64,000 bases of DNA from Haloarcula sp. CBA1127 (GTDB lineage Archaea > Halobacteriota > Halobacteria > Halobacteriales > Haloarculaceae). The translations under genes and the position numbers were made by a program. The notes below the pieces were generated by a model that saw nothing but the letters and a program-made list of their open reading frames with translations, did not search any database and was not told the DNA's origin. Shown here in pieces: positions 1 to 64,000 of this stretch (its first letter is position 1; the number at the start of each line of letters is the position of its first letter). Location of the stretch: contig NZ_BCNB01000006.1 in NCBI RefSeq assembly GCF_001485575.1, forward strand, positions 434,001-498,000, written 5' to 3'.

Positions 1-185
1 TCTACCTCTCACAGGATCTGGAGTTCCACAACCCAGTCCGTATCGGCGACCGCCTCACCGCCGAGTGTGAGATTGTTGAGGACCTCGGCGACGAGCAGTA
101 CCGGCTGACCACGCGGGTCCTCGTAGACGACGAAGTTGTCATCGACGGCGAAGCGGTCGTCCTCATCGACGACCTGCCAGAATAG
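1..185 (+). CDS. MaoC-like (R)-enoyl-CoA hydratase family protein, C-terminal part
   Basis: The reading frame is open from base 3 to a TAG at 183-185, giving about 60 C-terminal residues; the start lies outside the window. The piece reads as a hot-dog fold end, with LEFHNPVRIGDRLTAECEI followed by two beta-strand-like stretches. This is the region of MaoC/PhaJ hydratases where substrate enters the dimer. The family hydrates trans-2-enoyl-CoA. The catalytic Asp-His motif would be upstream and is not visible, so the enzyme class is inferred. The gene ends directly against the convergent hydrolase at 186. Confidence 0.6.
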   Translation, partial: YLSQDLEFHNPVRIGDRLTAECEIVEDLGDEQYRLTTRVLVDDEVVIDGEAVVLIDDLPE

Positions 186-1028
186 TCAGCAGAACGTTCG
201 AACGGCCCGGTTGAAACGGTCGGGATGTTCCCGCGGCGGACAGTGTCCGCAGTTCTCGAAGATTTTCAGCGTGCTGTCAGTGACTGTCCCAGCAGCCTGC
301 TCGGACCATCGACGGGGCAGCAGTGGGTCGACGGCCCCGTGAATCAGCATCGTCGGCACGTCTAGTTCTGCTAACCGGTCGGAGTAGTCAGTCCGGAAGC
401 CAGACCACCGGAACTCACTGCGCTGCCAGCGCCGCATCGCCCGGACAGTCTGTCGGTCAACAGCGCTATCGACATCTTCGACCAGTTGCTGAGGTGGCTC
501 GCCGGGACCCATGCTTCGGAGACTGTTCCGGATAGCTGATTGGGACGACCCCACGCCCTGCCAGAGCATATTGCCGAGTATCGGCGTCTGCAAGACACTG
601 CTGGCCGCCGTTCGCCAGTAGGCGTCAGCCCCCAGCCCGTAGCTGTCGACTAACACCAGCCGTTCAACGGGGCCGCCGTCAAGCGCGTGGCCGAGCGCAA
701 CTGCGCCGCCCATCGAGAGGCCAGCTAGCGCGGGTTCCTCGATGGCGAGCACATCGAGAAACTCGGAGAGCGTCTCAAGATAGTAGTCGGTCGTGTACGT
801 GCGGTCGGGCTTGTCACTGTCGCCATGGCCCGGCAGGTCAAGCGCATACACCGTTCGCTCCGGCGCGAGTGCGGGCAGCGCGTGTCGCCACGAGACGGTC
901 GCGGCGTCCAGCCCGATACCGTGGAGAAACACCATCGGCGGCCCCTCGCCACCGGTCCGGTAGTGAATGTCAACGTCCTCGCCGTCGACGGACAGCTCGA
1001 CGCGTTCGGACGAAATCCCTGTAGTCAT
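186..1028 (-). CDS. alpha/beta hydrolase, 280 aa
   Basis: This is a typical alpha/beta-hydrolase fold protein. It has an oxyanion-hole HG motif (VFLHGIGLD), the nucleophile elbow LAGLSMGGAVALG, an acid-region VDPLLP, and a late catalytic His in ENCGHCPPREHP. The frame continues upstream to 1580, but that part is antisense to the neighbouring oxidoreductase and reads as low-complexity, so I start at the ATG at 1028 (MTTGISSERVEL). The substrate cannot be deduced. Esterase, lactonase and C-C hydrolase are all possible. It is divergent from nothing nearby and lies downstream of the oxidoreductase on the same strand, 76 nt away. Confidence 0.85.
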   Translation of the reverse strand: MTTGISSERVELSVDGEDVDIHYRTGGEGPPMVFLHGIGLDAATVSWRHALPALAPERTVYALDLPGHGDSDKPDRTYTTDYYLETLSEFLDVLAIEEPALAGLSMGGAVALGHALDGGPVERLVLVDSYGLGADAYWRTAASSVLQTPILGNMLWQGVGSSQSAIRNSLRSMGPGEPPQQLVEDVDSAVDRQTVRAMRRWQRSEFRWSGFRTDYSDRLAELDVPTMLIHGAVDPLLPRRWSEQAAGTVTDSTLKIFENCGHCPPREHPDRFNRAVRTFC

Positions 1029-1104
1029 CGGCACTCGTTCGGGACCGAGCGCGTATGAGCCTTTGTATCGGCTCAGTGACGGTGGCGGCGGTATCGAAGG
1101 CCGG

Positions 1105-2409
1105 TCACTCAGTTCGCTCGTAGGCACCATCCCGCCGGAGCCGGGCCTGTTCGCGGACGATAGCCGGCGTTCGACAGCGGCCCGGTTCGCCGGTGACCTG
1201 CGGGACGGTACAGTTGTTACAGCTCTCACACAGCGCGTCTGCGCCGTCGAGCAGGCGTGCGCCGAGTCGCGGTTCGGCGTAGAACGGGCGGGCCATCCCG
1301 ACCGCGTCAGCGGCGGTGGTCGCTCCAGTCGCTCCGAGATACCGGTCACAGTCGGCACGCGTTCGAAGACCGCCCTCCAGCAAAACCGGCACGTCCACGC
1401 GCTCGCGCACCGCTCGGCAGAAGTCGGCGTTCCAGCCTGGGTCGCGGCTGAAACGGCGGGCCTGCAGGCGATTAAGCAACTGAACGGCACGCGCTCGTCG
1501 GCGTCCGCCGAAGACCGCTGCGTAGTCGTCCTGCAGGTCACTCGCGTCCCAGGCCCGGTCCGGAAACGCACCACGGACAATGCTCATATCCCAGAACGGG
1601 GACACTTCGACCGGCACAAGACCGTCATAGCCGATGGCCGCTGCTCGCGTCGCAATAGCCACACCATCCCTCCGAGTGAGATGCCGTCGAACGAAACTCG
1701 GCGCAGCGGTCTCAGCTGGGACCTTCGTGACCAGCGGCACGTCGCCAGCGTGTTCCCGAACGGCGTCGTGGATTGCTTCGAGGAAGCGGACACCGTCCCG
1801 GAACTCGTCGTTCCGATGGTTGTAAAACGGCGAGAGGAACTGCTGGATCAGGCTCATGTTCGCCGCAGAAAGGTGGATGCCGTCATAGCCCGCGTCGACG
1901 GCGTAGCCGGCACAGCGCCCGAACTGCTCGGCCAAGGCCCACACCTCCTCTGTCGAGAGGACATCCGGCTGGAGCGAAATCAGGCCAAGCCGGTCAAGCA
2001 TCCGGAGCTGCCAGGGGGGACGACTAACGGCGAGCTGGCGCTGGTCCGGGTGCTGGCGGCGGTACTCGGCGTGCCACGTCGCCATGCTCCGGAGGCCGCC
2101 GTGGGCCAGTTGGAGGAAGATGCGACCGCCGTGGTCATGAATCGTCCCGGTCAGCCGTTCAAGGCGCTCGACGAACGCCGGGTCGTGGACCCGCGTCATG
2201 TTCGGCGCGGCGCAGCCGCCGCGGTCGGTGACGATGCTTGCCCCCTGGAAGAGGAGGCCGACACCGGAGGCTGCCGTCGGTTCGAGTTCGTCGATGAGTG
2301 TGTCGACGGCGGTCTCACCGTTACCTGCACACTCCAGTACCGGTGCGCGATACAGCCGGTTGGGGACCGCAATGCCACCGATGGACAGCGGCGCCTCCAG
2401 CGCGGTCAC
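1105..2409 (-). CDS. Old Yellow Enzyme-type NADH:flavin oxidoreductase, 434 aa
   Basis: An FMN-binding TIM barrel of the OYE / 2,4-dienoyl-CoA reductase group. The N-terminus (PNRLYRAPVLEC) and FLQLAHGG match the family. The active-site segment GYDGIHLSAANMSLIQQFLS follows, as does a C-terminal VPVLLEGGLRTRADC phosphate-binding strand. Near the end is a Cys cluster, CESCNNC, with a further Cys about 11 residues on. It resembles the [4Fe-4S] site of dienoyl-CoA reductases, so electron transfer from NAD(P)H through Fe-S to FMN is possible. The C-terminal FAD/NAD(P) domains of those longer enzymes are absent. It starts at GTG 2409, whose GTGA overlaps the stop of the 28-codon ORF upstream, suggesting translational coupling. 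Confidence 0.85.
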   Translation of the reverse strand: MTALEAPLSIGGIAVPNRLYRAPVLECAGNGETAVDTLIDELEPTAASGVGLLFQGASIVTDRGGCAAPNMTRVHDPAFVERLERLTGTIHDHGGRIFLQLAHGGLRSMATWHAEYRRQHPDQRQLAVSRPPWQLRMLDRLGLISLQPDVLSTEEVWALAEQFGRCAGYAVDAGYDGIHLSAANMSLIQQFLSPFYNHRNDEFRDGVRFLEAIHDAVREHAGDVPLVTKVPAETAAPSFVRRHLTRRDGVAIATRAAAIGYDGLVPVEVSPFWDMSIVRGAFPDRAWDASDLQDDYAAVFGGRRRARAVQLLNRLQARRFSRDPGWNADFCRAVRERVDVPVLLEGGLRTRADCDRYLGATGATTAADAVGMARPFYAEPRLGARLLDGADALCESCNNCTVPQVTGEPGRCRTPAIVREQARLRRDGAYERTE

Positions 2410-2492
2410 GGCTGTTCGCGCTCGTCAACTGTCGCCTCGGTCCGGCGGGCGCGCTTGCTGGCCCGCTTCCGTGCCGTCAGCTGTGAGTTCAT
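2406..2492 (-). CDS. small basic leader protein, 28 aa, coupled to oxidoreductase
   Basis: ATG at 2492 opens 28 codons beginning MNSQLTARKRASKRARRTE and ending ...DEREQP. The TGA stop overlaps the GTG start of the oxidoreductase (GTGA). An AT-rich box at 2518-2524 lies 29 nt upstream of this ATG and would give a leaderless mRNA starting here rather than at the oxidoreductase start. The peptide is rich in Lys and Arg, unusual in a haloarchaeal proteome. I know no function. It may be a real microprotein or only a device that delivers ribosomes to the next cistron. Confidence 0.55.
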   Translation of the reverse strand: MNSQLTARKRASKRARRTEATVDEREQP

Positions 2493-2517
2493 GCGTGAAG
2501 TTAACACGCCCGTCAGC

Positions 2518-2524
2518 AAAAATA
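2518..2524 (-). promoter_or_regulatory. TATA-like box for the 2492 transcript
   Basis: Read on the minus strand the box is TATTTTT. Its centre is 29 nt from the ATG at 2492, the spacing seen for leaderless haloarchaeal genes throughout this window. Confidence 0.55.
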
Positions 2525-2530
2525 CTGCCG

Positions 2531-3058
2531 TTACTTCTCGACCGGTAACAGCGCGACACGCTCCCGAACGGCGTCGGGAAGGTCGCCGGCTGTCGCAGCG
2601 AGTTCGGTGTCCGTCACATCGAAAAACGACCGGACGCGGTCTGCGTCGTACTCGCCCAGGGTGACCGTAGCCGTAAGTTCCTCACGAACGTCGTCTTCCG
2701 CTGCCTCGATACCGTGCTGTTCGCTTTTTCCGACGTGAGTATCTGTCCGTTCGTGGTCGACAATGACCGCGACCACGGGACAGGCCCCCTCGCTGACACC
2801 CATCGTCAGCGCGCGGTTGATCTGGCGGCGGCCGGCCGCGTACAGCAGGATTTCAACACCGAAATCCTCGGCGATAGCGTCGCCGCGGTCGTGAGCCCGG
2901 GTTGCGAGTTCGACAGCCAGTTCGAGGTGGGCGCGGTCCACGACGTAGCGGGCGTCGAACGCCTGCACCGTGACGCCGTGGCTGTCGCCGATTGCACTGA
3001 GCGTCTCCACGAACGCGCCCACGTCGTCGATTTCAGCAGTTCCCTCAACGACCTGCAT
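2531..3058 (-). CDS. cgi121: KEOPS complex subunit Cgi121, 175 aa
   Basis: Cgi121 is the non-essential activator subunit of KEOPS, which works with Kae1, Bud32 and Pcc1 to make t6A37 in ANN-decoding tRNAs. The length and features match: an N-terminal VQAFDARYVVDRAHLELAV segment, then EILLYAAGRRQINRALTMG, the conserved stretch that contacts Bud32. The ATG at 3058 overlaps the hel308 TGA by one base (TGATG), so the two are translationally coupled. The hel308-cgi121 pairing is one I recognise from other haloarchaeal genomes. The other KEOPS genes are not in the window. Confidence 0.9.
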   Translation of the reverse strand: MQVVEGTAEIDDVGAFVETLSAIGDSHGVTVQAFDARYVVDRAHLELAVELATRAHDRGDAIAEDFGVEILLYAAGRRQINRALTMGVSEGACPVVAVIVDHERTDTHVGKSEQHGIEAAEDDVREELTATVTLGEYDADRVRSFFDVTDTELAATAGDLPDAVRERVALLPVEK

Positions 3059-5457
3059 CAGAAATCACCCAGACTGGACTGGTCGTCGTTGGCTGTCGAT
3101 TCGGCGTTCGCGTCCCCGTCTGCACCGTCATCAAGCTCGACGGACACGTCGGGCGCGGGCTCGACGCCGTCCATCGACGGGTCACGGTGGCCAGCGTTTT
3201 CGAGAACGTTTTCGGCTGTCTTCCGGCGGCCCCGAAGCGCCGCCAGCACGACGGCTTTGTCCGCGTCCCGGAGCTGTGCGCGGTCGGTGATACCGGCCTG
3301 AAACAGCCGGCGGGCCCGCTTGCGGCCGACACCGCGGACGCCGGCCAGGTCGACCAGCTCCTCCCGAACGCCGTGTTCGACGCGAATTCGAGCCTCACTG
3401 ATGGCTCGTGCGGCGTCCAAATCTACCTCGCTGGCCAGCGATTCGGCGGCTCCAAGCAGCCACTGGGCGGTTTCGACTTTCCCACGGATGTCGCCCGGGC
3501 CGACGCCGTACCGGTCCGTTATCGTCGCCTCGTCGACCTCCGTGGCCCAGTCTTCGAGCAGACGGGCGGTCTTCAGCGCCGAGAGCCAGTCCTCGAAGCG
3601 GCCCTCCTCAAACTCTGATGGCGTAGGTCCGAGCAGTTCTTCCTCGCGTTCGAACAGTTCCATCTCGTACTCCTCGCGGTCGCCCGAGCGGAGATACAGC
3701 TGGTACATATCCGGCGTCCGCGAGACGAGGTGGTACAGGCCCAGCGCGGAGATGTCGTCCGGGTCCCTGTCGGCGTCGCTCTCGTCAGCGTCCTCGGCCA
3801 GTTCGCTTGCGGTTGTGAAGCCGCTGTCTGCCGGCGGCTCCGCTTTCGCGTCAGCCGGCGACCCGCTGGCCGAGGTGCTATCGCTGGCTCCCCGTTCCCA
3901 GTCCCGCAGGCCGTCGACGATTTCCGCGGCGCTCATCGGGTCCAGATAGAGCCGCGAGACAGTGTGGCCCAGCGAGGTAGCGTCGAGTTCGCCAGCTTCG
4001 ATTTCTAAGAAGTCATTGCGCTGGAGGTACGTGAGCACGTCGTCGACGACGCGCTCCAGTTGGCCGCTGTCGTCGGTTTGGCTGGCGTACAGCGTCTGTT
4101 CGAGGAACTCAAGCAGTCCCTCACGCGAGCGGGCAAAGCCGGAGGCGACGGTGGCGAGGATGTGGGTCCGCAGGGCCGGTTCGGCCGCGAGTTTCGACCG
4201 GACCGGCTCTGGGTCGGCCCAGACGTAACGCTCGAACAGTTCGTCCACTTCGTCGTGGCTGGAGGCGATGAGGACCGCCTCGCCGTAGGGGTCAAGTCCC
4301 GGGCGGCCAGCACGGCCCATCATCTGGTGGACTTCGAGCACCGACAGCGGGGCCATCCCGCCGGCCGAGCCGTCGTAGCGCCGCCAGTCGCGGACGACGA
4401 CGCGCCGCGAGGGCGTGTTGACCCCGGCGGCGAGTGTCGGCGTCGCACAGACGACCTTCACCAGCCGGTCACGGAAGGCGTCCTCGACGAGTTCGCGGTG
4501 GCCCCGAGAGAGGCCAGCGTGGTGGAACGCCGCCCCGTCCGCGACAGCATCCGCGAGGTCGTCGCTCGTCTCCGTGTCGCTCACGTCTCGAATTTCCTCG
4601 GCGATGTCGGCCAGCTGGTCCCGTTCCTCGTCGGTGAGGTGGGGCCGAACCGTGTTCGCCAGTCGGCCCGCCGCCGCCTCGGCGTTGCGCCGGGAGTTGA
4701 CGAACACCAGCGTCGACCCGTCGTCTTCCAGCGTATCGCGGACGATAGCCGCCGTCTGCTTCTCGTTGTTCTGCACCGAGAGGCGCTGCTGGCTCCCGTC
4801 TTCGAGATGCAGCGCCTGCCCGTAGTGGACCCCCTTCTGGAGGTCGATAGGCCGCCAGTCAGAGTCGACAAGCCCCGCGTCGAGCCACGTCGCCAGCGCC
4901 TCGGCGTTGCCGATGGTCGCCGACAGCGCGACGGTCTGCAGGTCGGGGTTGAGCCGCCGGAGTTTCGCCAGCGTCACCTCCAGTGTCGGCCCCCGCTCGC
5001 CGTCGTCGACGAGGTGGACCTCGTCAGTGACGACGCAGGTGAGGTCCTCGATCCAGGGGGCGTCGTTCCGGACAAGCGAGTCCACCTTCTCGCTGGTGGC
5101 GACAACGATGTCCTTGTCGGCGAGCCACCCGCCCTCAGACTCGTAGTTCCCCGTCGAGACGCCGATATCGAGGCCGTACTGTTCGAACTCCTCGAAGTCG
5201 GCCTGCTTCTCGCTGGCCAGCGCTCGTAGTGGAACGATGTACAGCGCTTTCCCGCCGCGAGCAACCGATGCAAGCATCGCTAACTCGGCGATGAGGGTCT
5301 TTCCGCTCGCCGTCGGAATCGACGCGACCAGATTCTCCCCCTCGGTGACGCCGGCCTCGACGGCCTCGGCCTGTGGCGGGTACAGCTCCTCGATGCCGTC
5401 GTCGCGCAGGTGGTCCGGGAGCCACTCGGGCACGCCCGGCAGGTCCGCAACGTCCAT
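3058..5457 (-). CDS. hel308: ATP-dependent DNA helicase Hel308, 799 aa
   Basis: A Ski2-like superfamily 2 3'-5' DNA helicase that acts at stalled forks. Visible parts in order: a Q-motif-like LYPPQAEAV (residues 26-34), Walker A PTASGKT (48-54), DEVH box (145-148), motif [12 protein letters not shown], motif [12 protein letters not shown], a winged-helix/ratchet region, and an HhH domain with [13 protein letters not shown] near 715-730. An acidic insert near residues 520-570 is specific to this protein. It ends in Q-S-S-L-G-D-F (793-799), resembling a PCNA-interacting peptide. An AT-rich box at 5482-5490 lies 29 nt upstream of ATG 5457, so translation is probably leaderless. Confidence 0.95.
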
Positions 5458-5572
5458 TACACCCCGCTTGGGTCCTGCCCCGATTTAAACTGTCGCACTG
5501 CAACCGCGTCGGTCCGCTGGCGCATCAAGCACCGAGGGGAACGCCTTTGCCCGCGAGCGGCCAACACAGGGT

Positions 5573-5818
5573 ATGCGAGTCGAATATGACTATGACACCT
5601 GTATCGGGATGTTCCAGTGTGTCGCGGAGTGGGACGCTTTCGAGCGCGACGAGGACGCCGGCAAGGCGGTGCTGGCGGACAGCGAGGAACAGGACGAGGA
5701 CGTGTTTGTTCGGGAGGTCCCGGACGACGCCGAACTAGACGCGAAGTTCGCGGCCCGGACCTGTCCGGTCGACGCCATCACGATTTACGACGACGACGGC
5801 GAACAGCTCATTCCCTGA
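5573..5818 (+). CDS. small single-cluster ferredoxin, 81 aa
   Basis: An 81-residue acidic ferredoxin of the monocluster type. Cys appears in CIGMFQC near the N-terminus and in ARTCPVDAI near the C-terminus. The second cluster ligand position of the usual CxxC(D)xxC motif is Met-Phe here. That leaves three cysteines, so a [3Fe-4S] cluster or a site-differentiated [4Fe-4S] cluster is likely. A GCCTTTGC box 28 nt before the ATG fits a leaderless start. The 3' end overlaps the convergent MaoC-like gene by 11 nt. Its redox partner is not evident; the neighbours are not oxidoreductases. Confidence 0.85.
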   Translation: MRVEYDYDTCIGMFQCVAEWDAFERDEDAGKAVLADSEEQDEDVFVREVPDDAELDAKFAARTCPVDAITIYDDDGEQLIP

Positions 5819-6254
5819 TTAGTCCTTCGACGGTCGCTTCAAGCACGACGGTTCCGGCGGGAGCACTAGCTGCCGAGTTCGGGGCGGCTGTGTCAGCCTG
5901 ACCAGAGTCATCGTCGCGATTGACGCGCCGGACAGCTACATCACCCACGAGAGCGACGCCGCCCTCGACATCCAGATCAACGTCCACGACCGTCAGTTCA
6001 CAGACCAGCGTCTCGCCGGTGTACACCGGGCGCTGGAACTGCAAATCCATCCGCGAGGCAAGCACTTCCAGATCACCGCCGATGCTGGTCAGCAGCGACG
6101 CGGTGAGCAACCCCTGGACCATCCGCCGGCCGTCTCCATCAGGCACCGTGTGGCGGGGCTGGTCGTCTCCGGAAAGGGCGGCGAACTGGTCGACGTCTTC
6201 GGGCTGAAACGTCCGGGTTTCGGTGAACGTCTCACCGACTTCGACGGGAGGCAT
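5808..6254 (-). CDS. MaoC/FAS1-type acyl dehydratase-like protein, 148 aa
   Basis: A hot-dog fold protein: the N-terminal PPVEVGETFTETRTFQPEDV strand is typical of MaoC-like proteins, followed by FAALSGDDQP where the hydratase Asp-His pair normally lies (here D-D-Q-P-R-H), then VQGLLTASLLTSIGG and the PVYTGETLVCELTVVDV strand. It may hydrate enoyl-CoA, though the weak catalytic motif allows a binding-only or thioesterase-like role. A GTG at 6272 is possible, but the CTTTTTG box centred at 6283 lies 29 nt from the ATG at 6254, which I prefer. Confidence 0.75.
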   Translation of the reverse strand: MPPVEVGETFTETRTFQPEDVDQFAALSGDDQPRHTVPDGDGRRMVQGLLTASLLTSIGGDLEVLASRMDLQFQRPVYTGETLVCELTVVDVDLDVEGGVALVGDVAVRRVNRDDDSGQADTAAPNSAASAPAGTVVLEATVEGLIRE

Positions 6255-6338
6255 ATGCTGGGTTGTCGGCACTTTGGGGCAAAAAGCCCCGGCCTCGTCC
6301 CGAAACCCACAGGGGGCTGGGCTCCTCAGGTCAGAGCG

Positions 6339-7808
6339 ATGTCGACCGGTGGTCCCCTCCGCCGTCTGCTGACCGCGTTCCCCGCATTGCTGGCCAGTGC
6401 AGGCCTCGTCGACCGCGAGAAGGCGACCGCGGCGACCGATCTCGCCGCGCCGGTGATGGTCACCGGCGGCCTCCGCATCCTGCTGCGCCTCGCCGACTTT
6501 CTGATGGTCGGTCTGGCGCTCGGTGACGCGGCCATCGCCGGCCTCGAACTCGGCTTCCAGTACTACTTCGTCGGGTTCGGGCTCTCGCTGGCGGTCTCCT
6601 CCGGGACGATCAGCGTCGTCTCGCGGTTGCAGGGGGCCGATCAGCCTGAACGGGCGAACCTCGCGGTCAAGCAGTCGCTGTGGATCGCGTTGCTCGTCTC
6701 TCTGCCGCTGTCAGCGCTGTGTTGGCGCTATCCGGAGCTTCTGGTGGGAGTCCTCACCGACGACGCGGCGACGATCCGGTTCGGCGCGACGTATCTCGCC
6801 ATCGTGATGCTGTCGCTGGCCCCGCGGTTCTGGAGCATGGTCGCCGCCCGGGCGCTGGCGGGCAGCGCCGATACCCGAACGCCGATGTACGTCCGCCTGC
6901 TCACGCTGCCGACGAACGTCGCGCTCAACGCCGTCCTCATCTTCGGCGTCGGCCCGTTCCCCGAACTCGGCATCGCCGGTGCAGCGTGGGGGACGGCCAT
7001 CGCGAATACACTCGCGGCGGTGATTTTCCTCGGGCTGTTGCTGTCCGGGCGCTACGTGGTCACGCTCCGACCCGGCGGGACGCAGTTCAGCGTCGACCTC
7101 ATGCGCGAAATCGTCCGCGTCGCCCTACCATTGTCCGGAATGCGGCTACTGCAGACGTTCGCCCGCTTCCCGTTCCTATTCATCCTAGGCGTGCTGGGGA
7201 CGCCAACGCTCGCGGCCTACGCAATCGGCCGCCGGGTCATGCTACTCGCGCTGATGCCGGCGTGGGGGTACGCCACCGCCGCGTCAACCCTGGTCGGGCA
7301 GTCGCTGGGGGCCGGTGACGAAGGAGAGGCGACCGCCTACGGCTGGCAGACGCTTCGCGTAGCGCTCGCCGTCCAGCTCGTCGCGGCGGTCCTGCTCGTG
7401 GTGTTTGCCCGCCCCATCGTCGCCCTGTTCGGGACCGCCTACCCCGACCTGGCGGCGGCGTTCGTCCGGGTGTTCGGCCTGCTCGTCGCCGGCTTCTCCA
7501 TCTCCCGGACGATGCGGGGCAGCCTTCGGGGTGCCGGCGACACCCGCTGGCCGCTGTACGGGACATTCCTGGGCGGGTACTGCTACCGGCTCCCAGTGGC
7601 TGCCCTCGCCCTCCCGTCGTCGTTCCTTGTGACCGTTCCGATCCTCGATATCGCCGTCTCGCCGGGACTGGGACTCGGACTACCGGCGATCTTCGCCGCG
7701 CTCGTTGGCGACTTCTACCTGAAGGCCGCGGTCAACGCGGGCCGGTTCTGGTCCGGCGGGTGGCGAGCCGTGGCCAGGCGGTCGGGCGTCGGTGCGACCG
7801 ACGACTGA
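6339..7808 (+). CDS. MATE family efflux transporter, 489 aa
   Basis: A twelve-helix MATE/DinF-type cation-coupled exporter in the cytoplasmic membrane. Two homologous six-helix bundles are visible, each beginning with an amphipathic stretch: residues about 30-230 (APVMVTGGLRILLRLADFLM) and 250-470 (MREIVRVALPLSGMRLLQ). Loop motifs VSRLQGAD and LVGQSLGAGD are the paired family signatures near helices 2 and 8. The ORF extends upstream to 6150, but that part is antisense to the MaoC-like gene; ATG 6339 is the first sensible start. Substrate is unknown (drugs, flavins or organic cations in relatives). Confidence 0.9.
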   Translation: MSTGGPLRRLLTAFPALLASAGLVDREKATAATDLAAPVMVTGGLRILLRLADFLMVGLALGDAAIAGLELGFQYYFVGFGLSLAVSSGTISVVSRLQGADQPERANLAVKQSLWIALLVSLPLSALCWRYPELLVGVLTDDAATIRFGATYLAIVMLSLAPRFWSMVAARALAGSADTRTPMYVRLLTLPTNVALNAVLIFGVGPFPELGIAGAAWGTAIANTLAAVIFLGLLLSGRYVVTLRPGGTQFSVDLMREIVRVALPLSGMRLLQTFARFPFLFILGVLGTPTLAAYAIGRRVMLLALMPAWGYATAASTLVGQSLGAGDEGEATAYGWQTLRVALAVQLVAAVLLVVFARPIVALFGTAYPDLAAAFVRVFGLLVAGFSISRTMRGSLRGAGDTRWPLYGTFLGGYCYRLPVAALALPSSFLVTVPILDIAVSPGLGLGLPAIFAALVGDFYLKAAVNAGRFWSGGWRAVARRSGVGATDD

Positions 7809-7849
7809 TGCCGGAGGCTATCAGCCACACCGGCCCGCTGTCGACCGCT

Positions 7850-8236
7850 TCACTCGACCTGCGCGACGGCTTCGACTTCGACGACGGCCTCGGGTGTTGC
7901 CAGCCCGCTCACCTCGACCATCGTCGCAACGGGGCGAACGTCGTCGAAGAACTCGCTGTGAGCCTCGCCGACCTGTTCCTGATCGTCGATATCGGTGACG
8001 TACATCCGGGTCTGGACGACATCCTCGATAGCGGCGTCGAGGGCTGTCAGTGCGTCCGAGACGATGTCGAACGCGTGTTTCGTCTGTTCGTAGGGGTCGC
8101 CCGGCGCGACAACTTCGCCATCGTCGTCCGTGGCGATGGTGCCGGCGACGCGGACGGTATCGCCAGTGCGTATCGCCCGCGAGTAGCCGACCTGCTGTTC
8201 CCAGGCGGTGCCTGTCGAGGTGCGTTCGCGGCGCAT
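7850..8236 (-). CDS. RidA/YjgF family enamine deaminase, 128 aa
   Basis: RidA proteins hydrolyse reactive 2-aminoacrylate and related enamines formed by PLP enzymes. The length is close to the family's typical 125-135 residues. Motifs include YSRAIRTGDTVRVAGTIA, QTKHAFDIVSDALTALDA and TRMYVTDIDD, with the diagnostic Arg in RMYVTD that binds the imine carboxylate. The usual final PxxALVE(I/V)E is changed to TPEAVVEVEAVAQVE. I start at ATG 8236 (MRRERTSTG); an upstream GTG-like extension to 8275 overlaps the promoter area of the divergent small gene. Confidence 0.88.
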   Translation of the reverse strand: MRRERTSTGTAWEQQVGYSRAIRTGDTVRVAGTIATDDDGEVVAPGDPYEQTKHAFDIVSDALTALDAAIEDVVQTRMYVTDIDDQEQVGEAHSEFFDDVRPVATMVEVSGLATPEAVVEVEAVAQVE

Positions 8237-8307
8237 ACTCGACGAACACTGCGGACCCCGAAAATCGTTTCTCAAGTTTTAATGTCTGGCCCGGGATACT
8301 CATTGAC

Positions 8308-8403
8308 ATGAGCAAGGCCACCAAAATCGTCCTCGGAACAATCGGCGTGTCAGCACTGCTGTCGATCGGCATCGTCATCAACCTCGTCCTGTTCTCGGCG
8401 TAG
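8308..8403 (+). CDS. single-span membrane microprotein, 31 aa
   Basis: ATG 8308 opens a 31-codon frame: MSKATKIVLG then an uninterrupted hydrophobic span ending LVLFSA. A TTTTAAT box at 8276-8282 lies 29 nt upstream of this ATG, as expected for a leaderless transcript. The TAG stop at 8401-8403 is followed immediately by the ATG of the next gene, so both probably share an mRNA. One predicted membrane helix covers residues 7-29 and a two-Lys N-terminus suggests an inside-positive orientation. I do not recognise a family. Confidence 0.65.
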   Translation: MSKATKIVLGTIGVSALLSIGIVINLVLFSA

Positions 8404-9189
8404 ATGTTCACCGAGCGTTCACTGTCCGGCGAGCTGCCGGCAGTACGTGCGGCCTACGCCCCCGAGACTCTCGTACTGAACTGCGACCGTGACTTCGAGA
8501 CGCTGGACCCCGCAGTCGCCGAGGAACTCCTGCTGGTGACAGACAGCCTCGACCAGATTTCCTACGACGGTGCGTGGCTCCCGACCACAGCGCCAGAAGT
8601 GCTACAGGAGTACATCGGGAATGACCTCACCATCGGGATGCCCGGCGACGGCGGCGTCGCCTGGACACGCCAGACGGTTCCGCCCTGCGTGTTCGTCAAG
8701 CCGCGGCTGGAGACCTCGCCGGACGACTTCGTCTCGTTTCTCGTCGCCGAGGCGCTCGTCGAGGTCAGCCTCGACGAACCCGAGCATTTTCTGGGCTTTT
8801 TCGGCGAGCAGTACCCGGAGTTCGTGGCTGCCACAGAGGACCACCTCGATGCGAACGCTCGATACCAGCTCGCAGCGGCGGTGTACACGGCGTACCTCGG
8901 GCTCCAGACCCGCGCGGAGTTCGGCGACTGGGCCGACGATTATCCGGATCTGTACGCGGCGTGGGACGACGCCGGCGAACGCCTGCAACCCCGCCTCGAC
9001 GACCTCCCCAGCGAGATCGCACAGGGCCAGACGGAGTTCGCCGCGGCCGCCGAACTCGCCTGCAGCGGCGTCAAGCACGGACTCGACCTGCCCGCACCGT
9101 TTGCCGCGCTCGACACGGACGCCTATCTGGAGTACGGCGCTGACTACGCCGTCCAGTGGGCCGAGACGACGTTCGAGAAGATGGAGTAA
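8404..9189 (+). CDS. haloarchaeal protein of unknown function, 261 aa
   Basis: An acidic soluble protein with no signal peptide or membrane segment. It opens MFTERSLSGELPAVRAAY and contains an all-helical, Tyr- and Asp-rich C-terminal half (YLGLQTRAEFGDWADDYPDL) and one late Cys (ELACSGVKHGLDL). Nothing in it resembles a catalytic motif I can name. Its start abuts the stop of the 31-aa membrane microprotein without a base between, implying co-translation. A peripheral partnership with that membrane peptide is a possible role, but only an inference from position. Confidence 0.8.
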   Translation: MFTERSLSGELPAVRAAYAPETLVLNCDRDFETLDPAVAEELLLVTDSLDQISYDGAWLPTTAPEVLQEYIGNDLTIGMPGDGGVAWTRQTVPPCVFVKPRLETSPDDFVSFLVAEALVEVSLDEPEHFLGFFGEQYPEFVAATEDHLDANARYQLAAAVYTAYLGLQTRAEFGDWADDYPDLYAAWDDAGERLQPRLDDLPSEIAQGQTEFAAAAELACSGVKHGLDLPAPFAALDTDAYLEYGADYAVQWAETTFEKME

Positions 9190-9237
9190 GCCTGGTTTGT
9201 TTCGGTGGTTCGGCAGAATACGATTTATGACGTTGTG

Positions 9238-10365
9238 CTACAGCCGTTCCAGCACCGCGTCGGCGTCGTAGTTGAGCGTCAATTCCCGTGAGCGGCCACG
9301 GCCTTCGACATTTGTGTAGTCGGCGTCGATGATGTCGAGCTGGTCGAGCTTGTTGATGATCTCGGAGTACCGCGTGTAGCCCAGATCCGTCTGCTCGGAG
9401 AAGGCGTCGTAGATGTCGCCGGCCTGCTGGCCGTCGTGGGCGGCGATGACCTCCACGAGCGCGGTCTCCGAGTCTGACAGCTCCCGCAGCCGACGCGAAA
9501 GGTGGACGTACTTGGACTTGTCGTAGGCCGCCTCGACATCCTCGGGTTCGACGGAGCGGGAGGCGCGCCGCTCGGCGTTCATTCCGGCCCGGCGCAGGAG
9601 GTCGATACCGACCCGAAGGTCACCGCCCTGCTCCTCTGTCAGTTCAGCGACGCGGTCCAGTACCGTAGGGCCGACGACGCCCTCATTGAACCCCCGGTCG
9701 GCGCGCTCGCCCAGGATATCTGCAATTTCGGCCTGTCCGTACGGGTTGAAATACACCTCCTCCGGGCGAAATACGGACTGGACGCGTGTATCGAGGGCGT
9801 CGATGACGTCTAATTCAAGATCCGAGGAGACGCAGATGACACCGATTTTCGCGCCGGAGTGGGCCTCGTGGGCGCGCAGCAGCGAGTACAGCGTGTCGCT
9901 GGCCTCGCTCTCATAGAACAGGTAGTTCACGTCGTCAAGGGCGACGACGAGTACCTCGTCTTCCTCGACCAGTTTATCCGTGATTTGGGAGAACAGCTTC
10001 TTGAACGAGATACCTGAAGAGGGTGGCTCGTAGTCGAATATTTCAGCGAACAGGCGAGAGAAGACGGCATAGCGCGTCGAGTCCATCTGGCAGTTCACCC
10101 GTACGGTCTTGACATCCGTCTGGGCGGTGAGTTCATCGAACAGGATCTGGACGGCCGTCGTTTTCCCCGTCCCAGGTGGCCCGCGGGCGATGACGTTGAG
10201 CGGGCGCGACCCCCGGACGGCTGGCCGGAGTGCGTACTTCAGCGTCTCCATCTGGGTGTCCCGGTGTTTGAACGTCTCCGGGAGCCAGTCGATCTCGAAG
10301 ACGTGTTCGTCCCGAAAGACGGACTCGTCCCAGCCGAGCATCCGGTCCTCGGGGTCGTCACTCAT
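9238..10365 (-). CDS. orc: Orc1/Cdc6 family replication initiator, 375 aa
   Basis: An archaeal AAA+ origin-binding initiator. Walker A is GPPGTGKTT (residues 62-70), Walker B is VVALDDVNYL with Asp-Asp in place of Asp-Glu, sensor-1 is ICVSSDLEL, and sensor-2 lies in GGDLRVGIDLLRRAG. A C-terminal winged-helix domain follows (LGYTRYSEIINKLDQLDII). The frame permits a start at 10374, but the CTTAACC box at 10391-10397 is 29 nt from ATG 10365 (MSDDPEDRML). I looked for origin-recognition-box repeats on both flanks and saw none, so this copy may not sit at an active origin. Haloarchaea carry many Orc paralogues. Confidence 0.9.
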   Translation of the reverse strand: MSDDPEDRMLGWDESVFRDEHVFEIDWLPETFKHRDTQMETLKYALRPAVRGSRPLNVIARGPPGTGKTTAVQILFDELTAQTDVKTVRVNCQMDSTRYAVFSRLFAEIFDYEPPSSGISFKKLFSQITDKLVEEDEVLVVALDDVNYLFYESEASDTLYSLLRAHEAHSGAKIGVICVSSDLELDVIDALDTRVQSVFRPEEVYFNPYGQAEIADILGERADRGFNEGVVGPTVLDRVAELTEEQGGDLRVGIDLLRRAGMNAERRASRSVEPEDVEAAYDKSKYVHLSRRLRELSDSETALVEVIAAHDGQQAGDIYDAFSEQTDLGYTRYSEIINKLDQLDIIDADYTNVEGRGRSRELTLNYDADAVLERL

Positions 10366-10448
10366 CACTTTCACCGAGCTTCGCGGCCCACTTAACCATT
10401 TGCCACAGCTTCACCCACAGTGACAGGTCAGTGCGTCTCGGGCAGTCG

Positions 10449-12515
10449 CTACTCGAACTTTCCGAGCAAGTCGCTGTAGAACCCATCGCCATCGTCGGCA
10501 CCGTCGTCGGCGAGCTTCTCGACGATGAGTTCCGGGGTCGAACGGGCGAGCTTGCCCTTGACCGGCGAGCGCTCGACGCGCAGCTCGCCGTCTTCCAGGC
10601 CCTTCGCCTCAATGCCATCGATGCTGATATCGGTTTCAGCGGCCGCGCGGATGTCGCGTGCAAGGTGCGAGACAAAGATAGCCGTGGCCTGCCGTTCACC
10701 CAGCGCTTCGAGGATGCCAGCCATAATTTTCGCGCTGGCTCCCGGCTCGGTTATCGATTCGAGTTCGTCGACAAGCACCATCACCGGGCGGTCGTCGGTC
10801 CCGGCCGCTGAGTCGCCCGAAGTCACCTCGCTGTCTCCATCCGTCTCGTCCCCCGCTGGCCCCGAACGGTAGTCGACATCAGCGACGAGGTCGCCGAACT
10901 CCCGTAGCGTGGCCTCGAACGCGCCGGCGTCCAGCGTCCCCTGGGTCTTGGCGTGGTAGTGGAGTTCGGAAATCCGACCGATTCGGGCCGACTCCGCCGG
11001 GACGGGCAGGCCCATGTGGGCTAGGGTCGTCACCAGCGCCACGAGGTCCAGCGTCGACGTTTTGCCACCGCTGTTGACCCCGGAGAGGACCGTCACGCCC
11101 TCGACAGTGTAGTCGACGGGCTCGACTTCGTCGAAGGGAACATCGAGCAATGGTGAGCGCCCGCCCTCGATAGCGACGCCCTCGGACTCGGTTAGCTCGG
11201 GCATCGTGCAGTCAAAATCGTCGGCAAAGCGGGCGATGGCCAGCTCTACGTCGAGTTCCAGTGCGGCGTCGACCAGCGCCGCGGCATCCGCGCGCATCTC
11301 GGCGAGGTCGTCGGCCAGCTCCCGTTTCCGGCGGGTCGCTCGCTGGTCGCGCGCGGCGGTCAGTTCCTCGCGGAGACGGGCAACGACATCCTCGCTGTGT
11401 TCGACGGGGTAGGCGGGCTCGTCGGGGAACGCTCGGCGCGCCGTCGCCTCCATGTCCCGGAGCGCCAGCGCGTCGACGAGGTGGTCACGGGCCTTCTCGA
11501 CGGCGGCGGCGTACTCGTCGGCCAGTTCCCGCTGGAGCAGCGAGTCAACGCCCGCGCCGCGTTCGACCAGCGACAGCAGGTCCGTCCCCTCGATAGTCAC
11601 GTCCTGCTCCTCGATGGCTTCCCGGAGATGGTCGTTGGCAACGCTTTCAGCCGTCGACACCGCCGCGTCGAGGTCGTCGACAGCAGTGGCGAGCCGGTCG
11701 AGTTCCTCGTCGCCGCTGACGCTGCCGTCCGCATCGAGCTGGTCGAGCGCCGACAGGAGCGTCTCTAGGTCACACGGCGCGTCGAGGTCGGCGACGCGGT
11801 GGACCTCGGCGGCGGCCCGTATCCGGTCGCGGTTGCGGGCGAAGAAGGTGAGTACGCGTTCCGGAACGACGGATTCGGGCTCTTCGAGCGCGTTGGGCTC
11901 CACCCGCACGTCGCCCTCGATATCGACGCCGGCGAAGGCCTCATCCAGCGCGACGACCGTCGAGTACGAGCGGGCGAGTTCGGCCAGTTGGCGGGCGTCG
12001 TCGACGACCTCGACACTGACCTCCGGAATCGCGGCCTGTGCGTCGGCGTACCGTTCGGCGTCGCGGGTCGCCAGACAGCGGTCCCGGACCCGCACGTCGC
12101 CGGGTTCGGCAAGCGGCTCAACAGCCGAGAGGGCGTCGAGAACTGCCGGGTCAGGCTCGCGGGCCATCGCTGACTCGGCGAACGAGCGGACTTCCTCGAT
12201 ACGGCTGCGGACGCCGCTGGGATAGATTGTCGCCAGTCGCTTCGCGGCGTAGTCGGTCACTGTCCGCTCGGTCAGCAAGGCCAGTGCGTCCTCGTGGATC
12301 TCTCGGGCGCGTTTCGTCGCGGTGAACCCACCGGGGTCGTCGTGTTCGGCCCGGATCGCACCGCGAGCGATGCGGGCGGCCCGGCCCTCGCTGATTCCCG
12401 GTGCGCGTGCGAGCGACGCCACGTCGCCGTCCCGAAGTGCCGCCTCCGGGTCGTCTAGTTCCCGGAGCGCCGCGGCTGTCTTCGCCCCGACGCCCGGAAC
12501 CGATTCGAGCTCCAT
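10449..12515 (-). CDS. MutS-related ATPase with N-terminal HhH domain, 688 aa
   Basis: A MutS-superfamily ABC-type ATPase lacking the mismatch-binding domain. Residues 1-55 form a helix-hairpin-helix pair (VPGVGAKTAAAL; APGISEGRAARIA). A long helical lever region follows (about 70-430), then Walker A GVNSGGKTST (479-488), a loop with an acidic insert (GDETDGDSEVTSGDSAAG), Walker B VMVLVDELESITEPG and the His-loop FVSHLARDI. Such proteins are called MutS-like or MutS5-like in haloarchaea; I infer a role in recombination or junction processing rather than mismatch repair. The frame extends to 12641, but an AAAAAAC box at 12540-12548 is 29 nt from the ATG at 12515. Confidence 0.85.
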   Translation of the reverse strand: MELESVPGVGAKTAAALRELDDPEAALRDGDVASLARAPGISEGRAARIARGAIRAEHDDPGGFTATKRAREIHEDALALLTERTVTDYAAKRLATIYPSGVRSRIEEVRSFAESAMAREPDPAVLDALSAVEPLAEPGDVRVRDRCLATRDAERYADAQAAIPEVSVEVVDDARQLAELARSYSTVVALDEAFAGVDIEGDVRVEPNALEEPESVVPERVLTFFARNRDRIRAAAEVHRVADLDAPCDLETLLSALDQLDADGSVSGDEELDRLATAVDDLDAAVSTAESVANDHLREAIEEQDVTIEGTDLLSLVERGAGVDSLLQRELADEYAAAVEKARDHLVDALALRDMEATARRAFPDEPAYPVEHSEDVVARLREELTAARDQRATRRKRELADDLAEMRADAAALVDAALELDVELAIARFADDFDCTMPELTESEGVAIEGGRSPLLDVPFDEVEPVDYTVEGVTVLSGVNSGGKTSTLDLVALVTTLAHMGLPVPAESARIGRISELHYHAKTQGTLDAGAFEATLREFGDLVADVDYRSGPAGDETDGDSEVTSGDSAAGTDDRPVMVLVDELESITEPGASAKIMAGILEALGERQATAIFVSHLARDIRAAAETDISIDGIEAKGLEDGELRVERSPVKGKLARSTPELIVEKLADDGADDGDGFYSDLLGKFE

Positions 12516-12656
12516 CTGCCCGCCCATTCGACGCCAGCGAGAAAAAACCCGTTGCCAGCGGCTCCGGCGGCGGAGTGGGCGGTCGATACCGCTCGGCTCG
12601 GTCAGCCGAACACCGAACGCGAAGGCGTTTTTGCGCTCCACCGAGAAAGAAATTCC

Positions 12657-13538
12657 ATGTCTGCTGTTTCGGAGAAGCTAGCGGCCGCCCGCGAAGACCT
12701 CGAGTCGCGAGACGGCGTGCTTATCGCCTTCTCCGGTGGTGTCGATTCGAGTGTCGTCGCCGCACTGGCGCACGACGCCCTCGGCGACGACGCTATCGCC
12801 TGTACCGCCAAATCTGAAACGCTCCCCGCTGCCGAGCTTACGGACGCGACCCGCGTCGCCGAGGAAATCGGCATCCGTCACGAAATCGTGGAGTTCTCCG
12901 AGCTCGACAGCGAGGAGTTCATGCAAAATGACGACATGCGGTGTTACCACTGCCGGTCGATGCGGCTGGGCGCAATGTACGACCGTGCCCGTGAACTCGG
13001 CATCGACGTGGTGTGTGACGGGACGAACGCTTCCGACGTGGGCGAGGGCCACCGCCCCGGCCTGCGCGCCGTCGAGGAGCTGGACGCCTACTCGCCGCTG
13101 TTGGAACACGACATCGAGAAGTCCGAAGTCCGGGAAATCGCCCGCGAGTACGACCTCTCGGTCGCCGACAAGCCCTCGATGGCGTGTCTCTCCTCGCGGA
13201 TTCCAACCGGCCTCGAAGTCACGGAGGAACGACTCTCCCGCGTCGAGAAGGCCGAGCGCCTCCTGCGGACGTGGGGCTTCGAGCAGTTCCGCGTGCGCGA
13301 CCACGACGGCCTCGCCCGCATCGAGGTCGGCGAGGCGGAACTCGAAACCGCGCTCGACCCTGACTTCGTTCGCACCGCCCGCGAGCACATCGAAGACTGT
13401 GGCTTCGACCACGTGACGCTTGACCTCCACGGGTACGAAACCGGCAGTGTAAGCCCCGAAACAGAAGAATCAGCTGAGGAAGAGGCCGAGGACGTGGTTA
13501 GCAACGTTTTCGACGCCGACTATCCGTCCGTCGATTGA
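12657..13538 (+). CDS. larE: LarE-type ATP-dependent sacrificial sulfur transferase, 293 aa
   Basis: LarE makes the thiocarboxyl groups of the nickel-pincer nucleotide cofactor of lactate racemase, donating its own cysteine sulfur in classical members. The PP-loop SGGVDSS is at residues 26-32; CYHCRSMRLGAMYDRA and KPSMACLSSRIPTG are diagnostic of the family. The Cys in MACLSS matches the sacrificial Cys position of Lactobacillus LarE, as far as I can judge by eye. larA, larB and larC are not in the window. An acidic tail (TEESAEEEAEDVV) is a halophilic addition. The GTTTTTG box centred at 12630 gives a leaderless start at 12657, divergent from the MutS-like gene. Confidence 0.9.
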   Translation: MSAVSEKLAAAREDLESRDGVLIAFSGGVDSSVVAALAHDALGDDAIACTAKSETLPAAELTDATRVAEEIGIRHEIVEFSELDSEEFMQNDDMRCYHCRSMRLGAMYDRARELGIDVVCDGTNASDVGEGHRPGLRAVEELDAYSPLLEHDIEKSEVREIAREYDLSVADKPSMACLSSRIPTGLEVTEERLSRVEKAERLLRTWGFEQFRVRDHDGLARIEVGEAELETALDPDFVRTAREHIEDCGFDHVTLDLHGYETGSVSPETEESAEEEAEDVVSNVFDADYPSVD

Positions 13539-13760
13539 CGACGTAACCCTTCTCAAACCAGTGCGTCACGTCAGCCATCGCTTCTACGTTGGGCGATCAG
13601 ACACGCAAAGTAGCGCTTTCGTCGTCATGGAAAGTATGAGATAAAGTACAAGTGTAGCGGTACAGTCGGAACAAGTATAGACCACAGTGGACCGCGGTCG
13701 GGCTGAGTTCAGTGATATGCACGGCCAGCCTCGAAACACGGCAGGAATACCACGTTATAT

Positions 13761-14033
13761 ATGCTCGTTGACCTATTTCTTGATTCGGCGCTTCTCGTAC
13801 TCGGTATCTTCTCGTTGTTTGCCATTCCGGTAGTTTTCGCGCAATCGACCGAAAACACGGACGCCGAATCCAAGTTAGAACGTGTCGCACCGCTGTTGCT
13901 CGTTATCGCCTACGTACTCTCGAAGCTCGTTCCGGGTCGGTTCGTTACGGTATCCCCGGGCGTGGAGAGTGCTGTCGGGACGCTAACCCTTGTACTCCTT
14001 GTCATCAGTATCTATTTCATGTTCGTCAGATAG
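13761..14033 (+). CDS. small hydrophobic membrane protein, 90 aa
   Basis: Three hydrophobic segments are visible: LVDLFLDSALLVLGIFSLFA, LERVAPLLLVIAYVLSKLV and VGTLTLVLLVISIYFMFV. A short polar loop (QSTENTDAESK) lies between the first two. The TATATATG sequence overlaps the start codon itself, which is too close for a promoter of this ATG, so the true start or transcription start is unclear. The flanking 13539-13760 interval is more AT-rich than average. I know no family; likely an integral membrane protein. Confidence 0.6.
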   Translation: MLVDLFLDSALLVLGIFSLFAIPVVFAQSTENTDAESKLERVAPLLLVIAYVLSKLVPGRFVTVSPGVESAVGTLTLVLLVISIYFMFVR

Positions 14034-14146
14034 CCAGCACCACAGCGCGACGACCACCCGCAGTCGCTCGTACTCCAGAGTTCACCGGTGAGAGTACAGA
14101 GAGGGTTCTGGGTCGTATCGCGTCAAGTAACAGCGATAGTAAGCAC

Positions 14147-14776
14147 TCAGTCCAGCAACGTTCGCCAGCCAGTCATCTCCTTGTTGACCAGTGCAGAGCC
14201 GTCCCCGTCCAGTCGAATTTCGTTGACTGCGCAGTTCGGCTGTGAGCTTCGAGCGAGTGCTGTGTCCGGGCCCACATCGGTGAGTTTCGCCAGCAAGACC
14301 TTGATGACGCCGCCGTGGGTGACCACCAGCGTGGTTTCACCGGCGTCGGTCGTCGCGATTGCCCGGTCCCAGGCCGACTCGACCCGTCCGCGGAAGGTCG
14401 GAATGCCCTCGCCGCCTTCCGGGGCTGCGTCGAGTGAGATGACGCTCGCGTCCCGGTTGTGGCCGGGGAACTCATCGAGCAGTTCCTCCGCGTACAGGCC
14501 CTGCATGGTTCCGAAGCCGCGCTCACGCCAGTCAGTCTCGAACTCAGGGTCGGGCAGGCCACCGTAACCGTCGTTGGCTGCGGCGGCCGTCTCGCGGGTG
14601 CGCCGGAGGTCCGACGCGAAGACGCGGTCGACGCCGTAGCGCTCATCGAGCCATGTTCCAAGTGCTGTGGCCTGCTTCTGTCCCCGTTCGGTCAGCCGAC
14701 TCGGGGCCCACCCCTGAATACGACCGTCGCGGTTCCACGTCGTCTCGCCGTGCCGGGCGACAAGGAGGGCCCCCAT
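14147..14776 (-). CDS. histidine phosphatase (phosphoglycerate mutase-like), 209 aa
   Basis: The phosphohistidine active-site motif ARHGETTWN starts at residue 8, with the second conserved RxxxT segment (SDLRRTRETA) and the later catalytic His in VVTHGGVIK. This places it in the histidine phosphatase clan: cofactor-dependent mutases, SixA-like or CobC-like phosphatases. The substrate cannot be assigned. The chosen ATG at 14776 follows the tatC stop by one base (TGAGATG), so it is the second gene of that transcript. The relation to Tat export is probably only positional. Confidence 0.88.
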   Translation of the reverse strand: MGALLVARHGETTWNRDGRIQGWAPSRLTERGQKQATALGTWLDERYGVDRVFASDLRRTRETAAAANDGYGGLPDPEFETDWRERGFGTMQGLYAEELLDEFPGHNRDASVISLDAAPEGGEGIPTFRGRVESAWDRAIATTDAGETTLVVTHGGVIKVLLAKLTDVGPDTALARSSQPNCAVNEIRLDGDGSALVNKEMTGWRTLLD

Positions 14777-14777
14777 C

Positions 14778-16397
14778 TCATTCCTCCCGGTTTCGCCAGC
14801 GCGCGACGGCGATGGTCCCCTCATAGAGGAGGACAAGGCCGGCAGCGACGGCGATTGCGGCGTTTCTCGGGAGGCTGAACTGGTTGATGAGGCGGAACAG
14901 CGTCGGGTCAGGGCTACCGAGGTAGCCGACGACGATAGCGACGGCCCACACCGGCAGGCGGGCGGCCCGGAACCCGCGCCAGAGTTTGACCGAGCCGTAG
15001 TAGTTCTTGTTCACGTACGCTAGCGCCTCGAACAGGACGATCATCCCGCCGCCGACAAGCATCGGCGTGGCGTTGCCGAGGCCGACAGATGCGAGCGTCT
15101 CAGTAACTGTGGCTGGCAGTTGCTCGTAGTAGCCCGTCGGGACCGGCGCGGGGCTGAGGACGTAGCCGGCGATACCGGCGGTCAGCCACGCGACCGGGCG
15201 GCGAGCGGCGAGGTCGTCCGCCGTCGGGACCGGCGACGTGCTGCCGGTCCAGCGAAGGAGCAGCAGGGTCCCCTCGAACAGCCCGATCATCGTCACGGCG
15301 ACCATGAGCGGGGCCATCCCGGTCGGGTCCGGGCTGAACAGGAACGCCACGGCGGCGAAGCCACCCCAGAAGTACAGCCGCCGGTCCTGCAGCCACTGGC
15401 GTGTCGTCACGCCCATCATCACCGCGAGCATCACAAACAGCGGAATCTGGAAGATAAGCGCGAACAGCCCCAGCATCAGGATGATGAGGTTGAACGTCTC
15501 GCTCAGGCCGAAGGCCAGGTCGGCTGCGCGGTCGGAGTAGGTGATGAAGTAATCGAACATCGCCCGCAACACGGCGAAGTACGCGAAGCCGACGCCGACG
15601 GCTGCGAGAACGAGACTTGTCGGAACCGCGGCCAGATAGTAGCGTCGCTCGCGGGGGTACAGCCCCGGTCGCATGAACAGGTACGTCTGGTAGACGAACA
15701 CCGGTAAGGCGACGATAAAGCCGACTAGCGATGATACCTTCAGCCGCGCCAGAATGAGCGCGAGCGGGTTGTACACGTTCGGACAGTCAGCGCCCTCGAC
15801 GACGCTGCCGTCGGCATTCGTCGCGACCTGACCGCAGGCCTTGGCCGGGCCGTCAAGGAACGAGTACCACAGGAAGTTGATGAGTTCGTCGGAGTACGGT
15901 AGGGCGATGACGGCGACGACAGCCATCACGCCGACGACGACGAACAGTCGCATCGCCATCTCCTCGACGTGGTCGGCCAGGGGCATCTCCTCGTCGTCGG
16001 GTGCGCCCTCGTCAACCATGTCATCGTCGGGGTCGTAGCTCGGCGCATTTCCGCCGCCGGTCGTCGGCGCAGCACCACCGGCACCGGCCGGCGACGGCGT
16101 CGGTTTGCCCCAGTCAGTCGGAACGTCCGCCGGAACAGCGGCGGAGATATCCGACGCGTCACGGTCGAACAGCCCGGCGCTGGATTCGGATTCTATTGGG
16201 GCAGCGTGTGAGCTAACAGTGTCCTCGTCACCGCCGGCCGGCGCTGGACCGGGACCCGTCACGTCGTCCGTTTCCCGGTTGGCATCGGCCTCAGCCACGG
16301 GGTCGGTGGGGATTGACGAATCGTCGGATTCGTCATCGGACGGTAGTGGCGGCTCATCGGGCCTGCGCCGCTCGTCGTCTGCGTCACCGTCCTCCAT
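14778..16397 (-). CDS. tatC: Twin-arginine translocase subunit TatC (extended, TatCo type), 539 aa
   Basis: TatC is the receptor for RR signal peptides and the core of the Tat pore, the main export route in haloarchaea. Residues 1-137 are an acidic Pro/Asp/Ser-rich extension with no counterpart in bacterial TatC. The TatC signature MPLADHVEEMAMRL begins at 138, followed by six helices with the periplasmic loop containing two Cys (KACGQV; ADCPNV). Beyond residue about 385 there are three or four further hydrophobic helices (VAWLTAGIAGYVLS; MLVGGGMIVLFEALAYV; AAIAVAAGLVLLYEGTIAV). It is divergent from the tandem tatC at 16502. Confidence 0.92.
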   Translation of the reverse strand: MEDGDADDERRRPDEPPLPSDDESDDSSIPTDPVAEADANRETDDVTGPGPAPAGGDEDTVSSHAAPIESESSAGLFDRDASDISAAVPADVPTDWGKPTPSPAGAGGAAPTTGGGNAPSYDPDDDMVDEGAPDDEEMPLADHVEEMAMRLFVVVGVMAVVAVIALPYSDELINFLWYSFLDGPAKACGQVATNADGSVVEGADCPNVYNPLALILARLKVSSLVGFIVALPVFVYQTYLFMRPGLYPRERRYYLAAVPTSLVLAAVGVGFAYFAVLRAMFDYFITYSDRAADLAFGLSETFNLIILMLGLFALIFQIPLFVMLAVMMGVTTRQWLQDRRLYFWGGFAAVAFLFSPDPTGMAPLMVAVTMIGLFEGTLLLLRWTGSTSPVPTADDLAARRPVAWLTAGIAGYVLSPAPVPTGYYEQLPATVTETLASVGLGNATPMLVGGGMIVLFEALAYVNKNYYGSVKLWRGFRAARLPVWAVAIVVGYLGSPDPTLFRLINQFSLPRNAAIAVAAGLVLLYEGTIAVARWRNREE

Positions 16398-16501
16398 CTG
16401 TCCCGGGCTTAGACGGTGGGTATTGTAAACTTTCTTTTCGAGCAGTGGCTGTCACCGGGATGAATAAATTGATAACGCCCACTGGGCTAGGCACAGAGAA
16501 G

Positions 16502-18691
16502 ATGGCGAGTGCTATCGACGAGGACACCGTCCAGACGGTCCAGAGCGGGCGCGCGACGCTCGGCGCGATGCTCCGCTCGGCACAGGTGCACCTCCAGAAG
16601 GTGTTCATCGTCTTCGTCATCGGGATGATCGGCACGATCATGGCGCTGCAGTACGGCGTCTGGGACACGCTCAAACAGGACCTACTGTACTCCCAGATGG
16701 ACCTCACCACGCAGGAGGCCACGAGCATCGTCGCGGTCACGCCGTTCGACGTGATCCTTCTGCAGGTGAAAATCGGGGCCGTCATCGGAATTCTCATGTC
16801 GCTGCCGCTGCTGATCTACTTCGGCCGCGATGGGCTTCGCCAGCGCGGCTGGTGGCCGGCCGAGCACATCCCGACCTGGAAGGGCGCGCTGTTCGTCACG
16901 ATAAGCCTGAGTTTGTTCGCCGGCGGCGTCGGCTACGCCTACGAGCTGTTCTTCCCCCTGATGTTCAACTTCCTCGCCGGGGACGCGTTCAAGGCCGGCT
17001 TCACGCCGCAGTACTCCATCGTCAAGTGGTTCCAGTTCGTCTTCCTGCTGGCCGTTTCCTTTGGACTCGCCGCCCAGTTGCCGCTCGTGATGACGGTGCT
17101 CTCCTACACTGAAATCGTCCCCTATGAGACGTTCCGGGACAAGTGGCGCTATGCAGTGATGGGTATTTTCGCCTTCGGTGCGCTGTTCTCGCCGCCGGAC
17201 CCCTTCACCCAGATTATGTGGGCCGCGCCGCTGTGTGGCCTCTACGGTATCAGCCTCGCGCTTGCGAAGCTCGCAATGCTGATTCGCCGCTCGGGCGACC
17301 TGGTGAGCACGTGGAGCGTCGCTCGCGGGCACTGGAACACGATTCTCGGCGGTGCAGTGCTAAGCGGCGGTGTGGTGTACTACGTCCTGGCGACGCCGGC
17401 GTTCCAGTACATCCAGCAGTTCGCCGAGGTGTTCCCATCCGACCGGCTCACCGGCGATATCCAGCCGCCGGCGCTGTTCGGGCTGCCGGTCGAGAGTACA
17501 GCAGTACTTCTCGCCGCCGTCTTCGGTGTCATCGGTGCCGTCGTCGTCCTGTACTACCACGTTCTGACCGCACTGTCAGAGAAGGCTGGTCCCGGTCAGG
17601 TCGGCGACCCGGCGGCCATCGACATCGGCGAACTAAACGCTTCAGCCGTCGAGGTCGCGCCCCCCGAAGTGTTCGAGGAGATGACCGAGGACGAGGCGCT
17701 CGCCCACGCCGACAGCGCCCTTGCGGACGACAACAAGGAGAAAGCGCAGGCCGTCCTCGACCGCTGGGACATGGCCCACGAGGACGACCCGGAGGGCGAG
17801 GGCGACGGTGCCGACGGGACCGCCGAAGCGGACGAGGAAGACGCAGGCGTGTTCACCTCGACAACCGCCGGCATGGTCGACGCGTTCACCGAGGACGAGA
17901 CCACCGAAGACGAGATCGGCGGCTACTACTACGATATCCAGTTCATTCTCAGTGCGCTGGCTTCCCGGGCGTTCGTGATTCTGGGCATCTTCGGCGCGGT
18001 GCTCGCCGCCGCGTTCCTGTTCCTCTATCAGGGCGGTATCGGGTCGATACAGCGGACGTTCGTCAGCCGGCTCCCGCCCGAGATGGCCGCCGACGTGAGC
18101 ATCGTCACACTCCACCCCGTGGAGCACCTCGTGTTCATCGTCAAGTTCTCGACGATACTCGGGGCTGTCTCTGTCATCCCCGTGGTGCTGTACTTCGCGT
18201 GGCCGGCGATGCGCGAGCGCGGTCTCGTCATCGGCAACCGCAACATCCTCGGCGTCTGGGGCGGGACGCTGTTCGCCGCGCTCATCGGCGGGAGCCTGCT
18301 CGGGTTCCTCTACGTGGCCCCGATGACCATCTCCTGGATTGCCTACGACCAGCTGAACTCGAACATGGTCATCGCCTACCGAGTAAGCAAGTTCGGCTGG
18401 CTCGTGTTCTTCCTCACCATCGGGATCGGCCTGCTGGCGGAGATCCCGGTGACGATGTTCCTCTTCCATAAGGGCGGCATCATCCCATTCCGCCTGATGT
18501 ACGAGCGCTGGCGGGAGGTCGTCATCGCCATCGTTGCCCTCTCGGCGATTCTCTCGCCCAGCGGCATCTTCACCATGTTCATCGTCGGCATCCCGACGGC
18601 GCTGGCGTACATGCTTGGGCTCGGCATCCTCTGGGTGTACACGCTGGGCGGCCGGCGGACGACGAACCGCCGGAGCGAACCAGCCGACTGA
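16502..18691 (+). CDS. tatC: Tandem fused TatC (TatCt type), 729 aa
   Basis: Two complete TatC domains in one chain, the haloarchaea-specific TatCt arrangement. Domain 1 covers residues about 20-290 (FVIGMIGTIMALQYGVWDTL; PPDPFTQIMWAAPLCGLY). Two extra helices (GGAVLSGGVVYYVLA; AAVFGVIGAVVVLYY) and a long acidic linker (about 370-475) follow, and domain 2 covers about 480-715 (ILGIFGAVLAAAFLFLY; LSPSGIFTMFIVGIPTALAY). Fourteen membrane segments are expected. The frame runs upstream to 16313, overlapping tatCo; I start at ATG 16502 (MASAIDEDTV), though ATG 16460 is possible. No TatA gene is in the window. Confidence 0.92.
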   Translation: MASAIDEDTVQTVQSGRATLGAMLRSAQVHLQKVFIVFVIGMIGTIMALQYGVWDTLKQDLLYSQMDLTTQEATSIVAVTPFDVILLQVKIGAVIGILMSLPLLIYFGRDGLRQRGWWPAEHIPTWKGALFVTISLSLFAGGVGYAYELFFPLMFNFLAGDAFKAGFTPQYSIVKWFQFVFLLAVSFGLAAQLPLVMTVLSYTEIVPYETFRDKWRYAVMGIFAFGALFSPPDPFTQIMWAAPLCGLYGISLALAKLAMLIRRSGDLVSTWSVARGHWNTILGGAVLSGGVVYYVLATPAFQYIQQFAEVFPSDRLTGDIQPPALFGLPVESTAVLLAAVFGVIGAVVVLYYHVLTALSEKAGPGQVGDPAAIDIGELNASAVEVAPPEVFEEMTEDEALAHADSALADDNKEKAQAVLDRWDMAHEDDPEGEGDGADGTAEADEEDAGVFTSTTAGMVDAFTEDETTEDEIGGYYYDIQFILSALASRAFVILGIFGAVLAAAFLFLYQGGIGSIQRTFVSRLPPEMAADVSIVTLHPVEHLVFIVKFSTILGAVSVIPVVLYFAWPAMRERGLVIGNRNILGVWGGTLFAALIGGSLLGFLYVAPMTISWIAYDQLNSNMVIAYRVSKFGWLVFFLTIGIGLLAEIPVTMFLFHKGGIIPFRLMYERWREVVIAIVALSAILSPSGIFTMFIVGIPTALAYMLGLGILWVYTLGGRRTTNRRSEPAD

Positions 18692-18721
18692 TAGCTATTC
18701 GCGGAGCCGAGTCGGGGAGTG

Positions 18722-19162
18722 TTATTCGACGATGATCGCGCCACCGTCCCGGTCGTGGAACGCGCAGTGATACTCGTAGCGACCCGTTACCTCGATAACA
18801 ACCCCGCGTGACTCCCCCTCCTCTAGTCTGAAACTCCAGGCTTTGCCCCCGTCCGGCCTGTCGTGCGTGCAGTAAATCTCGTGATTTCCGGAAACCGCCT
18901 GAAAATGCACGCCTTCCCCGGACTGGATAGTGATGCTGTCCGGCGCGACGTGATTTTCGTCATCGACGCCCATGTGGATGGTGTTCTCACTGGCAGGAGT
19001 CGGGGCCGCTGTCCGTTCCGCGGTCGTCGACTGTACGTCCGTCGCGCTACTACGTTCGGTCGCGGTATCGTCTTCGTCAGCACTGTTCTCACTGCTGCAG
19101 CCCGCTAGCCCGATCACCAGCGGGACACTACCGAGGACTGTGCGTCGCTTCACTCTGCGCAT
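18722..19162 (-). CDS. cupredoxin-like Tat lipoprotein, 146 aa
   Basis: The N-terminus MRRVKRRTVLGSVPLVIGLAGC combines an RR motif with a lipobox (LAGC, Cys22), so it should be exported by Tat and lipid-anchored. A Thr/Ser/Glu-rich spacer to about residue 60 is followed by a plastocyanin/halocyanin-like domain. Candidate copper ligands are His94, Cys133 and His136 in YEYHCAFHDRDGG. The axial Met expected eight residues after Cys133 is Gly141, so the type-1 site is altered or lost. An extra Cys98 (IYCTH) lies near His94. A TTTTCAT-like box about 27 nt upstream supports ATG 19162. Confidence 0.8.
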   Translation of the reverse strand: MRRVKRRTVLGSVPLVIGLAGCSSENSADEDDTATERSSATDVQSTTAERTAAPTPASENTIHMGVDDENHVAPDSITIQSGEGVHFQAVSGNHEIYCTHDRPDGGKAWSFRLEEGESRGVVIEVTGRYEYHCAFHDRDGGAIIVE

Positions 19163-19293
19163 ATATTCCGAAGATCAAACACCGGAATGAAAAGCTATCG
19201 GATAGTTGCCTCGGTGCATAGCATCCATGCAGGTCGATACGTCCGGTGAATAAACCACAGTGGCTAAGATTATGCCCAATATATTCTCCAGAT

Positions 19294-19470
19294 ATGCCCA
19301 AGATAAGCGTCGAAGTTCCGGCGGAGTTGCTGAATGACATCGACAAGCACGTCGGCGAAGACGGGAAGTTCGTCAATCGAAGCGAGGCTATCCGCGCCTC
19401 AGTCCGAAAAACGCTCGACGTGCTTGACGACATCGATGAGCGCCAAGGACGACTCGACGATGACCAGTGA
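19294..19470 (+). CDS. ribbon-helix-helix (CopG-like) DNA-binding protein, 58 aa
   Basis: A 58-residue RHH protein: beta strand PKISVEVPAELL, helix NDIDKHVG, then NRSEAIRASVRKTL, the conserved second helix. An acidic tail ends DERQGRLDDDQ. RHH dimers bind operators through the paired strand. The stop overlaps the start of the transporter gene by 11 nt, so the pair is one operon, and autoregulation of the transporter by this protein is plausible. I start at ATG 19294, 25 nt after a GATTATG box; an upstream ATG at 19246 would place the box inside the gene. Confidence 0.85.
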   Translation: MPKISVEVPAELLNDIDKHVGEDGKFVNRSEAIRASVRKTLDVLDDIDERQGRLDDDQ

Positions 19471-20158
19471 GCGGTCGGAGGCGGTGCGCGTCGGCCTCGT
19501 CGCGCTGTTCGTGACAGCGCTGGTTACCTCACAGGTGACCGCCTCGAAGCTGCTTGCGTTCTCGCTGCCGTTCTCACTCCCGCTTGCCGGGTCGACACTT
19601 GTCCTGCCCGGGGCAGCGCTAGCGTACGCGCTGACGTTCTTTGCCTCCGACTGCTACGCCGAACTGTACGGCCGCCGGGCCGCGACCGTCGTCGTCAACG
19701 TCGGCTTCGCGATGAACTTCGTCCTGCTGGCGCTGGTCTGGAGCACGATTCTCGCCCCCGGACTCCCACAGGCGGCCCAGCCGGTCGATCTCGCGGCCTT
19801 CCAGAATGTGCTCGGGGCGAGCACGGCCATCGTCGTTGCCAGCCTGTCGGCCTACGTGATAAGTCAAAACTGGGACGTGTTTGTCTTCCACTGGCTCAGG
19901 GACCGAACGGACGGTGAGAAGCTCTGGCTCCGTAACATCGGCTCGACAGCCACCAGCCAGCTCATCGATACGGTCATTTTTGTCGGCGTCGGCTTCATCC
20001 TGTTTCAGGGTGTCCCACCGAGCGAGGCGCTGGTGCTCATCGTCGGCCAGTACCTGCTAAAGCTCGGTATCGCCGTTCTCGACACGCCGTTCGTCTACGC
20101 CGTCGTCGGCTTTGCCCGGCGAAACAACGTCGTTACGACCCCGGCGAGCGCCGACTGA
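19460..20158 (+). CDS. yhhQ: queuosine/archaeosine precursor transporter (YhhQ/VUT family), 232 aa
   Basis: An integral membrane protein of the VUT_1/YhhQ family, which imports preQ0/preQ1-type deazaguanines. In archaea this would feed archaeosine synthesis. Family marks are VTASKLLAFSL near the N-terminus, ALTFFASDCYAELYGRRAA, the LSAYVISQNWDVFVFHWLR segment and LRNIGSTATSQLIDTVIFV. About six hydrophobic helices are visible. It overlaps the RHH gene by 11 nt. No archaeosine biosynthesis gene is in the window, so substrate is inferred from the family. Confidence 0.9.
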   Translation: MTSERSEAVRVGLVALFVTALVTSQVTASKLLAFSLPFSLPLAGSTLVLPGAALAYALTFFASDCYAELYGRRAATVVVNVGFAMNFVLLALVWSTILAPGLPQAAQPVDLAAFQNVLGASTAIVVASLSAYVISQNWDVFVFHWLRDRTDGEKLWLRNIGSTATSQLIDTVIFVGVGFILFQGVPPSEALVLIVGQYLLKLGIAVLDTPFVYAVVGFARRNNVVTTPASAD

Positions 20159-20176
20159 AAAACGACTGCGAGCGGC

Positions 20177-20968
20177 TTACTCGACCGGTTCGGCGAACGC
20201 GTACCGCGGTTTCACGTCGTCGATTCGGACCTCGACGGTCTGGCCGTCTTCGACGCCGCTGACGAACACGGTGAAGTTCTCGACCTTGGCGATACCGTCG
20301 CCCTCCTCGCCGATGTCGTCGATAGTGACTTCGACGATGTCACCCTCGCGGACCGGCCCAGTCAGGCGGTGTTTCGCAACCAAATATAGCTCCGAGGAGG
20401 AGTCACGGGAGGCGTCGGGGCGGACCTCGCGGACGTACTCGAACTCCGGTTCGATGTCGGCGATGAGGTCATCGAGGTCCTGTCCGTCGAACACCTTCGC
20501 ACAGAAGTCCCCGCCGGCGTCAAGCAGGTCCGTCGCAACCTCGAAGGCCTGCCGGACCAGATGGACCGACCGGGCGTGGTCGAGGTCGTACTGCCCGGTC
20601 ATGTTCGGGGCCATGTCAGAGATGACAACGTCGACCGGTCCGCCGCTGCCGTCGCTCTCACCGACGATTTCTCGGATCTCGTCTTTCGTGCTGTCCTCGG
20701 TCATGTCGCCGCGGACGTACTCGACGGTCGGTTCGGGATCCGCCAGATCATCGATTGTCTGGCGGTCGACGCCGACGAGCGTGCCGCGTTCGCCGATGCG
20801 CTCGGCCGCGACCTGCATCCAGCCGCCGGGTGCCGCGCCGAGGTCGACGACGGTCCGTCCCTCGCCGAGGAGGCCGGCTGTGTCGTCTAGCTGCTGGAGC
20901 TTGTAGGCTGACCGCGCACGATACCCCTCCTGCTTCGCTCTGTTGTAGTAGTCGTCTTTGCCCGACAT
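20177..20968 (-). CDS. rlmE: RlmE/FtsJ-type rRNA 2'-O-methyltransferase with TRAM domain, 263 aa
   Basis: An SAM-dependent ribose 2'-O-methyltransferase. The N-terminal YYNRAKQEGYRARSAYKLQQ is the RrmJ signature, followed by the SAM motif VDLGAAPGGWMQVA. Catalytic K-D-K-E elements are seen: the Lys in SAYKL, the Asp in ISDMAPN, the Lys in AKVFDG and the Glu in SSELYLVAKH. The last 55 residues form a TRAM RNA-binding domain (REGDIVEVTIDDIGEEGDG), an archaeal fusion not found in E. coli RlmE. The target is presumably 23S rRNA. Confidence 0.92.
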   Translation of the reverse strand: MSGKDDYYNRAKQEGYRARSAYKLQQLDDTAGLLGEGRTVVDLGAAPGGWMQVAAERIGERGTLVGVDRQTIDDLADPEPTVEYVRGDMTEDSTKDEIREIVGESDGSGGPVDVVISDMAPNMTGQYDLDHARSVHLVRQAFEVATDLLDAGGDFCAKVFDGQDLDDLIADIEPEFEYVREVRPDASRDSSSELYLVAKHRLTGPVREGDIVEVTIDDIGEEGDGIAKVENFTVFVSGVEDGQTVEVRIDDVKPRYAFAEPVE

Positions 20969-21183
20969 AGTTACCTCACACCGCGCCTGCCTCGAACGCC
21001 GAAAGATGGCGAACGCGTAGTCATAGTACCACGGAGGCGGTCAGCGCTCAAATGGATGCCGACTCAGAGTTTCCGGTCGAACTGCTGCACGACAGTCACC
21101 AGTCAGTTTTCGTGTCGGGAAACTCAGGTATACTGTCAGTTCTGGACGCCATGCATTACCGCCGACCCGAACACGTTCAGTGT

Positions 21184-21204
21184 CGTTCTTACCGCGTAAG
21201 AACG
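21184..21204. promoter_or_regulatory. palindromic operator candidate upstream of nirK
   Basis: A perfect inverted repeat with 9-bp arms (CGTTCTTAC / GTAAGAACG) separated by CGC. It ends 29 bp upstream of the nirK TATA box, a position suiting an activator. It shares CGTTC/GAACG-type half-sites with denitrification operators, but the spacing differs from the NarO-type site I know of, so the regulator is unidentified. Confidence 0.6.
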
Positions 21205-21233
21205 CGTCTCAGCGGCTGAGATTCGCCGGCCCC

Positions 21234-21240
21234 ATATATA
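21234..21240 (+). promoter_or_regulatory. nirK TATA box
   Basis: ATATATA, centred at 21237. Transcription should begin near 21264-21266, just before the GTG at 21272 and about 50 nt before the first start codon in the main nirK frame. This placement supports GTG 21272 as the ancestral start. Confidence 0.6.
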
Positions 21241-21315
21241 CAGGTTGCGCGCTGATTCCCATCCGTAGGAAGTGACCTCCCAATATCAACCATTCCGACG
21301 ACGACGCGGAGGCGG

Positions 21316-22368
21316 GTGTTAGAAGCCTTGGGCGTCGGCACGGCCGCACTTGCGGGCTGTGCCAGCGCACCAGGCGCAAAAGAGCAAGCGACCGAAGCGG
21401 AGACGACCCCTCAGGAGCCAGCTATGAACGCCGCACAACAGACCGACGTCGACCGTATTGCCGCCGATCCGACCGCAATCCCGGACCCGATTGACCGGTC
21501 GGAGCCCAAGACCGTGTCGGTCGAGATGACCACCAAAGAGCAGGTCGCAGCGGTCGAGCCGGGCGTCACCTACACGTACATGACGTTCGGCGACCAGATC
21601 CCCGGGCCGATGGTCCGGGTTCGCCGGGGCGACACCGTCGAACTCACCATCACGAACGAGGAGGGGAACTCGATGCCTCACAACATCGACCTCCACGCCG
21701 TCCGTGGCCCTGGAGGCGGTGCTGAGGCGTCGATGGTCACGCCGGGCCAGACCAAGACGTTCCGGTTCAAGGCTACCTACCCCGGTGCGTTCATCTACCA
21801 CTGCGCCGTCCCGAACCTCGATATGCACATCTCCTCGGGGATGTTCGGGATGATACTCGTCGAGCCGAAGGAGGGGCTCCCCGAAGTGGACCACGAGTTC
21901 TACTTCGGCCAGCACGAACTGTACACGACCGGCGATACCGGCGAGAAAGGGCACCACGACTTCGACATGGAGGCGATGGCGGCCGAAGAGCCAACGTACG
22001 TCCTGATGAACGGCGAAAAGTACGCCATCACGCCGGACCGACACGGTTCGCCGAGCATGTCGGTCGGCGACACCGCTCGCGTGTACTTCGTGACCGGCGG
22101 GCCGAACCTCGACTCCAGTTTCCACCCCATCGGGTCCGTCTGGGACGAGGTCTGGCAGCAGGGCGCTATCGCCGGACCGCCGAACAAGTACGTCCAGACC
22201 ACGCCGGTCAAGCCGGGGTCCTGTGCCATCGCCACGCTCCACGCCGAGGTGCCCGGCCCCATCAAACTGGTTGACCACGCGCTCTCCCGGGTCGCCCGCA
22301 AAGGCATGATGGCCGTCATCAACCGCGAAGGGGCGGCAAACCCCGACGTATTCGAACCGGAGGTCTGA
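21316..22368 (+). CDS. nirK: copper-containing nitrite reductase NirK, signal region frameshifted
   Basis: Reduces nitrite to nitric oxide in denitrification, outside the cytoplasmic membrane. All ligands are present (numbering from GTG 21316): type-1 copper His122, Cys163, His171, Met176; type-2 copper His127, His162, His321; and the catalytic Asp125 and His270. Two cupredoxin domains are seen. The frame upstream of 21316 encodes [11 protein letters not shown], continuing into [10 protein letters not shown], a good Tat lipoprotein signal, but it has no ATG, GTG or TTG before the in-frame stop at 21253-21255. A GTG at 21272 begins MTSQYQP in another frame and hits TAG at 21320. A one-base deletion between 21290 and 21305 would explain this. 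The protein core is intact. Confidence 0.92.
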
Positions 22369-22465
22369 CCGAGCGGTAGGCAACAGTGGCCCAGCATCGG
22401 TCGCTCGCGCGCACGCGGTTTCAATGAGGGACTTTTTAATGGATGGGGGCATAGTCCGGTTCAAG

Positions 22466-23209
22466 ATGTTCAACGCCATCGTGAGCGCAGACACGCTCCA
22501 GGCGACTCTCGACTCTGTGAGCGTGCTGGTGGACGAGTGCAAGATCCACCTCGAAGAAGACGGGCTGGAAATCCGGGCAGTCGACCCGGCAAACGTTGGA
22601 ATGGTCGACCTGCGACTCGACGCGGCGGCGTTCGAGTCCTACGAGACTGATGGTGGGCTCATCGGCGTCAATCTCTCCCGGCTCGAAGACATCGCCGGCA
22701 TGGCCGACGCCGGCCAGCTCGTCCACCTCGATCTCGACGAGGAGACGCGGAAGCTCCACATCTCTATCGACGGTCTCGAATACACCCTCGCGCTGATCGA
22801 CCCCGATTCGATCCGTCAGGAGCCCGACCTCCCGGATCTGGACCTCTCGGCGAATATCGTCATCGAGGGGAAAGACATCGACCGGTCGGTCACCGCCGCG
22901 GACATGGTCAGCGACCACATCGCGCTGGGCGTCGACGCGACCGATGAACTGTTCTACGTCGACGCCGAGGGCGACACCGACGATGTCCACCTCGAACTCA
23001 CCCGCGACGACCTCATCGACCTCACGCCCGGGGACGCCCACTCCCTGTTCTCGCTGGATTACCTGAAGAACATGAACAAGGCCATCCCGAAAGACGCCGA
23101 GGTCGAGATGGAACTCGGCGAGGAGTTCCCCGTCAAGATGCACTTCAGCTTCGCTGAAGGCCAGGGCCGGGTCACGTATATGCTCGCGCCGCGCATCCAG
23201 AGCGAATAA
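22466..23209 (+). CDS. pcn: DNA polymerase sliding clamp PCNA, 247 aa
   Basis: The homotrimeric clamp that tethers polymerases, FEN1, ligase and helicases. The sequence is a textbook haloarchaeal [77 protein letters not shown], the interdomain segment, and the C-terminal [19 protein letters not shown]. The frame extends to 22424, but a CTTTTTAAT box at 22433-22441 sits 29 nt before ATG 22466, so that start is right and the mRNA leaderless. Followed 6 nt later by a hydrolase, probably cotranscribed. Confidence 0.97.
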
Positions 23210-23215
23210 CGACGG

Positions 23216-24112
23216 ATGGCGTCCGCGCCGCCGATTCCGGCCACCGACTGGCTGCCGGACGATTCCGAGACGGAATCACTCTCGCTTCCTGACGGTCGAC
23301 GGCTGGCCTACGCCACGTACGGCGACGCCGACGGGTATCCGGTCCTCTTCTGTCACGGTACCCCCGGATCACACGTCGCCGCACGGCTGCTCACCGCACC
23401 GGCCCGCGAACACGGCGTCCGCCTCATCGCTCCGGACCGGCCGGGTATCGGGAACTCGGAAGACGCTTCCGTCACACTCGAAGACTGGCCGGACGACACC
23501 GCGCACCTCCTGTCCCATCTCGATGTCGACACGGCCGGAGCCATCGGTTTCTCCGGCGGCGGTCCGTTCGCGCTGGCCTGCCACCGATTGCCCGAGATAC
23601 AGCGCGTTGCACTTCTGGGCAGCAGCGGTCCGCCGTCAGTCGGCGCAACAGGGCGCGTCCAGCAGTTCGTCGGGGCACTCTCTCGACACGCTCCGTGGGC
23701 GCTCGGACGACTCTTCCGGCTGCAGCGATGGTTCGCCCTCCGCCGGGACCCGTCCTACGCTGTCGGGTTCGTTGCTGAGGAGACACCGGAAACAGACGCC
23801 CTAGCGGCCGACGAGGTGGCGCGAATCGTCCGCGCCGATATGCTCACGTCGATGGCACGCGGCCCGAGCGGGATCATCCGCGAGCAGCGACTGCTCTCAC
23901 AGCCGTGGCCGTTTGCCCTCGAAGACATTTCGGTGCCGGTTAGCGTGTTTCAGGGGCAAAACGACGCCAACGTTGCCCCGTCGACGGGGACCGCCCTCGC
24001 ACAGCGGCTTCCGGACGCCTCGCTCGAACGCGTCGACAGCGACCATCTCGGTACGTTGACAGCTGCTGGCGACGACGCGCTGGCCGCCGTACAGCGTCGC
24101 ACGCGCGTCTGA
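23216..24112 (+). CDS. alpha/beta hydrolase, 298 aa
   Basis: An alpha/beta-hydrolase with oxyanion motif FCHGTPGSH, nucleophile elbow GFSGGGPFAL, catalytic Asp region QGQNDANV and the final His in SDHLGTLTAAG. It is of the epoxide-hydrolase/esterase-like group with a helical cap containing several Arg (FRLQRWFALRRDPS). Only 6 nt separate it from pcn, so readthrough from the pcn promoter is likely, but no functional link is apparent. Substrate unknown. Confidence 0.85.
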   Translation: MASAPPIPATDWLPDDSETESLSLPDGRRLAYATYGDADGYPVLFCHGTPGSHVAARLLTAPAREHGVRLIAPDRPGIGNSEDASVTLEDWPDDTAHLLSHLDVDTAGAIGFSGGGPFALACHRLPEIQRVALLGSSGPPSVGATGRVQQFVGALSRHAPWALGRLFRLQRWFALRRDPSYAVGFVAEETPETDALAADEVARIVRADMLTSMARGPSGIIREQRLLSQPWPFALEDISVPVSVFQGQNDANVAPSTGTALAQRLPDASLERVDSDHLGTLTAAGDDALAAVQRRTRV

Positions 24113-24148
24113 CGTAGCGTTTTGTGGGTCGGGTACCAACGGGCCGGT

Positions 24149-24760
24149 ATGGAGAACCTCGGGGACGCGTACAGCGACCGGCGGTGGGAGGGCCGCAACC
24201 CTCGCCGCGTCGTTGCCGGTGCGACCCTGGGGGGTGTCGGCGCGCTGGCAGTGGTTGTGGCGATACTTCTTGTGACAACTCCGCTGTCGGCAGTGGTCGG
24301 CGCAACTGAACCCCACGCCGCGGAAAAGCTCGGCGGGACACTGGGCGGCCTCGGCATCCCCGCAATGTTTCTGAGCGTCGTCGCCGTGCTCCCTTCAAGT
24401 CGCCGGGAGCAGAGTGGTGTCGCCGTCGGTGCGATTCTCTGTTTGGTCGGGATCGGACTGTTTCAGGTCGCGTATCCCTACAACTGGACGGTGGGCGAGC
24501 AGACACTGGCCTTTGAGACGACGATGGCGTATTTCATCGGGACGTGCGTGGCGTTCTGGTTCGTCTTCACGGCGATGGCGAGCTTCCGACGACGGAACAA
24601 TCCACACGGCACAGTGAAACTTGAGATTTCGCACAAAGGCGAAACGAAGACTGTGGAGGTATCCCCCAAGGAATACAGGCGCTACACGCAGGCGGTTCGC
24701 GGCGACGGCGGCACAACCGACGAGGTCATTCAAGAACTGGAGTCGCGAATCGAAGACTAA
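24149..24760 (+). CDS. four-helix membrane protein with cytoplasmic tail, 203 aa
   Basis: Begins MENLGDAYSDRRWEGRNP, then four hydrophobic segments (VVAGATLGGVGALAVVVAIL; LGGLGIPAMFLSVVAVL; VAVGAILCLVGIGLFQVAY; TTMAYFIGTCVAFWFVFTAM). A soluble tail of about 60 residues follows (VKLEISHKGETKTVEVSPKEYRR), ending DEVIQELESRIED. It looks like a conserved haloarchaeal membrane protein family of unknown function. An alternative start at 24122 overlaps the hydrolase spacer; ATG 24149 is preferred because the conserved-looking part begins there. Confidence 0.75.
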   Translation: MENLGDAYSDRRWEGRNPRRVVAGATLGGVGALAVVVAILLVTTPLSAVVGATEPHAAEKLGGTLGGLGIPAMFLSVVAVLPSSRREQSGVAVGAILCLVGIGLFQVAYPYNWTVGEQTLAFETTMAYFIGTCVAFWFVFTAMASFRRRNNPHGTVKLEISHKGETKTVEVSPKEYRRYTQAVRGDGGTTDEVIQELESRIED

Positions 24761-24773
24761 GGGTTCCTGAGCG

Positions 24774-25760
24774 CTACTCGGCAGCCGTCGTTGTGTTGCC
24801 GCGCTGGTTCGACTCCGGCGTCGAGTCCCGGTCAGTTTCCTCGGTTTCTGTCGTCGCGACTTCGGTCTCTTCGTCATCGTCGCTCGCGTTGCTGTCCTCC
24901 TCCGCCTCGTCGGCCTCGTCTTCCCCACCGTCGCTGCCGACCTCCTCAACAGCAACGTCCTTTCCGGCAACCCCGCTTTCCGAAATGACCGGCAGGAGGT
25001 TGTAGCCGCCGTTGCCCTTCTTGACGACGTTGATGTCGAAGACGAAGTCGACCGATTCGCCAGCAACGACTTCGAACGGCTTGGTCAGCTGGAGCTTCTC
25101 GCTCGGGATCTTCACGTCGACCGACTCGCCGTCGACGACCCCATCGACGGATTCGGCGTACAGTTCGATCTTGCTGTAGCGGCCCGCTTCGAGTTCGCCA
25201 TCGAGGACGCCGATAGCTTTGTCCCCGACGACTTCGGTGAGGTCGACGGTTGCGCCGTCGAGGTCACGAACCTCGAAGCCGCTGTCGCCTCCGTCGGCTT
25301 CCTCGTCCTCGCCTTCGGTTTCATCCGCTATGTCGTCATCGTCCGCCGTTTCGGGCGGCTCGGCAGTCTCGGTCAGCTCCGCTGTCTCGGTTTCAGTCGC
25401 TTCAGCCGTCTCTGCTCCGGTTGCTTCGGCCGTGACCGTGTCCGTAGATTCGGTCTCGGTCGCGTCGTCGCCTTCGTCCATCTCCTCGTCGCCCTTCGCG
25501 TGGAAGATGCGGGCTCTGGAGAAGGATACGTCGAGCGAATCGAAGTCACCGATAGCCGCGGGCTGGTCGCTGATTAGCAACCGGAACGTCCCGACGGTTC
25601 CGCCGTCGTCCGTCATTGCGTCCGCGTCGGTGGAGCCGCCGTCGCTGGTGCCATCACCGCTGGTTCCGTCAGATTCGCCGGAATCGCTCGACCCGGAACA
25701 GCCGGCGAGGAGACCGACGCTGACGCCAGCGCCTGTCGCGATGAATCGTCGTCGTCTCAT
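24774..25760 (-). CDS. DUF4382-domain Tat lipoprotein, 328 aa
   Basis: Signal MRRRRFIATGAGVSVGLLAGC has the RR motif and an LAGC lipobox. The DUF4382 domain is split: GTFRLLISDQPAAIGDFDSL and VSFSRARIFHAKG lie before, and TEVVGDKAIGVLDGELEAGR and FDINVVKKGNGGYNLLPVIS after, an acidic Thr/Glu-rich insertion of about 85 residues. Another acidic tail ends the protein. DUF4382 proteins are extracellular or surface-anchored and of unknown role; the fold is thought to be beta-sandwich-like. Nothing adjacent clarifies its function. Confidence 0.85.
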   Translation of the reverse strand: MRRRRFIATGAGVSVGLLAGCSGSSDSGESDGTSGDGTSDGGSTDADAMTDDGGTVGTFRLLISDQPAAIGDFDSLDVSFSRARIFHAKGDEEMDEGDDATETESTDTVTAEATGAETAEATETETAELTETAEPPETADDDDIADETEGEDEEADGGDSGFEVRDLDGATVDLTEVVGDKAIGVLDGELEAGRYSKIELYAESVDGVVDGESVDVKIPSEKLQLTKPFEVVAGESVDFVFDINVVKKGNGGYNLLPVISESGVAGKDVAVEEVGSDGGEDEADEAEEDSNASDDDEETEVATTETEETDRDSTPESNQRGNTTTAAE

Positions 25761-25888
25761 TGGCTCTCACCTGTGTGGTTGGTTGCCGCCGATACCGTCC
25801 GTGCTGTTACGTACGTATTCATTCCATAGTCTGGGATGGTACTGGTGCGTATATGCCCCGCGATAGGTCAAATCAGTGTACGCTTCTC

Positions 25889-25923
25889 TGAACGGAATGA
25901 ACGGTCTGGCTGTATCTGAACGG
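25889..25923 (+). repeat. three TGAACGG direct repeats before hjc
   Basis: TGAACGG occurs at 25889-25895, 25898-25904 and 25917-25923. The last copy touches the hjc TATA-like box (GTTTTAC). Spacings are 9 and 19 nt. It could be a regulator site or chance. Confidence 0.4.
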
Positions 25924-25952
25924 TTTTACCCCCGTCGCTCCACGACCTGATA

Positions 25953-26471
25953 ATGGCAAACTCGAACGCGAAGGGCGACCGCCGCGAGCGCGAACTGGTC
26001 AACGCACTCGACGAGGCGGGCTTTGCGGTGATGCGCGCGCCGGCAAGCGGCAGCGCGACCGAGCGGGAACTGCCGGACGTGCTCTCGGGCGACGGCGAGA
26101 CGTTCTACGCTATCGAGGCGAAATCCAGCGCCGGCGACCCCATCTATCTCACCGGTGAGGAGGTCGAGGCGCTGCTGTTTTTCGCCCGGAACTTCGGCGC
26201 GAAGCCACGTATCGGCGTCCGGTTCGACCGCGAGGACTGGTACTTCTTCCACCCGGCGGACCTCCACACGACCGACGGCGGCAACTACCGCGTGAAAAAG
26301 GAGAAAGCGCTCTCCGACGGGACTGACTTCGACGAGTTCGTGGGTAACTCCGAGAAGGTCACGCTGGATGAAGTGGGCGACGACGGCCCCGACCAGAGCG
26401 TACTGGACGTGCTGTCGGCCCTCGAGCGCGGCGACCTCGACAAAGAGGAAGCCGCAGCGATGCTGGAATAG
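25953..26471 (+). CDS. hjc: Holliday junction resolvase Hjc, 172 aa
   Basis: An archaeal PD-(D/E)XK resolvase that cuts four-way junctions symmetrically. The N-terminal [18 protein letters not shown] carries the Glu of motif [20 protein letters not shown] carries the Asp and E-x-K catalytic core, and [18 protein letters not shown] the following helix. An added C-terminal segment of about 45 residues ([26 protein letters not shown]) is common in haloarchaeal Hjc. A GTTTTAC box 29 nt before ATG 25953 indicates leaderless translation. Confidence 0.95.
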
Positions 26472-26489
26472 CGGTTCACAAGCGTTCGA

Positions 26490-27137
26490 TTACTGTGTCC
26501 CGCCGACGACGAGTTCGGCATCCTCGGCGCGGCGGAGCCGTGACAGCGGAAAGGCGTATTCTCGTGGCTCAGTCGCGCTGACGGCGTCGGAGAGATACGT
26601 CGCCAGCACCACGAGGTCGTCCGGCGGGTAGCCGTCGTTAGTGTCGTAGTCGGCAACCGTCCCGTCGGTCGCCTCGATGGTCCAGTCGTCGGCCGGCGTG
26701 TCGGTGACGGCCGTAACGACGAGGCTGTCGTCCGTCTCGCGGTCCCGCACGATGTCGCCGGTTTCCAGTCGGCAGTTGCCACAGAGATGGGGCGTTCCCG
26801 CGTCGGCGGCGACGAAGGTAACGGTGCCACAGGCGTCACAGACCGCCCGTTGCTTGCCGGGCGGTGCGACCCGCCGTGCGGTGATTTCGATGGCAACGCG
26901 CCGGAGGTGTTTGCAGTGCTCGCCGCGGATGCGGTTGTCCGGGCAGGAACAGGCGTGCTGTGCGATGTCGACGAGGTACGTGCTGTCGCTCTCCGTCGCC
27001 ACGGCATACGTGCTGTCCGCTCGTGGGCGAACGGCCATGCGCTCGGTCCAGGCGCGGGCGGCCCGGTCCGGGAGGGAACGGAGGTCCGGTGCAAGTGCGG
27101 TACTCTGCCGGTCGGCTGCTGGCTCGATGAGCGTCAT
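26490..27137 (-). CDS. SWIM zinc-finger protein, about 215 aa
   Basis: The SWIM motif CSCPDNRIRGEHCKH (CxCx(n)CxH) follows an Asp/Thr-rich strand at about residues 60-75; SWIM domains bind DNA or protein partners. A second potential zinc site, CDACGTVTFV...CGNC, lies mid-protein. The C-terminal half is a small beta domain with VVTAVTDTPADDWTIEATDG. In archaea SWIM proteins accompany recombination paralogues in some complexes, and the gene here lies between hjc and priL, but no mechanism can be drawn from sequence. ATG 27137 is taken as start; ATG 27164 is also possible. Confidence 0.8.
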   Translation of the reverse strand: MTLIEPAADRQSTALAPDLRSLPDRAARAWTERMAVRPRADSTYAVATESDSTYLVDIAQHACSCPDNRIRGEHCKHLRRVAIEITARRVAPPGKQRAVCDACGTVTFVAADAGTPHLCGNCRLETGDIVRDRETDDSLVVTAVTDTPADDWTIEATDGTVADYDTNDGYPPDDLVVLATYLSDAVSATEPREYAFPLSRLRRAEDAELVVGGTQ

Positions 27138-27266
27138 AGGTGCGGACACGGCTGTATTTTCCAATGTGTCCAGTTGAAACGTAGGTGCTACACAGGCCTA
27201 AATGGCTCGGCCAGTGGGCTCCAGCGCTTCGATACCCTTTTTGCCGGCCCTGTGAAATCGCAGAGC

Positions 27267-27476
27267 ATGGATATCGAGCGGGAGACGCTCCTGCAAATCG
27301 TCATCTCAGCGGTCGCCGTCGTGCTGTTCGTCGGCGCAACTGTTACCGCCTCACAGATGTATCTCAGTGGGTCAACCGTAGAGGCAACGGGCGGCTATGC
27401 ACTCATTGGCGCAATTGGGCTGTTCGTCGTGTTTATGACCGCTGCTGGCCTCTGGCTCGAACGCCAGCAGTTTTAG
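27267..27476 (+). CDS. two-helix membrane protein, 69 aa
   Basis: A short frame MDIERETLLQIVISAVAVVL... with two hydrophobic helices (residues about 8-30 and 43-63) joined by YLSGSTVEATGGY, ending LERQQF. A CCTTTTTGCC box centred about 28 nt upstream of ATG 27267 supports a leaderless mRNA. It converges with priL, overlapping its last four bases. Haloarchaeal genomes carry many such two-helix proteins; I cannot name the family. Confidence 0.7.
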   Translation: MDIERETLLQIVISAVAVVLFVGATVTASQMYLSGSTVEATGGYALIGAIGLFVVFMTAAGLWLERQQF

Positions 27477-28549
27477 GCGTCAGCTTCTTCCTCGCCCTCG
27501 TCCTCGCGCCAGTCGACCAGTTCCTCCTCGTCGGTGTCGTCTAACTTCTGCTCGTAGTAGCCCATCGGGTGAGCAATCGTCTCACAGAGGTCGTCCATGT
27601 TGACACAGTCACCGTAGGACTGCATGGTCGAACACGCCGGCGTCGAGTACTCCGTCGGGCTGGTCTCCCCGCGGATGTGGTCGACCTGATACCGGGTCGC
27701 CTCCTCGCCGAAGCCGGGGTTGACCTGGAACAGGTCGACGATCTCGTCCGTCGTCATCCCGATACCGGTGAGGAAGGTGGCGATGGCAAATCGGGAATGG
27801 TGTTCGAGGTGCTCGCCCTTCTGTACCCGGTCGAGCAGGGACTTCATGCAGGGCGGGAACAGTTCCGGAACGACGGTGTCGATCTCGCGGGTGAGTTCCA
27901 GTTCCGAGAGGACTTCCTCTAAGCGGTCGACTTCCTCGGTCAGTTCGTCGGCGATGGCATCCGGGACGGTGAACGGCAGGCCGTCGGTGACCCGATGGCG
28001 AATCGCCTGTTTCAACAGGACGTTCAGTTCCTCGGCGGTGACCCTGACCTCGCCGTCGGCCAGTGGCCGATTGACCAGCCGCCAAGAATCGCCCCGCTGA
28101 TCGGCCGCCAGGTCGAGATACGCGCCGACCTCGACGCGGTACCCATGGCCGGCGTCGCTGACAGCGCTGGCAAGGTCGAACTCCGCGAGCAGTTCCGTGC
28201 GGTCCAGCGTCTCGCGCTGCGTCGATTTCAGCTCCGTCGTCGTTTCGAACTCCTCGGTGAACCGGTCGTAGGCCGCCTCAGCCTCCGCCTGTGCGTACTT
28301 CCGGGTGCAGATGTGCACGTCGACGAGCGATACCAGCACACGGGCGACCGGGTACGACAGCAGTTCGACGCGGGTCCGTCGATGTGGCTCACCGACAGTC
28401 CCGTCCGTGATTGCCGATTCGACCCGCTCCAGCGCGCGCGCTGTGACCGTTTCGTCCGTGGCGACGATCTCGCCCAAGTCCACCGCCGCGGCTTCGACGG
28501 CCTCCCGCGACCGCGCCAGAAAGGGGTAGCGTGCGTGGAGCGGTTCCAT
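27473..28549 (-). CDS. priL: DNA primase large subunit PriL, 358 aa
   Basis: PriL partners the catalytic PriS in the archaeal primase and contributes to initiation and product-length control. It starts MEPLHARYPFLARSREAVE, matching family N-termini. The iron-sulphur domain is C-terminal: Cys in LFPPCMKSLL, then CSTMQSYGDCVNMDDLC with three more Cys, so four cluster ligands are present. The helix HHSRFAIATFLTGIGM is diagnostic. The frame extends to 28591, but a TTTTATT box centred near 28579 lies 30 nt from ATG 28549. priS is not in the window. Confidence 0.95.
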   Translation of the reverse strand: MEPLHARYPFLARSREAVEAAAVDLGEIVATDETVTARALERVESAITDGTVGEPHRRTRVELLSYPVARVLVSLVDVHICTRKYAQAEAEAAYDRFTEEFETTTELKSTQRETLDRTELLAEFDLASAVSDAGHGYRVEVGAYLDLAADQRGDSWRLVNRPLADGEVRVTAEELNVLLKQAIRHRVTDGLPFTVPDAIADELTEEVDRLEEVLSELELTREIDTVVPELFPPCMKSLLDRVQKGEHLEHHSRFAIATFLTGIGMTTDEIVDLFQVNPGFGEEATRYQVDHIRGETSPTEYSTPACSTMQSYGDCVNMDDLCETIAHPMGYYEQKLDDTDEEELVDWREDEGEEEADA

Positions 28550-28830
28550 TGCCACCACCTTTCGGATGGGAGCGAATAAAATTGCCGTCACCGGGACGGG
28601 CGGTGTCAGATTCCCGACAGCGAGGGCGACCAGACTGTGGGGCTATACATATAGGACCGGCCCCGCGGCGGGTGAATACAGCTAGTAGACAAACGGATGC
28701 CCACCACTCTCCAGTGATGAAGTGTGGTAAGGATATGCGGGTCGGCGACTGCACACGGTTCGGTCGGGGAACTGGACCGGTGCAGTCATTGCCGACGAGG
28801 TAACTGCCAAACGAGACACGGAACACACCG

Positions 28831-28983
28831 ATGACGCACGAGCAACACACCAATTCACAAGAGGGCATCCGAGCGACATTCGAAGAGTACGATGTTGGCG
28901 TGGATACGGTCGCCCACATCGGCGACCCGGAGAACCCGTCTGCATGGATTCAGTCCACGGTCTTTGTTGACGTAACTGAGTAG
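28831..28983 (+). CDS. small acidic haloarchaeal protein, 50 aa
   Basis: ATG 28831 opens 50 codons: MTHEQHTNSQEGIRATFEEY... GDPENPSAWIQSTVFVDVTE. The ending -NPxAWIxS- with an acidic tail is one I associate with a recurring family of roughly 50-70-residue haloarchaeal proteins, but I cannot verify the name. Codon usage is haloarchaeal and the third-position bias is present. It stands alone, between the priL promoter and the acyltransferase gene. Function unknown. Confidence 0.65.
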   Translation: MTHEQHTNSQEGIRATFEEYDVGVDTVAHIGDPENPSAWIQSTVFVDVTE

Positions 28984-29120
28984 GACCAGTCGACGTACCG
29001 GCGACACCTACGAAGCGGTCGGTTTTTTGTCTGCATGGAGTGAATACCCCCGCCCAGCCGATCGGTCGCGGTGGGTAACACGTTCACCGGGAGGTGGAGA
29101 CCAGTGTTTTGTGCCGACGC

Positions 29121-29576
29121 TCAGAGGGAGCGCTGTACCGTTTCCGCGGCGGTTCGAACCACAGTCTCGGCGGGAACGTCTTCAGTTACAGTGGTTCCGG
29201 CCCCGACAACGGCGTTTTCGCCGACTGTGACACCCGGGAGGACCACCGCGCCAGCGCCGATGAAAGCCCCGTTCTCGATGACTATCTCGTCGAACGTGTC
29301 GTTCTGGAACTCCATGCCCGCGTCGGTGAGGTCGTGGGTTACGCCGACAATGGAGGCGTTGGGCCCGATCTGGACGGACTCGCCGACCGTTGCGTTCTCG
29401 ACGTAGACGTTTGCGTTGATATCAGTCGGGCCGTGGATGGTCGCCTTCTTGATCGAGGCCCCCTCGTAAATCTGGACGCCGTCGTCTATGTCGGCGTCGT
29501 GGATTGTGACGTATTCTCGAATCTCGACGGTTCCCAGCGTCGCATTCTCAATCTGAGCGGTCTCGTGGACAGCCAT
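29121..29576 (-). CDS. hexapeptide-repeat (left-handed beta-helix) acyltransferase-like protein, 151 aa
   Basis: Successive imperfect hexapeptides are visible: IENATLGTVEIREYVTI, VQIYEGASIKKATI, INANVYVENATVGE and VQIGPNASI, then IENGAFIGAGAVVLPGVTVG and NAVVGAGTTVTEDVPAET. That pattern gives a trimeric left-handed beta-helix. The C-terminal coils match sugar O-acetyltransferases (WbbJ/LacA-like), with a His in THDLTDAG in the position of the catalytic His. The acceptor is unknown; a cell-surface sugar is likely. A TTAGTG-type box 28 nt upstream supports ATG 29576. Confidence 0.85.
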   Translation of the reverse strand: MAVHETAQIENATLGTVEIREYVTIHDADIDDGVQIYEGASIKKATIHGPTDINANVYVENATVGESVQIGPNASIVGVTHDLTDAGMEFQNDTFDEIVIENGAFIGAGAVVLPGVTVGENAVVGAGTTVTEDVPAETVVRTAAETVQRSL

Positions 29577-29699
29577 ACCGAGACATCAGCGCCGACACTA
29601 ATCATCGTGGTGACGAAAGCTGGTGTTTGAATCCTAAATCGATTCAAGAAGGTTACCAGCACGGTTATCGTGTGGCAGTCTCGTCGACGTTGTAGTCTG

Positions 29700-29864
29700 G
29701 AGACCGCTCGCTCCGCTCGAACCACTCTGTGTCCTCCACGGGTCGCTTCGCTCCCCGTTCCGGTGCGAGATTCTTCGCTCCGCTCAGAATCTCGCTACTG
29801 CTCGCGGTTCCCTTCGGTCACCGCTGCGCGTCTGGCGGGCCGCTTCCTGCGGTCGCGCCCCGCC
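29700..29864. repeat. intergenic hairpin cluster (CTTCGCTCC-rich)
   Basis: Between the acyltransferase and ahcY. The best stem is 29765-29795, with 10-bp arms GCGAGATTCT / AGAATCTCGC around an 11-nt loop. Nearby are shorter stems and repeated CGCTCGCTCCGCTC, TCGCTTCGCTCC and TTCTTCGCTCCGCTC words. No coding signal is convincing. The cluster lies downstream of ahcY on the minus strand and could act as a terminator. Confidence 0.7.
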
Positions 29865-31142
29865 CTACGTCCCGTGCTGCCAGGAATCCATGTACTCGGC
29901 CTGCGTATCGGTCAGGGAATCGAAGTCGACGCCCTCGGCGTCAAGTTTGATCTCCGCGACCTCTTTGTCGAGTCGGTCCGGAACAGCGTGGACACCGGCC
30001 TCGTAGTCGTCGCCGTTTTCGACCAGTTCGCGGACACAGACGGCCTGCACGCCGAAGCTCTGGTCCATCACCTCGACAGGGTGGCCCAGTGCGATTGGCG
30101 TCGCGAGGTTGACCAGACGGCCCTCGGCCAGCACGTTCAGGCGGCGACCGTCGGCCATCTCGTAGGTCTGGACGCCGTCGCGGGCCTCGTAGGTGTCGAC
30201 GGCGAGGTCTGACAGGGCGTCGAGGTCGACCTCCACGTCGAAGTGACCGGCGTTGGCGAGCAGGACGCCGTCCTGCATCGCCTCGAAGTGCTCCTCGATG
30301 ATGACGTCGCGGTTGCCGGTCGTCGTGATGAACACGTCGCCCTCGGCGGCGGCTTCGGCCATCGGCTTGACCTCGTAGCCCTCCATGTGCGCTTCGAGCG
30401 CGCGGCGGGGCTCGACTTCGGTGACGATCACGTCGGCGTTCTGGCCGCTGGCTTTCTTTGCGACACCTTTGCCGCAGTCACCGTACCCGGAGACGACGAC
30501 GGTCTTGCCGGCCCACGAGAGGTTCGTCGTCATCGCAATCGAAGCCAGCGAGGATTCGCCGGTGCCGTGGACGTTGTCGAACAGGCGCTTCATCGGCGTG
30601 TCGTTGACAGCGAACACGGGATAGTCGAGTTCGCCGTCCTCATCCATCGCGCGCAGTCGGTGGACGCCAGTCGTCGTCTCCTCTGCCCCGCCGATGATGG
30701 TGTCGATGAGGTCCGGATAATCCTCGTGGATGGCCGCGACGAGGTCCATCCCGTCGTCGACGGTGATGGTCGGATCGTGGGCGATGACGGCCTCGATAGC
30801 CGCGTAGTACTCCTCGTCGTCGACGCCGCGCTCGGCGTAAGAGGTGATGCCGTCGACGGCGTCGAGTGCGGCGCTCACGTCGTCGTGCGTCGAGAGCGGA
30901 TTACAGCCAGTGATGGCGACTTCTGCGCCACCGACCGCAAGGATTTCCGCGAGGACAGCGGTCTTGGCTTCGACGTGCATCGCCATGCCGATGCGTTCAC
31001 CGGCGAAGGGCTTCTCGGCCTCGAACTCCTCGCGGAGCGCGCCGCAGATGGGCATATGCTGGATGGCCCAGTCCATCTTTCGGCGGCCGGAGTCGCGAGC
31101 CTCGTCGAGGTCGTCAAGTCGCTCGGAAATAGGCGTCGTCAT
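29865..31142 (-). CDS. ahcY: adenosylhomocysteinase, 425 aa
   Basis: Cleaves S-adenosylhomocysteine to adenosine and homocysteine with tightly bound NAD+, clearing the inhibitor made by methyltransferases. Seen: MAMHVEAKTAVLAEIL, TGCNPLSTHDDV (substrate site), GGAEETTTGVHRL, NDTPMKRLFDNVHGTGES, the dinucleotide fold VVVSGYGDCGKGVA and GHFDVEVDL, and the C-terminal AGVHAVPDRLDKEVA. The two C-terminal Lys/Tyr residues of eukaryotic enzymes are replaced by the shorter archaeal end. A CCTAAAAC box 27 nt upstream supports ATG 31142. Confidence 0.97.
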   Translation of the reverse strand: MTTPISERLDDLDEARDSGRRKMDWAIQHMPICGALREEFEAEKPFAGERIGMAMHVEAKTAVLAEILAVGGAEVAITGCNPLSTHDDVSAALDAVDGITSYAERGVDDEEYYAAIEAVIAHDPTITVDDGMDLVAAIHEDYPDLIDTIIGGAEETTTGVHRLRAMDEDGELDYPVFAVNDTPMKRLFDNVHGTGESSLASIAMTTNLSWAGKTVVVSGYGDCGKGVAKKASGQNADVIVTEVEPRRALEAHMEGYEVKPMAEAAAEGDVFITTTGNRDVIIEEHFEAMQDGVLLANAGHFDVEVDLDALSDLAVDTYEARDGVQTYEMADGRRLNVLAEGRLVNLATPIALGHPVEVMDQSFGVQAVCVRELVENGDDYEAGVHAVPDRLDKEVAEIKLDAEGVDFDSLTDTQAEYMDSWQHGT

Positions 31143-31186
31143 GCCACGATAGAGGAAGAGAGTTCCTAAAACGCTACCGAAGCCGC

Positions 31187-32200
31187 TCAGTTACCGCGGT
31201 CGTCCGGCGGGCCGGCGTCGTCCGGACGGCCGCGGTCGCCGTCGTCATCGTCGTCGCTGTCGTTGTCGTCGTCAGCATCGTCGTCCTCATCTTGCTCTTC
31301 GGTTTCGTCTTCTTCTACCGCGTCTTCCGTCTCGTCTTCCGGTTCCTCGGTTTCGTTCTCGTCGTCTTCAGTCTCGTTCTCCACGTCGTCGTCATCGCGG
31401 TCCTCGGGCGGCCCAGCGTCTTCGGGTGGACCGCGACGGTCGTCGTCCGTCTCGTTTTCGTCGTCAGTTTCGTTTTCCGCGTCATCGCTGCCCGGACCGC
31501 GGTCTTCGGGCGGTCCGGCGTCCTCGGGCGGGCCGCGGCGGTCGTCCGTCTCGTTTTCGTCCTCGGTCTCGTTCTCGTCGTCACCGAAGATGTCGGCCGG
31601 CGGACCCTGTCGTTCGCTGGGGTGGGTCTCATTGTCGTCGGACTCGTTCTCACCGGTGACAGCTGCGGGCGGGCCGGCGTGGTCCGGCGCGTTACCTGGG
31701 TTGTTCGCCGTCACGAAACTGGCCACGGCCGGGCCGATACCGCCGGTCCGGTTCTCGTCGCTCAACAGGTCGCTCACGTAGGCTGATACTTCGAGTCCGA
31801 AGGTGTCGAACTCGGTCACGTTGGTGACGTTCGGCGCGACGGTCAGGTCCGCCGTCGTCGTCGCAGTGTGATTGTCGGCCATCGCCGTCACGTCGACCGT
31901 CACGTTCTGCTCGGGGGCAGGCAGTCCAACCGTCCCATTGCTGTCGGTGGTGTAGTTGCCGGTCCCGGCGTAGGAGGTGTTGTCAGCCGTCGCCACGGCA
32001 ACTGAGGCGTTTTCGACGCCCGTCTCGTTCTGTGTGACCGATACCGTCGCGCTGCCGTCGTCAGCCTGTGAGACACCGACAGCGAGGGTGTTCCCTGCGT
32101 CGGTGTTACCGGCTGAGTCCGCAGCGGCCGCCAGACCCGGACCGACGGCCAGCAAGGTCAGTCCGACAGCGGCGTACAGTGCGAAGAGTTTGGTGCGCAT
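31187..32200 (-). CDS. secreted acidic repeat protein rich in N-glycosylation sequons, 337 aa
   Basis: Begins MRTKLFALYAAVGLTLLAVG with a Sec-type signal ending in AAAA. A beta-rich domain of about 140 residues with many N-x-S/T sequons comes next. The C-terminal half is made of near-repeats: RRGPPEDAGPPEDRG and similar units alternate with ENETDDENETDD blocks, and the last 60 residues are mostly Asp and Glu. I count about 19 sequons in all. It may be a cell-envelope or matrix glycoprotein. I start at ATG 32200; ATG 32236 would put hydrophilic residues ahead of the signal. Confidence 0.75.
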   Translation of the reverse strand: MRTKLFALYAAVGLTLLAVGPGLAAAADSAGNTDAGNTLAVGVSQADDGSATVSVTQNETGVENASVAVATADNTSYAGTGNYTTDSNGTVGLPAPEQNVTVDVTAMADNHTATTTADLTVAPNVTNVTEFDTFGLEVSAYVSDLLSDENRTGGIGPAVASFVTANNPGNAPDHAGPPAAVTGENESDDNETHPSERQGPPADIFGDDENETEDENETDDRRGPPEDAGPPEDRGPGSDDAENETDDENETDDDRRGPPEDAGPPEDRDDDDVENETEDDENETEEPEDETEDAVEEDETEEQDEDDDADDDNDSDDDDDGDRGRPDDAGPPDDRGN

Positions 32201-32338
32201 CGTAGCCAATTGGTTCGCCGAGAGAGCGATAAACACCCCCTCTCGTTCAACCCGTTCAGGCCGTTTGCAGAGTCGACAACACCGACTGAGGAATAGTTAT
32301 ACAGTTTAAAGCTAGCTCTCAGCGTTTATTCCGCCTGT

Positions 32339-33637
32339 TCAGTTACCGGCTCGTTCGACCAGCGCGGCCGCGTGCTCGCTGGCCCGCTCGCGGACGGCCT
32401 GCTCGTCGAACACCTCGACAGTGCGGTCGCGCATGAGCACCTCGCCGTCACAAACCGTGTGGCGCACGTCGCTCCCGTGGACGGCATAGGCCAGGTGCGA
32501 GACGAGGTCGTGGGCCGGCGTCAGGTGTGGGGCGTCGAGGTCGATGACGGCCAAGTCCGCGTTCGCGCCGATCTCGATGCGGCCGCTGTCGAAGCCCAGT
32601 AGAGCCGCGCCGTTCGCCGTCGCCATTTCGACGACAGTGCCAGCATCGACCGCGCTGGCGTCGTCAGCCGCGAGTTTGCCGATCATCGCCGCGTCGCGCA
32701 TCTCGTCAAACATATCGAGGTCGTTGTTCGAGGCCGCGCCGTCGGTTCCGATACCCACGGTGACACCAGCGTCCAGCAGGTCCTGTACCGGAGCCATCCC
32801 GCTGGCGAGTTTCATGTTCGAGGCCGGGCAGTGAGCAACGCCGGTACCCGTCTCGGCCAGCAGGTCGATTTCACTGTCGTCGACGTGGACGCCGTGGGCT
32901 ACGTACGTGTCGCCGTCCAGCAGGCCGATATCGTCAGCGTAGGCGAGCGGGCGCTGTCCGTGTTCGTCGACGATAGGCATCACCTCGTCGCGCGTCTCGT
33001 TGGCGTGCAGGTGGATCGAAAGGTCGTCCTCAAGCGCCTGTGGGACGAACTCGCGCAGGTATTCCTCGCCGACGGTCGTGAGCGAGTGTGGCTGGAACGT
33101 CGTCCGGACCCGGCCATCAGCCGCACCGTCGAGTTTCCGAGCCACGTCGAGGCTCTCTTCGAGGTCAGACCGCGCGGCCTCGTCGTCCTTGCCGACAGTG
33201 ACTGCCGTAAAGCCAAGCACTGCTCGCATCCCAGCCTGGTCGACGGCGTCCGCGATCTCCTCGACCTCGAAGTACATATCCGACAGCGCCGTCGTCCCCG
33301 ACCGTATCATCTCGACCAGCCCGAGTTCCGCCCCAGCGCGGATGTCGTCGGCGGTCAGTTCCGCTTCGACGGGCCAGACGTCCTCCTGCAGCCAGGCATC
33401 GAGGGGCTTGTCGTCAGCGAGACCGCGAAGCAGTGTCATCGCGACGTGCGTGTGGGCGTTGACCAGACCGGGGATGACCAGGCCGTCGCTGGCGTCGAGT
33501 TCGTCGTCGCCGTCCAGTGTACCCGGTTCGTCGACGGCCACGATGTCGCCGCTGTCCTGTGAAATCAGTACGTCCGCACGCTCGACGGTCAGGTCAGGTC
33601 GGAGGACCTGCCCGCCGGTGACGAGAAGTTCGCTCAT
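32339..33637 (-). CDS. mtaD: amidohydrolase: 5'-deoxyadenosine / S-adenosylhomocysteine deaminase type, 432 aa
   Basis: A metal-dependent TIM-barrel deaminase of the MtaD/DadD (ATZ/TRZ-like) group. Metal ligands and signature: GLVNAHTHVAMTLLRG, IHLHANETRDEV, VAHGVHVDD, VAHCPASNMKLASG, and GIGTDGAASNNDLDMFDEMR. Such enzymes deaminate adenosine-type by-products of SAM chemistry (SAH, MTA, 5'-deoxyadenosine). It lies one gene from ahcY on the same strand, consistent with a shared SAM-salvage role. The frame extends to 33991 but overlaps the divergent transporter; ATG 33637 begins the conserved MSELLVTGGQVL. Confidence 0.9.
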   Translation of the reverse strand: MSELLVTGGQVLRPDLTVERADVLISQDSGDIVAVDEPGTLDGDDELDASDGLVIPGLVNAHTHVAMTLLRGLADDKPLDAWLQEDVWPVEAELTADDIRAGAELGLVEMIRSGTTALSDMYFEVEEIADAVDQAGMRAVLGFTAVTVGKDDEAARSDLEESLDVARKLDGAADGRVRTTFQPHSLTTVGEEYLREFVPQALEDDLSIHLHANETRDEVMPIVDEHGQRPLAYADDIGLLDGDTYVAHGVHVDDSEIDLLAETGTGVAHCPASNMKLASGMAPVQDLLDAGVTVGIGTDGAASNNDLDMFDEMRDAAMIGKLAADDASAVDAGTVVEMATANGAALLGFDSGRIEIGANADLAVIDLDAPHLTPAHDLVSHLAYAVHGSDVRHTVCDGEVLMRDRTVEVFDEQAVRERASEHAAALVERAGN

Positions 33638-33788
33638 GGCGGTGGCTTCGCAACCGCGGGCCTTAGTTCGCCGGGTCCACGCCGTCGTTGTGTGGCGTGT
33701 TGCCACGTTTATCGGCGGGTGTCGCAGTGACAGCAGTGCCTGTTCCGCAGGGGTCTTTCGGCTCCGGCGCGTTCGGATTGGCAAGAGA

Positions 33789-34994
33789 ATGGCGGCGGCA
33801 GAGCAACTCCGACAACGGGTCAACGCCATGCGGCACGGAAGCCCAGGCCGAATGCTGCTTGCCGTCGCTGCCGGCTGGTTTCTCGTTCTCGGGATGCGGT
33901 TTGTCGTCCCTGCGGTGCTGCCGACGATACGCGAGGAGTTCGTCATCTCGAACGCACAGGCAGGGCTCGCAGTCACAGTACTCTGGCTCACATACGCGGC
34001 GGTACAGTTTCCGGCCGGGGTGCTGATCGACCGAATCGGGGAGCGGACACTGCTGGTAGCCGCAGCGTTGCTGTCGGGCGTCGGGCTGCTGGGCTACTTC
34101 TTCGCGCCGGTGTTCTCCCTGTTCCTCATCGCAACGGGCGCGTTTGGGCTCGGAACTGGGGTGTACGGCCCGACCCGCGGGACCGCGCTCTCGCGGACGT
34201 TCGATGTCCGCGAGGGGACCGCCTTCGGTGTCGTAATGGCGGCCGGTTCTCTCGGCGCGGCCACACTGCCTGCCGTCGCCGCGTTCGTCACCACACGGTA
34301 CGGCTGGCGGCTGGCGCTTGCCAGCGCCGCTCCGCTGTTCATCCTTGTCGCCGGCGCGCTCTGGCTCTCAGTCTCGGACCGCCCGACCGGTGAGTCCGAA
34401 CGGAGCCTCCGGCAGGACCTCCGAATAGTCCTCACCGGCTTTCGCAACCGTCGGCTCATGCTGTCGGTCTCCGGAAAGACACTGATGCTGTTTGCCTTTC
34501 AGGCCGTGACAGCGTTTCTCACGACATATCTGGTCACAGTCAGGGACCTCTCACAGGGGACCGCCGGGGCGCTCCTTTCGGTGCTGTTCGTCGGTGGCGC
34601 GCTCTCACAGACGGTTACCGGCCGGCTCGCCGACCGATACGGAACGCCCAGTGTCCTGACGGCTGTCGCGCTCGTCAGTACCGTTCCACTCGTGCTCATT
34701 CCGTCCGTCCGCGGGGTCGTGCCGCTGGCCATCGTCTCCGGCCTCATCGGGGTTCGGATGAGCGTCGGCCCGCTAGCTAACGCCTACATCGTCGATACGC
34801 TGCCTGACACCGCCGAAGGGACCGGCTGGGGCCTGCTCCGGACCGGCTTCTTCGGGATCAGTTCGCTGGGCTCGACGGCCGTCGGTCTGCTGGCCGACCA
34901 GAACCTGTTTGCCGTCGCGTTCTACGGTCTCGCTGGCCTGACGCTGCTGGCCGCGGGTACCTTTGTTGTCCTCCCACGCCGGGACCGCCTGTGA
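33789..34994 (+). CDS. MFS transporter, 401 aa
   Basis: A twelve-helix major facilitator protein. The cytoplasmic loop 2-3 motif is [13 protein letters not shown] (the Asp-x-x-G-x-R pattern) and the loop 8-9 counterpart is [13 protein letters not shown]. The first helix ([20 protein letters not shown]) and [10 protein letters not shown] are typical. It lacks features that define a substrate class. ATG 33789 is chosen because an upstream extension is antisense to the deaminase gene. hisG follows 68 nt later on the same strand. Confidence 0.88.
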
Positions 34995-35062
34995 CGGTTC
35001 CGCCCACAGGCCCGGCCAGCCTGAGGGGAAAGACAGTTGCCCCGCGGCCTGCCAGTAGGCGT

Positions 35063-35911
35063 ATGCGAATCGCCGTCCCCAACAAGGGCCGCCTGCACGA
35101 ACCAAGCGAGGAACTGCTCGAACGGGCCGGCCTCCATCTGGTCGACGGGGCCGACCGCCAACTGCACGCCGATACCGTCGACCCGGACGTGACCGTCCTG
35201 TACGCCCGCGCTGCCGACATCCCCGAGTACGTCGCGGACGGTGCTGCCGACGTGGGTATCACCGGCCTCGACCAAGTCCGGGAGTCCGACACCGACGACC
35301 TCGTCGAACTCCGAGACCTCGATTTCGGCCGCTGTCGCCTCGTTCTTGCCGCACCTGAAGAGAGCGATATCGAGACCGTCTACGACTTCGAGGACGGCCG
35401 CATCGCCACGGAGTTCCCTAAAATCACCCGCCGGTACTTCGACCGGGTCGACGTGGGTGTCGACGTGACCGAAGTGTCCGGCGCGACGGAGCTGACCCCG
35501 CACGTCGACATCGCCGACGGTATCGTCGATATCACCTCGACCGGGACCACGCTCCGTATGAACCGGCTGGCCGTCGTCGACGAAGTACTCGAAAGCTCTG
35601 TCCGCCTGTTCGCCCGCGAAGACACCGCTGAAAACGAAAAGGTCCAGCAGGTCGACACCGCGCTTGGCTCCGTCCTTGCCGCCGAAGACAAACGCTATCT
35701 GATGATGAACGCCCCCGAGGACGCCCTCGATGACGTGGAAGACGTGCTTCCGGGCATGGGCGGCCCCACTGTGATGGACATCGCCGGCTCCGACCAGCTC
35801 GCCGTCCACGCCGTCGTGGAGGAGCGCGCCGTCTTCGAGACGATTAGCTCGCTCAAGGACGTGGGCGCGAGCGATATCCTCGTCACAGAGATAGAACGGC
35901 TGGTTGAATAG
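35063..35911 (+). CDS. hisG: ATP phosphoribosyltransferase HisG (long form), 282 aa
   Basis: Catalyses the first step of histidine biosynthesis, joining PRPP to ATP. The sequence starts [29 protein letters not shown] and the PRPP loop [17 protein letters not shown] are present. The last 75 residues ([20 protein letters not shown]...) form the ACT-like allosteric domain, so this is the HisZ-independent long form, feedback-inhibited by histidine in relatives. It is a singleton here; no other his gene is in the window. Hairpins follow its stop at 35939-36051. Confidence 0.96.
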
Positions 35912-35938
35912 TACCTTTTTACGTCACCCCCTCTCCTC

Positions 35939-36051
35939 GCGCGCTCGTAGAGCGCGCTGTGGGGAGCGGGTTCGCAAAAATCTACGCTAAAAACGACCTC
36001 CGAGTCGCGGCCTGCGGCCGCGCTCGGAGCGAAACCGCGCCTCCGGCGCGG
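35939..36051. repeat. array of three perfect trinucleotide-loop hairpins
   Basis: Downstream of hisG. Hairpin 1, 35939-35957: GCGCGCTC-GTA-GAGCGCGC. Hairpin 2, 35998-36029: CTCCGAG then CGCGGCC-TGC-GGCCGCG then CTCGGAG, one unpaired T. Hairpin 3, 36035-36051: CCGCGCC-TCC-GGCGCGG. A CAAAAATCTACGCTAAAAACG linker separates the first two. Non-coding; possible terminator or mobile palindromic element. Confidence 0.8.
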
Positions 36052-36118
36052 TATGCACCACACTCCGCTCCGCGCCCGCATTCCACAGACACCCTCACCT
36101 CATTCCCAGCTCAGAGAG

Positions 36119-36508
36119 TCAAAAGAACATGAAAATGTTGTTTAGCGCGAACCCGAGCACCGCCGCAAACGCCAGATGCAGCGCCACGAGTGGGGCCGTC
36201 GAGCGGGTCGACAGCCGGTAGGAGAGGCTGATTGCGATGCCGTCGGCGATGAGGGTGAGAAGCAGGACGACCGCGACGCCGAGATCGGCCGAGACAACGC
36301 CGGACTCGACGCCCCAGCGCTGGAGGATGAGCGAGACGATTGCCGGCGCAAGAGCAGCCTTAGCGGCGAGTTGGCTCGGCACGTCGCCGATAAAGAACGT
36401 CGCAGCCAAGTGGAGCGTCAGGGCGTAGAAGAGCCAGGTGACGAGGACAGTCACGAGGACCGCGAGGAGACCACCGCCGGTGAGGCTGGAGAACCCGGAC
36501 TGGAGCAT
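36119..36508 (-). CDS. four-helix membrane protein, 129 aa
   Basis: From ATG 36508, MLQSGFSSLTGGGLLAVLVTVLV opens the first of four hydrophobic helices, followed by LHLAATFFIGDVPSQLAAKA, APAIVSLILQRWGVES, ADLGVAVVLLLTLIADGIAI and ALHLAFAAVLGFALNNIFMFF. It looks like a conserved haloarchaeal membrane protein; I have no functional clue. It is divergent from the tRNA methyltransferase gene. The frame upstream to 36742 overlaps that gene and is discarded. Confidence 0.75.
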   Translation of the reverse strand: MLQSGFSSLTGGGLLAVLVTVLVTWLFYALTLHLAATFFIGDVPSQLAAKAALAPAIVSLILQRWGVESGVVSADLGVAVVLLLTLIADGIAISLSYRLSTRSTAPLVALHLAFAAVLGFALNNIFMFF

Positions 36509-36595
36509 ACTCGGGGTTCGGCGGCCGCTCGCTTGTGCGTTTTGTTCCCGAGCGCGACCGGCACGCTCATAGCCGCTCGCCCACACCGCTCGGGC

Positions 36596-37627
36596 GTGTA
36601 CGTCCTCGAACTCGGCGGGCAGGACGACGCGTTCGCGCGGCAGGAGGCCGCAAGCGCCGCGAGCGCCGTCGACGTGCTCGCCCCCGGACTGGCGACAGCA
36701 CGGGGTATCAGCGACCGCGTTCGCCACCTCGCGTTTACCCACCGGGCCTGTGACCTGCTCGGAACCTCGGACCCAGACATCGAAAGTGCCGCCGAGTTGC
36801 TATCGGCCGCGACCATCGACCGCGAGGGGAGTGTCGCCGTGCGTGCGGTCGACGTGCGAGCGAGCACTGGCATCGACACCCAACAGGCCGAACGGACGCT
36901 TGGCGGCGTGCTCACCGACCGTGGCTTTCCCGTCGACCTCGACAACCCAGACCACGTCCTCTACGCCTATCTCTCGGACCCCGACGGCGACGAGGAGGGC
37001 GGGACCGGCGAGGCCTGCTGTGCGCTGGGCTGGCTTGCCGCCGAGAGCGTGCGGGACTTCGGGAGCCGCCAGCCGACGGACCGTCCGTTCTTCCAGCCCG
37101 GCAGCATGGACCCACTCGAAGCCCGCGCACTGGTCAACATCGCCGGAGCCGGTCCGGACGCAACGATACTGGACCCGATGTGTGGCACCGGTGGCCTCCT
37201 GCTAGAGGCGGGGCTGGTTGGGGCCGACGTGGTCGGCGGCGACGCACAGGAAAAAATGGTCTCGGGGACGCGCAAGAACTTAGCCTACGCACTCAACGGC
37301 GACGGCCACCCCAACAGGGACGCCTATCCCGAACCGGGCGAGTGGGGGGTGTTCCGGTCCGACGCGTCCGCACTGCCAGTGGCCGACGACGCCGTCGATG
37401 CCGTCGTCTTCGACGCCCCCTACGGTCGTCAGTCCCGTATCGAGGGGGACCTGGCTCCACTCGTGTCCGGTGCGCTCGGCGAAGCCGCCCGCGTCGCAGG
37501 GCGGTGCGTCCTCGTCGCCGACCGCGACTGGCGCGAGGCCGCGACCGGCGCGGGCTGGGCTGTCACTGATTACTTCAAGCGGCGCGTTCACCGCTCACTG
37601 GTCAGGCACATCCACGTTCTTGAGTGA
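36596..37627 (+). CDS. tRNA (guanine(10)-N2)-dimethyltransferase, 343 aa
   Basis: Archaeal Trm-G10 (aTrm11) forms m2G10 or m22G10 in tRNA. The N-terminal half has a THUMP-like RNA-binding region (FTHRACDLLGT; YAYLSDPDGDEEG). The Rossmann methyltransferase carries motif I ILDPMCGTGGLLLEAG and motif IV FDAPYGRQSRIEGDL, the DPPYG-type motif for exocyclic-amine methylation. It ends VHRSLVRHIHVLE. No ATG lies near the conserved start, so I use GTG 36596 (VYVLELGGQDD), which leaves a short leader after the GTTTTG box near 36540. Confidence 0.9.
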   Translation: MYVLELGGQDDAFARQEAASAASAVDVLAPGLATARGISDRVRHLAFTHRACDLLGTSDPDIESAAELLSAATIDREGSVAVRAVDVRASTGIDTQQAERTLGGVLTDRGFPVDLDNPDHVLYAYLSDPDGDEEGGTGEACCALGWLAAESVRDFGSRQPTDRPFFQPGSMDPLEARALVNIAGAGPDATILDPMCGTGGLLLEAGLVGADVVGGDAQEKMVSGTRKNLAYALNGDGHPNRDAYPEPGEWGVFRSDASALPVADDAVDAVVFDAPYGRQSRIEGDLAPLVSGALGEAARVAGRCVLVADRDWREAATGAGWAVTDYFKRRVHRSLVRHIHVLE

Positions 37628-37716
37628 CCATACGTCCACTTTATCTGGACAAGCGTTGTCTTTTATTTCGGTATAAGCAAAGTTTATGCCGTGACAAATG
37701 CTAATTAGTCTCAAGC

Positions 37717-37872
37717 ATGCCAACGTGGTCAGACCCCGCCCCATGCGACGACGACGAACAGCTGTTTGAATGCCCGGACTGCGGGAAGCGCCTCTGTAGC
37801 GAGCGCTCGACGGTCTCCTGTGGCCGCTGTGAGACAGAAATGCAGAACCTCAGCGTCCCTCGGCCGGAATAA
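37717..37872 (+). CDS. rubrerythrin-like zinc-ribbon protein, 51 aa
   Basis: A 51-residue protein with two CxxC pairs, CPDCGKRLC and CGRC, ending MQNLSVPRPE. This matches a small haloarchaeal family annotated as rubrerythrin-like domain proteins, which I recognise by the SDPAP start, the zinc ribbon and the -MxNxxVPRE tail. A TTTATGCC box centred about 32 nt before ATG 37717 fits a very short leader. Role unknown; zinc microproteins of this type are numerous in haloarchaea and often regulatory. Confidence 0.8.
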   Translation: MPTWSDPAPCDDDEQLFECPDCGKRLCSERSTVSCGRCETEMQNLSVPRPE

Positions 37873-37894
37873 AGCCTGTCCGCGTTTTTGCTAG

Positions 37895-38434
37895 TTAGTT
37901 CGACAGGAGTGCAATCGCCCGCTCGGCGTCGCCGTCCATCCGCTCCAGCAGCGACCGGACCCGGTCCCGGGCTGTGTCGTCGCAGTCGGCCAGCACCATC
38001 CCCTCATCTGGCTGGCCGTACACGACGCTGGCTCCGGCGGGCGCGGCGAGCACTGCAGGGAGCGTGGCGAGGTCCTCCTCACCGTCGACATCCAGCAGTG
38101 TCGTCTCGTCGCTGTCGATACCGCCTCGAAGCGCAGTAAGCAGTTCAGCGGTGAGCGTCGCGGCCGGGTTGTCGACCGAAAGCGTCCGGTCGAAGCCGCT
38201 GATTGCCGCTGACACGTCCGCGTCGACAGCCGAGCGTTTGGTCCGTTCGTCGACCAGCGCGAGGTCGGGCGTCCGCCCGGCCTCGATGAGATGGTACGTG
38301 ACCATGTCGCCGACGGCGATGATTGGGTTGCCGGCGTCAGATAGCAGCGCCGCTGTGTCAGTGTAGATACGTCCGAGCGGTTCTTTCAGTTCGTGCCGCA
38401 GGTCACTCGGGAGTTCGAGAACGACGTCGGACAC
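37895..38434 (-). CDS. GTP-dependent dephospho-CoA kinase (DUF359), 179 aa
   Basis: Archaeal enzyme that completes CoA synthesis by phosphorylating dephospho-CoA with GTP, unrelated to bacterial CoaE. Diagnostic stretches: LKEPLGRIYTDTAALL, NPIIAVGDMVTYHLIEAGR, DLALVDERTKRS, VDNPAATLTAELL, and VDGEEDLATLPAVL followed by VYGQPDEGMVLA. It starts at GTG 38434, one base after the spt4 stop, and is the last gene of the aIF2-gamma / PIN / rpoE1 / spt4 operon, a frequent archaeal order. Confidence 0.93.
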   Translation of the reverse strand: MSDVVLELPSDLRHELKEPLGRIYTDTAALLSDAGNPIIAVGDMVTYHLIEAGRTPDLALVDERTKRSAVDADVSAAISGFDRTLSVDNPAATLTAELLTALRGGIDSDETTLLDVDGEEDLATLPAVLAAPAGASVVYGQPDEGMVLADCDDTARDRVRSLLERMDGDAERAIALLSN

Positions 38435-38435
38435 G

Positions 38436-38633
38436 TTAGCGGACTTTCAGCGCGTACTTGCCCGGCTCGGTCACTTCCATCTCCTCGGCGATGTCGGAGC
38501 GCTCCGGGTGCGCGATGACGACGTAGCCGGCCCAGTCCTCGGTCAGTGCAGTGCCGCCGCAGGCCTCACACTGGCTTTCAATCTCCGCGCTCTGGACGCG
38601 GTGACAGTCGCGACAGACGAGTCGGTCCGCCAT
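38436..38633 (-). CDS. spt4: transcription elongation factor Spt4, 65 aa
   Basis: Zinc-binding partner of Spt5; the heterodimer clamps RNA polymerase for processive elongation. The zinc ribbon is CRDCHRVQ plus CEACGGT, and the Spt5-facing strand is WAGYVVIAHPERSDIAEEM. It ends GKYALKVR as in other archaeal Spt4. Its ATG overlaps the rpoE1 stop by one base (TGATG). The older name is RpoE''. Confidence 0.95.
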   Translation of the reverse strand: MADRLVCRDCHRVQSAEIESQCEACGGTALTEDWAGYVVIAHPERSDIAEEMEVTEPGKYALKVR

Positions 38634-39211
38634 CAGCTATCACCGGCTTCCGCCGTCCCTTCACGGCGCTCGCGCTCCTCTTGGAGCCAGCCGTGCTTGC
38701 CCAGGCCGACCTGTTTCGCCGTCAGGCCGATCTTGGAGTCACGCGGGTTGCGCTCGTCGATGCTCTTGGTGACGATACGCGCCCGGACGGCGTCACCGAC
38801 GGTGAGCGTCCGGTTGGACTCGCGGGAGGCGAGTTGCTGGTTCTCCTCGTCGTAGGCCAGATACTCGTCTGAGATCTGGGAGACGTGGAGCAGACCGTCG
38901 ACCGGCCCGATGCCGATGAAGGCCCCGAAGTTGACGACCTCGACGACCTCCCCGTCGACCACTTCCTGCATCTGTGGGTCGAACGTGAGGGCGTCGAACT
39001 CGGCCTCGTAGTAGACGCCGGGCTTGTTCGGCAGCACAGCACCGGTACCGATGTCGTGGACCTCGATGACGGAGACGACGCTGCCGACGTCCTCGTCCAT
39101 TCGTCCTTCGAGCTTCTCTTGCAGGAGCCGTTTGACCAGCCCCGGACTGACCTCCGCCAGAAAGCGTGGCGGGACTTCGACCGTATCGCGTAGGCGTACC
39201 CGTTTATACAT
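38633..39211 (-). CDS. rpoE1: DNA-directed RNA polymerase subunit E' (Rpo7), 192 aa
   Basis: The stalk subunit homologous to eukaryotic Rpb7, working with Rpo4. The N-terminal RNP-like domain starts MYKRVRLRDTVEVPPR; the S1 domain is EVVNFGAFIGIGPVDGLLHVS, followed by ARIVTKSIDERNPRDSKIGL. A charged tail (EERERREGTAEAGDS) is appended. It is coupled to spt4 by a one-base overlap. The TTATACAT sequence lies directly at the ATG, so transcription probably comes from further upstream in the operon. Confidence 0.96.
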   Translation of the reverse strand: MYKRVRLRDTVEVPPRFLAEVSPGLVKRLLQEKLEGRMDEDVGSVVSVIEVHDIGTGAVLPNKPGVYYEAEFDALTFDPQMQEVVDGEVVEVVNFGAFIGIGPVDGLLHVSQISDEYLAYDEENQQLASRESNRTLTVGDAVRARIVTKSIDERNPRDSKIGLTAKQVGLGKHGWLQEERERREGTAEAGDS

Positions 39212-39214
39212 GTG

Positions 39215-39592
39215 TTATGGTTGAGTGATACCCAGTTTGTTCCGGCCCCTTAAACTAATTACTGGAACGCCCGCGTCCAGCAGGCGTCGTTTGAGGGGGT
39301 TGTCGTTCGTGACCGCGTGTGTCGCATCGTCTGCCTGTGCCAGTTCGACGACGGCATCGTCCGCGTAGTCCGCCGTCGTCTCCCGAACCGTACACCGGTC
39401 GAGCAGGTCCTGCCCGACAGAGGCGGCCGTCGCTTCCGCGCCGGCCCCGTCGGCCAGTTTCGCCAGCTCGTCGCGGACGGCGGCGGGCGCGACGTAGTCC
39501 GTCGCGTCCGGCAACACTCTGTCGAGTTCCTCGAACAGCCGCACGTTGCATTCGACCGGCATCATCAGCGCGTTCGTGTCCAGCACGATCAT
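39215..39592 (-). CDS. PIN-domain ribonuclease-like protein, 125 aa
   Basis: Starts [20 protein letters not shown], the first PIN acid (Asp5). Further acids lie in AVRDELAKL, DDAVVELAQ and THAVTNDNPLKRRL, the usual late Asp/Asn cluster. Relatives next to aIF2-gamma resemble Fcf1/Utp23 or VapC9-type PIN proteins that cut or bind rRNA. The ATG overlaps the aIF2-gamma TGA (TGATG), so it is translated with it. The lack of an antitoxin gene argues against a toxin-antitoxin module. Confidence 0.88.
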   Translation of the reverse strand: MIVLDTNALMMPVECNVRLFEELDRVLPDATDYVAPAAVRDELAKLADGAGAEATAASVGQDLLDRCTVRETTADYADDAVVELAQADDATHAVTNDNPLKRRLLDAGVPVISLRGRNKLGITQP

Positions 39593-40821
39593 CACCGCAG
39601 CGTGCCGACACCGATGAGCCGCCACCGAGCGCCGACACGTCGGTTGATCGCGATCTTCGAGCCCGACGCCGCACAGACCGGGCGCTTAAGCGCGACTTCA
39701 CATTCCTCGTCGCGCGCGCTCGTGACCGAACCGACGGTGGTAGCGGTGCCGATAGTCAGCATGAGCGGTTCGCCGGTCGAGATTTCGTCGACCTCGCCGC
39801 CGTCGTCACCGACGATACGTTCCAGTAGGTCCACATCCATCGTGAACGTCTCGTGGACCGGCGGGAGGCTCCCGGGCGGCCCGGCGACCTGGCCGGCGAG
39901 CGCGTCGCCTTTCGTGATAGCGGGGTCGAGCCCGGTCCCGACGCCGAGCAGACCGCCCGGCGTGACCGTGTCCACGAAGTCACCGCCCGACTGGAGCGAG
40001 CGGACTGTCGTCGTCACGGGCTGCCACTCCGTCTTGCCGCCTTCCTCGACCTCACGGCCGGGGCGGAGTTCGATCTCGTCGTCAGCGTCCAGTTGGCCGC
40101 CAACGAGCGACCCGCCAAGCACGCCGCCCATCAGGTCGTCCCAGGTCGTACCGGGACGGTTGATGTCGAACGAGCGTGCGACCATCATGCGGGCGTCTTC
40201 GTCCGGGTCCCGTTCCGGCGTCGGAATCTCGGACTGGACGGCCTCGATGAGCAAGTCGATGTTGGCCTCCTGACCCGCGCTGATGGGGACAACCGGTGCG
40301 CCTTCGGCGACAGTGCCCTCGACGAACTCCTGAATCTGCTCGTAGTTCTGCATCGCCCGCTCCTCGTCGACGAGGTCGACCTTGTTCTGGGCGATGACGA
40401 TGTTGTCGATGCCGATGATATCGAGCGCGCTCAAGTGCTCCTCGGTCTGGGCCTGCGGGACGGGCTCGGTCGCCGAGATGACGAGGACGGCCCCGTCCAT
40501 GATAGCCGCGCCGGACAGCATGGTTGCCATCAGCGTCTCGTGCCCGGGCGCGTCCACGAACGACACCGTCCGGAGGTGGTCGGTGTCGACGTCGTGGTCG
40601 TCGCAGTGCTCGTCGACGGTAAAGGCCTCCGGCTCCTCGGCCTCCGGACAGCGACGGAACGTCGCGTCGGCGTAGCCGAGTCGGATAGAGATACCGCGCT
40701 TCATCTCCTCGGAGTGCTGGTCGGTCCATTCGCCGGACAATGCCTGTACGAGCGTCGTCTTTCCGTGGTCGACGTGCCCGACGAGTCCGATGTTCACCTC
40801 CGGTTGTTTGTTCGATGTCAT
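39592..40821 (-). CDS. eif2g: translation initiation factor aIF2 gamma subunit, 409 aa
   Basis: The GTPase core of the heterotrimer that brings Met-tRNAi to the ribosome. G motifs: [36 protein letters not shown] and [11 protein letters not shown]. The zinc knuckle is degenerate: the [18 protein letters not shown] segment keeps two Cys of the usual four. Domains II and III follow with [20 protein letters not shown]. The start [12 protein letters not shown] at ATG 40821 is preferred to an upstream frame of 71 codons that lacks family similarity. First gene of a five-gene operon. Confidence 0.96.
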
Positions 40822-41218
40822 TTCGAGAGTAATCTTGGTGGAGTTTCGCCGCGTGCAACTGATAAACCTACTGTTTGCGCCCCGCCGACCGCGGTTCAAT
40901 CGCCGATTTGGTCCCTGCTGACAGCGACAGCGTCGCTGGATTGCTCGGTATCGCCCCGAAATAGCGACGCAACCCCTGTCGTTGAGCGCGAACAGCGGAC
41001 TGTGCGAGTCGGATGCCGCGCCGGCTATCGCCATTGCGATAGTGCCGGGGGCAGCAATCAGCCCATGCTGTCGCCCGTGACGAACCGGTCGAACCCTGCT
41101 CAGTGAGCGGGAGTGAAACGCTGAGGCGATCGTGTATCGTGGCTTGCTCCTGTCATCGCTGTTACGTAACTGTGTTTCTGTGAACGCTTTTGTTTATGCG
41201 GGAACAGGTCAACGTACG
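40822..41218. other. intergenic region with hairpin and palindrome
   Basis: A 397-nt gap between divergent genes. An 11-bp stem-loop lies at 41021-41048: CCGG-CTATCGC, loop CATT, GCGATAG, then TG unpaired before CCGG. A perfect 10-bp palindrome GTTACGTAAC lies at 41161-41170. A TTTGTTTATG box at 41190-41198 is the likely promoter of the regulator at 41219. A GATAAACC stretch near 40858 may serve eif2g. No small gene stands out. Confidence 0.6.
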
Positions 41219-42106
41219 ATGCGAGTCGAGGAGTCCCCCGAAACGGATGCCGACATTGACCCGGCGACGGCGTTCTCGGTCATCGCGAGCGAGACGCGTC
41301 TGGACATTCTGGAGGCACTGTGGCGCGCAGATGACCGACCAGTTCGCTTCTCGGAGTTGTTCGACGCCGTCGAACTGGCCGACAGCGGGCAGTTCAACTA
41401 TCACCTACAGGAACTCACCGGCCAGTTCGTCAGCCAAGGGCCAGACGGGTACGACCTCCGGCACGCCGGGGCGCAGGTCATCCGCGCGGTGCGGGCGGGA
41501 ACGTTCACTCGGACGCCCGACATCGACCCGTTCTCGGTGACAGGGGCCTGTACGCGGTGTGGCGGCAGTCTGCTAGCCGAGTACGCCGACGAGCAGTTCG
41601 CCATTGACTGCGAGGACTGTGGGAAGGCCCACGGCGAGTACCCGTTCCCGCCGGGCGGTCTGGTCGACCGGACACCGGCGGAAGTCGCGACGGCCTTCGC
41701 CGAGCGGGTGCGACACCTCCACTGTCTGGCCGCCGACGGCGTCTGCCCGGACTGCGCCGGTCGGATGGGGACGGAGATATCCCGCGACGGCGACTGCTGT
41801 CTCGACGTGTCGGTCCGCGCCGAGTTCGTCTGCGAGCGGTGTCGCCACGAACTCTGTTCGCCCGTCGGGCTGACGCTACTTGACAACTCCCGCGTCGCGG
41901 CGTTCTACGACGACCACGGCGTCGACCTGTCGAGTCGGCCTTACTGGACGCTGCCCTGGTGCGTCGACGACCAGTACACCAGCGTCGAAGCCACCGACCC
42001 GTGGCGGCTCGCGGTCCGGATTCCGCTGGCCGAAGCGGAACTGACCGCCTATCTGGACGGCGACCTCCAGCCAGTCGAGTTCGAGCGACAGGACTGCGGG
42101 CACTGA
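41219..42106 (+). CDS. winged-helix transcriptional regulator with two zinc-ribbon-like segments, 295 aa
   Basis: An ArsR-like wHTH domain occupies residues about 18-95: AFSVIASETRLDILEALWRA, then VRFSELFDAVELADSGQFNYHLQ. The sensor half has two Cys clusters: CTRCGGSLLAEY...CEDCG, and CPDCAGRMG...CERCRHELC. Metal or redox sensing is therefore possible. The rest (DDQYTSVEATDPWRLAVRIP) resembles the family's C-terminal beta domain. The frame opens at 41132, but a TTTATG box about 25-27 nt before ATG 41219 favours the shorter form. The GTTACGTAAC palindrome just upstream may be its own operator. Confidence 0.85.
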   Translation: MRVEESPETDADIDPATAFSVIASETRLDILEALWRADDRPVRFSELFDAVELADSGQFNYHLQELTGQFVSQGPDGYDLRHAGAQVIRAVRAGTFTRTPDIDPFSVTGACTRCGGSLLAEYADEQFAIDCEDCGKAHGEYPFPPGGLVDRTPAEVATAFAERVRHLHCLAADGVCPDCAGRMGTEISRDGDCCLDVSVRAEFVCERCRHELCSPVGLTLLDNSRVAAFYDDHGVDLSSRPYWTLPWCVDDQYTSVEATDPWRLAVRIPLAEAELTAYLDGDLQPVEFERQDCGH

Positions 42107-42256
42107 ACCGGCCTGTCGGTTGTACTGTTGGTCCTGTGGGGGTACGCTGTTTTTCCGCTGACTGAAATCGTCTTCAGGAGATCCCCGATGCGTGTCTCCT
42201 GCAGAAATATCATTCAGATTATACTTATCGGCGTTTGGGACCATTGTTTCACTGTA

Positions 42257-42433
42257 ATGTACCAGCCTGCGCCCTACGCCGACCCCGAGCTGTACCGGCC
42301 GACGTATCCACCGCTGACCGTCCGTTCCCTGCTGGGAGTGCTGACTGTCTACCTCGGCTTGCTGACGCTACTCTCGCAGAGTCCGGTTCTCGCGCTGGCG
42401 GCGCTGCTCTGTTTCTTCCTCGCCAGCCGGTAA
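42257..42433 (+). CDS. small membrane protein, 58 aa
   Basis: ATG 42257 starts MYQPAPYADPELYRPTYPP, a Tyr/Pro-rich head, followed by one long or two short hydrophobic helices (LLGVLTVYLGLLTLLSQSP; VLALAALLCFFLASR). A TACTTATC box centred about 30 nt upstream supports a leaderless start. No family known to me. It ends 42 nt before the DUF5787 gene on the same strand. Confidence 0.65.
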   Translation: MYQPAPYADPELYRPTYPPLTVRSLLGVLTVYLGLLTLLSQSPVLALAALLCFFLASR

Positions 42434-42475
42434 CCGGGCGCGGGGCTTTTGCCCGTCCCAGCCCTGCCTCCGGTC

Positions 42476-43426
42476 GTGCGGGAGTTCGACTTCGAACTGG
42501 CGCTGTGTGCCCATCTTGAGCGCGAGGGGCGGCTGGTGAGCCGGCAGCTCGGCGGCGCTGTCCACGGCCGGCGCGTCCTCGATACCGTTGTCGTCGAGCC
42601 GGGTCCTGAACTCGACGAGCGGGCGGCCATCACTCCCGAACGGCTGCCGACGGCGGCCATCGAAAGCGACGTTGGCCCGGGTCGGGCGCGGTACTGGAAG
42701 GACGCTTTCGACTGCCATCCCGACCGCGCCGAGCGGGCCGTCGAACTGGCGGTCGAGCGGGGCTTCTTCGAGCGCGAGCGTCGCGGCGGCCGAACGTACG
42801 TCCGACAGACGACGCGATATCCCGACTGGTTCGGCGAAATTGTCGCCATCGAGAACAAGCCGGACCTGGGTCGGCCCGGCGACCTAGAGACACAGTTACG
42901 GACCGACGTGTCGCTCGCGCTCGCCGACCGCGTCATACTGGCGACGGCCTCCTACGTGACCGGGGCGCACCTCAACCGGATTCCCGAGGAGGTCGGTGTC
43001 TGGCGGTTTGACGCCGACAGCGGAACGATGGACGTCCGTCGGGAGGCGACACCACTGCCGACCGACGACCCGGGCGTCGAACTCATCGAGGAGCGACCGG
43101 TCCGGACGGACGTGCGGATGGTCGGCGCTTCGGAGAAGGCCCGCGCGCGTCGGCAACTGGCCGAGCGAGCGTACGGCAAGGGGTGGCGGAGTTTCGACTA
43201 CCCGGCGTGTGAGCGCTGTTCACCCGGCAGTGACGGGATTCCGTACTGTCAGTGGAAGGACCGCGCTGTCCGCGAGAGCGACGACTGCGGCCCGGACTGC
43301 GGCGGATACGAGGCAGCCGACCCGCCGGCCGTCGACGGCGATTCGCTCCGGGCCGAGCGGACGCCGTGGCGGGCAGACCCCGACGGGCGCAGGCGTCGCC
43401 AGTCGGGACTGGATCGGTTCGGATAG
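42476..43426 (+). CDS. DUF5787 protein, possible iron-sulphur PD-(D/E)XK nuclease, 316 aa
   Basis: Starts at GTG 42476 (VREFDFELALC), 28 nt after a GCTTTTGC box, so leaderless. I recognise the DUF5787 family by its opening. Residues 116-128 read PDWFGEIVAIENK, which fits the PD-x(n)-E-x-K core of restriction-like nucleases. The helix DLETQLRTDVSLALADRV after it fits the QxxxY-type motif. Cys11 near the N-terminus and Cys245, 248, 258, 271, 275 near the C-terminus could form a cluster staple as in Cas4/AddB. The nuclease call is my inference; catalytic proof is lacking. Confidence 0.75.
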   Translation: MREFDFELALCAHLEREGRLVSRQLGGAVHGRRVLDTVVVEPGPELDERAAITPERLPTAAIESDVGPGRARYWKDAFDCHPDRAERAVELAVERGFFERERRGGRTYVRQTTRYPDWFGEIVAIENKPDLGRPGDLETQLRTDVSLALADRVILATASYVTGAHLNRIPEEVGVWRFDADSGTMDVRREATPLPTDDPGVELIEERPVRTDVRMVGASEKARARRQLAERAYGKGWRSFDYPACERCSPGSDGIPYCQWKDRAVRESDDCGPDCGGYEAADPPAVDGDSLRAERTPWRADPDGRRRRQSGLDRFG

Positions 43427-43445
43427 CCACGAGAAGTCGTCACCG

Positions 43446-43742
43446 CTACCGGTCGCTGTCCGTCGGGGGCGCGTCATCGGGAGGGGAACCGCCGTCGCCG
43501 GCTGTCGGACGGCCGTGCTGTTCGTAGTTGTCTTCGGTCACCGCCGGTGCTTCAGTGGCGACCTGAGCCGCGTGTTTCGTTCTGGCCTGATAGTTCGCTG
43601 CGGCCGCTATCCCGACACAGGCCACCAGCCCCACCACCAGCACCCAGTCGATACCGCCCACGATGACCTGCTGGACGGCGATTGCGAGGACGCCGCCAGC
43701 CAGCGACAGCCCACCGACTTCCGCGATGCCGCGCCTGTCCAT
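43446..43742 (-). CDS. two-helix membrane protein, 98 aa
   Basis: Begins MDRRGIAEVGGLSLAGGVL with two hydrophobic helices (about 8-28 and 33-52), followed by an acidic, Pro-rich cytoplasmic or external tail (EDNYEQHGRPTAGDGGSPPD). Pattern and composition match many haloarchaeal membrane proteins of unknown function. Convergent with the DUF5787 gene. Confidence 0.7.
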   Translation of the reverse strand: MDRRGIAEVGGLSLAGGVLAIAVQQVIVGGIDWVLVVGLVACVGIAAAANYQARTKHAAQVATEAPAVTEDNYEQHGRPTAGDGGSPPDDAPPTDSDR

Positions 43743-43804
43743 ACGACGGCATTAGCCGCCATGGCCTATAAGCTACGGTCCGTTTCACCGAGCCGAATCA
43801 GGAG

Positions 43805-44680
43805 TCAGAGCGTGAACTGCTCGCCGTCGAGTCCAATGTCGTCAGCAAAGGCCCGGTCCGCAGGGACGTAATGACCAGTGTGGACGATACGGTAGTCGTC
43901 GGCCTCGATGTCGGCAGCGAAGTCCCGTGCGCCGAGCAGGGTCATGTGTTTCGTGCCGAAGGTCCGCGGCACGCCGTCCTCGTTGTGGTGCGTGCCGCCT
44001 TTCGGGTGGTATTCGCAGGCCTCCGCGTGGACGATGCCCTCGACAAGTGCGAGGTCAGCGCCGGTCAGCACGGATTTCGAGCGGTCGGGCACGTCGTAGC
44101 AGGTGTCCCCGGAAATCGACAGCACTGCCCCGGTCTGTGGTTCCTCGATTCGCAGGCCATAACACAGAAGCGGCGGGTGCGTGACCGGGACGAGCGTCAC
44201 CTCGAAGCCGGCGACGGTGAACGGCTCGAACGGCGTCTGTGCGTGGACCGAGACCGTATCGAGATAATCGTAGCGGCTCCGGACGCCCTGTGCAACACTT
44301 TCACCGGTCACCGGATCGGTCTCGTCGGCGGCGTGGACCGGCAGCTCGTCGAACAGACGGTAGGCGTTGCCGAGGCCATCGAGGTGGTCGAAATGGACGT
44401 GCGTAATGATAGCCGCGTCCGGCAACGGGACCGATTCGCGGAGGAACTGATGACGGAAGTCCGGACTCAGGTCGACCAGCAGCGACTCTCCAGTGCCGTC
44501 GTGTCGAACGACGACAGAGAAGCGCGACCGTTCGACGCCGCCCGTGGGGTCAATGCCGCGCTCGCGAACACTGGCCCGGAGTTCCTCGTCAGGGTCGCGC
44601 GCCCGTTCGCACGTGTCACAGTCGCACTGGACAGTCGGCGTCCCCGTCGTGTCGCCGGTCCCAAGCAGCGTGACCTCCAT
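43805..44680 (-). CDS. MBL-fold metallohydrolase (PhnP-like), 291 aa
   Basis: Opens MEVTLLGTGDTTGTPTVQC, as in PhnP/RNase Z-like phosphodiesterases, with paired Cys (QCDCDTC) that may bind a structural zinc. Active-site motifs: ITHVHFDHLDGLG (HxHxDH), SISGDTCYD and VHTGHYVP. Relatives hydrolyse cyclic phosphate or phosphodiester substrates; the exact substrate here is not clear. The gene stands alone, 45 nt downstream of an acidic 91-aa protein gene on the same strand. Confidence 0.88.
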   Translation of the reverse strand: MEVTLLGTGDTTGTPTVQCDCDTCERARDPDEELRASVRERGIDPTGGVERSRFSVVVRHDGTGESLLVDLSPDFRHQFLRESVPLPDAAIITHVHFDHLDGLGNAYRLFDELPVHAADETDPVTGESVAQGVRSRYDYLDTVSVHAQTPFEPFTVAGFEVTLVPVTHPPLLCYGLRIEEPQTGAVLSISGDTCYDVPDRSKSVLTGADLALVEGIVHAEACEYHPKGGTHHNEDGVPRTFGTKHMTLLGARDFAADIEADDYRIVHTGHYVPADRAFADDIGLDGEQFTL

Positions 44681-44724
44681 TACCGGTCCTTCAGAGGGCG
44701 ACCCGCCTAAGCCCCTCGCTTTCG

Positions 44725-45000
44725 TTACTGGGTGTCGGCCAGATCCGCCAGGTCGATCCCCTGTCGCTCCATTGTCGCCGCCAGCAGGGACTGGGCGCGT
44801 TCGTCGGTGAGGTCGTCGAACAGGCAGTCGAGAAACCCTTCAAGCAGCGCCGGTCGGATGCGCAGGTCGACGTACTCGACTTGCTTCTCGGCGATGACCA
44901 CGTCTACGTCCCACTCGCCTTCATCGGGATCAGTCATCCGAACGTCAACCCACGACTCGGCCGGCTCGTCTGTCTCGGTGAACACGTCGTTGTCAGCCAT
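44725..45000 (-). CDS. acidic protein of unknown function, 91 aa
   Basis: MADNDVFTETDEPAESWVDV..., strongly acidic, with a strand-helix pattern: VDVVIAEKQVEYVDLRIRPAL then LLEGFLDCLFDDLTDERAQSLLAAT. One Cys. No catalytic motif. Probably a conserved haloarchaeal protein; I cannot name its family. The start at ATG 45000 is the only ATG before the body of the protein. Confidence 0.7.
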   Translation of the reverse strand: MADNDVFTETDEPAESWVDVRMTDPDEGEWDVDVVIAEKQVEYVDLRIRPALLEGFLDCLFDDLTDERAQSLLAATMERQGIDLADLADTQ

Positions 45001-45083
45001 GGCTACCGAATGGTTCCTGCATTGATAAGTAAATCGCTCATACCGACAGCCAGAACGGGGTGTCTAAGCGGGTAAGCCGTCGC

Positions 45084-46433
45084 TCAGTGGTCGTGATCGT
45101 GGTCGTGGTCGCTGCCGCCGTCGCCGGAGAAGCCACCGCTCCCGGCAACTAGGGCGTCGGCGTCGCCGTCCATCATGTCCATGTTCTTGAGGTTGTCCCG
45201 CTCCTCGAAGTCGATGATAGCGTCTTCAAGGTCCTGCTGGGTGAGCGTGGTCCGCTCCTCGGTGAGCGCGTTGAGCACGGCCTCACGGAGCACGAGCCGG
45301 AGGTCGCTGCCGGTCAGCCCCTCGGTGAGGTCCGCCAGTGTCTCCGGGTCGAAGTCGTCGATCTCCATCTGCTGGGTGACGATACGGAGGATATCCGCGC
45401 GCATGCCACTGTCCGGCTTCGGGAAATTGACGATTTCGTCGAAGCGCCGCCAGGCGGCGGCATCGAGCTGGTCAGGGTGGTTCGTTGCGCCGATGAGCAA
45501 CACCTCGTCCTGAATAAGTGAAATCTCGTCGATGCTCTTGAGGAGGGTGTTGACGGCGCGCTTGATCGCGGCGTGTTCGTCGGAAGAGCGCGTCTTGGCG
45601 ACGAAGTCGAACTCGTCCATAAAGAGGATACACGGCGAGAGCCGCTTTGCGACCTCGAACACCTTCTCGACGTTCTTGGCCGTCTCGCCGAGGTACTGGC
45701 TGGTGATCATCGAGAGCTTCACTTCGACAAAGGGGAGGTCAAGGTCATGCGCCAGCGCGCGGGCGACGCTGGTCTTGCCGGTCCCCGGCGGGCCGACAAA
45801 GAGGAGTTTCCCGATCTCGCGCAGGCCGATCCGGGCAAGGTAGTCGCGGTGTTCGATGGCCTTGACGATCTTCTGGATCTCGTCTTCCTGGTCAGTGGTC
45901 AACACCAGGTCGGCAAGCGTCATCTCCACCTCTTCGGGGGCGCGCACATCGACCAGGTCGAGCATCTCCTCGTCGTCCTCGTCGTCGGTGTCGAACGCCT
46001 CCTCCAGCTTGGCGTCGATGAACGCGCGGTCGGCGCGCGACGGTCGGTTCTGTTCGCGGGCCCGCTCGTAGTCAGCGTCCTCGACCTGATTCTCGAAGGC
46101 TTTCGCCAGGACCGGGTTGTCTTCGAGGTCCGAGGAGTCGACCCGTTCGAGGAACCACTCTTCGGCGAGGTCGCGATCCGTCATCGAGATGCTCCCCGAG
46201 AAGTCGTCGCGGTCGGTGAACATCAGGCCGGAGATGGCCGCCCAAGGCCGCTCGACGCCGGTGGCCTCGCTCGCGGTCGTGTTGGTGACCGACAGCGGCC
46301 GTTCGATCTCGCCGTCGCTCCAGAAGACGGACCGGTACGAGGCCGGCAGGTCGTCCGGCTCGAGGTCCCGCCGCTCGCTGTAAATAGTGGCCGTCAGCAG
46401 AAACTCAACGACATCCAGTTCCGGATTGCTCAT
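45084..46433 (-). CDS. AAA+ ATPase with acidic N-domain and Asp-His tail, 449 aa
   Basis: Walker A VGPPGTGKTS (213-222), Walker B CILFMDEFDF (268-277), sensor-1 LLIGATNHPD, Arg finger region AAWRRFDEIV, and sensor-2 TGSDLRLVLREAV are all present: a classical group of CDC48/ClpX-like proteins. Residues 1-165 form an acidic N-terminal domain unlike known adaptors. The C-terminus ends GSDHDHDHDH, four Asp-His pairs that could bind Ni or Zn. Such haloarchaeal AAA proteins are of unknown substrate. The TATAAG box at 46460-46465, 29 nt before ATG 46433, supports a leaderless start. Confidence 0.85.
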   Translation of the reverse strand: MSNPELDVVEFLLTATIYSERRDLEPDDLPASYRSVFWSDGEIERPLSVTNTTASEATGVERPWAAISGLMFTDRDDFSGSISMTDRDLAEEWFLERVDSSDLEDNPVLAKAFENQVEDADYERAREQNRPSRADRAFIDAKLEEAFDTDDEDDEEMLDLVDVRAPEEVEMTLADLVLTTDQEDEIQKIVKAIEHRDYLARIGLREIGKLLFVGPPGTGKTSVARALAHDLDLPFVEVKLSMITSQYLGETAKNVEKVFEVAKRLSPCILFMDEFDFVAKTRSSDEHAAIKRAVNTLLKSIDEISLIQDEVLLIGATNHPDQLDAAAWRRFDEIVNFPKPDSGMRADILRIVTQQMEIDDFDPETLADLTEGLTGSDLRLVLREAVLNALTEERTTLTQQDLEDAIIDFEERDNLKNMDMMDGDADALVAGSGGFSGDGGSDHDHDHDH

Positions 46434-46459
46434 TCCCACTGATGTTACCACGCAACCGG

Positions 46460-46503
46460 TATAAGTCACTCGAAGCCCCGGTGACCGACACCAAGGTAAT
46501 GTA
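46460..46503. promoter_or_regulatory. divergent promoter pair
   Basis: TATAAG at 46460-46465 (read on the minus strand as CTTATA) serves the AAA ATPase at 46433; GTAATGTA at 46496-46503 serves the gene at GTG 46525, 26 nt on. The two start sites are only about 90 nt apart, so the two genes may be co-controlled. Confidence 0.5.
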
Positions 46504-46524
46504 CCACCGCTGTGTATCCCTATC

Positions 46525-48132
46525 GTGGCAACTGATAACACATTAATCTCGGTGTATCGGAACCGCATCGGCGACCCGACGACCGACGACGAGGTCTACG
46601 GCTACTGGCTGTTCGTCATCGGCATCGTACTCGGAATCGTCGGCCTGCTTCTGTTTTACTTGACAGCGTCGCGGAGCACGCCCCGGCAGTTCGGCTATCT
46701 CCTCGGTGCGATTGGTCTCATCTCGCTGTTTGCGGGACCGACAATCAGACTGCCGCTGACACGACGTGGGCTGATACTCACATACCTCGGGGCTGTGGTC
46801 GGACTGGTCGCGATGGTGTGGTTCACCACGTTCTACCCCTCGAACTGGACCGGCCCGGAGGGGAACCCGGCAGTGACGCTGTATATCGTCGGCCTCGGGC
46901 TGATGGCTGTCGGGGCGGTCGTTTCGCCGTTGCTGACTGGGCGGAAAGAAGCGTACGATAAAGCCGTTCAAACGGCAGAGGACGCAACTGAAGTGGCCGA
47001 GCAAGCCACTCAGGAGGCCGACCGGGCGTCCCGGGAAGCGACACAGCAGTCCCAGGCCGCCGAACAGGCGAGCCACGAGCGCAACAGGCTGGCCGAGCAG
47101 TTAGCGACCAGCGAGGCCGCCCGCGAGGAACTGGCCACCGTGACCGAGGCGAGCGAGGCGGAACTCGCCGCGGCCCACGCCACCATCGCGGCTGCGATGG
47201 ACAGCAAGGCGACGTTCGAACTGTACGAAGACGCTGGGGGCAAGTACCGCTGGCGGCTCCGCCATCGGAACGCCAACGTCATCGCCGACAGCGCACAGGG
47301 GTATTCCTCGCGCCAGAAGGCGATGCAGGGGCTCCGCAGTGTGCAGTCCAACGCCGCCGGCGGTGCCGTCGTCTTCTTCGAGGACGCGACCGAGGACGAC
47401 ACCGCCGAGGACGTGCCGGTCGTGCCGGCCCCCGAGAGTGACGCCGCGTTCGAGGTTTTCGAGGACAATGCTGGAGAGTTCCGCTGGCGCTTGCGCCACG
47501 ACAACGGCAACATCCTCGCCGACAGTGGCGAGGGGTACGCCTCGAAGTCGAACGTCCGACGGGCGCTGCAGAGCGTCCGTGCGTACGTCCCCGGTGCGGC
47601 GTATCTCAAGATCGATCCCGTGGCATACGAAGTGTACGCCGACGCCGCCGGGGAGTTCCGCTGGCGCTTGCTCCACCGAAACGGCAACATCCTCGCCGAC
47701 GGTGGCGAGGGGTACAGTTCCCGGTCGAATGCCCGGCGGGCGGCCCGACGGGTGAGCGAACTCGCACCCGACTCCGAGGTCGACGACGGCTTCGAGGTGT
47801 ACGAGGACAAGGGCGAGGAGTGGCGCTGGCGGTTGCGTGCGGCCAACGGCGAACTCGTCGCCGACTCCGGCGAGGGGTACGCAAATCGATCGAAAGCCAT
47901 GGATGCCGTCGAGCGGGTCCAGTCATACGCGGCCGACGCCGACCTGCTGGAGATCGGGAGCGCAGCGTTCGAAGTGTACGAGGACAGGGGCGAGGAGTGG
48001 CGCTGGCGGCTCCGCCACCGCAACGGCGAGATCATCGCCGACTCCGGCGAGGGGTACGCCGAGCGCAACAAAGCCATCGCCGCCATCGAGCGGATCAAGC
48101 GCCATGCCCCCGGTGCAACACAGGAGGAGTAG
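46525..48132 (+). CDS. membrane protein with five tandem DUF1508 modules, 535 aa
   Basis: Four transmembrane helices lie in residues 28-135, followed by an Ala/Glu/Gln-rich coiled-coil (about 145-225). Then five copies of a roughly 49-residue module begin at 229, 307, 366, 421 and 480. Each has the pattern F-E-x-Y/F-E-D, Y/W-R-W-R-L, and A-D-S-x-x-G-Y-x-S/N, the DUF1508 (HVO_2922-type) signature. Linkers between modules vary and one is acidic. DUF1508 proteins are usually one or two modules. Role unknown. GTG 46525 is the start, 26 nt after a GTAATGTA box. Confidence 0.88.
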   Translation: MATDNTLISVYRNRIGDPTTDDEVYGYWLFVIGIVLGIVGLLLFYLTASRSTPRQFGYLLGAIGLISLFAGPTIRLPLTRRGLILTYLGAVVGLVAMVWFTTFYPSNWTGPEGNPAVTLYIVGLGLMAVGAVVSPLLTGRKEAYDKAVQTAEDATEVAEQATQEADRASREATQQSQAAEQASHERNRLAEQLATSEAAREELATVTEASEAELAAAHATIAAAMDSKATFELYEDAGGKYRWRLRHRNANVIADSAQGYSSRQKAMQGLRSVQSNAAGGAVVFFEDATEDDTAEDVPVVPAPESDAAFEVFEDNAGEFRWRLRHDNGNILADSGEGYASKSNVRRALQSVRAYVPGAAYLKIDPVAYEVYADAAGEFRWRLLHRNGNILADGGEGYSSRSNARRAARRVSELAPDSEVDDGFEVYEDKGEEWRWRLRAANGELVADSGEGYANRSKAMDAVERVQSYAADADLLEIGSAAFEVYEDRGEEWRWRLRHRNGEIIADSGEGYAERNKAIAAIERIKRHAPGATQEE

Positions 48133-48219
48133 CGGCGACCGAGACGCCCCAGCGGGCAATTCTCCGTCGCGAGGAATAGCCGAATTAATTAAACAGGTTT
48201 CAGTCGAAGTTACACCTAG

Positions 48220-48690
48220 ATGACAATAGATACCCTCGAAGCGGCCGGACTCACGCGCATGGACGACAGCAACATCGCGGCGTTTCTGTCGAACCAGCGG
48301 GTCGGCGTGCTGGGCCTGCCGACCGAGAACGGACCGTACATGATTCCCCTGTCGTTCGGGTACGACGGTGACCGCTCGCTGTATTTCACCTTTATCGGTG
48401 GTTCGGCGAGTCGCAAACAACAGTTGACCGAGGCGGCAGCGGATGCGGCCGTACTCGTGTACAAAGTCGAATCGATGTTCCACTGGGAGAGCGTCCTGCT
48501 ACAGGGTGGTATCGAAGCCGTCCCCGAGTCCGAGTGGGACGACCTTGCGGACGTGCTCGATACGGCGTGGCGGCCGGAGCTGTTCGAGGACGCTATCGAG
48601 GACGGCGACATCGCAGTCTATCGGTTCCGTATCGACGAGAAGGAAGGGCTCAGACACGCCGGTCTGCCGCCGGGGTTCGAACAGGAGTGA
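48220..48690 (+). CDS. pyridoxamine 5'-phosphate oxidase-like flavin-binding protein, 156 aa
   Basis: A split-barrel FMN/F420-binding fold: QRVGVLGLPTENGPYMIPLSF, then YFTFIGGSASRKQQLTEAA with the phosphate-binding Lys/Arg, and FHWESVLLQGGIEAVPESEW with the conserved Trp-Glu-Ser-Val strand. Haloarchaeal relatives bind FMN or heme-free flavins of unknown substrate. An AATTAATTAAAC box about 32 nt upstream supports ATG 48220. Confidence 0.85.
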   Translation: MTIDTLEAAGLTRMDDSNIAAFLSNQRVGVLGLPTENGPYMIPLSFGYDGDRSLYFTFIGGSASRKQQLTEAAADAAVLVYKVESMFHWESVLLQGGIEAVPESEWDDLADVLDTAWRPELFEDAIEDGDIAVYRFRIDEKEGLRHAGLPPGFEQE

Positions 48691-48790
48691 CCCCCCTGCC
48701 CGACTGTTGCGGGGAGCGGTCGGAGACAACGGTTCCCCCACTGTGTAGAGTTTGTCAGGTTTTAACATAGGCCGAGACGTTCCGTTGTCC

Positions 48791-49924
48791 ATGCCCACAC
48801 CTGTCATCGTGGATGCAGTCAGAACGCCACAGGGAAAGGAGGACGGCGCACTCGCCGGCGTCCGGAGCGAAGACCTCTCGGTGCCGCTTATCAACCAGTT
48901 GCTCGCGTCGACCGGCGTCGAGGCCGATGACGTCGACGACTTGCTGTGGGGGTGTGCCCAGCAGCGCGGGGAACAGGGCAACAACATGGCCCGGGTCATC
49001 GCGCTGTTGTCGGACCTCGGCGAGGGCGTCCCCGCATCGACGATCAACCGCTGGTGTGCGTCTTCCGCCGAAGCGCTGATGCGAGCCGCCGACGCCATCG
49101 CGGCCGGCCAGCGCGACGTACTCATCGCCGGTGGCGTGGAGTCGATGTCCCGCGTGCAGATGGACGAAAACACCCACAACGTCCACCCGCGGCTGGCCGA
49201 GCAGTACAATATCGGCGAACTCCAGATGGGGATGACCGCCGAGAAGGTCGCCAGCGAGATGGAGGTCGCCCGGCAGGAGCAAGACGAGTACGCGCTCCGG
49301 AGCCACCAGCGCGCCGCCGACGCGACGGAATCCGGTCGCTTCGACGACGAGATCGTCCCGATCGACACCGAGGACGGGCAGCTCGAGGCAGACGAAGGTA
49401 TCCGCCCCGACACCACGCTCGAAAAGCTGTCCCAGCTACCGACAGTGTTCAAGTCGGACGGGACAGTCACGCCCGGCAACGCCTCGCAGGTTTCCGACGG
49501 CGCGGCGGGGCTAATGGTCACCTCCCGTGAGTTCGCGGAAGACCGCGGACTCGACGTGCTGGCGGAGATCGGCTCCCACGAAGTCGCCGGCGTTGACCCG
49601 ACCGTGATGGGTATCGGCCCAGTGCCCGCCGTCCGCAAACTCACCGAACGGACTGACCGTGAGACGGACGACTACGACCTCGTGGAACTCAACGAGGCCT
49701 TCGCCTCCCAGTGTCTGTACTGCCAGCGCGAACTCGGCTTCGACGACGACATCTACAACGTCAACGGCGGCGCAATCGCCATCGGCCACCCGCTTGGGGC
49801 CTCCGGCGCGCGCCTTCCAGTGACGCTCGTCCACGAAATGAACCGCCGCGACGCGGAGCTGGGTCTGGCGACGGAGTGTGTCGGCTTCGGTCAGGGCGCG
49901 GCTATCGAGTTCCGACTACCCTGA
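48791..49924 (+). CDS. acetyl-CoA C-acyltransferase (thiolase), 377 aa
   Basis: A thiolase of the degradative/biosynthetic type. The nucleophile Cys is in [13 protein letters not shown], the catalytic His in [16 protein letters not shown], and the second Cys in [15 protein letters not shown], with N-terminal [13 protein letters not shown]. In beta-oxidation it would split 3-ketoacyl-CoA; in the reverse sense it condenses acetyl-CoA (PHA, isoprenoids). No DUF35 partner gene is adjacent. The GTTTTAAC box 29 nt before ATG 48791 shows a leaderless mRNA. Confidence 0.93.
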
Positions 49925-49950
49925 GCAGCCGCTGTCAGCACGGTTTCAGT

Positions 49951-50052
49951 ATGCTGCCCCAGCACGTCGTTTGTGAATCCGTCGGTTTCGAGTCTGTTGC
50001 TTATGAATCCGTCATTTGCGACCGCTGTGGCGCTTGCACGAGCGATATTTGA
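49951..50052 (+). CDS. possible Cys-rich micro-ORF, 33 aa
   Basis: A 33-codon frame, MLPQHVVCESVGFESV... ICDRCGACTSDI, lies 26 nt after the thiolase stop. It has CxxCxxC (DRCGAC) and a repeated ESV word. I see no TATA box at the right distance, so expression is unsupported. Confidence 0.25.
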   Translation: MLPQHVVCESVGFESVAYESVICDRCGACTSDI

Positions 50053-50064
50053 GAGAAGAAGTCG

Positions 50065-50532
50065 TTAATCGGCAGCCACATCGCCGGTTGTCGTCGCCTC
50101 GGCGGGGCTCGTCAGGGAGTGAAGATAGTCGTCAAGATCAAGTGCGAAGGTAGCATCGGTTGGAAGATCGACCCACGAGAACTCGAACTCCGCACCGCGT
50201 TCCTCGCCCGTCCCGGTGACAGTGTGGACCCAGTGGTCCCGGGATTCGTGGACAGGGAGGTGGTAGAACGACCGCACGTACCGCTTCGGGGGCGACTCGC
50301 GGCGCGTCCAGACATCGGTGGCGATGTGTTGCAGGCGCTCGAATGAGGCGAGACCGCTCTCCTCGACAGCCTCTCGCTGTACAGCTACCCGCGGTTGTTC
50401 CCCCGGTTCAACGGTTCCCTTCGGTATCTGTAGCCCGTCGTGGCCCGGCCCATCAAACACCAGCAGTTCCGACCCGTTTCTGGTGATGTAGGCACAGGCT
50501 TTCTTTACGTACGTTGCCCGCTGTGGTTGCAT
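50065..50532 (-). CDS. Nudix hydrolase, 155 aa
   Basis: The Nudix box is complete: GTVEPGEQPRVAVQREAVEE followed by SGL. The N-terminus MQPQRATYVKKACAYITRNG gives the beta-strand preceding it. The Nudix family cleaves nucleoside diphosphates linked to another moiety; here the substrate is unclear, though the QIPKGTVEPGE arrangement recalls diadenosine-polyphosphate hydrolases. A CTATATG box (50553-50560 region) lies about 28 nt upstream of ATG 50532. Confidence 0.9.
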   Translation of the reverse strand: MQPQRATYVKKACAYITRNGSELLVFDGPGHDGLQIPKGTVEPGEQPRVAVQREAVEESGLASFERLQHIATDVWTRRESPPKRYVRSFYHLPVHESRDHWVHTVTGTGEERGAEFEFSWVDLPTDATFALDLDDYLHSLTSPAEATTTGDVAAD

Positions 50533-50689
50533 AGAATCTGGTAGCGACGGCCAACATATAGTAGTACCCACATATCTGCCTAAAATCATATTAGGTCATC
50601 GGGGGGCAAAGAGGGGTGGTGATTGGAAGTCGGACACCGGTAGCAAGGCCGCCGAAGTACACTGAGCCGTCATTCTCAGTAACAGACGC

Positions 50690-50704
50690 CCACTACGATA
50701 GTGG
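50690..50704. promoter_or_regulatory. palindrome CCACTA-CGA-TAGTGG
   Basis: A perfect 6-bp-arm inverted repeat in the 260-nt gap between the Nudix gene and the 48-aa gene. A weaker ACTGAG/CTCAGT repeat spans 50661-50680. The gap is AT-rich in its right part. Possible operator. Confidence 0.4.
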
Positions 50705-50793
50705 CAGCTCCGTATAGTAGGTCGTAATCCACTACGAATTAATTTTAGACTCTATTGTAAGGATTAAAGTAGTGTCAACAATGAATACTTCGT

Positions 50794-50940
50794 ATGGACG
50801 GTCACATCACACCCGAGGAGTGGGAGCGAATCGAAGCGTTCGCACAGAAACCGAGTTACCTGCGTCGCCCGGAGCATCTACTCCCCGAAGAAGCCACGGA
50901 GGACGAAGAGAGCGTGGACAGAGCGATCGCGGGCGACTGA
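50794..50940 (+). CDS. small acidic protein, 48 aa
   Basis: ATG 50794 starts MDGHITPEEWERIEAFAQKP, then SYLRRPEHLLPEEATEDEES and a short end. Helical, with a conserved-looking EWERIEAFAQKPSYLRRPE segment of a type I have seen in short haloarchaeal proteins, but cannot name. A GATTAAAG box centred 28 nt upstream indicates a leaderless transcript. Nearby neighbours are unrelated. Confidence 0.6.
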   Translation: MDGHITPEEWERIEAFAQKPSYLRRPEHLLPEEATEDEESVDRAIAGD

Positions 50941-51030
50941 CAAAAAGGCGTGTCCTGAAGAACCAACCACACCTGACCCGTTGTTATCTGTTCTCGGAGG
51001 CTTATCAGACTCGGTTCCGTGAAGATAGCC

Positions 51031-51483
51031 ATGAGTCTCAAATCGATGTTCAACGACATCCCGTTTGTCAAGCAGTTAGGGATGGAAATAACAGCCGTCG
51101 ATGATGGCTATGCAGCGGGCGAACTCCCGCTGGAGGACGGCCACTCCTCAAACCCCGAATCGATAATCGCACACGGCGGCGTCACGTACTCGCTCGTCGA
51201 CACCGTCGGCGGGGCGGCCGTCATCTCGCAGTCTGGCACCGTCTCGCCAACGGTCGATATGCGGATTGATTACCTTGCGCCAGCGACCGCTGATTTGCAG
51301 ACTGAGGCGGAAGTGATTCGGAACGGCGGGAGCGTCTCAGTCGTCGATGCGGAAGTGTATGACACCGATGGCCATCACATCGCGAGCGCTCGTGGAACGT
51401 ACAAAACTGACGGCGACCGCGGCGAGTCGCCGTGGACAGAAGGCGTCGACGAAGCAGACGTCGACCATCTTACCGACGACTAG
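51031..51483 (+). CDS. PaaI-family hot-dog thioesterase, 150 aa
   Basis: Starts MSLKSMFNDIPFVKQLGMEI and has the hot-dog motif NPESIIAHGGVTYSLVDTVGG, in which the conserved Gly-Gly and Asp form the active site of PaaI-type thioesterases. PTVDMRIDYLAPATADLQTEA is the next characteristic strand pair. It hydrolyses acyl-CoA thioesters, probably aromatic or medium-chain. A GCTTATC box centred 28 nt upstream supports ATG 51031 rather than GTG 51019. The stop shares CTAG with the convergent antiporter gene. Confidence 0.88.
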   Translation: MSLKSMFNDIPFVKQLGMEITAVDDGYAAGELPLEDGHSSNPESIIAHGGVTYSLVDTVGGAAVISQSGTVSPTVDMRIDYLAPATADLQTEAEVIRNGGSVSVVDAEVYDTDGHHIASARGTYKTDGDRGESPWTEGVDEADVDHLTDD

Positions 51484-53384
51484 TCGCCGCTGACCATCTT
51501 CATCCCGTCGCGCACGGACTCGCGACGGCCCAGCAGCGTCACCATGTCGCCTTCTTCGAGGACATAGTCGGCTGTCGGGACCTCCGCGTTCTCATGGAGT
51601 TCGCCGCTGACGAGCGCGACCAGACAGGCGTCGGGCAGCATCGGCCCAACCTCGCGGATCGGCTTGCCGATGAGTTTCTGATTCTTGACCTCGACCTCCT
51701 GCACATCGCCGCTACGACCGACGTCGGTCATCCAGTGGGCGATAGCCGGGCGCTCGATCTGGTTGTCGATGGCCCAAGCCGTCGCCATCGCCGAGGAGAT
51801 GGTCCGAACGCCGAGGTCCTCGAAGGCCTCGACGTTGTCCGGGTTGTTCGCGCGGGCGATGACCCGCTCGACGCCGAACTTCGAACTCGCCAGCTGTGAC
51901 ACCAGCAGGTTCGCGTCGTCGTCACCGGTCGCCGCAACGACGGTCTTGGCGTTTTCAGCCCCGGCCGACCGCAACACGTCGGTGTCGGTGCCGTCACCGA
52001 TTTCGACGGCGTATCCCTCGTTGCGGGCTCGTTCGACGCTCTCTTCCTCCTCCTCGATGATGACGACGTTTTCGCCCCGGTCTTCGAGGCGTGCGGCGAG
52101 CGCTCGGCCCACCTGTCCGCCGCCGACGATGATGACTCGCATTGGTATCACATCCAGTTTTTCCGCGATGTATCGCGCCAGTCCACCCTCGAACAGGGCG
52201 GTCGCAAAGATAACGAGAAAGACAGTGCCAAGCAGGATATCCGCCTGCGTCCCCAGCAGTTCAGCCTGCGCCCCGGTGACCTCCTCGGCCGCGGCGTTCA
52301 GTTCGACGGCAAACAGCGTCGCGACGGACGCCGGAATAATACCGCGCGGCCCGACGAAGCTGACAAATAGCTTCTCGTTGGTGGTAAATCGGTCACCAAC
52401 GGCCGAGACGAACACCAGCAGCGGTCGGATAAGCAGGGCGACCGCGAGGACGACGATGATCCCCGCTAGCCCGACGTCGATGAGCGAGGCGAGTTCCAGT
52501 TGCGCCGCCAGTGCGATGAACACGAACGAAAGCACCAACAGCGTGATGTCGCCTTTGAACTCCTCGATGTCTTCCTCGTACGGGTGGTCGACGTTCCCGA
52601 GCGCCATCCCCGCTGTGGCAGCGGCGGCGACGCCGGCCTCGGTCGCTATCGTGTTCGCGCCAGCGTAGGCGATGAGCGCCCCGGCGAGCACGAGCAGTCG
52701 GGAGTTCCGCGGTGCGTCACCGGGCGAGAGGTCGACATACTGGAGGAGGTAGTACACGACGCCGGCGACGATGAGGCCGACAAGTAGCCCCGTCCCCAGT
52801 CGAAGCGCAAATCCTCGTAGCAGGCTCTCACTGGCAACAGCTGGGTTGACCGTCTCGAAGATGACGACAGCGATGATAGCCGCGGTGACATCGTTGACGA
52901 TCCCTTCCGTCTCCAGCGCGGCGGCGACGCGGTCTCGAACGGGGACGACATCAAGAATTGGCGTGATGACGGTCGGCCCGGTCGCGACCAGCAGCGCACC
53001 GATCAGGAACGCGAGGTTCCAGGAGACGGCCGCGGAGCTGAACGCGAACTTGACGGCGATAGCGGTGCCCACGAGTGCGATAGCCGCACCGACGGTAACG
53101 AGTCTGAACGTCGCGGCCGGAGCCTCGCGTAGCCGGTCGAATCGGAGGTGATAGGCCCCCTCGAAAACGATGATTGCGACCGCTAAGCCGACGATTGCCG
53201 ACAGCGCTCCACCGAAGGTACCGTCACCGATGATGCTCAGTCCGGGCTGGCCGATGATGACACCCACCAGCAGGTAGAAGATAATGCTGGGCACGCGCAG
53301 GCGCGCGGCGAGGACCTGTGCAAGAACGCCGAGTCCGATGATACCGGCGACAAGCGGAATCAGTAGCCCCGAACTACCAGCCAC
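51480..53384 (-). CDS. Na+/H+ antiporter with TrkA-N and TrkA-C domains, 634 aa
   Basis: A CPA-type exchanger: about twelve helices cover residues 1-400, with VATGPTVITPIL and GIVNDVTAAI as the ion-transport motifs. The TrkA-N Rossmann domain follows with IIVGGGQVGRALAARLEDRG, and the TrkA-C domain ends at VTLLGRRESVRDGMK. NAD(H) or nucleotide binding would gate transport. Na+/H+ exchange suits a halophile. The ORF reaches 53438, but the TATAAA box at 53424-53429 lies within that extension, so I start at GTG 53384 (VAGSSGLLIPLV). Convergent with the thioesterase gene; both stop in CTAG. Confidence 0.9.
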   Translation of the reverse strand: MAGSSGLLIPLVAGIIGLGVLAQVLAARLRVPSIIFYLLVGVIIGQPGLSIIGDGTFGGALSAIVGLAVAIIVFEGAYHLRFDRLREAPAATFRLVTVGAAIALVGTAIAVKFAFSSAAVSWNLAFLIGALLVATGPTVITPILDVVPVRDRVAAALETEGIVNDVTAAIIAVVIFETVNPAVASESLLRGFALRLGTGLLVGLIVAGVVYYLLQYVDLSPGDAPRNSRLLVLAGALIAYAGANTIATEAGVAAAATAGMALGNVDHPYEEDIEEFKGDITLLVLSFVFIALAAQLELASLIDVGLAGIIVVLAVALLIRPLLVFVSAVGDRFTTNEKLFVSFVGPRGIIPASVATLFAVELNAAAEEVTGAQAELLGTQADILLGTVFLVIFATALFEGGLARYIAEKLDVIPMRVIIVGGGQVGRALAARLEDRGENVVIIEEEEESVERARNEGYAVEIGDGTDTDVLRSAGAENAKTVVAATGDDDANLLVSQLASSKFGVERVIARANNPDNVEAFEDLGVRTISSAMATAWAIDNQIERPAIAHWMTDVGRSGDVQEVEVKNQKLIGKPIREVGPMLPDACLVALVSGELHENAEVPTADYVLEEGDMVTLLGRRESVRDGMKMVSGD

Positions 53385-53496
53385 AGTTGGCCTCCATCTG
53401 TCCAGCCTAACGCATCGCCCTCGTATAAACGCATTCACTCACCGGCACACGGGGGCTCCATTGGGACCGCAGTCCCAGGCCCGTTGTGACGGTTGG

Positions 53497-54405
53497 CTAT
53501 TCTTCCCGGTTATCGAGCGCCACAAGGACGCCGCGGACGTTCAGGCGCATCTCGGCACGGCCCTTTCGCTCGCCCCAGGTGTCGGTGTCGGCCCGCTCGA
53601 CGAAGTAATCGATGACCGCTTCGTCGTCGTCCAGTTCCTCGCGTTTTCGCTCGACCTCGGCGACCCATTCAGGTAGTATCTCGGTGTATGTTTCCAGCTT
53701 ATCGCCGGTTTCGGCGGCACCGAAGTGGCCGAACATGAGGATGTCCGGGTCGAGGTCCTGTATCATCGCCACGTCGTCGAGCGCCTGGTCGAGCGTGAAG
53801 TTGACCGGCGGGGTCGTGACGTGCATCTCGTCGGTCGACGGCGCGTAGATGCCGGCGGCGTCGGCGGTGAACACACCGTCGATGGCGGAGTCGTAGAAGA
53901 CGACCTGATGTGGCGCATGGCCCGGCGCGTGCAGGGTTTCGAGGGAGTGGTCACCTAGGTCGATCACGTCGCCGTCAGTTAGCGTCTCGATACGGTCTTC
54001 GGCGACCGGGATCGGCTTGCCGTAGAACTCGATCTGGTCACCGACGGCGTGTTTGGTCCCCTCCCAGAGCCGCTCGGGGTCGACGAGGTGGCGCTTGCCT
54101 GACTCGTGGACGTACACCGTCGCGTTCGGGCAGTCCTCGGCGAGGTAGCCGGCTCCGCCAGCGTGATCCAGATGGACGTGGGTCGCCGCGATGACTTCCA
54201 GCTCCTCAGGCGCGATCCCGACCGACTCCATCGCCGAGAGGATGGTTTCGTGTCGCGCGCCGGTGCCGGTGTCGACCAGCGCCGGTCGCTCGGCGTCGAT
54301 TATGTAGACGGGCCCGTACTCGGCCACGCCGTACATCCCGACGTCGACGTAGTGGACATCTGTGCAGTCCCCGACCGTCACCTCGTAAACGTCACCGATT
54401 CCCAT
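53497..54405 (-). CDS. MBL-fold metallohydrolase, 302 aa
   Basis: The metal motif is AATHVHLDHAGGAG (HxHxDH), with further ligands in LHAPGHAPHQVVFYD and FGHFGAAETG. It resembles glyoxalase II/quinolone-degradation-type MBL proteins, with a distinct C-terminal region (YTEILPEWVAEVERKREELD) that may be a cap. A GCAAAAC box about 28 nt upstream supports ATG 54405. Substrate unknown. Confidence 0.88.
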   Translation of the reverse strand: MGIGDVYEVTVGDCTDVHYVDVGMYGVAEYGPVYIIDAERPALVDTGTGARHETILSAMESVGIAPEELEVIAATHVHLDHAGGAGYLAEDCPNATVYVHESGKRHLVDPERLWEGTKHAVGDQIEFYGKPIPVAEDRIETLTDGDVIDLGDHSLETLHAPGHAPHQVVFYDSAIDGVFTADAAGIYAPSTDEMHVTTPPVNFTLDQALDDVAMIQDLDPDILMFGHFGAAETGDKLETYTEILPEWVAEVERKREELDDDEAVIDYFVERADTDTWGERKGRAEMRLNVRGVLVALDNREE

Positions 54406-54512
54406 ACACTCTCTCGTGACCGGCGGGGGCAAAACCGTTGTGCTGTGGCTATCGTGACACCCAAGCGTCAGGAAGGGCAAAGCCATTTACCCGGAGTCAG
54501 AAACACCACTGT

Positions 54513-54956
54513 ATGTACGACGCCGTACTCGTTCCGACCGACGGGTCCGAAGGGGCTGCCACCGCGGCCGAACACGCTATCGACCTCGCCGAGCGCCACG
54601 ATGCGAGTCTGCACGCGCTGCACGTCCTCGAAACCGAGCAGGTCGTCGACCAGATTCCCGAGTTCGAGGACAGCAGCATCTTCGACCGCCTTGCCGACGC
54701 TGGCCAGCAGGCCGTCGATGACCTGCACGCACAGGCCGAAGACGCCGGTATCGACACGGTGACCACGGCGGTCGAGCAGGGCGTCCCCCACGAGGAGGTC
54801 GTGGAGTACGTCGAGCGCCACGACATCGATGTCATCGTGATGGCAACGGAGGGACGGACCGGCCCCTCCCGGGAACTCATCGGCAGCGTCACCGAGTCCG
54901 TAATTCGGGCCTCGCCGGTGCCGGTGCTAGCGGTGAAGGTCGGCGGCGAGGCGTAG
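54513..54956 (+). CDS. universal stress protein (UspA family), 147 aa
   Basis: Begins MYDAVLVPTDGSEGAATAAE; the ATP-binding motif appears as MATEGRTGPSRELIGSVTES, with the GxxGxxxxxxGSVT pattern in which Gly and Ser/Thr contact phosphate. DHIDV-like strands precede it. Haloarchaea have dozens of such proteins. A CATTTACC box 27 nt before the ATG shows a leaderless start. Convergent pair with nothing; serS follows 77 nt on. Confidence 0.9.
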   Translation: MYDAVLVPTDGSEGAATAAEHAIDLAERHDASLHALHVLETEQVVDQIPEFEDSSIFDRLADAGQQAVDDLHAQAEDAGIDTVTTAVEQGVPHEEVVEYVERHDIDVIVMATEGRTGPSRELIGSVTESVIRASPVPVLAVKVGGEA

Positions 54957-55033
54957 CGAGACGGACATCGACGGTCGGGGTCGCCCACCGCGGGACCGAC
55001 ACGCCTAATTTCTGCCGTCGAGAACCGTCGGCC

Positions 55034-56416
55034 ATGTTATCGAGACAGTTCGTCCGGGAGAACCCCGAGACGGTCCGTGACGCTATCGAACGGAAGGGCG
55101 TCACGGGCGTCGACCTCGACGAAATCCTCGAAATCGACGAGGAGTGGCGAGAACTGAAGGCCGAAGGTGACGGGCTCCGACAGGAACGCAACGAGGTATC
55201 GAGCAAGATTGGTGAGCTGAAACAGGACGGCAAGGACGAGGAGGCTCAGGAGGCCATCGACCGGTCGCAGGAACTCAAAGACGAACTACAGGACGTCGAG
55301 GAGCGCGCCGACGAACTGGAGTCCCAGTTGGAAGACGCCCTGCTCGAACTGCCGAACATTCCCCACGATTCGGTCCCGACCGGCGAGGGCGAGGCCGACA
55401 ACGTCGAGCGCTACCGCGAGGGGTTCGACGACCTCCGGGACCTGCCCGACGAAGTGGTGCCCCACTACGACCTCGGCGAGGATCTAGACCTGCTTGACTT
55501 CGAGCGCGGCGCAAAGGTGTCCGGCGGCGGCTACCAGTTCGTCAAGGGCGAGGGCGCGCGTCTGGAGCACGCACTCATCCAGTTCATGCTCGATGTCCAC
55601 CGCGAGCAGGAGTACGTCGACGTGCTCCCGCCGATTCCGGTCAACTCCGATTCGATGGAAGGGACGGGCCAGCTCCCGAAGTTCGACGAGGACGCTTACC
55701 GCGTCGGAGCCAGACAGGACGACGACTACGACAGCGACGACCTGTGGCTGCTTCCGACGGCGGAGGTGCCGGTCACCAACATGTACCGCGGCGAGATTCT
55801 GCTTGACGACGACCTGCCGGTCAAACATCAGGCGTTTTCGCCGAACTTCCGCCGCGAGGCCGGCGAGCACGGGACCGAGACGCGGGGGTACGTCCGCGTC
55901 CACCAGTTCCACAAGGTCGAACTCGTCAACTTCGTCCGGCCCGAGAACAGCTACGACCGGCTTGAGAGCCTGCTTGATGAGGCCGCCGAAGTGCTCGACC
56001 GCCTCGAACTGCCCTACCGCGTGCTCGACATGTGTACCGGCGACATGGGCTTTACACAAGCCAAGAAGTACGACATCGAGGTGTGGGCTCCCGGCGACGA
56101 CATGGAGGACGGCCCGGACCGCGGCGGCCGCTGGCTCGAAGTCTCCTCGGTCTCGAACTTCGAGGACTTCCAGGCGCGCCGTGCCGGCCTGCGCTATCGG
56201 CCCGAACGGCACGAGTCCGCCGACTACCTCCACACGCTGAACGGCTCCGGACTTGCCGTCCCGCGCGTCCTTGTGGCGATTATGGAGTACTACCAGAACG
56301 ACGACGGGACCATCACCGTGCCCGAACCACTCCGTCCGTACATGGGCGGCCAGGAAGTCATCGAAGGCTCCGAGAAAATCGGCGAGAGCGCCGTCGGCGC
56401 GGGCGAGAAAGAGTAG
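55034..56416 (+). CDS. serS: serine--tRNA ligase, 460 aa
   Basis: Class II synthetase charging tRNA-Ser (and tRNA-Sec where present). The N-terminal coiled-coil arm covers residues 1-110 (RQEVSSKIGEL...). Class II motif 2 is FSPNFRREAGEHGTETRG with HQFHKVELV, and motif 3 is LNGSGLAVPRVLVAIMEYYQ. Serine recognition residues in LLPTAEVPVTNMY are typical. It is the bacterial-like type, not the rare methanogen SerRS. Acidic surface replaces Lys. Start ATG 55034 (MLSRQFVREN). Confidence 0.97.
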   Translation: MLSRQFVRENPETVRDAIERKGVTGVDLDEILEIDEEWRELKAEGDGLRQERNEVSSKIGELKQDGKDEEAQEAIDRSQELKDELQDVEERADELESQLEDALLELPNIPHDSVPTGEGEADNVERYREGFDDLRDLPDEVVPHYDLGEDLDLLDFERGAKVSGGGYQFVKGEGARLEHALIQFMLDVHREQEYVDVLPPIPVNSDSMEGTGQLPKFDEDAYRVGARQDDDYDSDDLWLLPTAEVPVTNMYRGEILLDDDLPVKHQAFSPNFRREAGEHGTETRGYVRVHQFHKVELVNFVRPENSYDRLESLLDEAAEVLDRLELPYRVLDMCTGDMGFTQAKKYDIEVWAPGDDMEDGPDRGGRWLEVSSVSNFEDFQARRAGLRYRPERHESADYLHTLNGSGLAVPRVLVAIMEYYQNDDGTITVPEPLRPYMGGQEVIEGSEKIGESAVGAGEKE

Positions 56417-56527
56417 GCCGCCGCGGTCCGCTGTGTTCGGCCAGCGTTCTGACTTCCTGTATGCGGTGTGTTACTCGAAACCAGATTTCACTACACTATT
56501 ACATTCATTCGTCAGCACCGTCGAGAT

Positions 56528-57238
56528 ATGGCTGACGACGCCTTCGGCCGGATGGTACTGGACTTTCACCGCGACGGCCTCGTCGAGCAGCCCCGCTATC
56601 GCCGCGACGCCGACGATTTGACCGAGGCGCATCTGGCGGGCTACTTCGAGCCGCCATCGGCGTGGCATCCCATCGAACGGGACCTGTTCTCGGCGGTGAC
56701 GGGCCGTGTCCTCGACGCCGGCTGTGGCGTCGGCCGACACACACTCCCACTGCAGAAGCGCGGCCACAGCGTGCTGGCCGTCGACCGGAGTCCGGGAGCC
56801 GTCGCGGTCGCCCGCGAGCGCGGCGTCACGCATTCCGTGGTCGGCGACCTCCGACGGCCGCCGGGCGACGGGTTTGAGACGGTCGTTGCCCTTGGCAAGC
56901 AGCTCGGCCTCGGCAGTTCGCTGGCCGACCTCCGGACGACGCTGACCGAACTGGCGGCGGTGACGCGTCCCGGTGGCCGTCTCATCGCCGACATGGACAC
57001 GCTCGACCGGGCAGACCCGGAGACTGACGCGGCCCACCGCACCCAGCCCGGTGTCGCCTACCGGACCTTCCGCGTCGAGTACGACGGGCTCGCCGGCCCG
57101 TGGACCGACCTGTTGCTGGTCACGCCGTCGGGGTTCCGCGAGGCAGTCAGCGAGACGCCGTGGACCGTGGACACGTTCGTCGGGACCGAAGCAGACGGGT
57201 CAATGTACGGCGTTCGGCTGTCGCTACCGGGACAGTAA
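56528..57238 (+). CDS. class I SAM-dependent methyltransferase, 236 aa
   Basis: SAM motif I is VLDAGCGVGRHTLPLQKRGHS, followed by an acidic residue in LAVDRSPGAV and motif with RRPPGDGFETVVALGKQLGL. The C-terminus contains a beta-strand pattern of small-molecule methyltransferases. Substrate not predictable. ATG 56528 is preferred because a CTATTACATT box about 28 nt upstream would precede it. The gene lies between serS and an SnoaL-like gene on the opposite strand. Confidence 0.85.
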   Translation: MADDAFGRMVLDFHRDGLVEQPRYRRDADDLTEAHLAGYFEPPSAWHPIERDLFSAVTGRVLDAGCGVGRHTLPLQKRGHSVLAVDRSPGAVAVARERGVTHSVVGDLRRPPGDGFETVVALGKQLGLGSSLADLRTTLTELAAVTRPGGRLIADMDTLDRADPETDAAHRTQPGVAYRTFRVEYDGLAGPWTDLLLVTPSGFREAVSETPWTVDTFVGTEADGSMYGVRLSLPGQ

Positions 57239-57264
57239 AATAGCAACTCCGCGAGCGGTCACGC

Positions 57265-57645
57265 TCAGCGCGTGTACGTCTCGATTCGCTCGATGTCGTC
57301 CCCGGCGAACGTGAACACATCGACGAAGCCAACAATACGCTCACCGTCGGCATCAAGCAGGCGACCGCGGGCGACGACCGTTGCCGTCGACGAATCGTCG
57401 CCGTCAGCCGGCTCAACCGCACTGTCTTTCTGGCGACAGTAAAGGCCGTCGAGCGGATGCGTGGTGTCTGTCTGGGGCCGTTCCTCGCGCATGAACTGTA
57501 CGAACCGGTCCCGGCCGTCGATGGTTCGGTCGGGACGGTTGTGGACGAACGACGGGGCGAGCAGCGATGCCAACTGGTCGTAGTCGTCGCCGTCGATGGC
57601 GTCATAGTAGGCCCGTGTCCGCTGACGGAGGGCAGGTCGCGTCAC
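57265..57645 (-). CDS. SnoaL/NTF2-like protein, 126 aa
   Basis: Sequence MTRPALRQRTRAYYDAIDGDDYDQL... fits the NTF2-like fold: an N-terminal helix pair, then LAPSFVHNRPDRTIDGRDRFVQFM and a terminal FVDVFTFAGDDIERIETYTR strand. Fold members are isomerases, dehydratases or simply ligand binders. The start GTG overlaps the stop of the peroxiredoxin gene by four bases (GTGA), so it is coupled to it and could be part of a redox operon. Confidence 0.85.
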   Translation of the reverse strand: MTRPALRQRTRAYYDAIDGDDYDQLASLLAPSFVHNRPDRTIDGRDRFVQFMREERPQTDTTHPLDGLYCRQKDSAVEPADGDDSSTATVVARGRLLDADGERIVGFVDVFTFAGDDIERIETYTR

Positions 57646-59327
57646 GGATCTGATTCGGGTTCGTCAGATGTGTCTCTGTCGCTCTCCGCGTCGGACGGCT
57701 CGTCAGTCGCGTCCGGGACCGAATCGTCAGCTCGCTCGGGTTCGGCTGGTTCTCCCGTGTCGCCGCCGTCACCGTCGGCCATCGGGTCGGCCAGATCCAG
57801 TTCGACTGCGTCGTCAGTCTCCGTCTCGGAGTCGGTGGCGGCGTCCGATGACGCGTCGGGGGTCGACTGCTCGCCGTTCGGCGCGTCCTGTGTCGAAGCG
57901 TCGTCATCCGCGCTGCTGACCGTGTCGGGCGGCTCTTCGATCATCGCAGTCGGGGCCTCTTCCAGCGGGTCCGTCGGCTCGGTCTCGGCTTCGCTGGCGG
58001 CCAGTTCAGCCTGAATCTCCTCGATATCGGCGTCATCGACGTCCGAGATATCACCCTCTCCGTCAGGCGTTGACGCTGACTCCGGCGGCGCGTCGTCGGC
58101 CGGCGATGCATCAGGTTCCGCCGCTGTCGACTGATCCGCGGGAGCAGGCGTTTCGTTGGGCGAGGTCGGCGGGTTCGCCGACTTCGCTGTTGCTTCTGCC
58201 GTCGTCTCCCCGGCTGGGTCTGCTGTCGACTCGTCGGCTGTGTCTCGCATTTCGTCAGCCGCATCGGCGGCGTCAGGCGACGGCGTCGAGTCCAGCGTTG
58301 ACTCGGTAGCCGACGACGCCGTCTCCGACAGTTCGCTGGCCGTCCGTTCGACTTCCTCGTCGATGTCTACGTCGAGCGATGTATCCACAGCCGTCTCGTC
58401 CTGTGTGAGGAACGCCGGTCGGTCGTCGTCCGTGTCCTTTTCCAGCGTCTCCAGATCCGGTGGCCACGGACCGTCAGGATCGGGTGGTTCCTTGTAGCCA
58501 CGGGCGGTTTCAAGTGGCCGCTCGGCGTCGTCCCGAAGTTGCTGGCCCTCGGCTCCGTTCCCGCTAGAGTAGGCGCGGGCGGCCTGTGTGAGCCAGTCGC
58601 TGGCCTGCCACAGCGAGTTCGCCTTTGTCTTTGTGTCCTCGTAGATCGGTTTCAGGAACTCGTCGTCAACGAACCGGACAGCGGTGTCGAAGTGGTCTTC
58701 GGCGTCGGCGAACTCCTCACGTGCCTGCTGGAAGTCACCCTGTGCGACCATCCACTCCGACTCGCGGAAGGCCTCCATCGCCGACGTGAACGCGCGCCGC
58801 CCCTCAGTATAGTGGGCGTGGCCGACACGGTAGCGGGCGAACGCGGTGTCGTCGCCACCGGTATCGGCGATAGCGTCCTTGATTTCCCCGACACGAGGGA
58901 GTTGCTGGAGGTTGTCGGTACTCCAGGCGTACTGCACGTCACCGTCGTGGTCGATGACGACGACAGCGCGCTCGATCAGTTGCTGGCCGATATCATCGAT
59001 AAAATCGAGTCCGTACTCGCGGGCGACATCGTGGTCAGTGTCGGACAGGAGTGGGACTTTCAGGCCGTAGCGGTCGGCGAAGGCCCGGTGGCTGTACACC
59101 GAATCCGGGCTGATGCCTAGGATAGTCACGTCCTTCTGCATCGTAAAGAGGTCGAGTTCGTCCAGATCACAGGACGTGTCGTCACAGGCCGGATTGAAAT
59201 CCGCCGGATAGAACGCAAGGATGACTACGTCCTCGCCGAGATAGTCGGATAGTTCGACTCGCTGGCAGTCGCCATCGACGAGCGCCGGCAGTTCGAACAG
59301 TGGTGCCGCCGTCCCCTCTGAAAGCAC
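57642..59327 (-). CDS. peroxiredoxin with long helical and acidic tail, 561 aa
   Basis: Residues 1-155 are an AhpC/TSA (BCP/AhpE-like) thioredoxin-fold domain: SDYLGEDVVILAFYPADFNP, peroxidatic Cys48 and a second Cys53. The Thr three before the catalytic Cys in PxxxTxxC is Asn here. Residues about 165-290 are a helical, Tyr/Trp-rich region (EAFRESEWMVAQGDFQQARE). Residues about 300-561 are an Asp/Glu/Ser/Thr/Pro-rich, low-complexity tail. The upstream frame starts with TTG 59342, but the GTTATAG box is 27 nt from GTG 59327, which I choose. Confidence 0.85.
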   Translation of the reverse strand: MLSEGTAAPLFELPALVDGDCQRVELSDYLGEDVVILAFYPADFNPACDDTSCDLDELDLFTMQKDVTILGISPDSVYSHRAFADRYGLKVPLLSDTDHDVAREYGLDFIDDIGQQLIERAVVVIDHDGDVQYAWSTDNLQQLPRVGEIKDAIADTGGDDTAFARYRVGHAHYTEGRRAFTSAMEAFRESEWMVAQGDFQQAREEFADAEDHFDTAVRFVDDEFLKPIYEDTKTKANSLWQASDWLTQAARAYSSGNGAEGQQLRDDAERPLETARGYKEPPDPDGPWPPDLETLEKDTDDDRPAFLTQDETAVDTSLDVDIDEEVERTASELSETASSATESTLDSTPSPDAADAADEMRDTADESTADPAGETTAEATAKSANPPTSPNETPAPADQSTAAEPDASPADDAPPESASTPDGEGDISDVDDADIEEIQAELAASEAETEPTDPLEEAPTAMIEEPPDTVSSADDDASTQDAPNGEQSTPDASSDAATDSETETDDAVELDLADPMADGDGGDTGEPAEPERADDSVPDATDEPSDAESDRDTSDEPESDP

Positions 59328-59349
59328 ACGTTGTACAACCAATCCCGGC

Positions 59350-59393
59350 TATAACAGTGTTTGCACAGTGTCACTGAACGAGTCGCTTTTATT
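59350..59393. promoter_or_regulatory. divergent promoters for peroxiredoxin and tsr3
   Basis: The GTTATAG box (59350-59356, minus strand) serves GTG 59327; the CTTTTATT box (59386-59393) serves GTG 59415. Both are at the leaderless distance of 26-27 nt and both genes use GTG, so their starts rest on these boxes. Confidence 0.55.
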
Positions 59394-59414
59394 CGCCAGT
59401 GTAGTAGCGCTCCT

Positions 59415-59930
59415 GTGGAACTGCACGTCCGGTACGAGGGTGACGACGACCCCGATAAATGTAGTGCGCGGAAACTGGCCCGGATGGACGAGGCCGAACT
59501 CCACCGCGCGACGCGGTCGACGCCGCCCGGCATCGTGCTCAACCCCTTCGCCGAGCAGGCGCTGTCACCGGCGGACCGTCCGACCCCCGGCGACGGCGCT
59601 CGCCACAGCCGTCTGGTTGCACTCGATTGCTCCTGGGAGACCGCTGAACGGGAGGCGTTCGACCTCGAAGGGGTGCACCGCTCGCTCCCCTTCCTCGTCG
59701 CCGGCAACCCGGTCAACTACGGCACGGCCTTTCAGCTCAATACCGTCGAAGCCTTCGCCGGTGCGCTCGCCATTCTTGGGGAGCACGACCACGCCGAGCG
59801 GATTCTCTCGACGTTCTCCTGGGGCCACACGTTTCTGGAACTGAATGAGGAGCCGCTGGAACGGTACGCGAACTGCGAGGATTCGAGCGACGTCATCGAC
59901 GTACAGGACGACTATCTCGCCGAGGAGTAG
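59415..59930 (+). CDS. tsr3: rRNA aminocarboxypropyltransferase Tsr3 (DUF367), 171 aa
   Basis: Transfers the aminocarboxypropyl group of SAM to a uridine or pseudouridine in small-subunit rRNA. The DUF367 pattern is present: [61 protein letters not shown] and [17 protein letters not shown]. It is an SPOUT-fold protein. The frame extends to 59361, but the TTTTATT box 26 nt before GTG 59415 fixes the start ([12 protein letters not shown]). Convergent with the zinc microprotein, one base apart. Confidence 0.92.
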
Positions 59931-60044
59931 TCACTGGGGCGTTGCTGGCTTTTCGAGGAGCGGCGCATCACAGTGTGGGCAGGCCTGCCGTGCGTGTGCC
60001 TCCAGTACGTCGTCGATGCGTTCTCCGCAGGCTTGGCATCGCAT
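59931..60044 (-). CDS. zinc-ribbon microprotein, 37 aa
   Basis: The frame from ATG 60044 is MRCQACGERIDDVLEAHARQ followed by ACPHCDAPLLEKPATPQ. Two CxxC pairs (CQAC, CPHC) are separated by 16 residues, as in the haloarchaeal one-domain zinc-finger micro-proteins. An ACAATAAT stretch about 26 nt upstream is AT-rich enough to serve as promoter. It ends one base from tsr3. Function unknown; small enough to be missed by most gene finders. Confidence 0.7.
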   Translation of the reverse strand: MRCQACGERIDDVLEAHARQACPHCDAPLLEKPATPQ

Positions 60045-60099
60045 GACAATAGTTAGTATCCGTACAATAATGTAGCTTTGGCTTCATTTCTAAGGCCGC

Positions 60100-61173
60100 T
60101 TACGAGAAGCCGGTCCCGATGCCGGTCGGCGCGTCAGGTGGGGTGAGCGGACTCGTCGGCAAGTCGGCGTCAGGGTCGGGGTCGTTGTATCCGCCGGGCG
60201 CGACGTCGTTCGGCCCGTCAGGATAGCACAGCGACGCCAGCGCCTGAATGTGGTCTCGGCCGACGCCGAGTTCGAACTGGCCGCCGCCGTACAGGTCGAT
60301 ACCGTGTTTCTCGCAGTAGTCGATGGTCGCAAGCACCGACTCGACGGTCCCGCAGCGGGACGGTTTCATGTTGAGCCACGCCGGTTCGAAGGGCAGCGCC
60401 TCGATGCTTTCGACGCCGGTGATGGGTACGTCCCAGGTGACGCGAGCTTCTTGCCCGTCGAAGATGGGTCGGGTCGTCTCGGTCAGATCGGGGTCCTCGA
60501 CCAGCGCGTCCGGGAGGCCGTCGACGACGCGGTGGTAGAACTCGGGGTCGGCCTCGACATCGACGTCCGTCCCCTCATACAACCCTTTCAGGTCCAGTAC
60601 GCGAACGTCGTAATCCGCCAGCTCGTCGACAAGGGCGTCGCTCCAGGACGGCGTGGGATCGAGTTTGAACGGGAGGTCGCCGTAGCGCTCACACAGCATC
60701 GCCAGTCTGTCAGCCGTCGGCGGCGTGTCATCGTCCGCGTTCGAGAGCCGCGTCGAGACGACGAAGTTCACTGGGTCGTACTGCCGGTCGAGGGCGGTTC
60801 CGAGGTCCGTGTCGGCCTGTTTCAGCGCGAGGTCAAGCGCCGCGCTCTCGAATCCCCAGCGCCGGTAGTGACGAAACCGCTCCTCGTCGGGCGACTCGGG
60901 CCACAGATCGGCCTCGGCCAGCGCCGTCGAAAACGAATCGACGGTGTACTCGCCGGCCAGTGGGGTGCCCTCGCCCTGCAACGCATCGCTGTCCTGCAGC
61001 GCGTCGTGGGCTTCGGCTGTGTACGTCACGTCCTCCCCGCTGCCGGTCTCACCCGCGCCGGAGAGGTGGATGACCGTCGTCACTCGGTCGAATCCGCTGG
61101 AGGTCGCCCGCTCACGGCGCTCGAACGCACAGCTCTCGACAGTGATCGGGAGGTCTGCCACCTGATCGTACAT
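60100..61173 (-). CDS. enolase-superfamily (mandelate racemase-like) protein, 357 aa
   Basis: A capped TIM barrel: an N-terminal domain (VADLPITVESCAFERRERAT) followed by DPTPSWSDALVDELADY and VRVLDLKGLYEG. The C-terminal motif NMKPSRCGTVESVLATIDYC is that seen in enolase-like proteins, and DLYGGGQFELGVGR closes the barrel. A catalytic Lys pair (in LKGLY and NMKPS) is likely, but I cannot assign the three metal acids from sequence alone. Substrate unknown. A CTTTAGAT box 28 nt upstream supports ATG 61173. Confidence 0.8.
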   Translation of the reverse strand: MYDQVADLPITVESCAFERRERATSSGFDRVTTVIHLSGAGETGSGEDVTYTAEAHDALQDSDALQGEGTPLAGEYTVDSFSTALAEADLWPESPDEERFRHYRRWGFESAALDLALKQADTDLGTALDRQYDPVNFVVSTRLSNADDDTPPTADRLAMLCERYGDLPFKLDPTPSWSDALVDELADYDVRVLDLKGLYEGTDVDVEADPEFYHRVVDGLPDALVEDPDLTETTRPIFDGQEARVTWDVPITGVESIEALPFEPAWLNMKPSRCGTVESVLATIDYCEKHGIDLYGGGQFELGVGRDHIQALASLCYPDGPNDVAPGGYNDPDPDADLPTSPLTPPDAPTGIGTGFS

Positions 61174-61238
61174 ACTCCGGCTTCGCCGCTCGGGCATCTA
61201 AAGCCGGCGACGGCTGGCGGTGTATTCCTATTTTAAAA

Positions 61239-61393
61239 CCAGAAAGCCCCGTCGCCGTTTAGCCAGCCGACACGGGTGGGACTGAAAGGGGCCGACGCGC
61301 TACGGGAACCCCGGCGAAGCAAGCACCACAGGGAGCGGAACGACCGAGGAGCACAGCGAGCCGCGGGACCGTAGCGCGTCGGGGGCTTTCTGG
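61239..61393. ncRNA. candidate structured RNA/element with two nested perfect stems
   Basis: Outer stem: CCAGAAAGCCCC (61239-61250) pairs with GGGGCTTTCTGG (61382-61393), 12 bp. Inner stem: CCGACGCGCTACGG (61292-61305) pairs with CCGTAGCGCGTCGG (61369-61382), 14 bp, sharing one base with the outer arm. Between the left arms lies GGGTGGGACTGAAAGGGG. The inner loop (about 63 nt) is purine-rich. I recall similar intergenic blocks in other haloarchaea but cannot verify it. A TTTTAAAA box at 61231-61238 is inside the left flank; a transcript from it would start near 61260, after the outer left arm. No protein is encoded. Confidence 0.6.
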
Positions 61394-61471
61394 CTACTGC
61401 TAGTCAGAGGCGGTTCGCCAGACACAGACCCAGGCCGAAACTCAAAGCTTAAACGCGCGCATCGGGAATGA

Positions 61472-61627
<156 letters not shown>

Positions 61628-61677
61628 TTTTCGGGTCAGTTGCCACCGATGTTCGGTGGCAGTTCGTCACCAATCCA

Positions 61678-62583
61678 CTACTGTCCAGTAGATTCTTTGT
61701 CCGCTGACTGGCGGTCGAGCGTCGCCATCCGAACCGACGCGTGTGAGACGATGAGTTCCAGCAGCTTCTGATCTTCTTCGCCGACAGTCGTCTCGTCCGT
61801 CGTGACCGAGATGACGACTGTCGTCGTGGCCGCGTCGTCCAGAACCACCGCCGACACGCAATCGGTGACTGACTCGGGGATGTCGACGGGGAACGGTCGG
61901 TCGTGAACGGTGACCGCTCCCTGTTCCTGTGTCCGGACTTCCTGTGCGAGCGACCCGACGGCGTCGACCGGCACGGTTCGGATCGTGTTCGCGAGCGCCA
62001 CCGCATCGCCGTCCCTGAGCCGGATGACGGCCGTCTCCTCCATACCGGTCATCGTGCCGAAGGCCTCGACGACGAAGGCGGCGACGCCGTCGACGCTGGG
62101 GGCGCTGGCGATGGCGCGTCCGTAGTTGTTCACGTCGGCCGCCTTCCCAGCAAAGGCCTCGATGCGGTCGCGCTCGGCCGCGAGTTCGCGGAGCCGGCTG
62201 CGGCTCCGGGCATCGTACAGGCCGACCAGAACGCCCGCCAGCGCGCCGACAGTAACGAGGTCCACCGTCAGGTACGATGCTCGGGCAAGTGAGCCAGAAG
62301 TCACACGCTGGCTGAACAACAGGAGCGCCGCCACGGCGGCGAACGTCACGGTTCCGCCGGCGGCCCACGCGGCCACTCGGGACGTGGCCCCCTCGAATGC
62401 CGTGTCACGGGCGAGCCAGACGCCCGCGTACGCTACCGCGAGGCCCATCGCCGCAAAGGGGAGCGCATCGACTGCGACCGCCACCGGAATCCGGGTCTGT
62501 TGGACCGCGTGAAGCACCTGCATCGCGGCCAGTACGACGCCGGAGAGCGCCAGGGCCGTCCCCGTCAGAAGTCGCTGGTTCAT
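61678..62583 (-). CDS. membrane-anchored GAF sensor, 301 aa
   Basis: Starts MNQRLLTGTALALSGVVLAA with four hydrophobic helices in residues 1-130 (LPFAAMGLAVAYAGVWLA; VAAWAAGGTVTFAAVAALLL; LTVDLVTVGALAGVLVGLY). A GAF-like domain follows (EAFGTMTGMEETAVIRLRDG; VVISVTTDETTVGEEDQKLL). No histidine-kinase, cyclase or HTH output domain follows, so it is a receptor part only or works with a separate protein. The ATG at 62583 gives the first helix; the frame reaches 62607. Confidence 0.8.
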   Translation of the reverse strand: MNQRLLTGTALALSGVVLAAMQVLHAVQQTRIPVAVAVDALPFAAMGLAVAYAGVWLARDTAFEGATSRVAAWAAGGTVTFAAVAALLLFSQRVTSGSLARASYLTVDLVTVGALAGVLVGLYDARSRSRLRELAAERDRIEAFAGKAADVNNYGRAIASAPSVDGVAAFVVEAFGTMTGMEETAVIRLRDGDAVALANTIRTVPVDAVGSLAQEVRTQEQGAVTVHDRPFPVDIPESVTDCVSAVVLDDAATTTVVISVTTDETTVGEEDQKLLELIVSHASVRMATLDRQSADKESTGQ

Positions 62584-62633
62584 AGCGTCGAATGTCAGCC
62601 CTGTCACTAGAGCGTTGCGCCGGTTTCGAGTCG

Positions 62634-63257
62634 TCAGTCGTCGGGGTACTTCGGCTCGCGGCGCTCGGCCCGTTCGAGGGCGCGCTCGACGACCTCGCGG
62701 ACATCGCCGTGGAAGGCGTCGCCGTGACCCGAGTACATGTGTTCGACGCCTGCCGGCATTCGGTCGAGAATGCGCTCGATGCTCTCGATGAGGCGCTCGC
62801 GGGACTGGCCGGGGCGGTCCGTGCGGCCGAAAGAGCCGTCGTCGAACGCGCCGTCGTCGTGGACGACCACATCGCCGGAGAACAGGGCTGACTCGGAGAC
62901 GAGCGAGACGTGGTCGTCGGCGTGGCCCGGCGTGTACACGACCTCACACTCCTCATCGCCGACGGTGAGCGTGTCGCCGTCAGAGAGTGCGTGGTCCCGG
63001 CGCGGGTGGGACCCGTAGGCGTACAGCGGCGCGTCGAAGGCGTCGAGGACGGCATCGAGTTGCTGGACGTGGTCGCCGTGCTGGTGGGTCAACACAACGG
63101 CGTCGAGCGTGTCAGTATGCTCGCGGATGACATCGACGACGCCGCGCATCGCGCCGGCGTCGACCAGCGTCGTCTGTTCGCCGGTTGCGAGATAGGCGTT
63201 ACAGGTGAACGTCTCAGCCTGATATGTAACGTGTGTTACTTCTGTGTCGAGAGTCAT
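62634..63257 (-). CDS. MBL-fold hydrolase, glyoxalase II-like, 207 aa
   Basis: The metal site is VLTHQHGDHVQQL (HxHxDH), with further ligands in YTPGHADDHVSL and MYSGHGDAFHGDVRE. The sequence starts MTLDTEVTHVTYQAETFTCN. It belongs to the glyoxalase II/MBL group, perhaps a thiol-ester hydrolase. A CTTTTTGAA box about 30 nt upstream supports ATG 63257. It ends 50 nt from the GAF sensor gene, same strand. Confidence 0.88.
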   Translation of the reverse strand: MTLDTEVTHVTYQAETFTCNAYLATGEQTTLVDAGAMRGVVDVIREHTDTLDAVVLTHQHGDHVQQLDAVLDAFDAPLYAYGSHPRRDHALSDGDTLTVGDEECEVVYTPGHADDHVSLVSESALFSGDVVVHDDGAFDDGSFGRTDRPGQSRERLIESIERILDRMPAGVEHMYSGHGDAFHGDVREVVERALERAERREPKYPDD

Positions 63258-63377
63258 CGGTAGTGTATGACTAGGTCCGGTGGCGACATTCAAAAAGCAC
63301 GGGTCAGCCCCGTTTTCCCAATGCAACAACAGGACAGGTGGGAGCCATATAGAGAGGCTCTATCTGCCGCCGCTCGT

Positions 63378-63413
63378 ATGAGTGCTGAAAAAGCGATTCT
63401 GAGTGTGTCATAG
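63378..63413 (+). CDS. leaderless 11-codon leader ORF before lipoprotein gene
   Basis: ATG 63378 to TAG 63411-63413 encodes MSAEKAILSVS. The CATATAG box (63346-63352) lies 29 nt before this ATG, not before the lipoprotein ATG at 63415, which follows after one base. The inferred transcript thus starts at this ORF. Likely a ribosome-loading or regulatory leader; a real product is uncertain. Confidence 0.4.
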   Translation: MSAEKAILSVS

Positions 63414-63414
63414 T

Positions 63415-64000
63415 ATGGCAAGTGATCGTGCTAACCGTCGTCGTTTCCTCCAGATTGGGGGTGCTGCTCTGACTACAACCCTCGCTGGCTGTGGCGGTCT
63501 GACTGATTTAGATAATCCAAGTGGGACAACTGAGTCTGAAGACGAAAAAACCGAGACAAAAGAACAGCAGTACACAATCCCACCAGTAGCAGATATGAAC
63601 TGTACAGGTGTTGAAAATGGAAATGCTGTAATAGAAGCAATTTATGAGCCAGTAACTACGCCCGGAGACTCTCGGTTGTTTATTAAAGATGAAATTACAT
63701 TTGAACTATTTTCGTATACAACCTATCCTGTTGAAAATGAAATAGACCTGAAAAAAGTCGCTGAGAAGACTAAATCTCCCTACGGTGACAGAGATATTAA
63801 ATTTAAGTATCCGCATAAGGAAATACCACAAAATAAACGTGTTAGACACCGGATAAAAGCGACAAATAATAACACTGGAGAATCAGAGTTTATAATGGAT
63901 AAAATAACGCTAGTTTATTTCAATTCACATTATGGTCCTTCAGAATATATTCAAAGTGATTCAAGTTTTTATACAATAATTGAAGAAGAAAATGACAAAC
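63415..64000 (+). CDS. AT-rich Tat lipoprotein, N-terminal 195 residues
   Basis: The frame from ATG 63415 stays open to the window end. It starts MASDRANRRRFLQIGGAALTTTLAGC: RR motif and LAGC lipobox, Tat-exported and lipid-anchored. The mature part begins Asp/Ser/Glu-rich and then changes to Lys-, Asn- and Ile-rich sequence (DIKFKYPHKEIPQNKRVRH). Codons such as AAA, ATA and TTT dominate after base about 63590, unlike all other genes here. Horizontal transfer or a recently acquired accessory gene is likely. A beta-sandwich lipoprotein is possible; function unknown. Confidence 0.8.
   Translation, partial: MASDRANRRRFLQIGGAALTTTLAGCGGLTDLDNPSGTTESEDEKTETKEQQYTIPPVADMNCTGVENGNAVIEAIYEPVTTPGDSRLFIKDEITFELFSYTTYPVENEIDLKKVAEKTKSPYGDRDIKFKYPHKEIPQNKRVRHRIKATNNNTGESEFIMDKITLVYFNSHYGPSEYIQSDSSFYTIIEEENDK

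Follow-up and report, generated by a model that had tools for sequence, protein, structure and literature searches.

A dispersed palindromic repeat with a putative terminator core at gene ends of Haloarcula and its relatives

The element behind hisG

The window (i.e. the whole 64,000-nt stretch of Haloarcula DNA analysed here) contains hisG and, converging on it, a gene encoding a DUF7473 protein, both assigned by Pfam. Between the two, the initial annotation had marked three adjacent perfect hairpins with loops GTA, TGC and TCC. All three are present, with stems of 8, 14 and 7 bp, but the word perfect does not hold: HP2 carries a bulged T at 36005, and the apex of HP1 tops a longer, imperfect stem. 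The hairpins (35939–36052) are parts of one larger element, spanning ~35911–36056, with the following layout.

35909–35911, plus strand: stop codon TAG of hisG (HisG by Pfam)
35912–35921, plus strand: TACCTTTTTA, the conserved 5' end, with T5 at 35916–35920 (T5C in most type B copies, see below)
35926–35971, plus strand: HP1 palindrome, with a variable outer stem, a conserved internal loop (UC / UGU) and an apex
35976–35980, plus strand: first A5, able to pair with T5 at 35916–35920; reads T5 on the minus strand
35981–35993, plus strand: TCTACGCT, spacer plus second A5 (35989–35993)
35998–36029, plus strand: HP2, 14 bp (7+7), bulged T36005, loop TGC
36030–36056, plus strand: GAAA-type linker, HP3 (36034–36052) and terminal GTATGC, a part that only some copies have
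36119–36508, minus strand: convergent neighbour gene (DUF7473 by Pfam), stop at 36119, 3' end facing the element

The element starts at the last base of the hisG stop codon, and its T5 sits 4 nt past that codon, so a T stretch is present directly downstream of the gene. The 8-bp apex of HP1, GCGCGCTC-GTA-GAGCGCGC (35939–35957), is only the tip of a stem that contains a conserved U•Y mismatch and a bulged U, and to which outer U5/A5 pairing adds. HP3 has 7 bp around its TCC loop (36035–36051), or 8 bp counting the A-T pair 36034/36052. On the minus strand, the first and second A5 become two T5 tracts. When the 199-nt region was folded as RNA, none of 200 shuffled sequences was as stable (z = –4.63). 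The window holds one copy of the element and no tRNA or tmRNA. Either A5 tract (within 35976–35993) can pair with the single T5 (within 35911–35920).

Family census and element architecture

A BLASTN search of the home genome with positions 35912–36100 returned 7 places, and in gene-sense orientation these copies start just past a stop codon. With a covariance model, 14 copies in sense orientation reached E < 1e-3, and one further, weak copy lies behind a thermosome gene (chaperonin by Pfam). The exact core CCACNTTTTTN(25–55)AAAAACGTGG occurs 12 times, compared to 0 for the reversed-pattern control. Searching for the A5-spacer-A5 motif, whose reversed control gave 3 matches at 3 mismatches, added three copies and two degenerate ones. 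In total, the genome carries at least 20 copies, all of them on contig C6, the main chromosomal contig (3.12 of 4.36 Mb); under even placement, the chance of 20/20 on this contig is 0.0013.

We then surveyed the class. The exact core is present in 77 of 391 genomes and 23 of 86 genera, including 24/24 genomes of the home genus, with sporadic presence in other families; the control pattern matched in one genome. No element match was seen in plasmids, and viral contigs contained no exact match to AAAAACGTGGGCGAAAAAG. Similar arrays thus exist elsewhere in the genome and the class, bearing out the initial proposal that the three hairpins are palindromic repeat units: the array is a member of a dispersed repeat family. 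No result spoke for or against the other two initial suggestions, a protein-binding array and RNA processing sites.

In gene-sense orientation, copies follow a recurring order of T5, palindrome, A5, 8-nt spacer, A5, HP2, GAAAC-type linker, HP3 and GTATGC-type end, with the third hairpin often, not always, present and a total length of ~110–150 bp. The bulge seen at T36005 of HP2 recurs in other copies. This order is common to two main types, A (TACCTTTTTAC ... CAAAAATCTACGCTAAAAACGA), to which the window copy belongs, and B (CCACCTTTTTC ... GAAAAACGTGGGCGAAAAAG). The second A5 tract of type B, GAAAAAGG, is a perfect complement of CCTTTTTC, making two mutually exclusive pairings possible. A further linker type, AAAAATCTGGACCAAAAAG, replaces the type A/B linkers at two loci (L057, L113), and at two others (L258 and L288 of genome G115) extra hairpins enlarge HP1 in otherwise normal elements.

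Stem sequences differ between copies and species, and pairing stays. Across seven copies, both partners have changed in 5 of 21 pairs, and the covariation score was reached by 0/500 shuffles; slid-structure controls scored lower than the chosen structure, which was derived from the same seven copies and is hence favoured on cells paired. Within the changing stem, the internal loop CC-U-C-G / C-U-G-Y-GG is kept, leaving room for putative protein binding. For larger counts, we compiled 190 copies, 176 of type B and 14 of type A, which come from 182 loci. One caveat is that these copies are not independent, as orthologous copies and arrays are included; type B copies were collected via the conserved core, and 26 pattern matches were excluded for lack of a GAAAA in the 12 nt that follow. 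On first pass, wobble pairs in HP1 seemed skewed (43 G•U versus 12 A•C), but the G•U excess comes from one conserved position, the remainder being 11 versus 12. Wobble pairs therefore give no strand of action. Counts for HP2 (2 versus 6) and HP3 (2 versus 5) are too small for such a reading.

Gene-end placement and duplicated gene tails

To describe the context of the element, we compared 186 copies (the other 4 of the 190 were excluded, as genes were not called to both sides of them) with 195 element-free gaps of at least 50 bp in the same sequences. Based on gene calls from a simple and crude codon-based caller, which called a wrong gene beside the window copy, convergent genes surround the element in 65/186 cases versus 15/195 for the gaps (P = 4e-11). 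Divergent genes are rare around the element (7/186 versus 61/195, P = 3e-13), and tandem genes make up 114/186 and 119/195, respectively. Where an upstream sense gene exists, it ends within 5 nt of the element in 52 of 108 copies, and one copy begins no more than 3 nt from where a tRNA-Ser gene ends. In 73/186 cases, the element is antisense to both neighbours.

Comparison of the 400 nt on either side of each copy revealed exact direct repeats flanking the element. Repeats of at least 14, 17 and 20 nt were found at 77, 69 and 60 of the 190 copies (longest, 102 nt), versus 1, 1 and 0 of 190 when flanks were mismatched. In these repeats, the 3' tail of the HP2-side gene, which runs towards the element, is found again beyond it; such a gene is present in 66 of 69 repeat-flanked contexts. 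By gene end, tail repeats occur for 61 of 134 antisense neighbours and 0 of 112 sense neighbours, compared to 6 of 330 gene ends not counted near an element (one of the six lies in an array locus). In this control set, a 26-nt gene-tail repeat not counted near an element was seen in four genomes (L016, L062, L136, L190). Among the 52 copies abutting a sense stop codon, tail duplication was found in none, and the flank comparison revealed none for the window copy behind hisG.

In 52 simple cases, the direct repeats have a median length of 58.5 nt (19–235) and the unit between them a median of 112.5 nt, whereas a MITE or canonical transposon makes a short target duplication of fixed length. The codon analysis leaves out one repeat whose reading frame is unclear. 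In 45 of 63 clear-frame cases, one end of the repeat lies at –11 to +8 nt relative to the stop codon; the outer tail copy retains a stop codon there in 49/63, a different stop in 17. Differences between tail copies number 30, 16 and 102 at codon positions 1, 2 and 3. This bias argues against a simple, neutral target-site duplication, yet gene conversion from the gene could explain it too. The repeats may also be remnants of a replaced gene, a model that was considered and is not needed.

The citrate synthase gene illustrates the behaviour of these tails. A tail-element-tail arrangement is present in 6 of 30 loci, with outer and inner tails 0.94–1.00 identical within a genome and 0.75–0.86 between genomes, apart from one pair at 0.96. 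In 5 of 6 species, the end beside the element departs from the inner copy in much the same manner. These comparisons suggest older duplications whose copies gene conversion has kept similar, while the element-side end has probably escaped it. In other genomes, element and gene tail occur together in tandem arrays; those at L196, L214, L150, L047 and L244 have a period of ~120–200 bp. At L104 (1501–1569), the repeat flanking the copy resembles the 3' part of a tRNA gene, and ARAGORN puts a tRNA-Lys ~120 nt upstream.

Presence and absence among relatives can be seen at hisG and at one other site. We found hisG in 31 of 32 genus genomes and retrieved 30 loci (G395 was left out), of which 29 were readable (L099 lies at a contig edge). 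Sorted by eye, 13 of the 29 have a full type A element, each beginning on the stop codon and with stem sequences that vary from species to species but are still paired. One locus has an internal deletion, 3 have T5 plus a 5' remnant, and 1 has a 3'-hairpin remnant. In the remaining 11 of 29 the element is absent, and hence it is not essential behind hisG. At L080, L081 and L087, the hairpins are gone and T5 is still there. From these states, the element is a long-standing resident behind hisG that has been repeatedly lost, with T5 outlasting the hairpins in three cases.

For the other site, the flanks of a Haloarcula copy with duplicated tail (L183) were joined and searched across the genus. 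The home genome and many other Haloarcula species have an empty site, seen as a contiguous 432-nt match, and in three genomes the match is split around an element. In one of these three (G083), compared by eye, the outer flank and outer tail resemble the empty site of another species (G106), and the inner tail matches the genome of the L183 locus, a pattern that exchange of the element through recombination inside the tail would produce.

Function, origin and relation to known repeats

We consider it most likely, with a probability of roughly 0.6, that the element works as a putative bidirectional transcription terminator at gene ends of Haloarcula and its relatives. This reading is favoured by the T5C/T5 tracts on both strands, together with the gene-end and convergent-gene placement. 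A polymerase leaving hisG would meet T5 directly behind the stop codon, and one coming from the convergent gene would meet HP3, HP2 and then two T5 tracts. On this reading, the elements would have entered by insertion events and, where an antisense neighbour was the target, insertion would have left a duplicate of that gene's tail. The claim that the hairpins are unlike a simple terminator stands as to form; site, convergent enrichment and T5/T5C tracts nevertheless suggest a terminator-like module acting in both directions. In a Haloferax volcanii reporter, T5C ended 95% of transcripts (PMC7237163, excerpted text), and by analogy T5 tracts may well end transcription in Haloarcula. In 136 of the 176 type B copies, which were collected with a search pattern that includes T5, the base after the sense T5 is C; the window copy, of type A, reads TTTTTA rather than TTTTTC. 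T-stretch (T5C) terminators of Haloferax are alike in having their tracts at gene ends, and according to the same excerpts hairpins also lie upstream of some termination sites. Unlike those terminators as excerpted, the tracts here lie on both strands of a dispersed, palindromic, sequence-conserved module. A bacterial-type intrinsic terminator has a GC hairpin with a T run after it; the minus strand reads in this order, HP2 coming before two T5 tracts, and on the plus strand T5 precedes HP1 and does not follow it. Termination thus leaves the retention of HP1 unexplained, because the sense-strand T5 lies before this palindrome.

Alternatively, the element could belong to the sense gene's 3' UTR as a structured RNA acting in cis, serving stability or protein binding; HP1 would then be transcribed and U5 would pair with A5. 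Pairing kept across copies, the conserved internal loop with its adjacent conserved U•G wobble (32 copies) and the adjacency to a sense gene are consistent with such an RNA. We regard it as improbable, however, given the lack of wobble strand bias outside that position, the 73/186 copies antisense to both neighbours, and the Rfam covariance models, which gave 0 matches at E ≤ 1 in positions 33000–39000 of the window, around the hisG copy. Pairing could also be kept by mutation rather than by selection on RNA or DNA structure. Quasi-palindrome correction by template switching is a mutational mechanism, and it would account for the nearly complete Watson–Crick pairing (1782 pairs in HP1 across 190 copies), the great rarity of G•U outside one position and the fast turnover of stem sequence. 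It would also erase the internal-loop mismatches (TC 31, TT 15), which instead persist; we think it very improbable as the explanation.

Dispersed copies, empty sites, tandem arrays, direct repeats of at least 17 nt at 69/190 copies and sporadic presence in other families speak for a further reading, in which the element is a selfish, non-autonomous mobile element (MITE-, REP- or SMR-like) that survives only at gene ends, any terminator activity being incidental. This seems rather unlikely to us, as all home-genome copies lie on the main chromosome contig with none found in plasmids or viral contigs, the T5/A5 core and internal loop are conserved, and no target duplication of fixed length is seen. 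We also tentatively propose, with the odds against it, that the element represents a new class of mobile element in haloarchaea. It would be a portable terminator for both directions whose entry at a gene end duplicates 20–130 nt of the host gene's tail, one boundary of the duplicate falling close to the stop codon. Gene conversion would then make the two tails evolve together, and they could expand into arrays.

Several known systems resemble the element in part. Palindromic REP/BIME sequences are dispersed in bacterial genomes, at the 3' ends of genes and in the gaps where genes converge, and in these general features the element resembles them. To our knowledge, a T5/A5 core and gene-tail duplications are not features of REPs. 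Integrative elements that regenerate the 3' end of their target gene are flanked by direct repeats of that 3' end, as is the element. Unlike them, it has only ~110 bp between repeats (no room for an integrase), is associated with many protein genes and has repeats of 19–235 nt. No terminal inverted repeats, as in MITEs, were seen by eye in the element boundaries inspected.

The nearest described haloarchaeal elements, judging from the excerpted text of PMC3119063, are the SMRs, PATEs and MITEs of Haloquadratum walsbyi, which are short, transposase-free repeats. Some SMRs are of similar length (~110 bp), and PATEs carry palindromes as the element does. In the excerpts, PATEs and SMRs are described without target duplications, in contrast to the flanking repeats found here, and MITEs have inverted terminal repeats, whereas the element has long, variable direct repeats of gene tails. 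On these descriptions, we file it as a dispersed palindromic repeat with a terminator-like core, set apart from SMRs and PATEs by the direct repeats that flank many copies. Haloviral HF1-type intergenic repeats were ruled out, being AT-rich and having promoter activity in the excerpted description (PMC7230728), unlike the element. A full-text search for AAAAACGTGG gave papers unrelated by title among the matches listed, and among the papers listed from the open-licence PMC literature no title or abstract start described the element.

Tail duplications that end near stop codons are a footprint that we could match to no known insertion mechanism. Since related species have occupied and empty sites, this mechanism is directly testable. 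If our reading is true, the convergent gene ends of haloarchaea would share a stop signal that is dispersed, interchangeable and active in both directions, and terminator sequence could pass between genes and species as a unit.

Follow-up and report, generated by a model that had tools for sequence, protein, structure and literature searches.

MmcB is described as a PD-(D/E)XK endonuclease that makes Caulobacter resistant to mitomycin C and to cisplatin (PMC9578287). The MmcB family (PF06319) provides both the best profile match and the best structural match of the family described here, DUF5787, which, unlike MmcB, is confined to haloarchaea. Other described PD-(D/E)XK nucleases are those of the Cas4/AddB/Dna2/Exo5 group, which like DUF5787 have one N-terminal and several C-terminal cysteines, and NucS/EndoMS (PF01939) and Hjc (PF01870), which are likewise present in haloarchaea and have no direct profile match to DUF5787. 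The window (the whole 64,000-nucleotide stretch of Haloarcula sp. CBA1127 DNA that was analysed) carries a DUF5787 gene, hereafter paralogue 1, on the forward strand at 42476–43426, with a GTG start at 42476 and a stop codon at 43424–43426. The reading frame, proposed in an earlier note made from the sequence, is real: it encodes 316 amino acids (pI 5.3, GC3 0.81), the product matches PF19100 (DUF5787) in a Pfam scan with an E-value of 1.2e-100, and the GTG start is shared at the same aligned position by 62 of 74 relatives. The annotation libraries searched give DUF5787 no function name, the literature search found neither a paper naming ‘DUF5787’ nor an experiment on the family, and sequence-HMM searches matched the protein to no solved structure and to no other nuclease family. 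We read DUF5787, with a probability of roughly 0.72, as PD-(D/E)XK phosphodiesterases, in all probability endonucleases that recognise particular DNA structures or DNA damage in housekeeping genome maintenance.

The AlphaFold2 model, built on 65 paralogue-1 sequences (pLDDT 88.8, pTM 0.84), comprises a helix (residues 3–16), two strands (20–26 and 34–42), an insertion (46–111), a third strand (119–127), a helix (137–147) and a fourth strand (152–157). The PD-(D/E)XK core order, alpha-beta-beta-beta-alpha-beta, is present, and a winged helix interrupts it between beta2 and beta3, giving alpha-beta-beta-[winged helix]-beta-alpha-beta. The N-terminal helix (window 42482–42523, forward strand, as for all features given here) carries the invariant Glu3, Glu7 and Glu15 and the nearly invariant Cys11 (codon 42506–42508). 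The beta1-beta2 hairpin (residues 20–42; 42533–42601) contains the probable catalytic Asp36 (codon 42581–42583). The winged-helix insertion (42611–42808) is formed by helices 59–63, 74–77 and 82–94 and a wing at 98–103/106–111, and its Foldseek matches in the PDB include SmtB (8qkf), MecI (1okr) and MarR (3s2w), with probabilities of 0.84–0.89. Strand beta3 (42830–42859) ends in Glu126-Asn127-Lys128, the E-x-K motif (codons 42851–42859), and is followed by helix 137–147 (42884–42916) with the invariant Gln140 and Asp144. Asp36 on beta2 and Glu126/Lys128 on beta3 thus occupy the positions of the Asp and the (D/E)-x-K of the PD-(D/E)XK motif.

The conservation set comprises 120 sequences of both paralogues (86 close relatives and 34 paralogues), in which 30 of the 316 positions are invariant. 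Among these are E3, E7, E15, R23, Q24, R33, D36, E126, N127, K128, Q140, D144 and D151, as well as C245, C258, C271 and C275. Being invariant across both paralogues, the E126-N127-K128 motif lies far beyond chance. The earlier note had placed the nuclease motif within PDWFGEIVAIENK (residues 116–128), taking its Pro-Asp pair as the source of the catalytic Asp and asking about the conservation of Glu126 and Lys128. The segment is where it was said to be, and both Glu126 and Lys128 are kept in 120 of 120 sequences, but Asp117 is Asp in only 106 of 120 (Glu, Asn, Gly or Ser in the rest) and lies outside the conserved register, misaligned with the MmcB motif. We therefore reject Asp117 as the catalytic residue; the Asp kept in every sequence is D36, which lies 90 residues upstream. 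The same invariance bears on the possibility that DUF5787 is a catalytically dead PD-(D/E)XK scaffold that regulates by binding DNA through its winged helix. Non-catalytic reuse is common among nuclease folds, and the winged helix does resemble ArsR/MarR/MecI regulators; the strict retention of D36, E126, K128 and Q140 in two anciently split paralogues is nevertheless hard to explain without catalysis, and we regard such a regulator as very improbable.

For the comparison with MmcB, the DUF5787 core profile consists of residues 1–45 and 112–200, with the winged helix excised, and the MmcB proteins come from plasmids and phages, the starting query being an MmcB-like sequence, with confirmation by PF06319. 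In hhalign, the core aligns to 14 MmcB sequences with a score of 30–31 (E 2–3e-4, probability 41–47%). None of 400 column shuffles reaches this score (maximum 25.6), the reversed profile scores 16, and six unrelated control families score at most 18.2 against MmcB; as yardsticks from the known superfamily, NucS scores 36.6 and Hjc 24.8 against MmcB, the NucS match being of about the same strength as that of DUF5787. A smaller set of seven MmcB sequences gives a score of about 27, and the increase with the deeper alignment is expected of true homology. Taken alone, the hhalign probability of about 45% is no more than suggestive. The alignment places D36 on the Asp of the MmcB R-x-A-D motif and ENK on EIK, and continues through beta4 (ADRVILATAS..IPEEVGVW in DUF5787 against CDRLFFATHA..FPEECGLM in MmcB). 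The two families therefore share the core order and register, with R-x(1-2)-D on beta2, E-x-K on beta3, a helix, and then (C/A)-D-R on beta4 and (I/F)PEE-x-G. In Pfam scans only DUF5787 exceeds the cut-off, with no PF06319, and because sequence-only HMM searches miss the MmcB link, the homology of the nuclease core to MmcB-like proteins (PF06319) is remote. A search of the PDB with the core profile lacking the insertion returned only chance matches to GlmU.

Structure comparison leads to the same family. With Foldseek against viral models, MmcB-like DNA repair proteins rank first (E 2.9e-4 and 1.2e-3, probability 1.00), whereas the matches in the PDB are marginal, the best being AF2093 of Archaeoglobus fulgidus (2ph7; E 6e-3, probability 0.92, low TM-score). 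The PD-(D/E)XK fold and the E-x-K motif proposed at the outset are supported by AlphaFold2, Foldseek, profile-profile comparison and invariance together. DUF5787 differs from MmcB in three respects: a winged-helix insertion about 65 residues long, absent from MmcB, lies between beta2 and beta3; the Gln140 motif stands where MmcB carries D-x-K-x3-Y; and a four-Cys C-terminal module is present, with no counterpart observed in the MmcB proteins that were retrieved.

The C-terminal module (43181–43351) contains the invariant GWR at 236–238, Cys245, Cys258, Cys271, Cys275 and Arg292. Folded alone, it reaches a pLDDT of 79 and a pTM of 0.50, where the full-length model has 0.84, and has no fold match in the PDB; it therefore probably packs on the nuclease core. 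The protein contains seven cysteines, at positions 11, 80, 245, 248, 258, 271 and 275, of which Cys80 was absent from the earlier note. That note listed Cys11 and five C-terminal cysteines, and all six are present; only four of the C-terminal ones are invariant, however, as position 248 holds Cys in 50 of the 86 close relatives and Phe throughout the 34 paralogues, and Cys11 is Cys in 117 of 120 sequences. The three exceptions (one Halorientalis marina paralogue-1 protein and two paralogue-2 proteins) have Ser at this position and keep the four C-terminal cysteines. With the C-terminal four invariant and Cys11 replaceable by Ser, the most economical interpretation is a metal site built from the C-terminal four, to which Cys11 would be near or auxiliary. 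A four-Cys site for Zn or Fe-S in this module is very likely from the pattern of invariance.

These cysteines had been proposed to form the [4Fe-4S] staple of a Cas4/AddB/Dna2/Exo5-type nuclease, built from Cys11 and three C-terminal cysteines. A PD-(D/E)XK core flanked by a nearly invariant Cys on the N-terminal helix and by clustered C-terminal cysteines is what such an enzyme would have, and the lower pTM of the isolated module agrees with its packing on that core. The comparison with Cas4 itself points elsewhere. The Cas4 profile scores 13 against DUF5787 (probability 0.1–0.2%), the level of the controls, and Foldseek against the PDB gives Cas4 SSO0001 a probability of 0.05, a non-match. 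With regard to AddB, Dna2 and Exo5, the Foldseek matches listed contain only RecE (3h4r, probability 0.03). The C-terminal motif of the archaeal Cas4 proteins fetched, C-x2-C-x5-C, is absent from DUF5787, whose spacing is C-x12..24-C-x11/12-C-x3(1)-C. Cas4 becomes insoluble when any of its four cysteines is missing (PMC3466216), whereas DUF5787 tolerates Ser in place of Cys11 and has a complete set of four without it. With a different core, no profile or fold match to Cas4, another Cys spacing and an N-terminal Cys that is not strictly kept, DUF5787 probably falls outside the Cas4/AddB iron-sulphur group; we reject homology to Cas4 on the profile score and Foldseek, and consider a staple of this type quite unlikely. 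Even among Cas4-like proteins this Cys site can carry Zn, as observed for DUF3799 (PDB 3L0A; PMC3466216).

PF19100 is found in 383 of 392 Halobacteriales genomes (343 of 345 high-quality ones), almost always in two copies per carrying genome, and the nine genomes that lack it all belong to three families (f38, f41 and f5). In the 393-genome phylum sample, no genome outside Halobacteriales passes the family cut-off. Two weak outsiders were judged chance matches, one being the Cys-rich region of a methionyl-tRNA synthetase-like ORF (G228) and the other an unrelated ORF (G134). A viral or mobile origin was rejected, as scans of viral contigs yielded no DUF5787 relative, and a defence role was rejected, as PADLOC gave no match. 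The second member in the Haloarcula genome lies elsewhere and shares 37% local identity with the first. A bipartition with full support (1.0) separates the two paralogues, whose mean identities are 62% and 67% within the groups and 34% between them, so the duplication is ancient. DUF5787 is a core haloarchaeal pair of anciently diverged paralogues with a conserved chromosomal place. Individual members vary outside the motifs. In three genomes of family f4 (G354, G339 and G162), paralogue 2 (L148, L149 and L150) skips profile positions ~191–211, losing the beta-hairpin before the C-terminal module and keeping all motifs. Paralogue 1 of G260 (L151) has a low-complexity insertion of about 60 residues after the conserved GVWR segment, and its catalytic and Cys residues are intact.

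About 60 of 80 relatives have paralogue 1 next to the aIF2gamma - PIN/FCF1 - rpoE1 cluster, and in 64 of 80 it faces a convergent metallo-beta-lactamase-fold gene. Since RNA nucleases are among the members of the PD-(D/E)XK superfamily, this neighbourhood could point to an enzyme of RNA processing instead of DNA repair. Transcription of paralogue 1, however, runs away from the cluster, and in some genera the two are separated by other genes. Paralogue 2 has a different location, where it converges on a DUF5797 HTH gene in 24 of 31 cases; moreover, among the matches found, those nearest to DUF5787 are DNA enzymes of the MmcB-like and NucS-like kinds. A role in RNA processing therefore appears unlikely. 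The neighbourhoods of both paralogues show no operon with CRISPR, helicase or defence genes and no conserved operon with a repair gene; for paralogue 1, the lack of a CRISPR or AddB context remarked on in the earlier note is supported by the relatives. An MmcB-like housekeeping repair role would fit the universal, chromosomal and vertically inherited distribution of the family.

Other nucleases are encoded in the same genome. A NurA-family (PF09376) protein lies at C6:3065161-3066078 (G000), and another is found in the Haloferax volcanii control, contrary to a review that reports NurA as absent from H. volcanii (PMC7776575). NurA-family proteins occur in nearly all sampled Halobacteriales, and we reject the idea that DUF5787 replaces an absent NurA. 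PDDEXK_1 (PF12705) matches two large neighbouring ORFs at C1:221942-226616 (frames of 1213 and 1064 aa, AddAB-like by size) and a separate 936-aa frame at C6:2130471-2131238, so the genome has RecB-like nucleases besides DUF5787. Within the window, a Hjc Holliday junction resolvase (PF01870, E 2.4e-32) is encoded at 25983–26258. The window also encodes, at 46525–48132, a 535-aa protein in which a membrane segment at the N terminus is combined with several DUF1508-like (YegP) repeats of the form FEVYED..GE.RWRLRH.NG..IADSGEGY.

Computation shows the fold of DUF5787, the register of its motif, the invariance, the two copies and the chromosomal place; catalysis, action on DNA, a repair role and the metal belong to the mechanism that we infer, in which DUF5787 is most likely an Mg2+-dependent endonuclease. 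Asp36 of beta2, together with Glu126 and Lys128 of beta3, would coordinate Mg2+ and orient the water molecule for attack, and Gln140 and Asp144 would support this centre. The winged helix, carried in the beta2-beta3 hairpin beside the active site, would grip nucleic acid and present DNA to D36/E126/K128, and the four invariant C-terminal cysteines may hold a metal of structural function (Zn or Fe-S), by which the C-terminal module would be fastened to the core. The presence of two ancient paralogues in nearly every haloarchaeon suggests that they probably have different substrates or act as a pair. A bolder version, in which this universal haloarchaeal pair of PD-(D/E)XK proteins with inserted winged helices carries a [4Fe-4S] cluster at an independently evolved C-terminal four-Cys site and serves a core, unrecognised DNA-damage pathway, seems to us rather unlikely.

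In sum, the best reading of DUF5787 is a new family of a known superfamily, distinctive in architecture and core to haloarchaea. A two-gene family without an assigned function, present in 383 of 392 sampled haloarchaeal genomes, gains a testable activity and named catalytic residues, and the architecture, with a predicted DNA-binding winged helix inside the catalytic hairpin, is unusual. Haloferax volcanii carries the family, which makes deletion and point-mutant tests possible. Haloarchaea are noted for their tolerance of radiation and desiccation, and DUF5787, if a repair nuclease, would be a lineage-specific addition to haloarchaeal genome maintenance.
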